A DNA stretch of 45,054 bases from an uncultured Pelagibacteraceae bacterium. Its GTDB lineage: Bacteria; Pseudomonadota; Alphaproteobacteria; Pelagibacterales; Pelagibacteraceae. This document shows, in pieces, positions 1 to 45,054 of the stretch (its first letter is position 1; the number at the start of each line of letters is the position of its first letter). The stretch lies in contig CACOCP010000008.1 of assembly GCA_902625715.1 (NCBI GenBank), positions 1 to 45,054 of the forward strand, written 5' to 3'. The notes under the pieces were generated by a model. That model did no database searches, was not told the origin of the DNA, and worked only from the letters and a program-made list of their open reading frames with translations. The position numbers and the translations under genes were made by a program.

Positions 1-2
1 AT

Positions 3-710
3 ATATTGAAGTATTCTGTTGACACATTAAACGTTAATTTGTCTCCATCAAAGATTAAAAAAAGAGGGGATCTATTAGCCAAAAAATTTGATTATGAATA
101 CTATGAACTATCAAGATTTCATGGAATACCTTTATTTATTAAAATTCTTATAGATAAGTTTTTTTCGATTATTTTTTTAATTTTTTCCATGCCAATTCTT
201 ATTTTTTTTTCACTAGCAATATATTTAGAGGATGGTTTGCCAATACTATTCACACAAAACAGAACTGGCTGGGATGGAAGAAGATTTAAAATTTTTAAAT
301 TAAGATCATTATTTAACAAAAAATATGATCCTATTAATCAAGTTACAAAAGATGACAATAGAAAACTAAAAGTTGGAAAGATTATTCGTAAGTTCAGTAT
401 AGATGAAATACCTCAATTTTATAATGTTTTTAAAGGCGAAATGTCATTAGTTGGTCCAAGGCCTCATCCTATAACCTTAGATCTAAAATACATGAATCTT
501 TATAATTCATTTTTAACTAGATATAGATGCAATCCTGGTCTAACAGGTTGGTCACAAATACATGGATTAAGAGGAGCCACATCAGATCCAGAGGATATGA
601 AAAAAAGAATGGAGTATGATTTATGGTACTTAAAAAATTGGTCAATTTTTTTAGATTTTTATATAATATTAAAAACTTTCTATACGATCTTCAAATTTAA
701 AGGTGATTAA
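3..710 (+). CDS. Initiating polyprenyl-phosphate sugar-1-phosphate transferase, C-terminal part (cut by window edge)
   Basis: Membrane enzyme of the bacterial sugar transferase (WcaJ/PglC) family, which moves a sugar-1-phosphate from a UDP-sugar to undecaprenyl phosphate and so starts a polysaccharide repeat unit. Visible: a hydrophobic anchor around residues 45-70, then the conserved QNRTGWDG..FKIFKLRS stretch and the catalytic-core motif DEIPQFYNV..GEMSLVGPRPH. The frame is open to the left edge. The first in-window start is a TTG at position 6, but the preceding residues (ending in a GIPLF segment before the membrane helix) resemble the tail of the extra N-terminal domain of long WcaJ-like enzymes, so I think the gene begins upstream and this is a fragment. 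It converges on the wecG-like gene and shares the palindromic TTAA stop (707-710) with it. Family sure; sugar specificity unknown. Confidence 0.88.
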   Translation: MLKYSVDTLNVNLSPSKIKKRGDLLAKKFDYEYYELSRFHGIPLFIKILIDKFFSIIFLIFSMPILIFFSLAIYLEDGLPILFTQNRTGWDGRRFKIFKLRSLFNKKYDPINQVTKDDNRKLKVGKIIRKFSIDEIPQFYNVFKGEMSLVGPRPHPITLDLKYMNLYNSFLTRYRCNPGLTGWSQIHGLRGATSDPEDMKKRMEYDLWYLKNWSIFLDFYIILKTFYTIFKFKGD

Positions 711-1456
711 GCCCTCCTAAACTTAATAAATTCTTTAAATACTAAATAAATAAAATAACTGTTTGTCGTTATATACCGCCAAAAAAGTCTCCTGGGTTCT
801 TGCATAAGTCTAAATAACCACTCCATGCCGATTTTTTGGATAAAAACTGGAGCTCTTTTCAACCTACCAGATAGAACTTCAAATGAGCCACCTAGCAAAA
901 TAATCACATTCGTTTTAAGTATTGATTTAAAATCATTTACAAAAATTTCTTGTAATGGAGAAGTGATACTTATTAAAAGAATTCTTGGTTTTAGAATATT
1001 AATTTTTTTAATTAATTTTTTTTCATTACCCCAAAAAAAACCATTATTGTAACCCTTTATACAAACATTTTTATATTTTTTTTTTACATTTTTTACTGCG
1101 CTTTTTACAATTTCATCTTTAGATCCTAGGAAAAAAAAGGTGTCATCTTTTTTTGATAATTTAAATAGTTTCTCCATTAAATCATATCCAGAAACTCTAA
1201 AGATTTTACTATTTTTTTTTAAAATTTTTCCAGCATAAACAAAGCTCATGCCGTCAATTGTAATAATTTCACTGGCTTTAACTACTTTTTGCATTATTTT
1301 ATCATTTTTACATTGAATATATTTTGCAGCGTTTACTGTTGAAATATGAATTTTTTTTCTTTTTATATTATTTAAAATATTATTAGCTAATTGATTTATA
1401 TTTAAATTTGTAAATTTTATACCTAAAATATTGATATTACGAATTTTAACTTTCAT
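707..1456 (-). CDS. WecG/TagA/CpsF-family glycosyltransferase (ManNAc-type)
   Basis: 249 residues, normal for the family. These GT26 enzymes add a second sugar, usually ManNAc or ManNAcA, to the lipid-linked primer at the inner membrane face. Seen: TVNAAKYIQ near the N-terminus, ITIDGMSFVYAGKIL with the conserved Asp, RVSGYDLMEKLF, a FFLGSKDE segment, LLGGSFEVLSGRLKRAP, and the C-terminal basic/aromatic block MEWLFRLMQEPRRLFWRY that is diagnostic for WecG/TagA. It is the last gene of the minus-strand operon; its start overlaps the end of the GT4 gene by 11 nt. The first operon gene is WecB-like, which makes UDP-ManNAc, so a ManNAc donor is a reasonable inference. The symbol is left blank because the acceptor is not known. 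Confidence 0.9.
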   Translation of the reverse strand: MKVKIRNINILGIKFTNLNINQLANNILNNIKRKKIHISTVNAAKYIQCKNDKIMQKVVKASEIITIDGMSFVYAGKILKKNSKIFRVSGYDLMEKLFKLSKKDDTFFFLGSKDEIVKSAVKNVKKKYKNVCIKGYNNGFFWGNEKKLIKKINILKPRILLISITSPLQEIFVNDFKSILKTNVIILLGGSFEVLSGRLKRAPVFIQKIGMEWLFRLMQEPRRLFWRYITTNSYFIYLVFKEFIKFRRA

Positions 1457-2471
1457 AAATTTTTTCTATTTCTTTAACTTTATTTTCCCATGTATAATTT
1501 TTAATTACATTTTCCCTTAATCTATAGTCGATATTGAAATTTCCCTTTTCTAAAATTTTGGATAATTCGTTGTAATTACCTAATTTAAAAATAAACTTTT
1601 CATTCAAATCTTTAAGAATAGCTATATTACCAGGTATATCTGAAGCAATTACTGGGATATTGCTAAGTATCATTTCTATTATAGTAGTAGGCATTCCCTC
1701 TTTTTCAGATGCAATTATATAAGCATCTATAATTTCGAGTATTTTTTGCAATTCATCATCTTTTATAAAACCATAAAATTTTATATTGCTTTGATTAGCG
1801 TATTTTTTTTTTAGGTTTTTTAATTCAGGACCTTCGCCAACTATATGGAAAACATATTTATCTTTAAATTTAATTATAACCTTAATCACATCCTCTATTC
1901 TTTTTACTTTATCTATTCTTGAGATACTTATAATATTTTTAATACTTCTTTCACTTGTTCCAGATTTAATTTCCCTATGATTATTTTTTATAACACAATT
2001 TGGAATGATTGTTGTATTTTTAATATTAAAATTTTTAAGCTTCGCATATTCCATCCAAAAATTATTAAGCAAAACTATTTTATTACAAAATTTATAAAAA
2101 ATTTTTTCAATTGTAAGATCCCAAATTTTTTTAATTTGATCATTTAAAAAACTTCTTCCTTCATAATAGCAATGAGGTGTATAAATTATTTTTTTATTCA
2201 ATATTTTTGCTAAAAAGAAGAATTTTAAATTAAATAAAAATCTTGCACCGTGAATATGTACCACATCACTATCAAAAACATATTTTATAAAATTTAAGTA
2301 TTTACTTTTGATAGTTTTATATTTTACATTGAAATTAGCGTCTTTATCCGAAATTTTATAAAAATATGTAATTTTAAAATTACTACTTATAGTGTTCGAT
2401 AATCCATCAATGTGTCTCTCAACACCACCTTTCGAAGCATTAAAATTTTTATAAATTTGTAAGACTCTCAT
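1446..2471 (-). CDS. Glycosyltransferase family 4
   Basis: 341-residue GT-B-fold retaining glycosyltransferase. The N-terminal half has the usual opening with GGVERHIDGLS (about residues 15-26) for acceptor/nucleotide interaction; the C-terminal half carries ISRIDKVKRIEDVI, an IVGEGPE segment and the donor-binding EKEGMPTTIIEMILSNIPVIASDIPG stretch with the E-x7-E pattern typical of GT4. It presumably adds one sugar of the repeat unit in the cytoplasm. Its start lies 23 nt inside the end of the polymerase gene, and its end overlaps the next gene by 11 nt, so the three are translationally coupled. Donor and linkage cannot be read from sequence. Confidence 0.9.
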   Translation of the reverse strand: MRVLQIYKNFNASKGGVERHIDGLSNTISSNFKITYFYKISDKDANFNVKYKTIKSKYLNFIKYVFDSDVVHIHGARFLFNLKFFFLAKILNKKIIYTPHCYYEGRSFLNDQIKKIWDLTIEKIFYKFCNKIVLLNNFWMEYAKLKNFNIKNTTIIPNCVIKNNHREIKSGTSERSIKNIISISRIDKVKRIEDVIKVIIKFKDKYVFHIVGEGPELKNLKKKYANQSNIKFYGFIKDDELQKILEIIDAYIIASEKEGMPTTIIEMILSNIPVIASDIPGNIAILKDLNEKFIFKLGNYNELSKILEKGNFNIDYRLRENVIKNYTWENKVKEIEKIYES

Positions 2472-3672
2472 TTTTCTTTTTATTTAATCCAACATAGTAC
2501 CAAATATATACATATCCACTTATTGTGTAAAAATGTTCTGAGGTTAGCATTATCACTATTCCACTTATTAGAAGAGGATAGGCTTTTTTATCATCACCAA
2601 GTTGATCTTCTTTTGTGAGATTGAAATACCATATTAAAAAAATTACTCCAAAGATAATTCCACATTGGTAGGTTGTTGAAAAAATTCCACCTTCTGTACC
2701 GAAACCTTGACCAAGCATTGAAATACCCGCCTCAGCAGATAAACTTCCTTGGGTACCAATTCCATAACCAAAAATTGGAATTGATGGAAGATTTATAATG
2801 TTATTTATAAGAGAAAAATAATGACCTGGTGCGCGCTCATCTTTTAAAGTAATTGCATCTATTATTGTCGGCACCGCAACATAAGCAACACCAAGTATCA
2901 TTATGAACCAAAAAAATCTTTCGCCAATATTAATTTTTAATTTCTCTTTATTTTTAAGATAATAAATGAATATTGAAATGAAGAGAAAAATCATCGGTCC
3001 CCTTGAATTAGTCAAAATTAAACCAATAAAAATTATTATTAAAAGAAATAGATCAGACCTCGATTTATAATTTACAAACTTAATAAAAGATATGTAAGAT
3101 GCAAATGCATGAAGCATACCAGAGGCCAAAGGCGCTAAAAGTAAACCAGCTCCTCTTCTAGTGGTTGCTTCAAAATCAGTATGATAGTTAAATGGCAGAT
3201 TTGAATTAACATTAATGCCTTGAACAACTCCTTTAACATTGATCCAAAATTCAGATAATCCAATTCGGATAAGAAATTCTGTATTATTAATTTCAAACAA
3301 CATGAAAATAAAGTTCAAAAGTGCAAAATATTGAATAAATTTTTCAAACTTATTCAAATTTTCAATAGATGAAAACTTGTTACCTAATTTCACAAAAAAA
3401 AGTGGAAATAATAATAAATATGATGATTGATAAATTATGATACTAGGTGCATTTACTGTTTGTAGAGAAAAAAAAGTAAGAAAAATCAAATAAATTAAAT
3501 ATATAATTTCTAATTTTACAATTTTATTCTTCAAAAATGAGCTTAAGGAGATTGTAACAATTATTATCAGTGAAAACTGTTTTAATAAAATAGCTAATTC
3601 TAAATTAAAAATACTTAGACATAAAAATGAAATTAAATCAGCGAGCAAAAAGAAAAGTATAAAATATAGCAT
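2449..3672 (-). CDS. O-antigen polymerase/ligase-like membrane protein (Wzy-like)
   Basis: 407 residues, about 10-12 hydrophobic helices, with a larger non-membrane loop in the middle (about residues 125-190). The segment LTNSRGPMIFLFISIFIYYL matches the SRG-containing helix of the Wzy_C (O-antigen ligase/polymerase) family, followed by a second periplasmic loop with YGIGTQGS and a helix pair at the end. It likely polymerises repeat units at the periplasmic face. Sequence divergence is normal for this family, so polymerase versus ligase is not separable; the presence of a Wzx-like flippase in the same operon favours polymerase. Confidence 0.8.
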   Translation of the reverse strand: MLYFILFFLLADLISFLCLSIFNLELAILLKQFSLIIIVTISLSSFLKNKIVKLEIIYLIYLIFLTFFSLQTVNAPSIIIYQSSYLLLFPLFFVKLGNKFSSIENLNKFEKFIQYFALLNFIFMLFEINNTEFLIRIGLSEFWINVKGVVQGINVNSNLPFNYHTDFEATTRRGAGLLLAPLASGMLHAFASYISFIKFVNYKSRSDLFLLIIIFIGLILTNSRGPMIFLFISIFIYYLKNKEKLKINIGERFFWFIMILGVAYVAVPTIIDAITLKDERAPGHYFSLINNIINLPSIPIFGYGIGTQGSLSAEAGISMLGQGFGTEGGIFSTTYQCGIIFGVIFLIWYFNLTKEDQLGDDKKAYPLLISGIVIMLTSEHFYTISGYVYIWYYVGLNKKKNESLTNL

Positions 3673-3694
3673 TGAGGATTTTATTTAGTATTAG

Positions 3695-4933
3695 TTACTC
3701 TATCATTAATTTTCTTAAATATTTGTTCTGTCTTCGAATAATATTTATTACGTATGTACTGTTACTATTTAATTTTTTAAATAGCTTTGGAAATTCGTTT
3801 AAATTATTTATTATTAACGGAGGTTTAAAATACTTAAAAGTAATTTTTGACTGGTTAACCTTAAGATTTATACCAAGAATAATATTTTGGTTTTTCATTA
3901 TTTCCAGCATTGCTGTAGAGCAAAAGCAAATATAAACTTTAGTTTTATCTGAATTTGTAAAATCATGAGGGTAATTAAAAATATTTTTTTTAAGTTTAAA
4001 ATTGTAGGGATTATTTATTTTATTTTCAGAAGGATGTAATAAACAATATGTATTAGGATATATTTTTGAAATATTATTAAATATATTGATAAGATTTGTA
4101 TTGGTTTTCCATCCATACATTTTTGTATGACCTTGTGATATATAATATAAATTTTGATCAATTTGCTTTGTTTTAATTTTTGAGTGAGATTTTATTTTTT
4201 TTATAAATGAGAAAGTTTTAATATTTGATATCTTACTTTTATTATTTTGAGCTTCATATAATTTTTTCATTTTTTTCGACCAAACATAATATAGTGGTGC
4301 TTTTGTTGGAAAAAATTCATCCGTTGGAATACCGTGCTGAAAGCAAACTGGAATAATTTTTTTTCTAATTAATTTATACTCGATTGCAAATAATAATGCG
4401 GCATTGTAAATATCGAAATCATTATGTAAATATATTTTTATAGTTTTAAAACTATTTTTTTCAAAATAAAATTTCCACACATTTACTATAAGAGCCAACC
4501 TAAGAACATATATAAATATTAAAAAGCCATGTTCTTTTTTAATATTAATTAATTTTAAAGTGCTGAAAAAAGAACAAATAAATTCAAAAGTTGGAAAAAA
4601 ATAAAGGCTTTTAGATACAATGTGTCTATTCTTCTTTGATGGAATTTTTAACAGTTTTTTTTTATTAAAAAAATAAATATTTTCAAATGTTTTGTAACCA
4701 CTTTGAGTAGGTAGAGTAAAAAAAAAAAATTCACTTTCATTTATTTTTTTTTTAAATCCAATCAAAATAAATATATCTCTTATAAAAGATGCTATTGCAT
4801 TTAAGTAAATATTTTTTCTGTAAAATAAAGTAAAGTAAAGTTCGTTTCTAAAATAATCATAGTTTTTATTCTGTTTAATTAAATACTTATGAAATTTTTT
4901 AAAAATTTTTTTTTTTCTAAGAATGTAAATCAT
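3695..4933 (-). CDS. Putative GT-B-type transferase of a capsule/surface polysaccharide operon
   Basis: 412 residues, very Lys/Ile/Asn/Phe-rich. I do not recognise the exact family. Features consistent with a GT-B capsule-type transferase (polysialyltransferase or glycerophosphotransferase-like): a first domain with LKTIKIYLHNDF and CFQHGIPTDEFFPTKAPLYY (the QHG...P...A..Y pattern, about residues 195-215), and a second domain with YYISQGHTKMYGW, LLHPSENK (about 300) and a late CFCSTAMLEIM motif (about 350) resembling a donor-binding ST..E motif. No signal peptide or membrane span is obvious. It lies between the Wzx and Wzy genes and overlaps the Wzx gene by 4 nt (ATGA type), which supports a role in repeat-unit assembly. 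Could instead be an unrelated surface-carbohydrate protein. Confidence 0.55.
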   Translation of the reverse strand: MIYILRKKKIFKKFHKYLIKQNKNYDYFRNELYFTLFYRKNIYLNAIASFIRDIFILIGFKKKINESEFFFFTLPTQSGYKTFENIYFFNKKKLLKIPSKKNRHIVSKSLYFFPTFEFICSFFSTLKLINIKKEHGFLIFIYVLRLALIVNVWKFYFEKNSFKTIKIYLHNDFDIYNAALLFAIEYKLIRKKIIPVCFQHGIPTDEFFPTKAPLYYVWSKKMKKLYEAQNNKSKISNIKTFSFIKKIKSHSKIKTKQIDQNLYYISQGHTKMYGWKTNTNLINIFNNISKIYPNTYCLLHPSENKINNPYNFKLKKNIFNYPHDFTNSDKTKVYICFCSTAMLEIMKNQNIILGINLKVNQSKITFKYFKPPLIINNLNEFPKLFKKLNSNSTYVINIIRRQNKYLRKLMIE

Positions 4934-6108
4934 TTAGTAAATTTTTTAACCAATTTTGTATAGTATATAAGTGGGAAAATTGAAATTATTGATAATAAAT
5001 AAAAAACAACTGAAATATTTTCTTTCAAGAAATAATTATACTTAAACATGATATTAGATAATAGACATATCGTTATCATCAAAATATTAAATTTAATTAA
5101 ATATAAAAATTTTTTTTCAAGTTTTAACTGTGTAATTGCTGCACCAAAAAACAAAGAACTACTTGAAATTAAATAATAAGTAAATATTGGCAAAATGCTA
5201 ATTAATTTAAGACTGTTTTCAGATATCAAAATTAAAAAAAATAATATTAAAATTATTGTTGAGACTAAAAAAAATGTTAGAGAAATAATGTTTTTAAAAT
5301 TAAAAAGTAATTTTCTTTTGATACACACCAATGCCATAATTCCAAAAAAAGAGTTTGCTCCATCTATTAATCTAGCAAAAAGTAAATAAAAATTATTATC
5401 TGTAAAATTTGATATTAAAAAAAATATTAAAATACCTACACCACATGCCAAATATGAAATGTAATTTAGAATATTTATTCTTTTTTCTTGGAAACTAAAA
5501 ATTTGTATTTTTTTAAAATCTATATTTATTTTTTTATTCAAGATTATAAATAAAATAAGATTTAACAAACTTAAAATAATCGAGATATAAATTATACAGC
5601 TATCCAGTTTATAACCGTAGTAATTATTTAAATAAAAACCAAAAAAAATTAAAATTACAAAAAATATATTAGATAAATAAGATACTTGTGCAAAACCTTT
5701 TTTATAAATATTAGCTGGAATAAATAAAGATGAGAAAAAAAAGAGAATTAATAAAAAAAATATAGCTTTATAGCTTAGAATAAACAAAATATTTTCTAAG
5801 AAAAAATTACCTACCAAAAGCAAAACAACGTAAGCAAAAAATTTTCTCAAATATATAGAGAAAACAACATTATAATTTTCTTTTTTTATTCCAACATCAT
5901 ACCTACCAAAACCAGCCTCTCCTAAAAAACTTCCCCACGCATACACTGCAAATAAAAAAATTAATATTTTAGAATTTTCGTACTGGAAATACTTCGTTGA
6001 GAATATTTGAAATAGTAATGATAAAAAAATGAATAAAAAATATGAGATATAGATGCTAAAAAAGTCGTTGATAAATTTTTGCCTTTTGATTTTTGCAATA
6101 ATTCCCAT
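4930..6108 (-). CDS. Polysaccharide flippase (Wzx/MATE-like)
   Basis: 392 residues almost entirely made of hydrophobic helices (about 11-12 predicted by eye), with the pattern of lysine-rich short loops seen in Wzx O-unit flippases of the MATE/MVF superfamily. An early conserved-looking WGSFLGEAGFGRYDVGI loop follows helix 2, as in Wzx proteins. It would move lipid-linked repeat units across the inner membrane. Stop overlaps the next start by 4 nt; it begins 3 nt after the methyltransferase stop. Assignment rests on topology and operon context rather than a specific motif. Confidence 0.75.
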   Translation of the reverse strand: MGIIAKIKRQKFINDFFSIYISYFLFIFLSLLFQIFSTKYFQYENSKILIFLFAVYAWGSFLGEAGFGRYDVGIKKENYNVVFSIYLRKFFAYVVLLLVGNFFLENILFILSYKAIFFLLILFFFSSLFIPANIYKKGFAQVSYLSNIFFVILIFFGFYLNNYYGYKLDSCIIYISIILSLLNLILFIILNKKINIDFKKIQIFSFQEKRINILNYISYLACGVGILIFFLISNFTDNNFYLLFARLIDGANSFFGIMALVCIKRKLLFNFKNIISLTFFLVSTIILILFFLILISENSLKLISILPIFTYYLISSSSLFFGAAITQLKLEKKFLYLIKFNILMITICLLSNIMFKYNYFLKENISVVFYLLSIISIFPLIYYTKLVKKFTK

Positions 6109-6111
6109 TGC

Positions 6112-7053
6112 TTATTTTTTATACTTATACTTAAGCCTAGATAGAACTCCAAGATATTTAGCCGGTATTATCAAAATTGATTTATCCTTAATAAATTTTA
6201 AAAAGGCATCAATAATTCCCCATTTAGCGTTATCAATTATATTTTCTAATAATTTATTATTTTTTAATTTTAAATATTGATCTTGTTTTTGATTTTCAAA
6301 TCTTACTTTACAAATCAAATAGTCTGTTCTTTTATCATATCTGTCATATGACAAAATTTTATAATTATTTAAATTCAATACTTTTGTTATACTTAATTTT
6401 GAAAAAATTTGAGGATGTGCTAAATGAACAAAACTTTTTTTAACCCAATTATATTCACCGTTAGGAACTTCGATATAAATTTCGGTTTTTTCATTTATTA
6501 TTTGTTTTAAATTTTCTAAAAAATCGCCAAGATTTTCAATATGTTCAAATGTGTGAAAAATCGTTACCTTATCAAATATAACATTTAATTTTTTTACTTC
6601 ATCTAGATTATTAAATATTAAAAATTTGTCACTATTTGATGACAAATATTTATGATCATCGTCTGGTTCAATACCATACAACTTTAAATTTCGGTTGATA
6701 TTGTAACAACAATTTAAAAACATTCCTGTGCCTGACCCTATATCAATCACATTCAATTTATTATCATCCTTCTGAATTATCATATTGGCCCTTAAAGTTG
6801 ATTCAGTTAATTGACCAGTATCCTCCATCATTTGTTTTACAGACTTCACAGTCTTTTTAAATGGAATATTAAATACAAATATTTTTCTATATTCATCTTT
6901 GTAAAAATTATCCAACTCATCTTTTGAAAAGTAAGGATTTAAAAAACCATGATTGCAATTATTACAATAATAAAGTTTTATATTTTTATTATAGACAGTG
7001 GGCCATTTTTCTTTTACTTCATATCCATTACAAATTTTACAAAATACACTCAA
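6112..7053 (-). CDS. SAM-dependent methyltransferase with N-terminal CxxC pairs
   Basis: 313 residues. The N-terminus has two Cys pairs (CKIC at residues 5-8 and CNNC at about 30-33) followed by HGFLNPYFSKDEL, the putative zinc ribbon of methyltransferases common in surface-polysaccharide clusters. The Rossmann domain has VIDIGSGTGMFLN (SAM motif I, about residues 100-112), an acidic IEPDDD motif II, and FHTFEHIENLGDFLENL, typical of Methyltransf_11/23. It likely methylates a nucleotide-linked or lipid-linked sugar. Overlaps the asparagine synthase-like gene by 4 nt. Target atom and sugar unknown. Confidence 0.82.
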   Translation of the reverse strand: MSVFCKICNGYEVKEKWPTVYNKNIKLYYCNNCNHGFLNPYFSKDELDNFYKDEYRKIFVFNIPFKKTVKSVKQMMEDTGQLTESTLRANMIIQKDDNKLNVIDIGSGTGMFLNCCYNINRNLKLYGIEPDDDHKYLSSNSDKFLIFNNLDEVKKLNVIFDKVTIFHTFEHIENLGDFLENLKQIINEKTEIYIEVPNGEYNWVKKSFVHLAHPQIFSKLSITKVLNLNNYKILSYDRYDKRTDYLICKVRFENQKQDQYLKLKNNKLLENIIDNAKWGIIDAFLKFIKDKSILIIPAKYLGVLSRLKYKYKK

Positions 7054-8876
7054 ACTATTTCTCTCTTTCTTTCACCTTTATAAATTAACCATAAGATTAA
7101 AGATATAGATCTCCACCACTCAAGACTATTATTTTTTTTGTTTAAATTTTTTTCTAATTTATCTCTTGAACAAATTTCATTCCAAAATTTTGAATTATCT
7201 AATATGTAATCATTGAGATCCTTTGAATTGAAATTGAATTCATAAGTATTACCAAAACCTACTGACTTAGGCTTATTATGAAAAGGGACTCCATATTCTT
7301 TTGAAATCATTCTAAGTGCTTTTTTTCCAATAATTCCTGACCTTTCTTCAATATTCATTCTCATAGCAAATTTTATTACATTATAATCAAGATAAGGGTG
7401 TCTTAATTCGATTGAATTACTCATGCTATTTCTTTCAGCATTTCTAAGCACATGAGGTAAATTTGTGCTTAAGATGTCAAAGTTTAGTCTCTCTTCTAAT
7501 GATAATTTTTGTTGAGTTATCCAGTTTTTAAATGTTGATTTTTGATCGTGATTAAATTCATTTTTTAATAAATTACTTTTAGATCTCAAAATTTTTAATA
7601 ATGCAATATTTATATAATCAGGAAGAAGAAAAGATGTTTTTTTTAACAGTCGAAAAATACTAGTATTCTTTTCAAAAATAATTTTAAATAAAAGTTTTAT
7701 GTCAAATTTTTTTAATGCGGTAAGAAAATATGTTGGTTGATAAACCTTGGAGTACCCACCAAATACCTCATCTGCTCCTTCACCTGTAATTAAAACTCTT
7801 ATTTTTTTGTTTCTTACCCATTCAAAAACTTCATAATGTGCAAATATACTAGGATTAAGAAAAGGCTCTTGCTGAATTTTTGTTAAATTAATTATTTTTT
7901 TTAAATCTAAATTAACTTCTTTTTTTATAAGATGATGTTCAATATTACTTTTAAATGATTTAAAAATTTCTTTAGCATATTCACTTTCATCATATTCATT
8001 TTTATCTTTAGGAGCATGAGTTATAAATCCTTTAAAATCACTTGTCTTATTTTGCGCAATAATTTTTGCAATTAGTGAACTATCAAGCCCTCCAGATAAT
8101 AATGAAAAATTTGATACATCTGAGAAAAGTCTTAATTTTACACTATTGTTAACTCTTTGTCTTAAGTCTAATTTACTATTATCAACCTTCCAATCATCAT
8201 AATTTTTCGCAGATAATTGTTTTTTAACAAAATCAAATTTCATTATAGTGTTGGGTTTTACTTGTTTAATATTTTTGTAAAAAGTGCATTCATCATCATC
8301 ATGTAAACCACAAAAAATAAATTTTTTTATCTGATTATTATTTTCTTCAAAAAAAATTGATGATTTTTTCAAGAAACATATAGGTTCGCTTGCAATAAAT
8401 ACTTCTTTATCTGAAATATTGTAATAAAGTGGTTTAATACCCAATCTATCTCTTGACATTATTATTTCACCTGAAGATTTATTAAAAAAAATTATGGACC
8501 ACATCCCATTAAATAATTTAAAACAATTTTCGCCATACTCAATAAACGATACAAAAACTACCTCAGTGTCTCCACTGGTTTGAAATTTATATCCTTTGAT
8601 AATAAGTTTCTCCTTAATTTCTTTAAAATTGTAGATTGATCCGTTAAAAAGTAGTGACCAATTGTTATCTCCTTTTTTGAAAGGCTGCATTGATGCACTA
8701 TTTAAATCGTAAATGGCAAGTCTATTAAATCCAAGAAAGTAATTGTTTTTTTGTAAAGTTTGACCCTCTTCAATTTTTGTTTCATCTGGACCCCTATATT
8801 TGATTGAGTTTAACGAATTTTTAAGTTTATTAGTGTTTATTCTTTCAACAGAGAGATTAAATATATATCCACACAT
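7050..8876 (-). CDS. asnB: Asparagine synthase (glutamine-hydrolysing)-like amidotransferase
   Basis: 608 residues, full length for the family. N-terminal class II glutaminase: Cys2 after the initiator Met as nucleophile, SIKYRGPDE, FNRLAIYDL, LLFNGSIYNFKEI and SGDTEV. C-terminal synthetase: SLLSGGLDSSLIAK, the ATP-binding PP-loop at about residue 260, then ITGEGADEVFGGY and a late RHPYLDYNVI segment. The chemistry is ATP-dependent transfer of ammonia from glutamine to a carboxylate. Inside a polysaccharide operon this may make an amide of a uronic acid (as the O-antigen protein WbpS is thought to do) rather than free asparagine; which applies here is inference. Two nt separate it from the epimerase gene upstream. 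Confidence 0.92.
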   Translation of the reverse strand: MCGYIFNLSVERINTNKLKNSLNSIKYRGPDETKIEEGQTLQKNNYFLGFNRLAIYDLNSASMQPFKKGDNNWSLLFNGSIYNFKEIKEKLIIKGYKFQTSGDTEVVFVSFIEYGENCFKLFNGMWSIIFFNKSSGEIIMSRDRLGIKPLYYNISDKEVFIASEPICFLKKSSIFFEENNNQIKKFIFCGLHDDDECTFYKNIKQVKPNTIMKFDFVKKQLSAKNYDDWKVDNSKLDLRQRVNNSVKLRLFSDVSNFSLLSGGLDSSLIAKIIAQNKTSDFKGFITHAPKDKNEYDESEYAKEIFKSFKSNIEHHLIKKEVNLDLKKIINLTKIQQEPFLNPSIFAHYEVFEWVRNKKIRVLITGEGADEVFGGYSKVYQPTYFLTALKKFDIKLLFKIIFEKNTSIFRLLKKTSFLLPDYINIALLKILRSKSNLLKNEFNHDQKSTFKNWITQQKLSLEERLNFDILSTNLPHVLRNAERNSMSNSIELRHPYLDYNVIKFAMRMNIEERSGIIGKKALRMISKEYGVPFHNKPKSVGFGNTYEFNFNSKDLNDYILDNSKFWNEICSRDKLEKNLNKKNNSLEWWRSISLILWLIYKGERKREIV

Positions 8877-8878
8877 GA

Positions 8879-9811
8879 TTAAAAAATATATTTTTTTCTT
8901 TCATAAATATATTTTTGAAGTGTGCTTACAAGATTTAGTTTTGCTTTCCATTTAAGTTTATTTTTAATGTTTGTATTTGAACCTAATTGAGAAAGTCTAT
9001 CAATTTTTCTTTTTTTTGAATTAATTGATTTTGTGAAAATTTTTATTTTAAGAATTTTTTCTAAAATGTTAATTATATCTTTTACTGAGTATTCTTTTCC
9101 AGAACATACATTGAAAATGCTGTATCCAGCTTTTTTATAATTAATCATTTTGTTTAGTGCTGAAGCTACATCATCTGCGTCTACATAATCTCTTTTTGGT
9201 TTCATATTTCCTAGTGTTATTCTATTGATTTTGCTACGCAAATCTATTTGTCTTAAAATATCTGGAAGCAGATGGCTGTTAGGATCATCATACCCAATGG
9301 TATTGAAAATTCTTGCAACTATCCCCGTGCTGTGGGTTCTTTGTGTCCAAAGTTTTAATTGAATTTCATTTGAGAATTTACACATGCTATAATTGTCTCT
9401 AGGGTCTAGTTTTGTAAAATTTTCGGAAAGCTTTTGTTTTTGCCAATTATATACTGCACCAGAACTTGCTAAAACAAATTTTTTAATTTTAAATATTTCA
9501 CAATATTTAAGTAATATTTCTGTACCAAGAATATTTACTTTCTGACTAAACGATCTTTTTTTTTCACACGTTGGTATATGATGAATTGCAGCTAGATGCA
9601 CCACTATATTTGGTTTGAATTTTTTAAATATTTTTAAAAGAGATTTCTCCTTCAAAATATTTATTTTTGAAAATTTTACACCCTTAACCGGTTTTAATTT
9701 ACTTGAAAAATTATCAACAACGATAAGTGAATTTTTACTATTTTTTATTTGTTCAGAAAGTCTCCTACCAATCATACCAAAACCACCTGTTATAAGTATT
9801 CTTTTTTTCAT
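8879..9811 (-). CDS. NAD-dependent epimerase/dehydratase (extended SDR)
   Basis: 310 residues. Rossmann motif TGGFGMIGRRL at residues 7-17 binds NAD(P); VVHLAAIHHIPTCEK, LASSGAVYNW and the catalytic YSMCK (Tyr-x3-Lys) follow, then RIFNTIGYDDPNSHL and DYVDADDVASAL, the usual substrate-binding parts of extended SDRs acting on nucleotide sugars. Probably a 4-epimerase or related UDP-sugar-modifying enzyme supplying this operon. Overlaps the wecB stop by 4 nt. The exact reaction cannot be assigned. Confidence 0.87.
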   Translation of the reverse strand: MKKRILITGGFGMIGRRLSEQIKNSKNSLIVVDNFSSKLKPVKGVKFSKINILKEKSLLKIFKKFKPNIVVHLAAIHHIPTCEKKRSFSQKVNILGTEILLKYCEIFKIKKFVLASSGAVYNWQKQKLSENFTKLDPRDNYSMCKFSNEIQLKLWTQRTHSTGIVARIFNTIGYDDPNSHLLPDILRQIDLRSKINRITLGNMKPKRDYVDADDVASALNKMINYKKAGYSIFNVCSGKEYSVKDIINILEKILKIKIFTKSINSKKRKIDRLSQLGSNTNIKNKLKWKAKLNLVSTLQKYIYERKKYIF

Positions 9812-10950
9812 AAATTTATCCGAAAGTTTGACAGCTGCTTAATAATCCTTTTTGATGCTTTTCCATCTCCATAAGGATTTTTAATACTAGACATTTTTTT
9901 GTACATGTTTTTATTCTCTAATATCTTTTTAACTTTATTATAAATATCCTCATTATTTCTTTTTGCCAAAACACCCCCACCTAAATATAAAATCTCTGGT
10001 CTTTCAGTAAAGTCTCTAACAATTACCAGAGGTTTATTCAAGGATGGCGCTTCTTCTTGAATACCACCTGAGTCTGTAATTATCATATATGACTTGCTCA
10101 TAAGATAAATCATAGATGGATAATCAACAGGATCAATTAGATAAATATTTTTCTTATTTTTTAACATCCTGTAGACAATCTCTTTAATATTAGGATTTAA
10201 ATGAACTGGATAAACAATTTTTATTTTTTTTAATAGTGAAAGTTTTATTAATGACTTACAGATTTCCTTAATTCCTTTTCCAAAGTTTTCTCGTCTGTGA
10301 GCAGTGACTAGTATAAATTTATCTTTTTTGAGGAAATCATATTTTGTATCTAAATTCTTTCTGAGAACTTTATTTTTATTAATTTTTTTAATTGCAACTT
10401 GTAATGCATCTATGACTGTATTACCTACTTGTTTAATATATGTCGTACCTATATTCTCTTTTAATAGATTTAATTTTGAACTTTTAACAGGTGCAAAATG
10501 AATTACCGATAATATATCGGTAATTTTACGATTAGCTTCCTCTGGCCATGGTGAATAAATGTTACCTGTTCTTAGTCCAGCCTCAACATGAGCCAAAGAT
10601 ACCTTTTTATAAAAACAAGCTAAAGAAATTGCCATTGTAGTTGTTGTATCGCCATGTACTAAGGCAATATGTGGTTTGAAAATATTCAATACTTTCTCAA
10701 ATTCTAGAAGTATATTTGATGTTAATATAAATAGACTCTGGTTTTTTTTCATTATATTTAAATCAAAGTCAGGTTTTAACCTAAAAAAGTTTAAAACATC
10801 ATCAAGCATTTTCCGATGTTGAGCAGTAATACAAAGTTTAACTTTAAATTTTTTATTTTTTTTTAAATTTATTATTACTGGAGCCATTTTAATTGCCTCT
10901 GGTCTAGTTCCTATGACAATAAGAATATTTAATTTTTTTCTTTTTTTCAT
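9808..10950 (-). CDS. wecB: UDP-N-acetylglucosamine 2-epimerase (non-hydrolysing)
   Basis: 380 residues, close to E. coli WecB (376). Reversibly converts UDP-GlcNAc to UDP-ManNAc in the cytoplasm. Diagnostic stretches: VIGTRPEAIKMAPVI at residues 11-25, VHGDTTTTMAISLA (about 98), HVEAGLRTG (about 125), PEEANRKITD, TAHRRENFG (about 218) and TDSGGIQEEAPSL (about 290) with the catalytic acid and UDP-binding residues. First gene of the nine-gene minus-strand operon. Its product is the logical donor precursor for the WecG/TagA-like transferase at the other end of the operon. No WecC-like dehydrogenase is visible in the window. Confidence 0.93.
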   Translation of the reverse strand: MKKRKKLNILIVIGTRPEAIKMAPVIINLKKNKKFKVKLCITAQHRKMLDDVLNFFRLKPDFDLNIMKKNQSLFILTSNILLEFEKVLNIFKPHIALVHGDTTTTMAISLACFYKKVSLAHVEAGLRTGNIYSPWPEEANRKITDILSVIHFAPVKSSKLNLLKENIGTTYIKQVGNTVIDALQVAIKKINKNKVLRKNLDTKYDFLKKDKFILVTAHRRENFGKGIKEICKSLIKLSLLKKIKIVYPVHLNPNIKEIVYRMLKNKKNIYLIDPVDYPSMIYLMSKSYMIITDSGGIQEEAPSLNKPLVIVRDFTERPEILYLGGGVLAKRNNEDIYNKVKKILENKNMYKKMSSIKNPYGDGKASKRIIKQLSNFRINL

Positions 10951-10977
10951 ACTGATTTAAAAAATTTATATAATTTC

Positions 10978-11005
10978 AAAATAGATTGAAAGCGAGATGA
11001 GTCAA
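10978..11005 (-). promoter_or_regulatory. Candidate sigma70-type promoter of the polysaccharide operon
   Basis: On the minus strand TTGACT (complement of 11000-11005) and TATTTT (complement of 10978-10983) are separated by 16 nt, about 28 nt upstream of the wecB start. The -35 is one mismatch from consensus; the -10 is weaker. It is the only good hexamer pair seen ahead of a nine-gene run without further gaps. Confidence 0.4.
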
Positions 11006-11100
11006 AAAGGCACAAATTTGAATCATTTTAACAATTCATAAATAATTATTTCTAAATCAAATAATATTGACAAATTACAATAAAACCTTAGGTTGAATAT

Positions 11101-12144
11101 GTGATCAATATATATTCAATCAAAGAAGTGGTAGAAGCTTCAAATAATATTCTTAATAGAACAAAAAATAAAAATAAATTAACTTTAGATCAACCTGTAA
11201 TCGTGAAAAAACAAAAAAATCTTAAAAATGATAAGCCTTTAATGTTAATTGATGAGATTAAGGAAGAACATTCGGTTAAAGAAAAACACAAAAAATCAAA
11301 TTTTAGTAAAAATAAACGAGCAAGTAAACATATTCAATTAATTAAGAAAAATCAATTAATAGAAGATCTCTATTTAAAGTTTGACAAAAAAATAAAAAGA
11401 AACACTCTTAAAGTAATATACGAATTACAAAAAGATGTTTTTAATTTAAATAAAATAAAAAATTTTTTACAACAGTCAAATAAAGACATTAAAAAACAAT
11501 TAAACAATTTTAATAATGAAATTAAAAAACTAAACAGTTTAAATAAAAACTTAAAAGAAAATAAATCTTCTTTAAAAAACAAAATTGAAATATTATCCGA
11601 GAAATTATATTTATCTAAAATTGAAATCAAAAATTTAAACAAAAATAAAATTGAATTAGAAAAAAAATTAAAGGATAAAAATTTCTTAGAAGAACAAGTT
11701 ATCTCTTTATCAAATAAATTAAATACTTCTAATAGTGAAATTGAATATCTTAAATTAAACAAAACTAAATTAGAGAAAGAAATCTCTGAATATAAATCTC
11801 AGAATGAAATAAGTGAAAAAAAAATATATGATATTTCAGAAGTAGAAAATAGAAATAAATTCTTTCAAGAAGAGAATATAAGAATCGGAAGTGAATTGTT
11901 AGATATAAAGAAAAAATATGATATCTTGAAAAAAGATGTTGAAAAGTACGAAAATCAAAAAAGTGATTTAATATCCAAGATTAATTCTGTAAATGAAGCA
12001 TTGAGTGATTCAAATATACTAACTAATATATTTGAAAATAAAGTAGAAAATAAAGTTAACATTAAAGACCACAATAAAGTAGAAAGAAAAATCAATTCTA
12101 ATTTAGACGAGCAGATTAAAAATATTTTTTCTGATAAAGGTTAA
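11101..12144 (+). CDS. Long coiled-coil protein at the island border (unknown function)
   Basis: 347 residues from a GTG start; I do not recognise a named family. The first 30 residues form a short amphipathic segment (INIYSIKEVVEASNNILNR), residues 30-90 are Lys-rich and probably disordered, and about 120-300 is a heptad-type coiled coil with repeated L..LN..L and LEKE patterns, rich in Lys, Asn, Glu and Ser and lacking Cys. No signal peptide or membrane span. The N-terminal segment could be a docking helix and the coil a spacer or filament. It is transcribed away from wecB and stands between the polysaccharide island and core metabolism. The start is uncertain: the GTG lacks a strong ribosome-binding site, and other starts further in would remove the N-terminal helix. 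Confidence 0.7.
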   Translation: MINIYSIKEVVEASNNILNRTKNKNKLTLDQPVIVKKQKNLKNDKPLMLIDEIKEEHSVKEKHKKSNFSKNKRASKHIQLIKKNQLIEDLYLKFDKKIKRNTLKVIYELQKDVFNLNKIKNFLQQSNKDIKKQLNNFNNEIKKLNSLNKNLKENKSSLKNKIEILSEKLYLSKIEIKNLNKNKIELEKKLKDKNFLEEQVISLSNKLNTSNSEIEYLKLNKTKLEKEISEYKSQNEISEKKIYDISEVENRNKFFQEENIRIGSELLDIKKKYDILKKDVEKYENQKSDLISKINSVNEALSDSNILTNIFENKVENKVNIKDHNKVERKINSNLDEQIKNIFSDKG

Positions 12145-12186
12145 ATAATATTTTAACTTTTCTGAATTATAATACATAATAATTTT

Positions 12187-14625
12187 ATGAAAAGTTTACC
12201 AAAATCTTGCAAAGTTGTTGTTATTGGTGGAGGTGTTGTTGGAACTTCATGCTTATATCATTTAGCTAAATTTGGATGGAAAGATGTAATTTTACTAGAG
12301 AGAGATCAATTAACATCTGGAACTACTTGGCATGCTGCTGGATTAGTAAGTCAATTAGGTCCCTCAGCAGCTATCACTAAGATTAGAAAATACACACTGG
12401 ATTTATATAAAGAACTTGAAAAAAAAGTGGATCACTCACCGGGTTTAAGACTTAATGGTGCACTTTCAATTGCAGAAAATAAAGGTAGGTGGCAAGAATT
12501 ACAAAGACAAGCAACAACAGCACAACTTTATGATGTTGATGTACAAATTTTAGATAAAGACCAAATAAAAAAAAAGTATCCAATTGTAAATACTGATGAA
12601 GTTTTAGGTGGAATTTTAATGCCAGGTGATGGTGCTGCAGATCCATCAGGCGTGACACATATGCTGGCCAAAGCAGCAAAAATGGAAGGTGCTAAAATTT
12701 ATGAAAAGTCACCCGTAAAAGAAATTTTAACTAAGAAGGGAAGAATTTCTGGTGTTAGAGTAAATGATCATGTCATTGATTGTGAATATATAGTTCTTGC
12801 ATCAGGTATGTGGTCTAGACAAATTGGAGAAAAGGCTGGAGTTAGCATCCCTCTTTATCCAGCAGAACATTTTTATATTATCACTGAACCTATAAAAAAT
12901 CTTTCAAGCAATTTACCGGTGATAAGAGATTTTGATAATCGGACTTACATTAAAGAAGATGCAGGTAAAATATTGGTTGGAATTTTTGAGGGAAATTCAA
13001 TACCTGCATGGAATAAGACAAATGTAGTTCCTGAGGATTTCTCTTTCGGTGAATTTCAAGAAAATTTTGAACATTTTGAACCATATTTAAATTCTGCAAT
13101 TAAAAGATTTCCAGTTTTAGAAACAGCTGGAATTAGAAAGTTTTTTTCAGGTCCAGAGTCTTTTACGCCAGATACAAATACCCTTTTAGGTGAAGTTCCT
13201 GAAATTAAAAATTTTTTTGTATGCTGTGGTTTAAATAGTATTGGAATTGGGAGTGGGGGAGGTGTTGGAAAAGTAACAGCAGAATGGTTAATCAACGGCC
13301 ATATCAATGAAGATATATTTTCATATGATATAAAAAGATTTCAAAAATTTCATTCAGGGTTAGGATTTATTAAAGAGAGAATTACAGAGACACTTGGAGA
13401 TTTATATGGAATGCATTGGCCTTTTAAACAACATAAAACCTCTCGAGATCAAAAATTAACCCCATATCATGATGAAATGAAAAAAGCAGGTGCATGCTTT
13501 GGTGTAACAGGAGGCTATGAAAGACCGATGTGGTATGCACTTAATGGACAGAAATCAGAATATGAATACTCTTATAATTATCAAAACTGGTATCCTGCTG
13601 TTGAGTATGAGACTAAAAATACAAGAGAAAACGTTGGTTTGTTTGACCTAACCGCATTTTCAAAATATGACTTAAAAGGTAAAAATGTTCATTTTGAACT
13701 TCAAAAACTATGCACTGCCAACATCAAAAATGAACTTGGCAAAACTACATATACACAAATGTTAAATAAAGATGGTGGTATCGAAACTGATCTTACCGTG
13801 GTTTGTTTAGGTAAAGAATATTTTAGAATTATTACTTCTGCAGCTAACAGAGAAAGAGACAAATTTCATATTTTAAAATATTTGTCTCAAGACATAGATT
13901 TTAAAGATGTTACAGATGATATTGCATGTTTTGGTTTATTCGGTCCAAAAAGTGAAGATCTACTTCAAAAACTGACAAAAGATAATATCTCAAGAGAAAA
14001 TATTAACTTTGCATCTTTTAAAAAAATACAAATAGATAACATAGATGTTATTGTACAAAGATTATCTTATGTTGGTGAATATGGTTTTGAACTTTATATG
14101 GATATAAATAATTCAAAGAAAATTTTCAATTTAATTACTGATTATGGAAAAGAATTTAATTTATCTTTATGTGGCATGCATGCATTAGATACAATGCGAA
14201 TGGAAACAGGATTTTTACATTGGGGCCACGATATATCGCCTGAAGAAAATCAATATCAAGCAGGATTGAATTTCGCCATAAGTTTTAAGAAAAATGTAGA
14301 TTTTATCGGAAAAGACTCATTAGCTAAAATTAAAGGTAAACCTTTAGATAAACGTATGATGATGTTTACTTTAAAGGATAACCAACCAGGACAGCCTTTA
14401 TTACTTCATGATGAACCAATTTATTTAGATGATAAAATTATTGGTAGAACAACTTCAGGTAACTACTCATTTTGTTTTAATAAGAACTTGTCATTTGGAT
14501 ATGTAAACTCTGGAAACACAAAAGATACACTTATATATAAAAATATTTATATAGAGGTTGAAAAGAAGAAATACCCAGTAGATATATTGCAAAAACCTCT
14601 AAATCAAAAAAATTTTAGAAATTAA
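12187..14625 (+). CDS. Dimethylglycine/sarcosine dehydrogenase (FAD oxidoreductase + GcvT domain)
   Basis: 812 residues, the full DMGDH/SARDH size. N-terminal DAO domain with the dinucleotide motif VVVIGGGVVGTSCLYHL (10-26), ending in ERD (38-40), and SGTTWHAAG, in which His49 matches the histidine carrying covalent FAD in mammalian DMGDH. A linker (FAO_M-like, about 370-430) leads to a GcvT-like folate-binding half (from about 470: NVGLFDLTAFSKYDLKG, GEYGFELYMD, FIGKDSL). It oxidatively demethylates dimethylglycine or sarcosine and can pass the one-carbon unit to tetrahydrofolate. This fits SAR11 use of glycine betaine, whose importer lies about 20 kb downstream in this window. Its stop abuts the stop of guaC with no gap. 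Dimethylglycine versus sarcosine cannot be decided here. Confidence 0.9.
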   Translation: MKSLPKSCKVVVIGGGVVGTSCLYHLAKFGWKDVILLERDQLTSGTTWHAAGLVSQLGPSAAITKIRKYTLDLYKELEKKVDHSPGLRLNGALSIAENKGRWQELQRQATTAQLYDVDVQILDKDQIKKKYPIVNTDEVLGGILMPGDGAADPSGVTHMLAKAAKMEGAKIYEKSPVKEILTKKGRISGVRVNDHVIDCEYIVLASGMWSRQIGEKAGVSIPLYPAEHFYIITEPIKNLSSNLPVIRDFDNRTYIKEDAGKILVGIFEGNSIPAWNKTNVVPEDFSFGEFQENFEHFEPYLNSAIKRFPVLETAGIRKFFSGPESFTPDTNTLLGEVPEIKNFFVCCGLNSIGIGSGGGVGKVTAEWLINGHINEDIFSYDIKRFQKFHSGLGFIKERITETLGDLYGMHWPFKQHKTSRDQKLTPYHDEMKKAGACFGVTGGYERPMWYALNGQKSEYEYSYNYQNWYPAVEYETKNTRENVGLFDLTAFSKYDLKGKNVHFELQKLCTANIKNELGKTTYTQMLNKDGGIETDLTVVCLGKEYFRIITSAANRERDKFHILKYLSQDIDFKDVTDDIACFGLFGPKSEDLLQKLTKDNISRENINFASFKKIQIDNIDVIVQRLSYVGEYGFELYMDINNSKKIFNLITDYGKEFNLSLCGMHALDTMRMETGFLHWGHDISPEENQYQAGLNFAISFKKNVDFIGKDSLAKIKGKPLDKRMMMFTLKDNQPGQPLLLHDEPIYLDDKIIGRTTSGNYSFCFNKNLSFGYVNSGNTKDTLIYKNIYIEVEKKKYPVDILQKPLNQKNFRN

Positions 14626-15660
14626 TTATTTAACAAAAGTATCATTAAACTGTTTTGTTACTCTCACAAATGTCGTACATTTACTAAGTTGTTTTAATGA
14701 CGGAGCTCCAACATAAGTGCAGCTACTTCTAATACCACCCAATATGTCCTTTATTGTGTCATTAATTTTACCTCTGTATTTTACTCTTACAGTTCTGCCT
14801 TCACTGCTTCTATAATCTGATAATCCACCATAATGTTTTTTGTTTGCAGTTTCAGAACTTGATCCATAGAACTCAATATATTTTGATCCATTTGATTTAA
14901 CCAATTTACCTTTTCCCTCATCGTGACCAGCAAGCATACCACCCAACATTACAAAGTCAGCTCCTCCACCAAATCCTTTTGCAACATCACCTGGACAGGT
15001 GCAACCACCATCAGCAATTATATGCGCTCCTAAACCATGTGCGGCATCTGCACATTCAATTACCGCACTTAGTTGTGGATAACCAACACCAGTTTGTAAT
15101 CTTGTGGTACAAACAGATCCAGGCCCAATCCCAACTTTTACAATATCAGCGCCTGACAATATTAATTCTTGTGTCATATCAGCTGTTACAACATTTCCTG
15201 CAATAATTGTTTTTGTAGGATATTTATCTCTTACTGATTTTAAAAATTTTGAGAAACGTTCTGAATATCCATTTGCAACATCAATACAAATAAATTTTAT
15301 AAAACTATATTCTTTTAAAATTTTGTCTAAATTATCAAAATCATTTTTTTTAATTCCGATAGAAAGAGCTATATGTGGGTAGATAGATTTTATCTTTTTA
15401 AATGCTTTTATTTTCTTTAAATCATGTTGTTTTGTTAGACATGTAATCATTTGAAACTCTGATAATTTTTCAGCAACACCTAATTCACCAACACCGTCCA
15501 TATTCGCTGCTATTATCGGAATACCTGACCACTCATTATTTGAATATTTAAACCTGTAAGTTCTTTTTAGATTTACATCTTTACGACTTTGAAGAGTACT
15601 TCTTTTGGGTCTAAACAATACGTCTGAATAATCTAGCTTTAATTCTTCCTCTATTCTCAC
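14626..15660 (-). CDS. guaC: GMP reductase
   Basis: NADPH-dependent deamination of GMP to IMP (purine salvage). IMPDH/GMPR TIM barrel: [28 protein letters not shown], the catalytic-loop [23 protein letters not shown] with its Cys, [25 protein letters not shown], and [25 protein letters not shown]. No CBS pair, which separates it from IMP dehydrogenase. I place the start at the GTG at 15660 (VRIEEELKL), because this aligns with the E. coli GuaC N-terminus MRIEEDLKL and because a -10-like box sits too close to the ATG at 15678; that ATG would add six residues (350 aa total). Convergent with the DMGDH gene, zero gap. Confidence 0.9.
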
Positions 15661-15681
15661 AAATGGGAGGATATACATTCT

Positions 15682-15689
15682 ATTGTATA
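15682..15689 (-). promoter_or_regulatory. Possible -10 element of guaC
   Basis: Minus strand TATACAAT, ending 3 nt before the ATG at 15678 and 21 nt before the GTG at 15660. No convincing -35. Transcription starting 6-8 nt downstream would begin after the ATG's first base, which supports the GTG start. Confidence 0.3.
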
Positions 15690-15744
15690 GAATTCAAATA
15701 ATTATTGTCTTCAAAAAGCATTGAAATTCTTGTTAACTATAAAT

Positions 15745-16749
15745 TTATTTTTGGTAGTAATCTTTATACCATTTAATGAAACGATTTATTCCTTCAACAT
15801 AATTTATCTTAGGTTTATATTTTGTAATTTTATATAGGAGACTGCTATCTGAAAGTGTTTCCTTTACGTCACCTTTTTGTATAGGTAAAAAATTTTTTTT
15901 TGCTTCCATATTTAGAGCTTTCTCTATGGTACTTATAAAATCTTTAAGAAGAACTTTATTTTGATTACCAATATTAACAATTCTAAACGGAGCAACACTC
16001 GAAATAGAATCATTCTTACTTTTTTTCTTTATTTTATTGTTGGGCAACTTATTTAATAAGAGTGTGATTGACTTCACAACATCATCTATATAAGTAAAAT
16101 CTCTGAACATATGTCCATTATTATATACATCTATTTTTCTTTGATTAATGATGGATTGTGTAAATTTAAAATATGCCATATCAGGTCTTCCCCAAGGTCC
16201 ATACACGGTAAAGAACCTTAGCATTGTAATTGGTATTTTCCAGAGTGATGAATAAGCGTGAGCTATACTTTCTGTAGATTTTTTTGTAGCAGCATAAATA
16301 CTTATCTGATCATCTACTTTATCTATTTCTTTAAATTTTTTTTTTTTACTTAAACCATAGACAGATGAACTTGATGCTATAAGTAAGTGCTTTACGTTTG
16401 CATGTCTTGCTGCTTCAATTATATTGAAAGTTCCATTAATATTTGAGGACAGATATTTTTTTGGTGCTATTAAACTATACCTAACTCCTGCTTGTGCTGC
16501 TAAATGAAGTATAATTTCAGGTTTAAAATTTATGACCGTATTATTCACTTTTTTATAGTTTTCTAATTCTCCCTTTACAAAATTATATTTTTTGAATTTT
16601 TTTAGTATCTTATTTCGTTCAAGTTTCAATTTAACATCATAATAGTTATTAATAGAATCATAACCAAGAATTGTATGTCCAACTTTTAGAAGATCATGTG
16701 CTATTGAAAAACCGATAAACCCAGCACTTCCTGTAATTAAAATTTTCAT
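15745..16749 (-). CDS. UDP-glucuronate 4-epimerase-type SDR
   Basis: 334 residues, the usual size for the CapI/LspL-type UDP-GlcA 4-epimerases. TGSAGFIGFSIA (6-17) binds NAD; DSINNYYDVKLKLER (about 32-46) matches the DNLNDYYD..LK..R signature of this subgroup; HLAAQAGVRYS, ASSSSVYG, YAATKKSTE (catalytic Tyr-x3-Lys), RFFTVYGPWGRPDMA and FRDFTYIDDVV follow. It would interconvert UDP-glucuronate and UDP-galacturonate for surface glycans. It lies outside the main polysaccharide operon, upstream of guaC on the same strand with about 85 nt between; no UDP-glucose dehydrogenase is visible in the window. Confidence 0.88.
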   Translation of the reverse strand: MKILITGSAGFIGFSIAHDLLKVGHTILGYDSINNYYDVKLKLERNKILKKFKKYNFVKGELENYKKVNNTVINFKPEIILHLAAQAGVRYSLIAPKKYLSSNINGTFNIIEAARHANVKHLLIASSSSVYGLSKKKKFKEIDKVDDQISIYAATKKSTESIAHAYSSLWKIPITMLRFFTVYGPWGRPDMAYFKFTQSIINQRKIDVYNNGHMFRDFTYIDDVVKSITLLLNKLPNNKIKKKSKNDSISSVAPFRIVNIGNQNKVLLKDFISTIEKALNMEAKKNFLPIQKGDVKETLSDSSLLYKITKYKPKINYVEGINRFIKWYKDYYQK

Positions 16750-16773
16750 TCAAATAATATTTATATTAATTAA

Positions 16774-16792
16774 TATATTTCCAGGAAATATA
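16774..16792. promoter_or_regulatory. 19-bp perfect dyad in divergent intergenic region (candidate operator)
   Basis: TATATTTCC-A-GGAAATATA: two 9-nt arms around a single A, 25 nt upstream of the epimerase start and 114 nt upstream of the FG-GAP gene. The TTTCC/GGAAA core is unusual in such AT-rich spacer DNA. Odd symmetry and no loop favour a protein-binding site over an RNA hairpin. No known regulator assigned. Confidence 0.4.
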
Positions 16793-16891
16793 AAAGGAAT
16801 TAAAGATAAATTCTTGTTAATAATATTTAAATCGAAATAAATGTCTAAATATACAAATTGTAAATAAACAGTTTTAAATTCATAAAGATAT

Positions 16892-16897
16892 TATAAT
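16892..16897 (+). promoter_or_regulatory. -10 box immediately upstream of the FG-GAP gene
   Basis: Perfect TATAAT ending 8 nt before the ATG at 16906; no clear -35 at the expected distance. If used, the transcript would have a 5' leader of 0-3 nt. AT-rich sequence makes chance matches common. Confidence 0.35.
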
Positions 16898-16905
16898 TAT
16901 AAAAT

Positions 16906-18324
16906 ATGAGATATTTTTTAATTATTTTATTAATTATTATTCCTATCAAAGGACAAGCTAAAGATTTTTTCTTGGATATTACAGATCAAATTCAAGACAA
17001 TGAATTTAGACTTAGTTACGGTGTGTCAGTTACAGATGTAAATAAAGATAATAAATTTGATTTTGTTGTAACAGGTTTTGGATTTAAAAATTTAGCACTC
17101 ACATATAAAAATGGAAAAATAGTTAATATCATTAATGAAGGTATATTCACAGATTTGAGCAGGAGAACAATTGGTGTTGCAGCTTGTGATATTGATAAAG
17201 ATGGTTATGAGGAAATATATTTTTTAAATACTGACACTTATAGTGGAGATAAAATTTACTCTGACAGACTTTTAGACTTTAATAAAGGTAAATTCATAGA
17301 TTTATTTGAGATAGAAAAAAATAAAACTGATTTAAATTTAACTGCCGGGAGATCAGTTGTATGTGTTGATAGAAAAGGGAATGGTAAGTACGGCATATAT
17401 GTTGCAAATTATGGAGGCCCCACAAGATTTTATGAATTAAGTAATGAAAAAATAAAAGATAAAGCAGTAATTTTAGGAATAAATAAAATTACCGGCGGTA
17501 GAGCAATAGTTTCTGGACATATATTATCGGATCAATCTGATATTTTCGCCGCAAACGAAAGGGGTGATAATTTTTTATATTATAATGTTGATGGATCATT
17601 TACAGATGTAGCAAAAGATTATCAAGTCACAGATAGATTTGAAAATGGTAGAGGAACAGCTTTAAGTGATATTCTTTATAGAGGAAGGTTAGACATTTTA
17701 AGTTCAAATTGGGACGGAAATCATAGAGCTTATATTCTTGATGGTGATAAGTTTAAAGATATCGCACAACCTTCTTATAGTGATCCAACAAAAATAAGAA
17801 CAGTTATTTCAGCAGACTTTGATAATGATGGTTATGATGAAATATTCATGAATAATATTGGAGAGCCAAATAAATTATTTAAAATATTAGAGGGCGGAAA
17901 TTTTGAAGAAATAAAAATTAAAAATGGTTTAGAAACGTTTGGATTAGGAACTGGTGCAGCTGTTGCAGATATTGATGGGGATGGAATTTTAGAATTATTA
18001 GTATCTCACGGTGAAACAGGGTTACAACCACTTACATTATATAAAGCTGATATTGATGACTTTAATTATTTAAGAATTAAACCTTTGAGCAAGTATGGTG
18101 CACCTGCAAGGGGAGCTACTGTAACATTAAAAAGTAATAAAAGAATTCATTCAAAAACAATCGATTCTGGATCTGGATATCTTTGTCAGATGGAACCGGT
18201 AGCTCATTATGGAATTAGAGAAAATGAAAATAATATTAAAATTGAGATTAAATGGACTGATGGTTCTATAAAAAAAATGGATATAGATAATCTAAATAAA
18301 ACTTATGAAATAAAACAAAATTAG
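16906..18324 (+). CDS. Secreted FG-GAP/VCBS repeat protein with ASPIC/UnbV C-terminus (CRTAC1-like)
   Basis: 472 residues. Signal peptide at 1-18 (hydrophobic run ending GQA-K). A seven-bladed integrin-like beta-propeller is suggested by repeated Ca-binding loops: DVNKDNKFD, DIDKDGYEE, DFDNDGYDE and DIDGDGILE, each followed by a hydrophobic strand. The last about 80 residues (LRIKPLSKYGAPARGATVTL through ...KWTDGSIKKMDI) match the ASPIC/UnbV domain of CRTAC1-type proteins. Likely periplasmic or surface-exposed, possibly carbohydrate- or protein-binding; no enzyme activity can be claimed. Transcribed away from the UDP-sugar epimerase, followed by two other exported/membrane unknowns, which may form one envelope unit. 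Confidence 0.82.
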   Translation: MRYFLIILLIIIPIKGQAKDFFLDITDQIQDNEFRLSYGVSVTDVNKDNKFDFVVTGFGFKNLALTYKNGKIVNIINEGIFTDLSRRTIGVAACDIDKDGYEEIYFLNTDTYSGDKIYSDRLLDFNKGKFIDLFEIEKNKTDLNLTAGRSVVCVDRKGNGKYGIYVANYGGPTRFYELSNEKIKDKAVILGINKITGGRAIVSGHILSDQSDIFAANERGDNFLYYNVDGSFTDVAKDYQVTDRFENGRGTALSDILYRGRLDILSSNWDGNHRAYILDGDKFKDIAQPSYSDPTKIRTVISADFDNDGYDEIFMNNIGEPNKLFKILEGGNFEEIKIKNGLETFGLGTGAAVADIDGDGILELLVSHGETGLQPLTLYKADIDDFNYLRIKPLSKYGAPARGATVTLKSNKRIHSKTIDSGSGYLCQMEPVAHYGIRENENNIKIEIKWTDGSIKKMDIDNLNKTYEIKQN

Positions 18325-18385
18325 TAGGACAATAGTACCCAGCTGTAAAGATTGAATAATTCAAATACACTTATATATCAATGTT

Positions 18386-18529
18386 ATGACTTTATGTTCG
18401 CTTACACTAATATTCGTTGCTTTATCTGGCTTATTAATATTTGCTCTTAGAAAGCCTTCCAAAGAAGAAATTAAAAAGTTTAAAAGTAAAAACCAAAATC
18501 AAATAAATTGGTCAAAGATGGGATTTTAA
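18386..18529 (+). CDS. Small single-span membrane protein, 47 aa (unknown)
   Basis: Open reading frame from ATG 18386 to TAA 18527-18529, 47 residues. Residues 2-21 (TLCSLTLIFVALSGLLIFAL) form one clear membrane helix; the remainder is a basic, hydrophilic tail (KPSKEEIKKFKSK...) ending NWSKMGF. The positive-inside pattern predicts N-out/C-in. It fills the 217-nt space between the FG-GAP protein and the Cys-rich protein, 12 nt before the next ATG, so cotranslation is plausible. Coding is supported by the helix-plus-charged-tail composition and by fit to the gap, not by homology. No recognised family. Confidence 0.55.
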   Translation: MTLCSLTLIFVALSGLLIFALRKPSKEEIKKFKSKNQNQINWSKMGF

Positions 18530-18541
18530 AATCTAATTGAA

Positions 18542-19237
18542 ATGAATATCAAAAAATATTTCATTTTCTTTTTCCTTTTTTGGACAATGTTTCAAATAAA
18601 TAATCTTTATGCTGTGGAAAAAAATTACTATCAAGATATCTTGAACGATTGGTATAAAATTTTTCCAGATCAAAATAGAAATGCTGCTGGACCAAAATTT
18701 TTCAAGTATATTTTAAATAAAGATATTACTTTTAAAGATTTTGAAGAATATAATAAATTATATTGTGCTGTTTCAGGTTCGTTAATAAGTCCCAATTCTT
18801 CGCCTGATTTTGTGTACTTGAAGGAAGATGTTGCTGACAAAAAAATATGTGGAAAATATTATAAATGTTGCATTCCATGTAGCTGTGATTTGATGAAATA
18901 TGCAAAGACAAAAAAAATGAAACATAAATTTAGTGATATTGAAAAAGAATTTTATGTACTAACAATAAACAACCCATGTGGAAAAAAAGATTTTCCCTAT
19001 CAAGTTAATAGAAACTATTTTTGTAATGGTAATCAGCTTGATAAATCACAAGTAAGTGTTGTTGAAGATAAATTAGTAATAGGTTATTTGCATGAAAGTA
19101 GACCGTGTCAAAATACAGATATAGATTATATAAATGAGCATCAAGTAACTGGTAAATTCTGTGCATTTAGAAATAATACTCCATTAGATGAGTTAAAATC
19201 TGGTATGGGCGACATTTTCATAAAACTTGCAAGATAA
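18542..19237 (+). CDS. Exported cysteine-rich protein of unknown function
   Basis: 231 residues. N-terminal signal peptide (basic start, about 15 hydrophobic residues, cleavage probably after YAV or LYA at about 24-25). The mature part has about 11 Cys, clustered as KICGKYYKCCIPCSCDLM (about residues 99-116) and then single Cys in NNPCGKK, YFCNG, RPCQN and KFCAF. That number implies several disulphides in the periplasm or a metal site. No known domain recognised. Preceded by the 47-aa membrane peptide and followed by tRNA-Met, whose -35 box overlaps its stop codon. Confidence 0.75.
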   Translation: MNIKKYFIFFFLFWTMFQINNLYAVEKNYYQDILNDWYKIFPDQNRNAAGPKFFKYILNKDITFKDFEEYNKLYCAVSGSLISPNSSPDFVYLKEDVADKKICGKYYKCCIPCSCDLMKYAKTKKMKHKFSDIEKEFYVLTINNPCGKKDFPYQVNRNYFCNGNQLDKSQVSVVEDKLVIGYLHESRPCQNTDIDYINEHQVTGKFCAFRNNTPLDELKSGMGDIFIKLAR

Positions 19238-19255
19238 TTTTTAAGTTTGTATAAG
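19227..19255 (+). promoter_or_regulatory. Promoter of tRNA-Met
   Basis: TTGCAA (19227-19232), 17-nt spacer, TATAAG (19250-19255), predicting a start near 19262, about 9 nt before the mature tRNA. The -35 lies in the last codons of the preceding gene. Confidence 0.55.
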
Positions 19256-19270
19256 AATATTCCATTCTAT

Positions 19271-19347
19271 GGCGGGGTAGCTCAGTTGGTTAGAGCGCGG
19301 GACTCATAAGCCCGAGGTCAGTGGTTCGATCCCACTTCCCGCTACCA
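19271..19347 (+). tRNA. tRNA-Met (anticodon CAU), CCA encoded
   Basis: 77 nt including CCA. Acceptor stem GGCGGGG/UCCCGCU with G-U pairs at 1-72 and 7-66; D arm GCUC...GAGC; anticodon loop CUCAUAA; variable AGGUC; T arm AGUGG-UUCGAUC-CCACU; discriminator A. The G1-U72 end and the overall sequence fit an elongator Met tRNA of alphaproteobacterial type rather than an initiator; a tRNA-Ile2 (CAU modified to lysidine) cannot be fully excluded. Odd: position 31-39 at the base of the anticodon loop is an A-G mismatch instead of A-U. Only 2 nt separate it from the stop of convergent apt. Confidence 0.93.
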
Positions 19348-19349
19348 TT

Positions 19350-19877
19350 TCAATGTCCTGGAAATTCTATTAAATTTTCAACTTTATAATTTTTTTGTAT
19401 TAATTTTTCGCAACCTCCAAGATCAAATAAATTAATTACAAAAATAAATGCTGCAACATTTCCTTTTGAGATTTCAACTAACTTTGCTGCAGCTTCAGCC
19501 GTTCCTCCTGTAGCAATCAAATCATCAATTATTAAAATATTATCATTTTCGCTGATTGAGTCTTTGTGAACTTCTATTGTAGCTGTTCCATATTCAAGTT
19601 CAAAATCAATTGAATGAACATCTGCAGGTAATTTATTTTTCTTTCTCAACATGATGAAAGGTTTCTTTAAGAGATATGATACTGCAGATGCAAAGACAAA
19701 TCCTCTAGACTCAATTGCAGCAATTTTATCAACTTTATATTTTTGTGATCTTTTAATTATTTGATTAATAGTTTCCTCGAAAGCTTTTTCATTTTTAATT
19801 AGAGTTGTTATGTCTCTAAATAAAATGCCCTTTTTAGGATAGTCTGGTATTGACCTAATATATTCTTTTAAATCCAT
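19350..19877 (-). CDS. apt: Adenine phosphoribosyltransferase
   Basis: 175 residues, typical length. Converts adenine and PRPP to AMP. Seen: LKEYIRSIPDYPKKGILFRDIT at the N-terminus, AAIESRGFVFASAVSYLL (base-binding region), and the PRPP motif ILIIDDLIATGGTA at about 117-130, then a C-terminal EFPGH. Divergent from mtnP, which releases adenine from methylthioadenosine, so the two gene products are sequential: MTA gives adenine, adenine gives AMP. A minus-strand TATAAT (19886-19891) ends 8 nt before its start, suggesting a very short leader. Confidence 0.95.
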   Translation of the reverse strand: MDLKEYIRSIPDYPKKGILFRDITTLIKNEKAFEETINQIIKRSQKYKVDKIAAIESRGFVFASAVSYLLKKPFIMLRKKNKLPADVHSIDFELEYGTATIEVHKDSISENDNILIIDDLIATGGTAEAAAKLVEISKGNVAAFIFVINLFDLGGCEKLIQKNYKVENLIEFPGH

Positions 19878-19917
19878 ATTACTTAATTATAACTACTAAT
19901 TAATTAATTTTTATAAT

Positions 19918-20790
19918 ATGGCAAATAATAAATTAGCTATAATTGGTGGAAGTGGTCTCTATGATGTTGAGGAATTTAAGGATAGAGAAATGTTAAGTAT
20001 TGATACATCTTGGGGAAAGCCGTCAGATCAAATTTTAAAAACAAAATATAATAATAATGAAGTATATTTTTTACCTCGTCACGGTAGAGGTCATTTTATC
20101 TCTCCATCAAAAATAAATTTTAGAGCCAATATAGATGCATTAAAACAACTTGGTGTAACAGACATTGTATCTATTTCTGCAGTAGGATCTTTAAAAGAAG
20201 ATCATTCTCCTGGAAAATTTGTAATAGTTGATCAATTTATAGACAGAACATTTGCAAGAAATAAAACTTTTTTTGATGATGAAATAGTAGCCCATGTATC
20301 AATGGCTTATCCAACTTCAAATGGTCTAATGAATGCATGCGAGGAAGCAATTAAATTAGAAAATATTAATTATCAAAGAGGTGGAACCTATGTAGTCATA
20401 GAGGGACCTCAATTTTCAACATTAGCAGAGTCTAATTTATATAGATCTTGGAATGCAGATGTTATTGGAATGACTAATATGCCTGAAGCTAAATTAGCAA
20501 GAGAGGCTGAAATAAGATACGCATCAGTGTCAATGGTAACTGATTATGATTGTTGGCATCCAGATCATGAAAATGTTGATGTGCAACAGGTCATTAAAGT
20601 TCTTTTAGATAATGCTACAAAAGCCAAAGATATGATTAAAAATTTGATTAAAAACTTTGAAAATTACATTGATCCAAATGATCCAACTAATTATTGTTTA
20701 GATGTTGCAATTATTACCGCTCCTGAAAAGAGATCCCGAAAAACAGTTGAAAAACTAAAGTATATCGCTGGAAGAGTATTAAATAAATAA
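19918..20790 (+). CDS. mtnP: S-methyl-5'-thioadenosine phosphorylase
   Basis: 290 residues. Phosphorolysis of methylthioadenosine to adenine and methylthioribose-1-phosphate. Motifs: AIIGGSGLYD (8-17), PRHGRGHFISPSKINFRANI (phosphate site), GGTYVVIEGPQFST, GMTNMPEAKLAREAEI and VTDYDCWH; the last, with its paired Asp, is the MTA-type rather than inosine/guanosine-type signature. First of a run mtnP-mtnA-aldolase-speDE; its stop overlaps the mtnA start by one nt (TAATG). Enzymes of this type may also use 5'-deoxyadenosine, as some homologues do. Confidence 0.94.
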   Translation: MANNKLAIIGGSGLYDVEEFKDREMLSIDTSWGKPSDQILKTKYNNNEVYFLPRHGRGHFISPSKINFRANIDALKQLGVTDIVSISAVGSLKEDHSPGKFVIVDQFIDRTFARNKTFFDDEIVAHVSMAYPTSNGLMNACEEAIKLENINYQRGGTYVVIEGPQFSTLAESNLYRSWNADVIGMTNMPEAKLAREAEIRYASVSMVTDYDCWHPDHENVDVQQVIKVLLDNATKAKDMIKNLIKNFENYIDPNDPTNYCLDVAIITAPEKRSRKTVEKLKYIAGRVLNK

Positions 20791-21866
20791 TGAAGATTGA
20801 GGGAAAGAATTACAAGACAATCTGGTTTGATAAAAATTCAAAAAATGTCAAAATAATTGATCAGACAAAATTACCCCATGAATTTATTATTAAAAATTTA
20901 GAAACTGTCGATGATGCGATTAATGCAATAAAAGTTATGGAGGTAAGAGGGGCTCCATTAATTGGAGCTACAGCAGCATTTGGTATTGTTTTAGCTATTA
21001 AAGAAAATAATGATTTAAATTTTATAAAAAAAAGTGCTGAAGATTTAGTTAAAGCAAGACCTACCGCAATAAATCTTAAATGGGCCGTTCATAGAATGAA
21101 CAACAAAATCTCTATGATTAAATCTGAAAATCTATTTGATGTTGCTTTAAAAGAAGCTGAGTTAATTTGTGATGAAGATGAAACATTTTGTGAGGAGATA
21201 GGAAAAAATGGTCTCAAGTTAATAGAGGAAATTTATAATAAGAAAAAAAGCACTATAAATATACTAACACATTGTAATGCTGGGTGGTTAGCAACGATTA
21301 ATTGGGGTACAGCTACATCTCCAATATATCATGCACATAAAAAAGGTATTCCAATTCATATTTGGGTAGATGAAACAAGACCTAGAAATCAAGGTGCAAA
21401 TTTAACTTCATATGAACTTAATGAGGAAGAAATACCAAACACAATTATTGCAGATAATACTGGTGGAATTTTAATGCAAAGAGGACAGGTCGATATGTGT
21501 ATTGTTGGTACTGATAGAACATTATCTAATGGAGATGTTTGTAATAAAATTGGAACTTATCTTAAAGCACTAGCAGCAAATGATAATAATATTCCATTTT
21601 ATGTTGCTTTACCTAGCTCAACAATTGATTGGAATTTAAAAAATTCTAAGGATATTCCAATTGAAGAGAGAGATCCCTACGAGCTTTCACATGTAGATGG
21701 AATGATAGGAGATAAAAAAGTCGGTGGAATTCAAATTTATCCTAAAAAAAGTAAAGCATTAAATTTAGCTTTCGATGTTACACCAGCAAAATATGTCACA
21801 GCTTTAATTACAGAGCGAGGAATATGTGAAGCATCTGAATATGGCCTTAAAAGATTATTTAAATGA
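20790..21866 (+). CDS. mtnA: Methylthioribose-1-phosphate isomerase
   Basis: 358 residues. Isomerises methylthioribose-1-phosphate to methylthioribulose-1-phosphate. eIF2B-alpha-like fold with MEVRGAPLIGATAAFGI, ARPTAINLKWAVHRM, ILTHCNAGWLATINWGTA (catalytic Cys near 160), DETRPRNQGANLT and IVGTDRTLSNGDVCNKIGTY (catalytic Asp near 240). Overlaps both neighbours by 1-4 nt, so the three genes are co-translated. Confidence 0.95.
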   Translation: MKIEGKNYKTIWFDKNSKNVKIIDQTKLPHEFIIKNLETVDDAINAIKVMEVRGAPLIGATAAFGIVLAIKENNDLNFIKKSAEDLVKARPTAINLKWAVHRMNNKISMIKSENLFDVALKEAELICDEDETFCEEIGKNGLKLIEEIYNKKKSTINILTHCNAGWLATINWGTATSPIYHAHKKGIPIHIWVDETRPRNQGANLTSYELNEEEIPNTIIADNTGGILMQRGQVDMCIVGTDRTLSNGDVCNKIGTYLKALAANDNNIPFYVALPSSTIDWNLKNSKDIPIEERDPYELSHVDGMIGDKKVGGIQIYPKKSKALNLAFDVTPAKYVTALITERGICEASEYGLKRLFK

Positions 21867-22495
21867 AAAATATAAAATCAGAAATAATTAAATTTTCAAA
21901 GTTGTTAAATAGCAGAAAATTATCAGCTCTTAGATCTGGCAATATCTCAGTAAGGTTTAAAAAAGGTTTTTTTATTACACCTTCTGGAAAGAAATATTCA
22001 TCTCTTAAAAACAAAGATATTGTGTATGTAAGTTTAAATGGAAAATTTGATAAAAAATTAGGAATACCATCCTCTGAGTGGAAATTTCATCAAGATATTT
22101 ATATAAATAAGGAGGAAGCTAATGCAATAGTGCATTCACATTCAACTAATGCCACTGCATTGTCAGTTCATAAAAAAACAATTCCAGCTTTTCATTATAT
22201 GGTAGCTTTAGCAGGTGGAAATGACATCAAATGTGCAAACTATGCAACCTATGGTACCAGAGAGCTTTCAGTTAATATTTTAAAAGCTTTAAAAAATAGA
22301 AAAGCATGTTTGATTTCAAATCACGGTCAAATTGCATATGATGATAATTTACCTAAAGCTTTTGAGTTAGCTGAAGAGGTTGAAAATCTCTCTTTGCAGT
22401 ATATAACGGCACTCAAGATTGGTAAGCCAAAGATTCTTTCAAATGTCGAAATGAATATAGTAATGGAAAAGGCTAAAAATTATAAGAGAGGATAA
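21863..22495 (+). CDS. Class II aldolase/adducin-family protein (Ald2- or MtnB-type)
   Basis: 210 residues. Zinc-dependent class II aldolase fold: RSGNISVRF and TPSGKKYSSL (phosphate binding), SSEWKFHQDIY with the putative catalytic Glu, NAIVHSHSTNATAL with the paired zinc His residues, and ISNHGQIAYDD with the third His. Overlaps mtnA by 4 nt. In the classical methionine salvage pathway the enzyme after MtnA is the MtnB dehydratase; in the DHAP shunt it is the Ald2 aldolase, which gives DHAP and methylthioacetaldehyde. Both belong to this family. No mtnC, mtnD or mtnE follows here, which leans toward the aldolase, but those genes could be elsewhere. Role in MTA salvage is strongly implied; exact reaction is inference. 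Confidence 0.85.
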   Translation: MKNIKSEIIKFSKLLNSRKLSALRSGNISVRFKKGFFITPSGKKYSSLKNKDIVYVSLNGKFDKKLGIPSSEWKFHQDIYINKEEANAIVHSHSTNATALSVHKKTIPAFHYMVALAGGNDIKCANYATYGTRELSVNILKALKNRKACLISNHGQIAYDDNLPKAFELAEEVENLSLQYITALKIGKPKILSNVEMNIVMEKAKNYKRG

Positions 22496-22498
22496 TTA

Positions 22499-23539
22499 AT
22501 GACTAAAGTAGGAGAACATATTACTTTAGATATAATTGGTACAAATAAAGAGTACAACCCTGCTTTCTTTGAAAAATTAGTTTATAAAATTGCAAAAATT
22601 GCAAAAGTAACAGTTTTAGAAATTTCAAAATATAAATTTGAACCTCAAGGTTTTACACTTGTAGCACTTCTTGCAGAAAGCCATATAAGTTTTCACACCT
22701 TTCCAGAAAAAGGCATAATTAGCTTTGATTTCTTTACTTGTGGAAAAGTTTCACCTTCAGTTGCATTAAAGATTATTAAAGAAGAAATTCAACACACAAA
22801 TATAATTAAAAAAGAATTCAATAGAGATACAATTGATCTTTATCACGATAACTATAGCTCACCTGGTTTAAACAAAGCATATGTAGTTAATAAAGTTTTA
22901 GAAAATTTTAAATCTAAAGTTGGTCAATCTATTGAAATTCTTGATTTGGAACAATTTGGAAAAGCACTCTTTATTGATAACGAAATACAAGTAGCAGAAA
23001 GTGATGAGCATCTTTACAGCTCAACATTTGTTAACTCTGGCCTTAAATTGAATCCTAAAAAAGAAAAAGCAGCAATTATTGGTGGGGGTGATGGTGGAGT
23101 TGCAAGAGAATGCATTTCACAAAACTTTGGTTTTATAGATTGGTTCGAATTGGATCCCGAGGTAGTTGATGTATGTGATAAACATTTAAGTAAAATAGGA
23201 GAAAAGGCTACTGAAAAAAATTCAGTAAAATGTGTATGGGGAGATGCATTTGAAAGCATTAAATCTGTTAAAGATGATACTTACGATCAAATATTTGTTG
23301 ACTTAAATGATGATCAATTTTGTATAGATCTTGCGGCAAAAAATATGGACTCTTTAGTAAGAATATTAAAACCTAAAGGAGTTATTACAGCGCAGGTTGG
23401 GAGCCAAGATAAAAAACCAAAACAGGTTGATAGTTGGTTAAATGTTTTTAATGAAAATTTTGGAAATACGCAACTTTCAAGAGTTTATATCCCAAGTTTT
23501 GATTGTGCTTGGAACTTTTCGTCATCAATAAATCATTAA
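22499..23539 (+). CDS. Fused S-adenosylmethionine decarboxylase-spermidine synthase
   Basis: 346 residues, two enzymes in one chain. Residues 1-118 are a prokaryotic class 1B AdoMet decarboxylase (SpeD/SpeH): LAESHISFHTFPE and FTCGK place Glu60-Ser61 at the self-cleavage/pyruvoyl site, His66 and Cys81 at exactly the spacing of Ser63, His68 and Cys83 in the Thermotoga enzyme. Residues about 119-346 are an aminopropyltransferase (SpeE): ESDEHLYSSTFV, AAIIGGGDGGVARE (GGGDGG at 195-200), ELDPEVVDVC and a FVDLNDD motif. It would decarboxylate SAM and transfer the aminopropyl group to putrescine, making spermidine and MTA. Self-processing would leave an alpha chain carrying SpeE. It follows the MTA-recycling genes by 3 nt. 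Confidence 0.9.
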   Translation: MTKVGEHITLDIIGTNKEYNPAFFEKLVYKIAKIAKVTVLEISKYKFEPQGFTLVALLAESHISFHTFPEKGIISFDFFTCGKVSPSVALKIIKEEIQHTNIIKKEFNRDTIDLYHDNYSSPGLNKAYVVNKVLENFKSKVGQSIEILDLEQFGKALFIDNEIQVAESDEHLYSSTFVNSGLKLNPKKEKAAIIGGGDGGVARECISQNFGFIDWFELDPEVVDVCDKHLSKIGEKATEKNSVKCVWGDAFESIKSVKDDTYDQIFVDLNDDQFCIDLAAKNMDSLVRILKPKGVITAQVGSQDKKPKQVDSWLNVFNENFGNTQLSRVYIPSFDCAWNFSSSINH

Positions 23540-23598
23540 TTTTTCTTTTTAAATATCTATATTTGTGAAATAATAAATTTTATTATTTTGGAGGAAAA

Positions 23599-24450
23599 AT
23601 GAGTAAATTTAAAACATTAGGATTAGGAATATTAATTTCCTTTTTCTTAACTATATCTTCAAATGCAGACTCTATTAAAATTGGAACAGAGGGAGCTTAC
23701 CCTCCTTGGAATTCTAAAGATGCTTCTGGAAACCTAATAGGTTTTGAAGTTGAGCTTGCAAATGAACTATGCAAAATCATGAAAGCTGAATGTACTATCG
23801 TTGAACAGGATTGGGATGGAATGATTCCAGCTCTATTAATGAGAAAATTTGATGCAATCATGGCAGGTATGTCAATTACTGCAGAAAGACAAAAAACAAT
23901 TACTTTTTCACAAGGTTACGCTGATGAAGTTGCTTCTCTAGCGGTAATGAAAGGATCTGATCTTGAAGGAATGAATACCCCGGAAGGTATAAATTTATCT
24001 TTAGGTGGATCTGATGTAAAAAAAGCTCTTAAAACAATTACAGGTGCATTAGCTGGTAAAACAGTTTGTGTGCAAACAGCTACTATTCACCAAAACTTTT
24101 TAGATTCAGGTGATGTAGGAAGTGTAAATGTTAGAACTTATAAAACTCAAGATGAGGTTAACCTTGATTTAGCTTCAGGTAGATGTGATGCTGCACTAGC
24201 AGCAGCTGTTGCTTTTACTGATTACGCTGATAAATCAGGTAAACCGGTTGTTCTAGTTGGACCTACTTTTTCAGGTGGTGCATTTGGAAATGGCGTAGGT
24301 GTTGGAATTAGACAAGGTGGAGATGATGCTATCGGTAAAAGAGATGCTAAACTTTTAAAAGATTTCAACAAAGCAATTGATAAAGCAAGAAAACAAGGAA
24401 TTATTAGCAAACTTGCTATTAAACACTTTGGTTTCGACGCTTCTATGTAA
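23599..24450 (+). CDS. ABC transporter periplasmic binding protein, basic amino acid/opine type (family 3)
   Basis: 283 residues. Signal peptide cleaved after about residue 23 (SNA-D). SBP family 3 core: IKIGTEGAYPPWN, GFEVELANELCKIMKAEC, EQDWDGMIPALLMRKFDAIMAGMSITAERQKTI and SQGYADEVA, nearest to octopine/nopaline and lysine-arginine-ornithine binding proteins. Strong ribosome site GGAGG 5 nt before the ATG. It is followed by a hairpin and two permeases. Placement after speDE makes arginine, ornithine or a polyamine-related substrate attractive, but that is only context. Confidence 0.9.
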   Translation: MSKFKTLGLGILISFFLTISSNADSIKIGTEGAYPPWNSKDASGNLIGFEVELANELCKIMKAECTIVEQDWDGMIPALLMRKFDAIMAGMSITAERQKTITFSQGYADEVASLAVMKGSDLEGMNTPEGINLSLGGSDVKKALKTITGALAGKTVCVQTATIHQNFLDSGDVGSVNVRTYKTQDEVNLDLASGRCDAALAAAVAFTDYADKSGKPVVLVGPTFSGGAFGNGVGVGIRQGGDDAIGKRDAKLLKDFNKAIDKARKQGIISKLAIKHFGFDASM

Positions 24451-24460
24451 ATATTTCAGA

Positions 24461-24489
24461 TTTGGCGACTATATAATATAGTCGCCAAA
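24461..24489 (+). other. Perfect 13-bp hairpin between binding-protein and permease genes
   Basis: TTTGGCGACTATA, loop TAA, TATAGTCGCCAAA, in a 43-nt gap. No U-run follows on the plus strand, so a simple terminator is unlikely. Such hairpins typically protect the upstream mRNA end, allowing excess binding protein over permease. Confidence 0.7.
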
Positions 24490-24493
24490 ATCT

Positions 24494-25186
24494 ATGGAAC
24501 TTCTAGCATTTGGTAAAAATGGTTGGGGCGATGAGTTATTTTATGCAACCCTAATGACTTTAGCTGTTTCAATAACAGCTATGTTAATTGGATTTTTCTT
24601 TGCACTTATTTTTACTCCTTTAAAGTTATCAAAACATAAATCACTAAATTTAATTGGTAATTTTTACACTACAGTTATAAGAGGCGTTCCAGAATTATTA
24701 GTAATTTACCTTTTCTTTTTTGGTGGAAGTGGAGCAATAATGTTTGTTGCCTCTATGTTTGGTTATTATGAATATATTGAAATTAATGCATTTATTACTG
24801 GTTCATTTGCAATAGGTATTATTTCAGGCGCATATTCAACTGAAGTTTTTAGAGGAGCCATACAATCAATAGACAAAGGTCAGTTTGAGGCTTCAAAAGT
24901 TTTGGGGATAAAAAAACATATTCAGTTTTATAAAATTATCCTTCCTCAAATGTTAAGACTTGCAATTCCAAATCTAAGTAATGTTTGGCAAATTACATTA
25001 AAAGATACCTCTTTAATTTCAGTCACAGGGTTAGTTGAAATTATGAGACAATCATATATTGCGGCTGGATCAACTAGAGATCCTTTGTTTTTTTACTCAT
25101 TTGCTGCAGTTCTTTATTTATTATTAACGTACTTGAGTATGAAACTAATAAACAAATTAGAGATTAAATATAGTAGGGGATTTTAA
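24494..25186 (+). CDS. ABC transporter permease, polar/basic amino acid type (HisQ/OccQ-like)
   Basis: 230 residues, about five membrane helices. Inner-membrane permease of a family-3 amino-acid importer: TVIRGVPELLVIYLFFF after the first helices, and the EAA-type loop EASKVLGIKKHIQFYKIILPQ with its conserved Gly that contacts the ATPase. Starts 4 nt after the hairpin arm; adjacent to the second permease with no gap. OccQ-like rather than OccM-like on order and length. Confidence 0.9.
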   Translation: MELLAFGKNGWGDELFYATLMTLAVSITAMLIGFFFALIFTPLKLSKHKSLNLIGNFYTTVIRGVPELLVIYLFFFGGSGAIMFVASMFGYYEYIEINAFITGSFAIGIISGAYSTEVFRGAIQSIDKGQFEASKVLGIKKHIQFYKIILPQMLRLAIPNLSNVWQITLKDTSLISVTGLVEIMRQSYIAAGSTRDPLFFYSFAAVLYLLLTYLSMKLINKLEIKYSRGF

Positions 25187-25864
25187 ATGGATTTTGAATT
25201 GATGATTGGTAGCTTTCCAAAGTTATTAAGTGCGACTGTAATTACTCTGAAACTTTTGTCATTATCATTATTTTTTGGATTATTTATTGGTTTGCTTTTT
25301 GCAATTTTAAGGATGAATAAAAATCCAATTATAAATAAATTTGCATACGGATACTCCTATGTTTTTAGAGGCACACCATTATTAGTTCAAATATTTATTA
25401 TTTATTTTGGACTTGGACAAATCGAATACTTACGATCTACATTTTTATGGGTGATACTTAAAGAGCCTTATTGGTGTGCAATAATTGCCTTTGCTTTAAA
25501 TACTGGAGCTTATACGTCAGAAATATTAAGATCAGCTTTTCAAACTATAAAACCTGGATTAATAGAGGCTGGAAAAAGTCTTGGTATTCCTAACAAAGTA
25601 ATTTTCTATAAAATCCAAATACCGATTGCTATTAAACAATCATTACCTGCTTATGGGAATGAAATTATATTAATGCTTAAAGGAACATCGCTTGCAAGTA
25701 CAGTAACATTGATGGATATAACAGGTGTCGCAAAATATATAATTTCAACAACTTTTAAACCAATAGAGATATTTATAGTTGCTGGAGGTATATATTTATT
25801 TATGACCTTTTGTGTTCATAATTTAATAAAGTTTCTTGAGAAAAAATATGGTTTTCAAACTTAA
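25187..25864 (+). CDS. ABC transporter permease, polar/basic amino acid type (HisM/OccM-like)
   Basis: 225 residues, about five helices. YVFRGTPLLVQIFIIYFGL and the EAA loop EAGKSLGIPNKVIFYKIQIP are typical of HisM-group permeases, which pair with HisQ. It follows the preceding stop directly. No ATP-binding subunit follows: the next gene is convergent, 3 nt away. The importer must borrow an ATPase encoded elsewhere, or the locus lost it. Confidence 0.9.
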   Translation: MDFELMIGSFPKLLSATVITLKLLSLSLFFGLFIGLLFAILRMNKNPIINKFAYGYSYVFRGTPLLVQIFIIYFGLGQIEYLRSTFLWVILKEPYWCAIIAFALNTGAYTSEILRSAFQTIKPGLIEAGKSLGIPNKVIFYKIQIPIAIKQSLPAYGNEIILMLKGTSLASTVTLMDITGVAKYIISTTFKPIEIFIVAGGIYLFMTFCVHNLIKFLEKKYGFQT

Positions 25865-25867
25865 GTA

Positions 25868-26257
25868 TTAATAACTTGTATATTCTTTGATCTCTTTAAT
25901 TTTTGAACCTGTGTGATTGTTCATTTCTAATTTTATTTTTGCTCTATCATCGTTTAAAAAATGTACATCTCTAGATAATTTTATAAATTCTTGTCCAAAA
26001 TCTGAATTTTTTTCACATAATCTTTTATTATCCTCTATCACCCAAAGTTTACTATTAATTTCTTTGAGAGATTTAAATAAACTATCAAGTTTTTCATCAG
26101 ATTTTACATTCTTATTAAATTGATCTTTAAGAACATCATATTCATCATTTATAAATCTGAGTTTTTCAGGATCTTTAATTTTTTCTTTTTTAATTTCTAA
26201 AATTGAAATTTTGTCTAAAAGTTCACCAACAGAGACTTCAACTAGTATTTTATTCAT
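25868..26257 (-). CDS. DUF6165-like small protein
   Basis: 129 residues, soluble, no signal peptide. The opening KILVEVSVGELLDKISILEIKKEKIKD resembles the DUF6165 family of small Alphaproteobacterial proteins, with a helical Glu/Lys-rich middle (about 35-85). Function unknown. It diverges from a family-9 glycosyltransferase with 32 nt between starts, and proteins of this family often neighbour glycan genes as far as I recall, so a surface-glycan link is possible. Confidence 0.65.
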   Translation of the reverse strand: MNKILVEVSVGELLDKISILEIKKEKIKDPEKLRFINDEYDVLKDQFNKNVKSDEKLDSLFKSLKEINSKLWVIEDNKRLCEKNSDFGQEFIKLSRDVHFLNDDRAKIKLEMNNHTGSKIKEIKEYTSY

Positions 26258-26289
26258 AATTTTTTATACTGTGTTAAGTTGTTACAAAT

Positions 26290-27231
26290 ATGTCCAATAT
26301 ATTAATTATTAAACATGGCTCATTAGGCGATATAGCTCAAGCAAGCGGTGTTATTCAAGATATTTCTGAAAATCACAAAGATGATGATGTATTTATTTTA
26401 ACAACAAAACCCTATTTAGACTTATTTAGAAAAAATCCATATATTAAAGAGCCTATTTTAGACAAGCGATTATCAAGATTTAATCTTTTTTACCTATATT
26501 CATTAATGAGAAATTTGAAGAAGTATAATTTTTCAAAAATCTATGATTTACAAAATTCAAATAGAACATCCTTCTATAAAAATATCCTTTTTAAAAATTC
26601 TAATAAAGATATTTGGTCATCGTCTTTAACAACTTTGCCAGAGGGTAAAACCAAACAAGAATTTGATAAACTTTCAGTTTTAGATCGATTTAATCATCAA
26701 ATTAAAACCTCTAATTTAGTTTCAAAACATACCCTTTGCCCTGATTTTTCATGGGCCTGTTCTGATATTATAAACCTTAAAAATGAATATAGTTTAAATA
26801 AATATATTTTGTTTTTTCCATTTTGCTCACCACACTTAACCATAAAAAGATGGCCATACTATAATGAGCTTTCAAATAAAATTAGGAATGAATTTAATGA
26901 TGAATACAAGATAATAATTGCACCCGGACCAGAAGAAATAAAAGAAGCTTCGAATGTAGACGCTAAATGTATCTTAGATAATGGACAATCTTTAAATATT
27001 TCTCAATTAGCATCACTAATAAAAGATAGTGCATTTGTAATTTCAAATGATACTGGCCCCGCTCATATAGCTGCCCATTTAGGTGTTAGGGGACTTGCAC
27101 TATTTGGTCCCCATAAACCTGCAAAACTTGTAAGTATAGAGAGAGAAAAATTTAGAGCAATTCAAGTTGAAGATTTAAATAAATTATCTGCTGATAAGGT
27201 ATTTGAAAGAATGTTGGGGTTATTAAATTAG
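26290..27231 (+). CDS. Glycosyltransferase family 9 (heptosyltransferase-like)
   Basis: 313 residues. ADP-heptose:LPS heptosyltransferase-like GT-B protein: IIKHGSLGDIAQASGVIQDI (residues 5-24, acceptor-side glycine loop), and a C-terminal VISNDTGPAHIAAHLGVRGLALFGPH with the donor-binding D-TGP-H motif. Presumably adds a sugar to the LPS core. Family is clear; whether the donor is a heptose is not. Confidence 0.88.
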   Translation: MSNILIIKHGSLGDIAQASGVIQDISENHKDDDVFILTTKPYLDLFRKNPYIKEPILDKRLSRFNLFYLYSLMRNLKKYNFSKIYDLQNSNRTSFYKNILFKNSNKDIWSSSLTTLPEGKTKQEFDKLSVLDRFNHQIKTSNLVSKHTLCPDFSWACSDIINLKNEYSLNKYILFFPFCSPHLTIKRWPYYNELSNKIRNEFNDEYKIIIAPGPEEIKEASNVDAKCILDNGQSLNISQLASLIKDSAFVISNDTGPAHIAAHLGVRGLALFGPHKPAKLVSIEREKFRAIQVEDLNKLSADKVFERMLGLLN

Positions 27232-27240
27232 CCTAAAAAA

Positions 27241-27657
27241 TTAAGTGTAAATCTTATCCGCTAAACCATAACAAAGAATAGCACTTAAAATAGTTAATAC
27301 CCCAGGTGCAATTACACCTTCAATTGAGGTTTTTTCAGTATGACCGAGTTTGCTTATTTTAATTGAGTAAAAACCAATTAAGAATGCTGTTAAATTTTGA
27401 ATAAATATTAGATTAAAAAATCCCCATGTATTTTCAATACCTCCTGGTTTTATAAAAATAATATATAGAGCCATTAAAACTGATCCAAGAAAGATTGATC
27501 CAAAAAATCTTGTCATGATAGCTCCGGTTTTGTCCATTGCGTATTGGTCTAAGAAAGATTGAGTAGCAAAAATACATCTATATGCGTAAAAAGCGTAACC
27601 AATAAAATGAACAATAAATATAAGTAAATAAATTACCCCATTAAATTTTTCGATCAT
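27241..27657 (-). CDS. Four-helix integral membrane protein (unknown)
   Basis: 138 residues with four hydrophobic helices (about 8-28, 48-66, 80-98, 115-132). A Tyr/Phe-rich first helix (HFIGYAFYAYRCIFA) and a conserved-looking DQYAMDKTGAIMTRFFGSIFLGS loop stand out. I do not recognise a family. It ends 9 nt from the end of the convergent GT9 gene and starts 9 nt before the GT4 gene's stop, so it is probably the last gene of the thioredoxin-like/GT4/membrane protein operon on the minus strand. Confidence 0.65.
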   Translation of the reverse strand: MIEKFNGVIYLLIFIVHFIGYAFYAYRCIFATQSFLDQYAMDKTGAIMTRFFGSIFLGSVLMALYIIFIKPGGIENTWGFFNLIFIQNLTAFLIGFYSIKISKLGHTEKTSIEGVIAPGVLTILSAILCYGLADKIYT

Positions 27658-27666
27658 AAATAAAAT

Positions 27667-28749
27667 TTATAAGATTCGTTTATAGCTTTCAATTATCTTG
27701 TCCCAATGAAATTTTTTAGAATTTTCAAAAGCTGCTTTTCCATATTCAAAATATTTATTTTCTTTAAATATTTGATCTATACTTGAATAAATATCATCTA
27801 AATTATTACCATCACATATTAAACCAGTTTTTTCATGTACAATTGCATCTGAGGCTCCACCATCTTTTCCTCCAATTGAAGGAACTCCATATTGAGCTGC
27901 TTCCACATAAGCTATGCCAAATCCCTCAACTGATTTTTTGTAAATAATAGATGGCATAATAAATACATTAGATTTTGAAATTAATGCATTTTTAAAATCA
28001 CTTGGAATATCTTTTAAAAATTTTACCTGATCATCTAATTTAAGCTCAATTACAAGTTTTTTTAAATTTTCTTCTTCATCACCATAACCTATACAAATGT
28101 AAACAATATCTGGATAAAGTTCTTTTAGATTTCTGATAGCCATTATTACTTTTTGGTGATTTTTTCGTTTATCATATCTTGAAACAGTAATAAGTCTTTG
28201 TTTTTTGCCTTTAAATACTTCATCAGCTTTTTTTAAATCTTTACTTGGTATTTCCTTTACAGGATCAACACCTGGATTAATTACTAAAATTCTGTGTTCT
28301 TCAACACCAAGATTGATAGCGAGGTCTTTTGTAAAATTAGAATTTGCTATTACATGATCTACATTATTTAATACTTGTAATACTTTTGTATTTAATCTTG
28401 AGCCTTTAGGATGATTAATTTCTTTAGAATGTATTAAACATATCTTTTTTTTATTAGTTTGAATTAGTTCTAAACTCTTCCAATGATCTGCAATTAAACA
28501 TTGAATATTATTATTTTGTTTTAGATATTCATTGATTAAATTCGACTTCCTATATTTTCTTAGTAACTTAATACCACTTACCCTTTCAATTGAAAATGAA
28601 ACTGAATTATCAAATTCTTCAAAACCATCTGTATGATCTGCAAAAACTTTTATCAGAAAAAATTTAGATAAAGATCTAGCTAAACCCCACATTAAATTTT
28701 GCATTCCACCAACATCAGGTGGAAAAGTTCTCGTTATTATTAAATGCAT
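27667..28749 (-). CDS. Glycosyltransferase family 4
   Basis: 360 residues. GT4 with FPPDVGGMQNLMWGLARSL (about 8-26) at the acceptor side, VSRYDKRKNHQKVIMAI, and VEGFGIAYVEAAQYGVPSIGGKDGG carrying the E-x7-E donor motif (about 275-290). Likely transfers a sugar to a membrane glycan or lipid. Its ATG overlaps the stop of the upstream thioredoxin-like gene (TAATG), so they are coupled. Not physically near the polysaccharide island. Confidence 0.9.
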   Translation of the reverse strand: MHLIITRTFPPDVGGMQNLMWGLARSLSKFFLIKVFADHTDGFEEFDNSVSFSIERVSGIKLLRKYRKSNLINEYLKQNNNIQCLIADHWKSLELIQTNKKKICLIHSKEINHPKGSRLNTKVLQVLNNVDHVIANSNFTKDLAINLGVEEHRILVINPGVDPVKEIPSKDLKKADEVFKGKKQRLITVSRYDKRKNHQKVIMAIRNLKELYPDIVYICIGYGDEEENLKKLVIELKLDDQVKFLKDIPSDFKNALISKSNVFIMPSIIYKKSVEGFGIAYVEAAQYGVPSIGGKDGGASDAIVHEKTGLICDGNNLDDIYSSIDQIFKENKYFEYGKAAFENSKKFHWDKIIESYKRIL

Positions 28750-29306
28750 TAATTATTCAACCACTTAATATTACAACCCATGCTAGGTATCTGATCTGTA
28801 GGACCATTTCCTGTTTCAGATATTTGTTTCATTGCTATATACAAATCACTTTCTCCAGATCTTACAGGCTTGAGTTCTTTTAACTCTCTTATTCTTCCTC
28901 TGTATTGAAGTTCTAAATTTTCGTTATAACCAAAAAAATCTGGAGTACACACAGCTTCATATTTTTTTGCAACATTTTGTGTGTCATCGATTAAATATGG
29001 AAAACTAAAATTATGTTTTTTCGCAAATATGATCATATTTTCAAATGAGTCCTCAGGATAATTGATTTGATCATTGGAACATATTGCAACTGATTTAATT
29101 CCATAATTTTCAAGCTTTTTACAATCCTCAGCAATATCCTTGATTACTGCCTTTACATACGGACAATGATTACAAATAAACATAATGAGAGTTCCTTTTT
29201 CACCTTTTATTTCATTTAAAGAAACAATTTTGTTTTCAGTTGATTTTAGACGAAAGTCATCAGCTTTTTTCCCAAAATCACATATTGGAGTTTTTGTAAG
29301 AGACAT
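28749..29306 (-). CDS. Thioredoxin-fold (AhpC/TSA-like) protein with CNHCPYV motif
   Basis: 185 residues, no signal peptide. The redox-active segment FICNHCPYVKAVIKDIAED (about residues 53-71) is a CxxC in a thioredoxin-like domain; DFRLKSTENKIVSLNEIKGEKGTLIMF precedes it as in peroxiredoxin/redoxin proteins, and CTPDFFGYNENLELQYRGRI follows with the cis-Pro region. This family of 'thioredoxin family proteins' is widespread and of undefined substrate. A cytoplasmic thiol or peroxide role is inferred. Its start is only 17 nt from the divergent gamma-carbonic-anhydrase start. Confidence 0.85.
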   Translation of the reverse strand: MSLTKTPICDFGKKADDFRLKSTENKIVSLNEIKGEKGTLIMFICNHCPYVKAVIKDIAEDCKKLENYGIKSVAICSNDQINYPEDSFENMIIFAKKHNFSFPYLIDDTQNVAKKYEAVCTPDFFGYNENLELQYRGRIRELKELKPVRSGESDLYIAMKQISETGNGPTDQIPSMGCNIKWLNN

Positions 29307-29323
29307 ATAATATTATATAAATT

Positions 29324-29836
29324 ATGTTTTACGATTTGGAAGATAAAAAACCAAAAAACTCTGGCGAAAATTGGGTTGCACCTAATGCAGTGGTTATTGG
29401 AGATGTTACTTTAGAAAAAAATAGCAGTGTATGGTTCAATGCAACTTTAAGAGGAGATATAGAAAATATCTTGATAGGAGAGGGATCTAATGTTCAAGAC
29501 GGAAGTGTTTTACATACTGACCCAGGTTATCCACTTAAAATTGGAAAAAATGTAACCATTGGACATTTGGTTATGCTTCATGGATGTACAGTAGATGACA
29601 ATAGTTTAATTGGGATTGGTGCTGTTGTTCTTAACAATGCAAAAATTGGAAAAAACTGTATCATAGGTTCTAAAGCTCTGATAACTGAAAATAAAGAAAT
29701 TCCAGATTACTCTTTAGTAATGGGATCACCTGGAAAAGTCGTAAGACAAGTATCACCAGAAGAGGCAAAATTAATTACAAAAAACGCAGAAAGATATCAG
29801 GATAATTGGAAAAGATACTCTAAGTCAATTTTTTAA
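29324..29836 (+). CDS. Gamma-carbonic anhydrase-like hexapeptide-repeat protein (PaaY/YrdA type)
   Basis: 170 residues. Left-handed beta-helix of hexapeptide repeats (IGDVTLEKNSSVWFNATLRGD, IGEGSNVQDGSVLHTD, IGKNVTIGHLVMLHGCTVDDN, IGIGAVVLNNAKIGKN). His residues in VLHTD, GHLVMLHGC match the zinc ligands of gamma-class carbonic anhydrases. These small homologues may or may not hydrate CO2; many are of unknown activity. Starts 17 nt from the divergent thioredoxin-like gene without a ribosome-binding site. Confidence 0.88.
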   Translation: MFYDLEDKKPKNSGENWVAPNAVVIGDVTLEKNSSVWFNATLRGDIENILIGEGSNVQDGSVLHTDPGYPLKIGKNVTIGHLVMLHGCTVDDNSLIGIGAVVLNNAKIGKNCIIGSKALITENKEIPDYSLVMGSPGKVVRQVSPEEAKLITKNAERYQDNWKRYSKSIF

Positions 29837-29882
29837 AAAATTTTAAGTATTTTATTCTTATAAAACAAACTAAGATTAATTA

Positions 29883-30902
29883 ATGAAAGTTTTTTTTTTA
29901 TTCATTTTTTTTATATTTAAAATAAATTCAGTATTTGCTGGAACGTCACCATTATGGAGTTTGGGCCCATATTTTAAAGAAGCAAAAATTGTAAAAATTC
30001 CATCATATAATTCTGGCCCATTTCCAAATGAATTTATGAGCTTAAAGGATGGTTCATATAAAAATTCCCCAGTTAAAATAGATGCGTTAATTGTATTTCC
30101 AGATAAAGGGCAAGGCCCATTTCCAGTATTAGTTTTTAATCATGCAAGCGGTGGATCATGGATGTGGAGCAACAAATGGTTTAAGTTTGACAGATTGATG
30201 GCGAGACGGTTGTTAAAAAAAGGGATCGCAGTAGTGTTTGTAGATAATTTTACTGGGAGAAGTGTAATAAGTGCAGATGAAAATCAATCACAAGTAACAA
30301 CTTTTTCGTTTTATATTGATGCATTTATGACTCTTGAATATTTATCTAAAGATCCAAGAGTAAATATTAAAAAAGTTGGCATTACTGGGTGGTCAAGAGG
30401 AGGGATGAATTCTCTTGCAATATCAGAAACAAGAATAAGAGATGCAATTCTAAGTAAAAATTTATACTATGCTGCTTCCTTACCTAGGTCTGTAGAATGT
30501 CGTCAATCCGGATTTTTTAGAAACCCTAAACCTATAAAAGAAACAAAAATTTTGATGGTTAATGGTAAAATTGATGATGCTTCGCATGCACACATTTGTG
30601 AAGAGTACGGAGAAAAAATGAAATTAAATGGAGCAGACATTAAAGTAATCACTAAGAAAGGATGGGGTCATGGATTTGAAGCTAACTACTCAGCAGAATT
30701 TGAAAAAGGACAAGAGGTTTGGCATGGATGTCCAGATTATTATACTGAAGACAATGGAATGCCTAATAAGGACGCAAAAATAGATGACACATGTATTACT
30801 TTTGATGGATATCATATTGGAGGAACTAGAAAAGGTGGCAAAAGCTGGGAAAAATTTAGAACAACTTTCTCAAAATTTTTTAAAAAAAATTTATTAAATT
30901 AA
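29883..30902 (+). CDS. Exported alpha/beta hydrolase (dienelactone-hydrolase-like)
   Basis: 339 residues. Signal peptide (MKVFFLFIFFIFKINSVFAG, cleaved at about 19). Catalytic elements: VLVFNHASGGSWMWSN (oxyanion strand), GITGWSRGGMNSLA with nucleophile Ser, NGKIDDASH with the acidic residue, KKGWGHGFEA with the His. Similar to periplasmic dienelactone-hydrolase-type proteins; substrate unknown. The last codons share a TTAA palindrome with the convergent PNPOx-like gene, giving a 4-nt overlap of stops. Confidence 0.82.
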   Translation: MKVFFLFIFFIFKINSVFAGTSPLWSLGPYFKEAKIVKIPSYNSGPFPNEFMSLKDGSYKNSPVKIDALIVFPDKGQGPFPVLVFNHASGGSWMWSNKWFKFDRLMARRLLKKGIAVVFVDNFTGRSVISADENQSQVTTFSFYIDAFMTLEYLSKDPRVNIKKVGITGWSRGGMNSLAISETRIRDAILSKNLYYAASLPRSVECRQSGFFRNPKPIKETKILMVNGKIDDASHAHICEEYGEKMKLNGADIKVITKKGWGHGFEANYSAEFEKGQEVWHGCPDYYTEDNGMPNKDAKIDDTCITFDGYHIGGTRKGGKSWEKFRTTFSKFFKKNLLN

Positions 30903-31498
30903 GGAACTAACCAAGAATTTTCATTTGTTTTGAAATCAAATTTAGCTCGTCTATGACCTTTTGCAGCAAGATATAGCCATTCTATTGATTTAATATAACA
31001 TTTGATAACAGTAAAGTTTTTATAACCTTCCTCGCTTTGTTCCATTGTATAATCAAAATCTTCTAACTTTGAAATCATACCTGAAGTAGGGTTTTCAGAT
31101 ACAGTTCCAGGAGGACTATCAGTTAAATAACATCTTCGACTAATGTGTTGAGTTTTCTTCCAAGATGCCTCTGACACAGAATTTTGATTATTTATTTCAC
31201 ATTCAACTTTTACTCTTAATTGTATTTTTTCCTCTTTATCATAGAAAAGTAAAGAAGCTTTATTATTGTTTTTAATTATATCTACTTTTGGTGACCTTAA
31301 GTCAGTATGAAATTGTAACAAATTATTCTCTCTATCTGACTTTCTTAAAACAACTATTCTTCCCTCGATATCGTCTTTGTGTGAGCACATAAAAACTGGA
31401 ATTCTAAAAGGCGAACCTCTATTGGTCACTGCATCTTCAAGCATAGACCAATATTTATTTTGTATTTCTGCTAAGTCTTCATAGTATGCTGGTTGCAT
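30899..31498 (-). CDS. Pyridoxamine 5'-phosphate oxidase-fold flavoprotein
   Basis: 199 residues. Split-barrel FMN-binding fold: early FRIPVFMCSHKDDIEGRIVVLRK and LQFHTDLRSPKVDIIKNN as in the PNPOx N-terminal domain (Pyridox_oxase_2-like), and a C-terminal IEWLYLAAKGHRRAKFD resembling the FMN-contacting end. True PdxH carries a distinct C-terminal R-x-R-x-E/H substrate motif that I do not see, so this may be an alternative PNP oxidase-like protein of unknown substrate. Directly downstream of the HIBADH-like gene (3 nt), likely one operon. Confidence 0.72.
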   Translation of the reverse strand: MQPAYYEDLAEIQNKYWSMLEDAVTNRGSPFRIPVFMCSHKDDIEGRIVVLRKSDRENNLLQFHTDLRSPKVDIIKNNNKASLLFYDKEEKIQLRVKVECEINNQNSVSEASWKKTQHISRRCYLTDSPPGTVSENPTSGMISKLEDFDYTMEQSEEGYKNFTVIKCYIKSIEWLYLAAKGHRRAKFDFKTNENSWLVP

Positions 31499-31501
31499 AC
31501 T

Positions 31502-32371
31502 TTATTTTCTAAATCTTTTTATTAAGCTAGAGGTATCCCAACGATTTCCACCCATTTCTTGAACATCGCCATAATATTTATCTACTAGCTCTGTAACAGG
31601 TAATAAAGAACCATTATTCTTAGCTTCTTCCATTGCAATTTTTAAATCTTTTCTCATCCAATCAACAGCAAAACCAAAGTCAAATTTATCATCAATCATA
31701 GTTTTATATCTATTCTCCATTTGCCACGATTGAGCTGCTCCTTTTGAAATAACTTCAATTACATCTTCCATATTTAAACCAGCTTTCATTCCAAAATTTA
31801 TACCTTCAGACAATCCTTGAACTAAACCTGCTATACAAATTTGATTAACCATCTTAGCAAGTTGACCAGATCCAGCTTTTCCAAGTAACTTTATTTTTTT
31901 ACTGTAACAATCAATTTTGTCTTTGGCTTTTTCAAAATCAGATTGATCACCACCAATCATAACAGTGAGTGCACCATTTTCTGCACCAGCCTGACCTCCT
32001 GAAACAGGCGCATCTAATGCACCAAAATTATTTTTTTTGGCATAATCATAAATTTCTCTTGCAATTGTTGCAGAGGCAGTTGTGTTATCAATATAAACAG
32101 ATCCTTCTTTTATAGTTTTAAAAGCACCGTTGTCACCAAATGTCACTTCTCTTAAATCATTGTCATTTCCAACACAGGTAAAAATAAATTCTGCATCCTT
32201 TGCAGCTTCAGCTGGCGTTTCAGCCATTTTACCTTTGTAATCTTTGATCCATTTTTCTGCTTTTGATTTAGTTCTATTAAAAACAGTTACATTATGACCG
32301 CCTTTTGATATATAACCTGCCATCGGATAACCCATGACACCCAGACCAATAAAAGCAACATTACACGTCAT
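31502..32371 (-). CDS. NAD(P)-dependent beta-hydroxyacid dehydrogenase (HIBADH family)
   Basis: 289 residues. AFIGLGVMGYPMAGYIS at residues 6-22 binds NAD(P); DAPVSGGQAGAENGALTVMIGG is the substrate-binding loop (G..G-type); GSGQLAKMVNQICIAGLVQGLSE contains the catalytic Lys. The enzyme oxidises 3-hydroxyisobutyrate, tartronate semialdehyde-type substrates or similar; the specific one cannot be read off. Forms an operon with the PNPOx-like gene. Its ATG is only 8 nt from the divergent MFS ATG. Confidence 0.88.
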   Translation of the reverse strand: MTCNVAFIGLGVMGYPMAGYISKGGHNVTVFNRTKSKAEKWIKDYKGKMAETPAEAAKDAEFIFTCVGNDNDLREVTFGDNGAFKTIKEGSVYIDNTTASATIAREIYDYAKKNNFGALDAPVSGGQAGAENGALTVMIGGDQSDFEKAKDKIDCYSKKIKLLGKAGSGQLAKMVNQICIAGLVQGLSEGINFGMKAGLNMEDVIEVISKGAAQSWQMENRYKTMIDDKFDFGFAVDWMRKDLKIAMEEAKNNGSLLPVTELVDKYYGDVQEMGGNRWDTSSLIKRFRK

Positions 32372-32379
32372 AATTTTCT

Positions 32380-33588
32380 ATGTTTAAAAGCTTAAGTTTA
32401 AAAGTAATTATATTTGGATTTATTTTTACATTTTTTTCAAGTTTTGGACAGAGTTTTTTTATTGGTTTATTTAATCTAAGTGTAAGAGATACTCTAAATA
32501 TTTCCCACGGACAATTTGGATCAATTTATGCAACCGCAACATTATTAAGTAGTTTTTTATTCATTTGGGTAGGAAAAAAAATTGACGATATTAATGTATT
32601 AAGATTTGCACTTTATGTAACAATTCTTCTATCTTTTTCATGTTTTTTCTTTTCAAAAATTTCATCAATTATATTTTTATTCATTGCTATATTTTTAATG
32701 CGATTTTCAGGTCAAGGGATGATGTCACATACGGCATCAACAACAATCTCAAGATATTTTACTAAATCTAGAGGTAAAGCTTTAAGTATAGGATGGTTTG
32801 GTTTATCAGTTGCTGAATTTATTTTACCTGTAACAATAATCTATCTTTTAACAATATATAACTGGCAAAATATTTGGATATTTATTTCATTGTTGGTTTT
32901 AGTTTTTCTTCCAATTGCATCTTACTTTTTAATTAAAGAACTTAATTTAGATTCAAGAGAAAATGCTGAAAATAACGAATTTAAGTATAAAGACATCAAA
33001 CAATGGGCAAGAATAGAAGTTATTAAGGATTATAGATTTTATATTATAAGTGCAAATTTACTTGCTATGCCATGGATTGCCACTGGTGTTTTTGTTTATC
33101 AATCATTTATTACATCTTCCAAAGAATGGGGAGAATACGTTATTGCTCAATCTTTTATGGTTTATTCATTACTATCGGTAATTACATTATTAATTTCAGG
33201 TATTCTAATTGACAAATTTACTAGCAGAAAATTATTAATTTTTATGAATATACCTTTGCTACTTTCAACATTTGTTATTATTTTCTTTAATACCCCGTTT
33301 ACTGCCTTTATTTTTTTGGGTTTGATTGGTGTTTCGAATGGATTAGCAAACGTTTTAGGCTCATCCACATGGGCTGAGTTATACGGTGTTAAACACATTG
33401 GGTCTATAAAGGCTTTAACAACGGCATTGATGGTTTTTTCAACAGCATTTGGGACAGCATTATTTGGTGTATTAATTGATTTTGGTTTTACGATTGAAAA
33501 AATTGCTATTGTTTCCTCAATCTATATATTTTCATCAATAGTTTTGCTTTTTTTTGTAAGAAAAAAACTCAATCCTGAATATATTTAA
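32380..33588 (+). CDS. Major facilitator superfamily transporter
   Basis: 402 residues, about 12 membrane helices with a hydrophilic loop in the middle (LNLDSRENAENNEFKYK, about 188-206) separating the two halves. MFS-type features: FGQSFFIGLFNLSVRDTLNIS after helix 1, MRFSGQGMMSHTASTTISRYF at helix 4-5 with FTKSRGKALSIGWFGLS, a conserved RGKA motif of MFS proteins. Substrate unknown. Divergent from the HIBADH-like gene with 8 nt between start codons. Confidence 0.87.
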   Translation: MFKSLSLKVIIFGFIFTFFSSFGQSFFIGLFNLSVRDTLNISHGQFGSIYATATLLSSFLFIWVGKKIDDINVLRFALYVTILLSFSCFFFSKISSIIFLFIAIFLMRFSGQGMMSHTASTTISRYFTKSRGKALSIGWFGLSVAEFILPVTIIYLLTIYNWQNIWIFISLLVLVFLPIASYFLIKELNLDSRENAENNEFKYKDIKQWARIEVIKDYRFYIISANLLAMPWIATGVFVYQSFITSSKEWGEYVIAQSFMVYSLLSVITLLISGILIDKFTSRKLLIFMNIPLLLSTFVIIFFNTPFTAFIFLGLIGVSNGLANVLGSSTWAELYGVKHIGSIKALTTALMVFSTAFGTALFGVLIDFGFTIEKIAIVSSIYIFSSIVLLFFVRKKLNPEYI

Positions 33589-33616
33589 AAATAGCTTGAT
33601 TTTTTATAGACCCAGG

Positions 33617-33622
33617 TATAAA
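33617..33622 (+). promoter_or_regulatory. -10-like box of rpoZ
   Basis: TATAAA 9 nt before the rpoZ ATG; TTGATT lies at 33596-33601 with a short 15-nt spacer. Implies a leader of only a few nt, since no ribosome-binding site precedes the ATG. Confidence 0.35.
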
Positions 33623-33631
33623 TAACCGGCC

Positions 33632-34150
33632 ATGGCTAGAGTAACAGTAGAAGATTGTATTGATAAAGTAGAAAGCCCATATGAATTAGTACTAGTAGCA
33701 AAAGAGAGAGCTACTCAACTAAATTCTGGGATAGAACCTACTTTAGAAAGAGACAACGACAAAAATACAGTAATTGCTTTAAGAGAAATTGCCGAAGAAA
33801 CAATCAAAGTTCCAGATTTAACTGAAGCTGCTGTATATAAATTAAGAAAACATGTAGAACAAGTTGATGATACTGGGGAAGAAGATGAAGATATAGGTGA
33901 TGATTTTGAAAATTTATATAAAGGCGAGATATCTAAAAGTGGTGTTCCAATATTGCCTTCTAAACGAGCTAGAAAAATCCCAGAAAAAATTCAAGTATCT
34001 AAAGATGATTTAGAAGAATTACAAAATTCAACTGAAACACCAATGTCAGATGCTATCGATACAAATGAAGAGAGCGGTGATGCTTCTTTAGAAGAAATGC
34101 AAGAGGAAGAAACTCTAGCAAACGATCAAGATCCAAACAATCAAGAATAA
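33632..34150 (+). CDS. rpoZ: RNA polymerase omega subunit with long acidic C-terminal tail
   Basis: 172 residues. The first about 65 residues are a standard omega: [48 protein letters not shown], involved in folding and binding of beta-prime. The remainder is unusually long: after [21 protein letters not shown], a Pro/Lys segment ([13 protein letters not shown]), then a second acidic stretch to the end ([21 protein letters not shown]). E. coli omega has 91 residues and most alphaproteobacterial ones are under about 135. Tail likely disordered. Followed by a hairpin terminator. Confidence 0.92.
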
Positions 34151-34183
34151 AAAAAAGGGCCCTGAAATTAATCAAAGCCCTTT
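34149..34183. terminator. Bidirectional terminator between rpoZ and opuAC-type gene
   Basis: AAAGGGC (34154-34160) pairs with GCCCTTT (34177-34183). On the minus strand the hairpin is followed by a T-run of 8 (complement of 34149-34156) and clearly terminates the binding-protein gene ending at 34212. On the plus strand only a TTTAATTT tract follows, so rpoZ termination is weaker. Confidence 0.75.
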
Positions 34184-34211
34184 AATTTAACTTTTAATAA
34201 TTATTAAAGAA

Positions 34212-35216
34212 TTATTTTGGTATCCAGTTTTTCCATTTACCTGGATTAGCGTCTTTCCATTCTTTAACTACTTCTTTAAGATCTCTGTTCTTTTGTTTTA
34301 CTTCAACTAACATTACAGCTTGATCAGCATTATCAAACTTCATTTTTTTGAAGAATGCCGCCGCTTTAGCATGTTCTGGTTTTGCAAATGTAGCAGGGTT
34401 ACCATAGTTGAACGTGTAGTCTTTAGCCCAACCAGTTGCAGGCCATGCTGCAGTTCCACAATCTTTCCAGTTATTTGCTTCTGTAAACGAGTCGCAAGTT
34501 TTATGAGCAGGAAGTTGAACACCTACCATGTCGTATGCTCCAAAAAACCAATGTGGCTCCCAAAGATATAATAAAAATGGTTCTTTTCTTTCATAAGCAG
34601 CAACAGCCTCTGCAATCGCAGCAGCTTCTGTTCCAAGCTCATCAGCTTGGAAATCAATTCCTAAAAGATCTAATCTTTTTTGGTCATGACAGTTCCAACC
34701 AGCTACAGGACAACCAATTAGTCTTCCTTTGCCACCAGTTTCGATTGTTGCAAATTTAGCTTTATGTTTATTTAAATCTTTCCAAGTTTTAATTCCTAGA
34801 CTTTCAGCTGCATATCTTGGGATGTAGTAATCAGAAAGACCAATTATTCCAGTTGTACCTAAAAGTTCGACACTTCCATCACCCTCGTAATTGAACATTG
34901 TCTTACCATCATATACAAGTGGTCCTTTCATCATTACCGTGTCTGCTTCGGCATAACTTGGCCAACTTTCGCATGCAAAGTCAATTTCTCCAGCAGCAAT
35001 TGCTTCCCATAAACCTGTTCCAGATGGGAATACAACTCTTTTGACTTTGTATCCTAGTTCTTCCTCTAACATACTTACAGCAACTTGACATGTAATCTCT
35101 CCACCTGTCCAGTCAGCGACTGCTGCAGTCAATCTTTTAGCGTTGGCTTGAGTTAAACCTCCAACTAAAAGAACAAAAGATAATATCAAGGCTGAAATTG
35201 TTTTAGATAATTTCAT
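34212..35216 (-). CDS. Glycine betaine-type ABC substrate-binding protein (OpuAC family)
   Basis: 334 residues. Signal peptide cleaved after about 26 (ANA-K). OpuAC/ProX-like: VADWTGGEITCQVAVSMLEEELGY, FPSGTGLWEAIAAGEIDFACESWPSYAEAD (aromatic betaine cage region), LLYLWEPHWFFGAYDMV, and an EVKQKNRDLKEVVKEWKDANP end. It would capture trimethylammonium or dimethylsulphonium compatible solutes such as glycine betaine, TMAO-type compounds or DMSP; specificity needs binding data. Strong ribosome site (AGAGGAG). Separated from its permease gene by the bisC-like and DmdA-like genes. Confidence 0.9.
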   Translation of the reverse strand: MKLSKTISALILSFVLLVGGLTQANAKRLTAAVADWTGGEITCQVAVSMLEEELGYKVKRVVFPSGTGLWEAIAAGEIDFACESWPSYAEADTVMMKGPLVYDGKTMFNYEGDGSVELLGTTGIIGLSDYYIPRYAAESLGIKTWKDLNKHKAKFATIETGGKGRLIGCPVAGWNCHDQKRLDLLGIDFQADELGTEAAAIAEAVAAYERKEPFLLYLWEPHWFFGAYDMVGVQLPAHKTCDSFTEANNWKDCGTAAWPATGWAKDYTFNYGNPATFAKPEHAKAAAFFKKMKFDNADQAVMLVEVKQKNRDLKEVVKEWKDANPGKWKNWIPK

Positions 35217-35262
35217 TATTTCTCCTCTATTTAATTAATTAAATTTTCATTTTAGTTCAAAA

Positions 35263-35268
35263 ATTATA
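35263..35268 (-). promoter_or_regulatory. Probable -10 of the binding-protein gene
   Basis: Perfect TATAAT (complement of ATTATA) about 47 nt upstream of the opuAC-type ATG, with TTCAAT 18 nt upstream as a weak -35. The 177-nt gap 35217-35393 contains no gene; no recognisable riboswitch. It also holds the GAGGAG ribosome site (complement of 35221-35230 region). Confidence 0.4.
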
Positions 35269-35393
35269 GTTATGTAAACTTATAAAATTGAACCATTAAT
35301 AAGTTATAATGTTAGATTATTTGCTAATTTTAAGCGTAAAAAGTGTGGTCAATTGTTTCAATAACTAAATTATTAAAAAATTTATAACTAAAT

Positions 35394-36569
35394 TTAGGTT
35401 CTCTTTGGAATAGATCTATCCAGGCCTTTAACTATTCTTTTATCATGATCAAAAAAAGGTAATTTAACTACATTACAGTCATGAATTTTACCATTAGGTA
35501 ATTTTAACTTTAACTTTTTACCAGGCCACTCTTTTGGTTCGTGAAATCTTACATATCCAATTCCAAGTTTTAACGTAGGTGAGGGGACACCCGCAGTTAT
35601 ATGACCTACAATATTATCACCTTCCATAACTTTACTTCCTGAGGTAGGAGTATCAGTTGCACAAGTAACTCCAAATAAACATGTACCTTTATTTTTTTTG
35701 GATAAGGCTTCCCTTCCAATAAAATCACCTTTATCCATATTTACAAAAAAACCTAAACCAGCTTCAAATGGTGTCATCGTTGTATCTATATCAGTTAAAT
35801 TTCCAAATATTCCTCCCTCAATTCTTCTTATAGTCATTGCACGAGAGGATGATAGCTCCATCCCGTAAGGTTTCCCACATTCAATAAGATGATCCCAAAG
35901 AGCTAAGTGGTCTGTTTTATAACCATCTGAATAAATTTCAAACCCCAGTTCGTTTGTAAATCCAGTTCTTGAAACATATAGATCTTGTCCTCCAAGATTA
36001 AAAAAACCTGATCGAAAATAAGGCATGCTTTCATCAATATTTCCTTTTGATGCTTTTTTCATAATATCAATTGATGCAGGACCTTGAATTTGCAGAACTC
36101 TTGACTTTGGATCTGATATCTTCACATCAAAATTTTCACTATGTGCTAATAACCAATCTTCAAATGGACCGTCAGCCTGCACATACCAAAATTTATTATC
36201 ACTAAATTTAAAAATTACTCCATCCATAAAAATTCCACCTTGCGGGGTACACGCTAATGAATAATAACCTCTACCTTCTTTAATAGATGAAATTTTTCTT
36301 GTTAATATTTTTTCTAAAAAAGGAATTGCATCTTTACCTGATATCTCTACTGGTTTTTCTGGAACATCAAAAATTAACGCTTTCTGTCTTAGAAGCCAAT
36401 ATTTTTCAATTGCATCTTCTCCTATTGATATTGGAAAATATCTTCCTGCATAAACTCCACGAACCATTTTAGGACTATCTGTTCTTTCAATGTAAGGAGA
36501 TTCTTCAAATCTTCTTGCACTAATTTTAATAGTTTTGTTAAGATCTGATTCTTCTTGTAGATTTCCCAA
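35394..36569 (-). CDS. GcvT-family folate-dependent demethylase, DmdA-like
   Basis: 391 residues. GcvT/T-protein fold that hands a methyl or one-carbon unit to tetrahydrofolate. It parallels SAR11 DmdA in architecture: an N-terminal RR....SP segment, P..FR/Y.E..YW.LR....I.DV....VEI.GKDA in order (here ARRFEESPYIER, YWLLRQKALIFDVPEKPVEISGKDA), then GFTNELGFEIY, RRIEGGIFGN, TPFEAGL and DFIGREAL. However it clearly differs from the canonical DmdA (which I recall as about 369 residues), so it may be a paralogue for another methylated substrate, or a dimethylglycine/sarcosine-type demethylase. Third gene of the minus-strand operon proW-bisC-this gene. Confidence 0.82.
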   Translation of the reverse strand: MGNLQEESDLNKTIKISARRFEESPYIERTDSPKMVRGVYAGRYFPISIGEDAIEKYWLLRQKALIFDVPEKPVEISGKDAIPFLEKILTRKISSIKEGRGYYSLACTPQGGIFMDGVIFKFSDNKFWYVQADGPFEDWLLAHSENFDVKISDPKSRVLQIQGPASIDIMKKASKGNIDESMPYFRSGFFNLGGQDLYVSRTGFTNELGFEIYSDGYKTDHLALWDHLIECGKPYGMELSSSRAMTIRRIEGGIFGNLTDIDTTMTPFEAGLGFFVNMDKGDFIGREALSKKNKGTCLFGVTCATDTPTSGSKVMEGDNIVGHITAGVPSPTLKLGIGYVRFHEPKEWPGKKLKLKLPNGKIHDCNVVKLPFFDHDKRIVKGLDRSIPKRT

Positions 36570-36579
36570 TTTAATCTCT

Positions 36580-38910
36580 TTAATTTGTTTTTGCGTTAGA
36601 TCTTATAATTGAAGGTGGATCAAAGGCAGTTAATTTTGGAAGTTTATCATTATATTTTTCTATCTCAATAAGACAAGAATGTGCAATAGGACCTTGTCCA
36701 AGTTTAGATGTACCTTTGTCGGGTGTTAATACATTTGGATTACCGTGCTTACACATACTTTCATCTTCATCAGGATTTTCTGGATCATACCAAGCACCAG
36801 TACTCATCTGTACTACTCCTTGCATTATATTATTAGTGATTTTTACTCCAGCTAGGCAGGATCCTCTTTCATTAAACAATTTAACCACATCTCCGTCCCT
36901 CAGTTTGCGTTTACTTGCATCAATAGGATTGATTTCAAGAGGCTCTCTCTCGTTTATTTTAAATGACTTACTATACTTTCCATGATCCATTTGACTGTGT
37001 AATTTATTTTTAGGTTGATTTGATATTAAGTGAAGAGGATATTTTTTATCAACTTTACCTAGCCACTCACAAGGTTCGAACCACACTGGGTGTCCTGGAC
37101 AATCATCATAATTAAAATCAGCGACAGTTTTTGAAAAAATTTCAATCTTACCACTTGGTGTATTTAGTGGATTATTTTTTGGATCTTCTCTAAAATCTTT
37201 TAACATTATTGTTGGTTCTGATGGATCATTAATTTTAAACCATTTTTGCTCTCTAAATTTTTTATATTTAGGCATTTCAATATTTGCTACCGAAGCCCTT
37301 TCAAATGTTTGGTTATAAATCCATTCTTGCCACTCATCTTCACTTCTTCCTTGTGTAAATTTTTCTTCAATACCCATTTTTTTTGCAATATTTTTAAATA
37401 TTTCAAAATCATTTTTAGATTGTCCATAAGGTTCAATTATTTTATCCATAGATACAACAAATGGATCTCTAGGTGTCATCATTATGTCATTTCTTTCAAG
37501 AGGAGTGGTGCAAGGTAGAACAATATCAGATCTTTTTGCAAGTGTATTCCAACACCATTCGTTTGAAATTATTGTATCTGGTTTTTGCCACGCCTTAACA
37601 AGTCTATTTAAATCTTGATGATGATGAAAAGGATTTCCACCAGCCCAATAAACAATTTTTGTGTCAGGATAAACGTATGTTTTTCCATTAAAATCAAATT
37701 TTTTACCTGGTTGGAGTAGAAGATCACTTATTCTAGCAACTGGTATAAAATTTTCTATTTCATTTTCTGTTTGTGGAAAAGCTGCTCCAGGTAGAACTCT
37801 AAATTGACCACCTATAAAATTAGTAGCGCTATAACCAAAGCCAAATCCGCCTCCTGGTAATCCGATTTGACCAATCATTGAAGCAAGCATAATAGCCATC
37901 CAAAAAGGTTGTTCGCCATGATCTTGTCTCGTTAATGACCAACTAATGGAAATCATACTTCTTTTTTTTGAAATTTTTATGGCCAGTTCTTTAATTTTAG
38001 ACACAGAAATATTGCAAATAGCTGAAGCCCATTCAGCATTTTTTTCAACACCATCATTTTTTCCTAAAAGATATGGTAAAAATTTATCAAAACCTTCAGT
38101 ATATTTTTTTAAAAAGGCAGTATCACTAAGTCCTTCAGAATAAATTGTATGTGCTAAACCTAACATTAAAGCAGTATCTGTATTAGGTCTTGCTGCAATC
38201 CATTCACCATTTACTTCACTCATTAAGTCAGATTTCAATGGACTGATATTAATAAATTCTATACCTAAATTTGCTGAATCAATTAGATTTTCTTTTTGAT
38301 AATGATGTCCTGTGCCACCCTGAGAAATTTGACCATTCTTGATTGGAATTCCACCAAAACACAGAAAAACTTCAGTATTTTTTTTTATTGAGTCCCAACT
38401 TGTACAAGTATCCAGGTAAGCGCGATAACTTCCAAGAATATGTGGAACCATCGCTTCTGCAGCAGCGAAACTATAAGTAAATTTTGATCTAGTATATCCA
38501 CCAACACAATTTAAAAATCTGTGTAATTGACTTTGAGCATGATGAAATCTCCCAGCACTTGCCCATCCATATGAACCACCGAATATAGATGCGTTACCAT
38601 ATTTTTCTTTTACTCTATTAATTTCGTTTGCTACAAGTTCCTCTGCTCTGTCCCAACTTACTTCGACAAATGGTTCAATACCTCTTAGATTATTTTTTGT
38701 TCCTGGACCTCCTTCTAACCAACTTTTTCTAACCATTGGCTTATCTATTCGTGTTGGTCCATCAAGAATATCAATTATTCCTGATGCTATGGGAGAAGGA
38801 TCTTTGTCATATTCCCATCCAATAAGTTCTCTGAGCTTTCCATTTTTAACTTTGGCCCTGTAAGTTCCCCAGTGGTTGCTTGTTAAAGGCAGACCTTTAT
38901 CTTTGGTCAT
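36580..38910 (-). CDS. Cytoplasmic molybdopterin S/N-oxide reductase (BisC/DMSO reductase family)
   Basis: 776 residues, the same length as E. coli BisC (777) and without a Tat signal, so cytoplasmic. No N-terminal CxxCxxxC [4Fe-4S] ligands, a hallmark of type III DMSO reductases (BisC, TorA, DorA). GGSYGWASAGRFHH puts Ser118 at the position of the molybdenum-ligand Ser (Ser147 in Rhodobacter DMSO reductase). Later SYSFAAAEAMVPHILG, GGIPIKNGQ, ISWSLTRQDHGEQPFW and the C-terminal molydop-binding domain from about 640. Physiological substrate could be methionine- or biotin-sulphoxide, DMSO, TMAO or a sulphoxide/sulphoxonium osmolyte. Coupled (1-nt gap) to the permease gene, 10 nt before the DmdA-like gene. 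Confidence 0.88.
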   Translation of the reverse strand: MTKDKGLPLTSNHWGTYRAKVKNGKLRELIGWEYDKDPSPIASGIIDILDGPTRIDKPMVRKSWLEGGPGTKNNLRGIEPFVEVSWDRAEELVANEINRVKEKYGNASIFGGSYGWASAGRFHHAQSQLHRFLNCVGGYTRSKFTYSFAAAEAMVPHILGSYRAYLDTCTSWDSIKKNTEVFLCFGGIPIKNGQISQGGTGHHYQKENLIDSANLGIEFINISPLKSDLMSEVNGEWIAARPNTDTALMLGLAHTIYSEGLSDTAFLKKYTEGFDKFLPYLLGKNDGVEKNAEWASAICNISVSKIKELAIKISKKRSMISISWSLTRQDHGEQPFWMAIMLASMIGQIGLPGGGFGFGYSATNFIGGQFRVLPGAAFPQTENEIENFIPVARISDLLLQPGKKFDFNGKTYVYPDTKIVYWAGGNPFHHHQDLNRLVKAWQKPDTIISNEWCWNTLAKRSDIVLPCTTPLERNDIMMTPRDPFVVSMDKIIEPYGQSKNDFEIFKNIAKKMGIEEKFTQGRSEDEWQEWIYNQTFERASVANIEMPKYKKFREQKWFKINDPSEPTIMLKDFREDPKNNPLNTPSGKIEIFSKTVADFNYDDCPGHPVWFEPCEWLGKVDKKYPLHLISNQPKNKLHSQMDHGKYSKSFKINEREPLEINPIDASKRKLRDGDVVKLFNERGSCLAGVKITNNIMQGVVQMSTGAWYDPENPDEDESMCKHGNPNVLTPDKGTSKLGQGPIAHSCLIEIEKYNDKLPKLTAFDPPSIIRSNAKTN

Positions 38911-38911
38911 A

Positions 38912-41038
38912 CTAATTTGCGTCTAAGCCAAGTGCTTGTCTTTGTTTTTTTGTCCAGGCTAAAGTTATCCGATCAATTATTATAGCTAAAAGAACTATTC
39001 CTATACCCGCTGCTAAACCTCTTCCGGTATCTGATCTTGCTAAACCATTAAAAACCTCTAAACCTAATCCTTTACCACCAATCAGCGGTGTTACGATCTG
39101 CATTGCAAAAGCCATTACAACTGTTTGATTAAAACCTATAACTAAACTTGGAACAGCTAATGGAAACTTAATTTTTTTCAAGGTTTGAAAAAGTGTTCCT
39201 CCGAAAGATCTTGATACCTCTGAATATGTGCCTGATACTTGTGTTAATCCTAATGCGGTTAGTCTTATTATTGGTGGTATAGCGTATATGACTGTTGCAA
39301 GTACAGCTGAAACTATTCCTCCACCAAAAAACATTAAAACTGGTATCAAATAACAAAAATATGGAAGAGTTTGCATTGCATCTAGCACAACATTTAAAAC
39401 TTCCTTAAATCTTTGATTATAAGATGCGATAATCCCAAGCGGAACACCTATTGCAAAACACAAAACAACTGAAACTAAAACTGATGAAAGAGTTATCATT
39501 GATTGTGGCCAAATTCCACAAGCACCAATAAACAAAAGTAGTAATGCTGTAATAACTGCAAATCTTAAACCAACTGTAAAATAGCCAATCGCAACAAAAA
39601 CACTCATAGTATACCACCAAGGAATATGTGTTAAGAATGTATCAAGTGGTCTTAGTAAATTTAGATACACAAAAGCTCTTAAGCCCTTTGCAAACGCTAT
39701 GAAACCAGGATTAACAGTTAATGATTTAACTCCATCTGCAATAGGTTGCCTGATTGATAATTTCCATTCTTCAGGGAATGTCCCAATTGATATTAAGTAG
39801 CTGTCAATTAATGAAATTATTAAAAAAACTATAAAAGATGGTATGATATAATATCTTTTACTTAAAAAATCTCTTAAATCCTCAGCAAAGTCTTTATTAA
39901 AAAATAAAAAAATATTCCTAAAAACTATAGCAATAAAATTAGTTATATTTGTACAGACTAAATTTACAACAAAATGTAAATACAACAGAGGTTTTTCAAT
40001 AAATCTTGCGACTTGAAATTTTTCCCAACTTTGTGGCAAAAGATAAAATTCTTGTACATCTGATGGCAGCGTATCTTTTTGCTTTGTTAATGACATGCTA
40101 AATCTATCAAACATAATTGCCATAAATAATATACATAAACCACCTTCCATAGCCCAACCAACGTCGAGATTTCTAATTGCTAACCATACTTGACCACCAA
40201 TACCCTCTGCACCAATAAAGCAAGCCAGAACGACCAAAGCTAGTGCCATCATAATTACCTGATTAATTCCCATCATTATACTTGGTAAGGATAATGGAAT
40301 TTTTATTTTAAACAGCAATTGCAATTTACTAGATCCAAAAGATGTTGCAGATTCAATTGTATCCTTTGAAACTTGTCTTATGCCTGAATTTGTTAATCTA
40401 ATTACAGGGGGCATTGCATAAATCATAGTTGCTAAGATCGCGGGGGCACCTCCTATACCAAAAAAGAATAATGCAGGAAATAAATAGACAAATGCAGGCA
40501 TTACCTGCATTGTATCTAATATAGGTTTCATAAAACCATCAAAGCGATCACTTTGTGAGCACAACACACCAAGAATGACACCGAAAAAAACACACAACAA
40601 TACTGATAAACCCATGAGAGCAACCGTTTGAAGTGATTCATCCCACATTCCAACAGCACCCCAAAAGTAAATTACAAATAAAGAATACAATCCTAACCTT
40701 AGTCCTCCAGCTATTAAGCACGGTAAAAATATTATTGATGCTATTAATAACCAAGGTGAGTCAATTAAGAAATCTTCTAAAAAATAATATCCAGATTTAA
40801 TATATCCCGCTATAATTTTTGTAACCCATCTATAATTTTTCTTTAAATAGTCCTCTCCATCATTAACCCAAGCCGTAAATGTGAATTCATCAGTCACAAC
40901 TTTAGGAAGTTTTGACGGTCCCTCGCTTTGATTAGATAAAAAAAGCGCAATTATAAAGACTAATAATATTAATGAATAAGTCAGGATACTCTTTGTGGAG
41001 TTAGATTTATTAATAACTACAGTTTGTTCAGAAGACAT
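38912..41038 (-). CDS. Glycine betaine-type ABC permease, two ProW-like domains fused
   Basis: 708 residues, about 15-16 membrane helices. Two complete ProW/OpuAB-like permease halves: first about 125-300 (LILDTMQVMPAFVYLFPALFFFG, EGIGGQVW), second about 475-690 (VVLDAMQTLPYFCYLIPVLMFFGG, GGKGLGLEVFNG). Both have the EAA-type ATPase-contact region (TSFGSSKLQLLFKIKIPLS; RSFGGTLFQTLKKIKFPLA). A single polypeptide would replace the usual ProW homodimer. Divergent from the ATPase gene, with the operator-like dyad between. Confidence 0.9.
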   Translation of the reverse strand: MSSEQTVVINKSNSTKSILTYSLILLVFIIALFLSNQSEGPSKLPKVVTDEFTFTAWVNDGEDYLKKNYRWVTKIIAGYIKSGYYFLEDFLIDSPWLLIASIIFLPCLIAGGLRLGLYSLFVIYFWGAVGMWDESLQTVALMGLSVLLCVFFGVILGVLCSQSDRFDGFMKPILDTMQVMPAFVYLFPALFFFGIGGAPAILATMIYAMPPVIRLTNSGIRQVSKDTIESATSFGSSKLQLLFKIKIPLSLPSIMMGINQVIMMALALVVLACFIGAEGIGGQVWLAIRNLDVGWAMEGGLCILFMAIMFDRFSMSLTKQKDTLPSDVQEFYLLPQSWEKFQVARFIEKPLLYLHFVVNLVCTNITNFIAIVFRNIFLFFNKDFAEDLRDFLSKRYYIIPSFIVFLIISLIDSYLISIGTFPEEWKLSIRQPIADGVKSLTVNPGFIAFAKGLRAFVYLNLLRPLDTFLTHIPWWYTMSVFVAIGYFTVGLRFAVITALLLLFIGACGIWPQSMITLSSVLVSVVLCFAIGVPLGIIASYNQRFKEVLNVVLDAMQTLPYFCYLIPVLMFFGGGIVSAVLATVIYAIPPIIRLTALGLTQVSGTYSEVSRSFGGTLFQTLKKIKFPLAVPSLVIGFNQTVVMAFAMQIVTPLIGGKGLGLEVFNGLARSDTGRGLAAGIGIVLLAIIIDRITLAWTKKQRQALGLDAN

Positions 41039-41061
41039 AAATTGTTTAATTTAAATAAATA

Positions 41062-41082
41062 ATTTTACTTTTAAAGTAAAAT
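41062..41082. promoter_or_regulatory. 21-bp perfect dyad between permease and ATPase genes (candidate operator)
   Basis: ATTTTACTTT-T-AAAGTAAAAT: two 10-nt arms around one T, 23 nt upstream of the permease start and 27 nt upstream of the ATPase start. The ACTTT/AAAGT core rises above simple A/T runs. Symmetry and placement between divergent transport genes suggest a shared regulator-binding site. Confidence 0.45.
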
Positions 41083-41109
41083 ATTGTCTATTTCATATTA
41101 ACTTATTTA

Positions 41110-42156
41110 ATGTCTACAGAACAAAAAATCACTTGCTCGAATATCTGGAAGTTATTTGGTCCTGATGAAAAGAGAATAATCAAAAATTTAGACAAAAATT
41201 TATCAATCAAAGAAGTTCAAGAAAAAACAGGACATGTTGTTGCTGTTAAAGATGTAAGTTTTTCAATTGTAAAAGGTGAAACTTTTGTTGTGATGGGTCT
41301 TTCAGGAAGTGGTAAATCTACTTTAGTAAGATGTATTTCAAGATTAATAGAGCCAACTTCTGGAACTGTCAGAATGGATGATACAGATGTTACAAAAATG
41401 AGTAACAGCGAACTTTTAGATCTTAGAAGAAATAAGATGAGCATGGTCTTTCAACATTTTGGATTATTCCCACATCGGACTGTAATTGAAAATATTGGAT
41501 ATGGATTGGAAATTAGAGGAAGCAAAAAGCAAGATCGAATAGAAAAATCAATGGAAGTTTTAAAAATGGTGGGACTAGAGGGGTGGCATAATAATTACCC
41601 AAGAGAATTATCTGGAGGTATGCAGCAAAGAGTAGGTTTAGCTAGGGCGCTTGCTGTAGATCCAGAGATTTTAATTTTTGATGAACCTTTTTCTGCATTA
41701 GATCCTTTAATTAGAAGAGAGATGCAGGATGAATTACTTAAAATCCAAGATAAACTACAAAAAACTATGGTTTTTATTACTCACGATTTTCTAGAGGCAA
41801 TTAAAATGGGAGACCATATAGCAATAATGAAAGATGGAGAAGTTTCACAAGTTGGAACACCAGAAGAAATTGTTGCAAACCCTATCGATCAATATGTTAA
41901 GGATTTTTGTGAGGATGTTCCGAAGTATAAAGTTTTGAGCGCTGGAAAAGTTATGAGAAAAGAATGCTGTGATGATACAAAAAAACTTTATTCATCAAAA
42001 TCCGATTGTATTCCTGATAATTCTAAAATCGAGACCTTGATTGATAAACTTGTGGATACGGATAAAAAATTTCCAGTTATTTGTAATCAAACTGGAGATC
42101 TTCTAGGAGAAATTGACCGTTCTATTGTAATGAAATCAATGAAGTCTGCTAGTTAA
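41110..42156 (+). CDS. Glycine betaine-type ABC ATPase (ProV/OpuAA family)
   Basis: 348 residues. Walker A GLSGSGKST (about 62-70), Q-loop FQHFGLFPH, signature LSGGMQQRVGLARAL (about 167-181), Walker B ILIFDEPFSALDP (about 188-200), H-loop ITHDF. The N-terminal extension and FGPDEK-type opening match ProV, where the family's MSM-like insertion lies ahead of Walker A. The C-terminal about 80 residues (LSAGKVMRKECCDD...FPVICNQTGDLLGEIDR) are a shortened, Cys-containing CBS region; ProV is normally about 400 residues with two CBS domains that sense ionic strength. Convergent overlap of 8 nt with the DMT gene. Confidence 0.92.
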   Translation: MSTEQKITCSNIWKLFGPDEKRIIKNLDKNLSIKEVQEKTGHVVAVKDVSFSIVKGETFVVMGLSGSGKSTLVRCISRLIEPTSGTVRMDDTDVTKMSNSELLDLRRNKMSMVFQHFGLFPHRTVIENIGYGLEIRGSKKQDRIEKSMEVLKMVGLEGWHNNYPRELSGGMQQRVGLARALAVDPEILIFDEPFSALDPLIRREMQDELLKIQDKLQKTMVFITHDFLEAIKMGDHIAIMKDGEVSQVGTPEEIVANPIDQYVKDFCEDVPKYKVLSAGKVMRKECCDDTKKLYSSKSDCIPDNSKIETLIDKLVDTDKKFPVICNQTGDLLGEIDRSIVMKSMKSAS

Positions 42157-43081
42157 TTTGTTTATTTCCTTTAATACTTTTTTCATTAACTTTGTCCCTC
42201 CAAATTATTATCATACCTGCTAATATTATTGCTATTACTCCAGGAAAAAGTTGAGACCAAGGTGCTTCATTAAAAAAAATCCATCCTAATATAAATGATG
42301 ATGGTATTCCTAAATATTCAAATGATGCCATTTTACTCGCAGTTATTAATCTATAGGAAAAAATAAATAATATGGCAGCACTTCCACCAAGTATTCCTGT
42401 TAAAGTCATAAGAAAAAAATCCTGAAAATTTTTTATATCTTGATGACCAGTTGTAACAATAAATAATATTATGCCACCTAAAACATTAAAGATTAAAGTA
42501 TAGAGTTGAATTTTTGCTGTAGAGTGTCCTTCAGGAATAAATTTTAAAATTATAACTGACATAGCCCATGCTATTGCAGTTAATATTGGAAATATTGAGT
42601 AAAAATTAAAAATATCACTTGTTGGCTTCATAATCATTATCACACCAAGAAAGCCAACAAATATTGCCGACCATCTGTAAATTCCAACTTTGTCATTCAA
42701 AAAAAAAATAGAGAGAATAACTATAAAAAAAGGTGATGAAAAAGTTAGTGTCATGGCAGTAGCAAATTGAAGGTTAATAACTGATATAAATACGAAAATA
42801 TTCATAGCTAAAAAACAAATACCTCTCATTAAACTTAGGGATATAAATTTCTTACTAAGATTTTGAAATATCGAAAAATATTCTTTTGTAAATAAAATCA
42901 ACACAATTAAAGGTATTACTCCAGCTACATTCCTGAATACGGCTAATTGAAAAACACTGTAATCATCCCCTAAAAATTTTATAACTACCATATATAAATC
43001 AACACAAAGTATTGCCATTAACATTGTAATTATTGCTAAGTAAGTTTTCTTGATATCTACTTTTTCTGATGAAATATTCAT
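42149..43081 (-). CDS. DMT-superfamily transporter with two EamA domains
   Basis: 310 residues, about 10 helices in two EamA repeats: LAVFRNVAGVIPLIVLILF and QFATAMTLTFSSPFFIVILSIFF in the first; ILTAIAWAMSVIILKFI, GGSAAILFIFSYRLITASKMASFEYLGIPSSFILGWIFFNEAP in the second. Member of the RhaT/EamA drug/metabolite transporter group; substrate unknown. Ends 8 nt inside the convergent ATPase gene. Confidence 0.87.
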   Translation of the reverse strand: MNISSEKVDIKKTYLAIITMLMAILCVDLYMVVIKFLGDDYSVFQLAVFRNVAGVIPLIVLILFTKEYFSIFQNLSKKFISLSLMRGICFLAMNIFVFISVINLQFATAMTLTFSSPFFIVILSIFFLNDKVGIYRWSAIFVGFLGVIMIMKPTSDIFNFYSIFPILTAIAWAMSVIILKFIPEGHSTAKIQLYTLIFNVLGGIILFIVTTGHQDIKNFQDFFLMTLTGILGGSAAILFIFSYRLITASKMASFEYLGIPSSFILGWIFFNEAPWSQLFPGVIAIILAGMIIIWRDKVNEKSIKGNKQIN

Positions 43082-43120
43082 ATATAATCTTTATAAGATT
43101 TTATAAACCATGGAAATTAA

Positions 43121-44311
43121 ATGCATAGATTTAAACTAGATAAAGATCATATACTATCAAATCAAGATTGGACTTTTCCTACTTTTACTGCATATGGACC
43201 TGGAAGATTTAAAGAGATTGGTAAATTTTGTAATAATTTTAATATATCAAATCCCCTAATAGTGACTGATAGTGGAAGTATAAAATTGCCTTTTATTTCT
43301 GAATTATCGAATTTGCTTTTAGATGCAAAAGTAAATTCAAATATTTATTCAAATATTTCTCCAAACCCAAGAGATGATGAAATAGACGGAGGATGTAAAA
43401 AATTTAAAGAAGGCAATCATGATGCAATAATTGCTATTGGCGGTGGTAGTGCTATGGACGGAGGTAAGGCAATATCATTAACTGTAAATAGCAATATTCC
43501 ACTATGGGATTTTGAGTTTGAACAAAAGCCAGTTGATTTAAAAGGGAAAAATCCTTTTCCAAAAATTATAACTATACCTACTACAGCTGGAACGGGAGCA
43601 GAGACCGAAATAACAGCAATGGTCACACATGTTGAGAAAGGAATGAAGTTTTGTCTATGGCACCCAGATGCAAGACCATGTTTAGCATTAGTAGATCCAG
43701 AGCTAACTTTAAAACTACCACCAAACTTAACAGCTTGGACTGGAATTGATGCAATGATACATGCTATTGAAGGCTACAGTGTACCAATGTTTCACCCTTT
43801 GTGTGATGGTTCAGCATTAGAAAGTTTATCATTAATTTCAAAATCACTTTATTTGGCAGTTGAGGAACCAGATAATTTACTTGCAAGAGGAGGAATGATT
43901 GTTGGTTCATATTTAGGTGGTGTTGCTTTTTTAAAAGGATTAGGATTAGTACATGCAATTTCACACATGGTAGGTGCAGAATATAATACTCACCATGGCT
44001 TAACAAATGCTATTATTTTACCTACAGTTATGAATTATAATTTACCTGGCTTAGAAGAAAAAGTTAAAAGGATGTCTGAAGCCATGCAATTTGAAGATCA
44101 CTCAATAGACGGATTTAAAAATAATCTTAATAAAATGCTTGATAGATTAAAGATACCAAAAGGCTTAAACGAAATAGGAGTTCCAGAAGATTGCTATGAA
44201 AGAATTGCAAAGAAATCCATGTTAGACCAAGCCTATGGACAGAACCCAAAAAAAGCAAATTTAGATGAATTAAATGAATTAGTAATAAATAGTATAAAAA
44301 AAGCACGTTAG
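43121..44311 (+). CDS. Iron-type (group III) alcohol dehydrogenase
   Basis: 396 residues. NAD-binding GGGSAMDGGKAISL at about 108-121, TIPTTAGTGAETEITAM, and the metal site GIDAMIHAIEGY (Asp and His), GLVHAISHMVGAEYNTHHGLTNA (two more His). N-terminal sequence (WTFPTFTAYGPGRFKEIG) is typical of the family. It oxidises an alcohol or reduces an aldehyde; substrate unassigned. Two ATGs occur; the one at 43108-region lies out of frame, so the ATG at 43121 is used. Followed 5 nt later by an amidase, perhaps one operon. Confidence 0.9.
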   Translation: MHRFKLDKDHILSNQDWTFPTFTAYGPGRFKEIGKFCNNFNISNPLIVTDSGSIKLPFISELSNLLLDAKVNSNIYSNISPNPRDDEIDGGCKKFKEGNHDAIIAIGGGSAMDGGKAISLTVNSNIPLWDFEFEQKPVDLKGKNPFPKIITIPTTAGTGAETEITAMVTHVEKGMKFCLWHPDARPCLALVDPELTLKLPPNLTAWTGIDAMIHAIEGYSVPMFHPLCDGSALESLSLISKSLYLAVEEPDNLLARGGMIVGSYLGGVAFLKGLGLVHAISHMVGAEYNTHHGLTNAIILPTVMNYNLPGLEEKVKRMSEAMQFEDHSIDGFKNNLNKMLDRLKIPKGLNEIGVPEDCYERIAKKSMLDQAYGQNPKKANLDELNELVINSIKKAR

Positions 44312-44316
44312 CTTTT

Positions 44317-45054
44317 ATGCTTGATAGCCTTACAGCTGAACAAATTATTAATAAAATTAAACAAAGAAAAGTATCCGTAAAAGAAGTTGTTGAATATTAT
44401 CTAGATAGGATAGAAAGAATTAATCCTAAACTTAATTCAATTATTCTTCAAAAAGATAGAGATTTAATTTTAAAAGAGGCAACAGAAAAAGATAATTTAA
44501 AAAAAATAGATAACATTATTTGCGGTATGCCAATCGCAGTAAAAGACCTTTCTGACGTTGTTGGATATAAAACCACCTATGGTTTCCCAGGATCAAAAAA
44601 TAACTTTCCAAAAAAAAATTCATTGTATGTGGATAAATTAATTAATAATGGAGCCATTATAATTGGAAAAACTAATACTGCAGAGCTTGGTGTTGGCGGG
44701 CATACTATAAATAGGTTATTCGGACCTACATCAAATGTTTATGATTTTTCAAAATCTTCAGGTGGGTCTAGTGGAGGAGCAAGTTCAGCAGTCGCTGCGG
44801 ATTTACTTCCATTTGCTGATGGAACTGATCAAATGGGATCATGTAGAGGGCCTGCAGCTTATGCAAATATTTATGGTTTTAGACCAACAATTGGTTTAAT
44901 TGCTGTGGATCGAACAGCCCAAAATATTGATTTACCTATTTTAACTACACCAGGATGTTTTGCAAAAACACCAAACGATTTGTCTATTTTTTTAGACTCA
45001 ATTGTTGGAAGCAACTCATTAGATAAATTCTCATTTGATTTAAATGACAATTTT
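44317..45054 (+). CDS. Amidase signature enzyme, N-terminal part (cut by window edge)
   Basis: 246 residues from ATG 44317, running off the right edge. Amidase signature family (GatA-like): CGMPIAVKDLSDVVGY with catalytic Lys (about 74), GKTNTAELGVGGH, SSGGSSGGASSAVAADL with cis-Ser, and DGTDQMGSCRGPAAYANIYGFRPT with the nucleophile Ser. Full proteins are about 450-500 residues. It differs from GatA in the linker before the SGG motif and stands alone, so it is more likely a catabolic amidase than the glutamyl-tRNA subunit. Starts 5 nt after the alcohol dehydrogenase stop. Confidence 0.88.
   Translation, partial: MLDSLTAEQIINKIKQRKVSVKEVVEYYLDRIERINPKLNSIILQKDRDLILKEATEKDNLKKIDNIICGMPIAVKDLSDVVGYKTTYGFPGSKNNFPKKNSLYVDKLINNGAIIIGKTNTAELGVGGHTINRLFGPTSNVYDFSKSSGGSSGGASSAVAADLLPFADGTDQMGSCRGPAAYANIYGFRPTIGLIAVDRTAQNIDLPILTTPGCFAKTPNDLSIFLDSIVGSNSLDKFSFDLNDNF

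Follow-up and report, generated by a model that had tools for sequence, protein, structure and literature searches.

Why would an importer operon of a SAR11 bacterium hold a molybdoenzyme and a relative of folate-dependent demethylases, and on what might they act? The question is raised by a stretch of 45,054 nucleotides (hereafter the window) from an uncultured Pelagibacteraceae bacterium (GenBank assembly GCA_902625715.1, contig CACOCP010000008.1, positions 1 to 45,054), which carries these genes:

34212..35216, minus strand: binding protein (SBP) of the ProX/OpuAC type (PF04069), 334 aa, with a signal-peptide-like N-terminus by eye
35394..36569, minus strand: GcvTx, third-clade member of the GcvT (aminomethyltransferase) family, 391 aa, TTG start
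36580..38910, minus strand: MoX, molybdopterin S/N-oxide reductase-type, 776 aa, nearest model TIGR00509
38912..41038, minus strand: permease with two fused BPD_transp_1 domains, 708 aa
41110..42156, plus strand: importer ATPase of the proV family (TIGR01186), 348 aa, divergent from the permease
42149..43081, minus strand: EamA-type transporter that travels with the importer island
43121..44311, plus strand: iron-containing alcohol dehydrogenase (FeADH) of the island
44317..45054, plus strand: amidase, truncated by the window end

ORF analysis confirmed the first five genes as placed by the initial annotation, including the gaps of 1 nt (permease-MoX) and 10 nt (MoX-GcvTx) and the divergent ATPase that its coordinates had implied; 177 nt separate GcvTx from the SBP gene. 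Pfam searches assigned OpuAC (PF04069, 147 bits, cut-off 21.2) to the SBP, GCV_T and GCV_T_C to GcvTx, Molybdopterin and Molydop_binding to MoX, two BPD_transp_1 stretches to the permease and ABC_tran to the ATPase. At the TTG start of GcvTx, orthologs align from an ATG at the equivalent place. The truncated amidase is the first gene of an amidase-EamA2(-homocysteine methyltransferase-like) block found in relatives. Gene calls in the compared loci are longest-ORF heuristics, with a GC3 rule applied in GC-rich loci, where annotations are rough. Three sites may bear on transcription:

41062..41090, minus strand: promoter-like site before the permease-MoX-GcvTx unit, a consensus match only
35249..35278, minus strand: promoter-like site TTTACA-18-TAAAAT before the SBP gene, alignable whether or not a locus has the pair
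34154..34183, minus strand: terminator-like hairpin of 12 pairs with a T tail, 3' of the SBP gene

Overall, promoter-like sites showed no excess (40 against 48.8 in shuffles), and terminator-like sites numbered 8 against 4.5. Since the SBP gene has a conserved promoter-like site of its own, it need not share a transcript with permease-MoX-GcvTx. A single sub-threshold Rfam match (27.9 of 50 bits, within the permease gene) was taken as chance.

The distribution of these genes separates importer from enzymes. The SBP was present in 35 of 297 sampled Pelagibacteraceae genomes, of which 5 carried MoX and GcvTx and 30 did not; the pair was thus absent from 292 of the 297, and GcvTx, at a threshold of at least 80%, occurred in exactly the five genomes having MoX. 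The pair occupies a slot between permease and SBP. One contig of the 30 pair-less genomes begins inside the SBP gene; in all 29 readable loci the permease and SBP genes were adjacent (gap 56-168 nt) and the importer was intact. The nearest SBP to that of the window (93%) also comes from a pair-less genome. The initial annotation had described a five-gene neighbourhood, an importer built around its enzymes, and neither description survives: since the importer is conserved without the pair, the enzymes have either entered an importer operon or dropped out of one. What does stand is its proposal that permease, MoX and GcvTx form one operon, an arrangement that exceeds chance. Among 69 MoX loci, 68 had at least 1.2 kb of downstream sequence, and in 53 of these GcvTx followed on the same strand, the remaining 15 being distant MoX groups with 53-61% identity; the permease directly preceded MoX in each of the 51 GcvTx loci with upstream sequence, and the ATPase was divergent in 45 of 46 pair loci. 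The operon is real but layered, its conserved portion being the importer together with the neighbouring EamA, FeADH and amidase genes. The EamA-type transporter (E <= 1e-40) was found in 7 of 16 genomes, namely six that bear the pair and G069, which has the importer without it; FeADH matched at 70% or more in the same seven genomes, the others reaching 50% (G326) or 36-38%.

Phylogenies indicate that MoX and GcvTx were gained or lost jointly. The pair state changed seven times on the SBP tree (41 rows), four of the changes being forced by well supported branches, and four times on the permease tree (40 rows), three of them forced, after 32 loci of two near-identical groups had been removed by hand before counting; these trees also omit L129-L132, L141, L280, L281-L288 and rows that were too short. 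On the SBP tree the binding proteins stay alike whether the pair is present or absent. As the importer mostly lacks the pair and its SBP is alike regardless, the substrate of the pair need not be the importer's main ligand. Comparison with four orthologs indicates purifying selection on both MoX and GcvTx, dN/dS being about 0.06-0.13 with dS partly near saturation.

By sequence, MoX is a predicted leaderless S/N-oxide reductase-type enzyme apart from E. coli BisC, TorZ and TorA. Its best family was TIGR00509 (bisC_fam; 970.9 bits over residues 12-769), below the cut-off of 1017.55. Akin to BisC, TorZ, DMSO reductase and 7l5i, it is a molybdopterin-family protein with a Ser ligand and an SYGW motif; the Mo-ligand Ser118 (SYGWAS118AGR) was invariant in 19 of 19 aligned proteins, and a twin-arginine leader was absent as judged by eye on the alignment, the start coinciding with that of BisC, so that the initial annotation was right on both the intact ligand and the missing Tat signal. 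MoX is leaderless as BisC is, yet it sits in an importer operon. It is 38-40% identical to E. coli BisC, TorZ and TorA and, rather than clustering with BisC, fell on a branch of its own, split 100/100 from all three in a tree of 24 rows in which E. coli BisC is the sole proven BisC. A Tyr at the position of MoX Tyr114 favours S-oxides; the alignment showed this residue kept in MoX and missing from TorA. Among PDB chains the top match was 7l5i (MtsZ; 696 bits), which is annotated as a TMAO reductase; DMSO reductase chains scored 686-692 bits and other TMAO reductases 589-592. No electron donor for MoX was identified.

GcvTx belongs, as its scores and tree placement indicate, to a third, uncharacterised clade that is neither DmdA nor GcvT. 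It had been called DmdA-like, and its N-terminus does resemble that of DmdA, but against the DmdA model (NF009133, cut-off 410) it scored 166.4 bits, while two other proteins of its genome, both proper DmdAs, scored 570.5 and 522.8, and it fell in a separate clade from DmdA (support 100/99), a second tree agreeing and both containing some long branches. We therefore ruled out DmdA. Nor is it a plain GcvT, with 166.8 bits on NF001567 (cut-off 300) and 140.2 on TIGR00528 (cut-off 235.85); the likely GcvT of the genome (L001, the best PF01571 match) was placed elsewhere in the tree. Against the Tdm model (cut-off 1100) it reached 181.9 bits, covering model positions 401-762 only, and a Pfam search found no DUF1989 in it. 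The GCV_T fold is indicated by PF01571 (153.8 bits), and the predicted structure (pLDDT 88) was tied at Z 41.0-42.0 among DMGDH, DMGO, DmdA, two T-proteins and SoxA, a comparison that does not discriminate among these and whose list held no Tdm entries. The best single-sequence PDB match was DmdA 3tfh (E 1.3e-38), with which GcvTx shares the GcvT fold and a similar N-terminus. Unlike DmdA, however, it has Glu207 where the two DmdAs of the genome have Gln, a C-terminal extension, and Phe204, in 53 of 53 pair-locus proteins, where DmdA has its DMSP-site Trp and the second DmdA of the same genome a Tyr; that Trp is W171 in the numbering of PMC7487153, which we placed ourselves at Trp197 of 3tfh by applying the same offset throughout. 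In Tdm (TMAO demethylase, 9q5a) and DMGDH/DMGO, too, a folate-binding GcvT module is joined to another activity directed at methylated nitrogen compounds, but GcvTx has no DUF1989 or FAD domain, is a separate gene and has a molybdoenzyme partner. Within SAR11, PMC3160333 describes SAR11_1265/1303 as GcvT-like AMTs of uncharacterised substrate, one of them near opuA-type genes; these occur in all three Ia genomes treated there, whereas GcvTx with MoX is rare. A C12-type paralog may belong with these AMTs.

By its SBP and ATPase the importer is of the ProU/OpuA type, with a predicted betaine-class ligand. The ATPase met TIGR01186 (366.7 bits, cut-off 326.6), and the permease scored 420.8 bits on the choline permease equivalog TIGR03416 (cut-off 363) when summed over its two fused domains. 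In the SBP, alignment placed Trp36, Trp85, Trp174, Tyr217, Trp219 and Ser128 in the pocket, all invariant in 22 of 22 SBPs. The protein thus keeps an aromatic cage, together with a GC..GW.C stretch like that of ProX, where it has a role in binding the ligand carboxylate. Its best PDB match was the TmoX structure 4xz6 (E 2.6e-16), likewise an OpuAC-type SBP with an aromatic cage, from the TMAO importer TmoXWV; however, the ligand residue Glu131 of TmoX aligned by profile to Ser128 in 22 of 22 SBPs. Unlike TmoXWV, the importer of the window has no adjacent tdm or FMO gene, and in some genomes it carries MoX-GcvTx. Glu131 corresponds to Glu114 of the HTCC1062 protein, where, according to PMC8918994, Glu to Ala abolishes binding. 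With 7yle, of the DMSP importer DmpXWV, the SBP shares the Trp cage and a Tyr at position -2 relative to the final Trp (Tyr200 in 7yle, Tyr217 here), but that Tyr also occurs in ProX chain 1r9l and is not diagnostic; the profile match was 31 bits only, and Glu113 of 7yle aligned to Ser128. We take 7yle to be RnDmpX because Trp35 and Glu113 fall where PMC10030565 puts them. The AlphaFold model of the SBP (mean pLDDT 60, shallow alignment) was unfit for fold search or docking.

In light of these observations, the reading that we favour, with a probability of roughly 0.45, is a betaine-class importer operon with an optional two-gene catabolic module that carries out reduction and one-carbon transfer on one compound. 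A SAR11 importer operon would have taken up, or kept, MoX-GcvTx; lying between permease and SBP, the pair can be made together with the importer. MoX would be a cytosolic reductase acting on an S-oxide or N-oxide, and GcvTx would hand a one-carbon unit of the same compound, reduced or still oxidised, to tetrahydrofolate. We infer catalysis by each protein, and their action on one compound, from the inseparable pairing, the constant slot, the joint gain or loss, MoX Tyr114, the GcvT fold, and the aromatic cage and GC..GW.C stretch of the SBP, all of which support such a module; reduction coupled to one-carbon transfer, acting on an oxidised compound of the betaine class, would be plausible. As substrate class we prefer carboxylate-bearing osmolytes of the oxidised sulphonium or methyl-thioether kind, for example DMSOP. 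GcvTx might then demethylate the sulphoxonium, leaving 3-methylsulphinylpropionate, whose CH3-S(O)-R structure resembles methionine sulphoxide and which MoX might reduce to 3-methylmercaptopropionate, or the two steps might run in the opposite order. A more specific version, in which DMSOP or a similar sulphoxonium/sulphinyl osmolyte is demethylated reductively, with GcvTx a non-DmdA sulphoxonium/sulphonium demethylase and MoX a dedicated cytosolic oxide reductase, is quite unlikely. Against the favoured reading as a whole stands Phe204 where DmdA has its DMSP-site Trp, a position at which the second DmdA of the genome has Tyr. The order first proposed, with import followed by reduction and then demethylation, is hypothetical too. 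Of the substrates first proposed, DMSOP-type compounds are still candidates, and methionine sulphoxide fits MoX but not a betaine-type importer.

Relatives outside the pair loci gave a mixed picture. MoX relatives turn up in many alphaproteobacterial genomes (56 of 289), and most lack a GcvT gene, which counts against the module: across 44 non-pair MoX loci (20 class-wide, with gene neighbours read in eight, 15 of the distant MoX groups and nine on plasmids), a GcvT-family ORF lay near in none of the 35 genome loci and in two of the nine plasmid loci, which are two nearly identical clusters. A Roseobacter plasmid cluster with MoX, a third-clade GcvT, a CoA ligase, a crotonase and an ALDH supports the module, as do some methyl-thio contexts, namely a Ponticoccus homolog in an mtnA/nucleoside-phosphorylase operon and a homolog in Rhizobiaceae whose locus also encodes an MtoX-like protein (160 bits, cut-off 650); a general association of MoX homologs with methyl-thio genes was dropped, as the 44 loci gave mixed contexts. 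Third-clade GcvTx relatives (E <= 1e-60) occurred in 9 of 289 class genomes, five of which also had a MoX relative, and outside pair loci the two were not neighbours, lying 29 kb (G555) and 38 kb (G330) apart. A katG-like peroxidase of 720 aa (one tested, PF00141) follows the MoX homolog in 11 loci (53-55% identity to MoX), and katG lies near the homolog in Vibrio pelagius. Together with the scarcity of nearby GcvT genes, this would suit a repair or housekeeping role, in which oxidative damage yields free methionine sulphoxide or biotin sulphoxide for MoX to reduce, GcvTx scavenges formaldehyde or adjusts C1 flow, and the importer operon serves for expression only. The strict pairing, the constant slot and the absence of the pair from nearly all family genomes, unlike a housekeeping trait, make this explanation unlikely.

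Just as unlikely is an amine N-oxide route, in which MoX reduction and GcvTx one-carbon transfer act on TMAO or another tertiary amine N-oxide. It would parallel Tdm, a single protein with both a DUF1989 and a GcvT domain; the TMAO reductase label of 7l5i agrees with it, though DMSO reductase chains score equally; and the nearest GcvTx relative outside pair loci (L133, 47%) is clustered with genes for a Tdm (1163 bits, cut-off 1100), a Tmm-type FMO-like protein, a Rieske protein resembling GbcA and an OpuAC importer. This context suggests N-methyl chemistry and counts against the favoured reading. Tyr114, absent in TorA, and the Ser at the TmoX Glu position argue the other way. Of 16 genomes, 15 had DUF1989 and 12 had ORFs of Tdm size; among the six that bear the pair, five had DUF1989 ORFs of that size (762-786 aa) and four had FMO-like ORFs of Tmm size. 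Turning TMAO back into TMA would thus achieve nothing but a futile cycle in such genomes, and TMAO, one of the substrates first proposed, is disfavoured. More doubtful still is a pair accessory to carnitine/gamma-butyrobetaine use, in which the importer takes carnitine-class betaines and the pair handles a downstream methylated amine or its N-oxide. Importer neighbours do point to such catabolism, which counts against the preferred reading: the 29 pair-less loci carry BBOX-like (25), LcdH-like (26), BKACE (23), SDR (27) and thioesterase (18) genes, genes of these kinds recur in some pair loci, and the L035 group has SDR and BKACE between GcvTx and SBP. These BBOX, LcdH, BKACE and SDR labels are BLAST matches to one reference ORF each, the references for BBOX, LcdH and BKACE (but not SDR) lying under the model cut-offs where a cut-off exists, and BKACE being named from 240 of 382 bits and a DUF849-type start. 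However, the spot where the genes lie, on the SBP side, is a separate and variable one, neither the window nor loci L014, L199 and L216 have BBOX-like, LcdH-like, BKACE, SDR or thioesterase genes beside the importer, and we know of no carnitine step that requires an oxide reductase.

Taken together, the locus is a new combination of known families, and among the papers listed in our searches of open-licence PMC literature none dealt with the MoX-GcvTx pair in SAR11. Importer and enzymes are separate evolutionary layers, and the ligand of the binding protein alone will not settle the substrate of the pair; near-identical importers with and without it offer a natural comparison that makes the question directly testable. 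Some SAR11 bacteria carry an importer-embedded pair of a reductase and a demethylase relative, which may allow them to use an oxidised methylated compound. If the DMSOP route were true, oxidised DMSP would become a source of methyl groups and reduced sulphur for SAR11 and would not be lost as DMSO.

The order, strands and spacings of the five ORFs agree with the initial annotation, and domain searches bear out its reading of the substrate-binding protein (SBP) as an OpuAC protein and of the permease as a fused double one, with two joined BPD_transp_1 domains; the ATPase belongs to the proV family, above the curated cut-off. The molybdoenzyme (MoX) is a full-length Molybdopterin/Molydop_binding protein in which Tyr114 is present along with Ser118, the putative Mo ligand, and no twin-arginine leader was seen, as had also been proposed. 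Its top models, bisC_fam (970.9 bits; cut-off 1017.55) and TorA (743 bits; cut-off 909), are both under cut-off, and the electron donor that MoX requires is not encoded in the operon. GcvTx, the GcvT-family protein, carries both GCV_T and GCV_T_C domains.

Scanning genome contigs for MoX yielded 69 loci, 68 of them with at least 1.2 kb downstream. GcvTx is the next gene on the same strand in 53 of these 68, and the remaining 15 represent more distant groups (53–61% identity) from Rhodobacteraceae and Rhizobiaceae, plus a group of 11 loci with a peroxidase gene downstream. Conservation of the five-gene neighbourhood, the check proposed in the initial annotation, held in part: the permease immediately precedes MoX in all 51 GcvTx-bearing loci having upstream sequence, the ATPase is divergent in 45/46 pair loci and an SBP lies at most three genes away in 48/49 (the exception being L081), but the importer commonly occurs without the pair. 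Among 297 sampled Pelagibacteraceae genomes, MoX is found in five and GcvTx (at least 80% identity) in exactly the same five, the other 25 GcvTx matches reaching only 36–39%, whereas the SBP is found in 35, of which 30 are without the pair. All 30 pair-less loci were examined; one (L280) starts within the SBP gene, and in the 29 readable ones MoX and GcvTx are absent, the permease adjoins the SBP (gap of 56–168 nt) and the window's gene order is kept for the ATPase, EamA, an iron-containing alcohol dehydrogenase gene (FeADH) and an amidase. Because EamA (E ≤ 1e-40) and FeADH (≥70%) occur in the six pair-bearing genomes and in the genome G069, and not in the other nine of the 16 genomes tested, they are part of the importer island. 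A FeADH-amidase-EamA2 block, which in many loci includes a homocysteine methyltransferase-like gene, accompanies the island at 43121–45054 of the window and beyond; it may point to a substrate that is hydroxylated or contains an amide.

In a 41-SBP tree, pair presence changes seven times at least cost, or four times when only well supported branches are counted, and none of 500 shuffles was as low in changes, a result to which near-copies contribute; the permease tree requires four changes, three on well supported branches. The closest relative of the window's SBP (93%) comes from a pair-less genome, and the region 5' of the SBP gene, with a promoter-like TTTACA/TAAAAT, aligns across loci with and without the pair. 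The pair is therefore an optional insert in the importer operon, the kind of importer being unchanged by its presence or absence. The same arrangement also occurs in the genome G553 and the L035 group of loci, both outside the window's family. Against four orthologs, MoX and GcvTx have dN/dS of about 0.06–0.13, and strong purifying selection, as judged from the sequences, acts on both.

The NCBIfam scores of GcvTx are level and all far below cut-off: Tdm (C-terminal domain) 182, GcvT 167 and DmdA 166 bits. A 33-row tree resolved three groups, namely DmdA and its kin, the GcvT/DMGDH-like/SoxA/Tdm domains (where the program flags long branches), and a third clade (support 100/99) in which GcvTx (35394–36569) stands with proteins from other Alphaproteobacteria; a 35-row quick tree gave the same grouping. 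The proposed likeness to DmdA is thus not upheld, and neither is GcvTx a plain GcvT. Members of the third clade share with GcvT and Tdm a motif Glu (E207), at which both DmdAs of the window's genome have Gln, and the predicted GcvTx structure (pLDDT 88) matches DMGDH, DMGO, DmdA, T-protein and SoxA equally well. Other third-clade members lie with an OpuAC importer and no MoX (L136), beside SDRs and an SBP_bac_8 protein (L134), or beside an SBP_bac_8 protein (L135). The 20-kb cluster L133 (G326:C1:1215000-1234900) combines a GcvTx relative (47%) with Tdm, an OpuAC importer, an FMO of the Tmm type, a GbcA-like Rieske oxygenase, and DAO and SoxA-like ORFs that together resemble a sarcosine oxidase set. 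SAR11 reportedly lack dmmDABC for the dimethylamine step (PMC8918994), and the Rieske protein or the GcvTx relative of L133 is a candidate for it. L127 (G000:C12:1-18000) is a cluster in which a third-clade GcvT paralog and a second DmdA are accompanied by an ABC importer of the peptide type (SBP_bac_5) and, by Pfam, by FMN_dh, TPP-enzyme and Transthyretin-family proteins; much of the cluster recurs in L142 and L144. The window itself also encodes, at 12187–14625, an 812-aa DAO + GcvT protein that is dimethylglycine/sarcosine dehydrogenase-like, one of ten GcvT-family matches in its 1.16-Mb genome.

Tight clustering of MoX with strict biotin-sulphoxide reductases, which the initial annotation had named as counter to its pathway, was not seen for the one included, E. 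coli BisC: in a 24-row tree this protein and the E. coli enzymes TorZ and TorA lie across a 100/100 split from the group that MoX forms with Roseobacter, Rhizobiales, Vibrio and Pantoea homologs. Relatives (E ≤ 1e-100) occur in 56 of 289 alphaproteobacterial genomes; the stretches around MoX homologs at 20 class-wide and 15 other loci, some of them short, contain no GcvT-family ORF, and two of nine plasmid loci have one, in clusters that are almost identical between Phaeobacter inhibens (plasmid pP66_d) and Tritonibacter. These clusters (L222 11218–25797; L224 7292–21865), with all genes inside 15 kb, hold a MoX homolog preceded at 8 nt by a CoA ligase, together with a crotonase, an ALDH, an SDR, a TRAP transporter, a third-clade GcvT (34–35% to GcvTx) and a regulator resembling GbdR (278 bits, below the cut-off of 480). 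On a Ponticoccus plasmid (L225 9219–14669), the homolog sits in an mtnA/purine nucleoside phosphorylase operon with an amidohydrolase and a RuBisCO-like protein, which suggests that it reduces a methylthio-nucleoside or -sugar in oxidised form. An MtoX-like protein (160 bits, below the cut-off of 650) lies near a Rhizobiaceae homolog, and others adjoin choline-dehydrogenase-like, formamidase-like, TRAP or peroxidase genes. At L261 (5209–8865), a homolog (54%) is next to two small genes reminiscent of sulphopyruvate decarboxylase subunits, one with TPP_enzyme_C and the other with no match (Pfam, E ≤ 1e-8). On a Vibrio pelagius plasmid (L226 843–9176), proVWX, folM/folE/folX/folK and a MoX homolog are consecutive, with katG near.

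As to the ligand, the GC..GW.C stretch of the SBP matches ProX (chain 1r9l), where we take this site to hold the betaine carboxylate. In profile alignments to 4xz6 (TmoX, from a TMAO importer) and 7yle (taken as RnDmpX, from a DMSP importer), the four Trp of the cage are retained, as is the Tyr, whereas TmoX Glu131 and DmpX Glu113 align to Ser128, invariant in 22/22 SBPs. TMAO binding by HTCC1062 TmoX requires Glu114 (PMC8918994). The predicted SBP structure was too poor for docking. A reasonable guess for the main ligand is a carboxylated betaine, e.g. carnitine or butyrobetaine, because genes labelled by BLAST matches to single reference ORFs, mostly under model cut-offs, as BBOX-like (25), SDR (27), LcdH-like (26), BKACE (23) and thioesterase (18) flank the importer in the 29 pair-less loci. 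In L200–L218 and L280–L288, a variable spot on the SBP side often holds such a gamma-butyrobetaine/carnitine-like catabolic set (BBOX, SDR, LcdH-like, BKACE, thioesterase, CitE-like, GMC oxidoreductase).

What lies in the window is an importer operon with two enzyme genes that are gained and lost as a unit, one of them encoding a leaderless reductase-type protein. A compound entering through this importer would have its S=O or N–O reduced by MoX, and GcvTx would transfer methyl or methylene to THF. Methyls on sulphonium and sulphoxonium centres are readily donated, and BisC/MtsZ-like enzymes are known to act on compounds of the type CH3-S(O)-R, so that the two reactions would link up well for a sulphoxonium compound. 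The same reduction-then-C1-transfer chain on TMAO would make less sense, because a Tdm-size DUF1989 ORF is present in five of the six pair-bearing genomes and an FMO of Tmm size in four; the window's own genome (88% complete) showed neither. The MoX, GcvTx and importer families are already known, and we found no description of the pair in SAR11 in the open-licence PMC literature searched. The genetics of the pair are clear and testable, and its chemistry is offered as a proposal.
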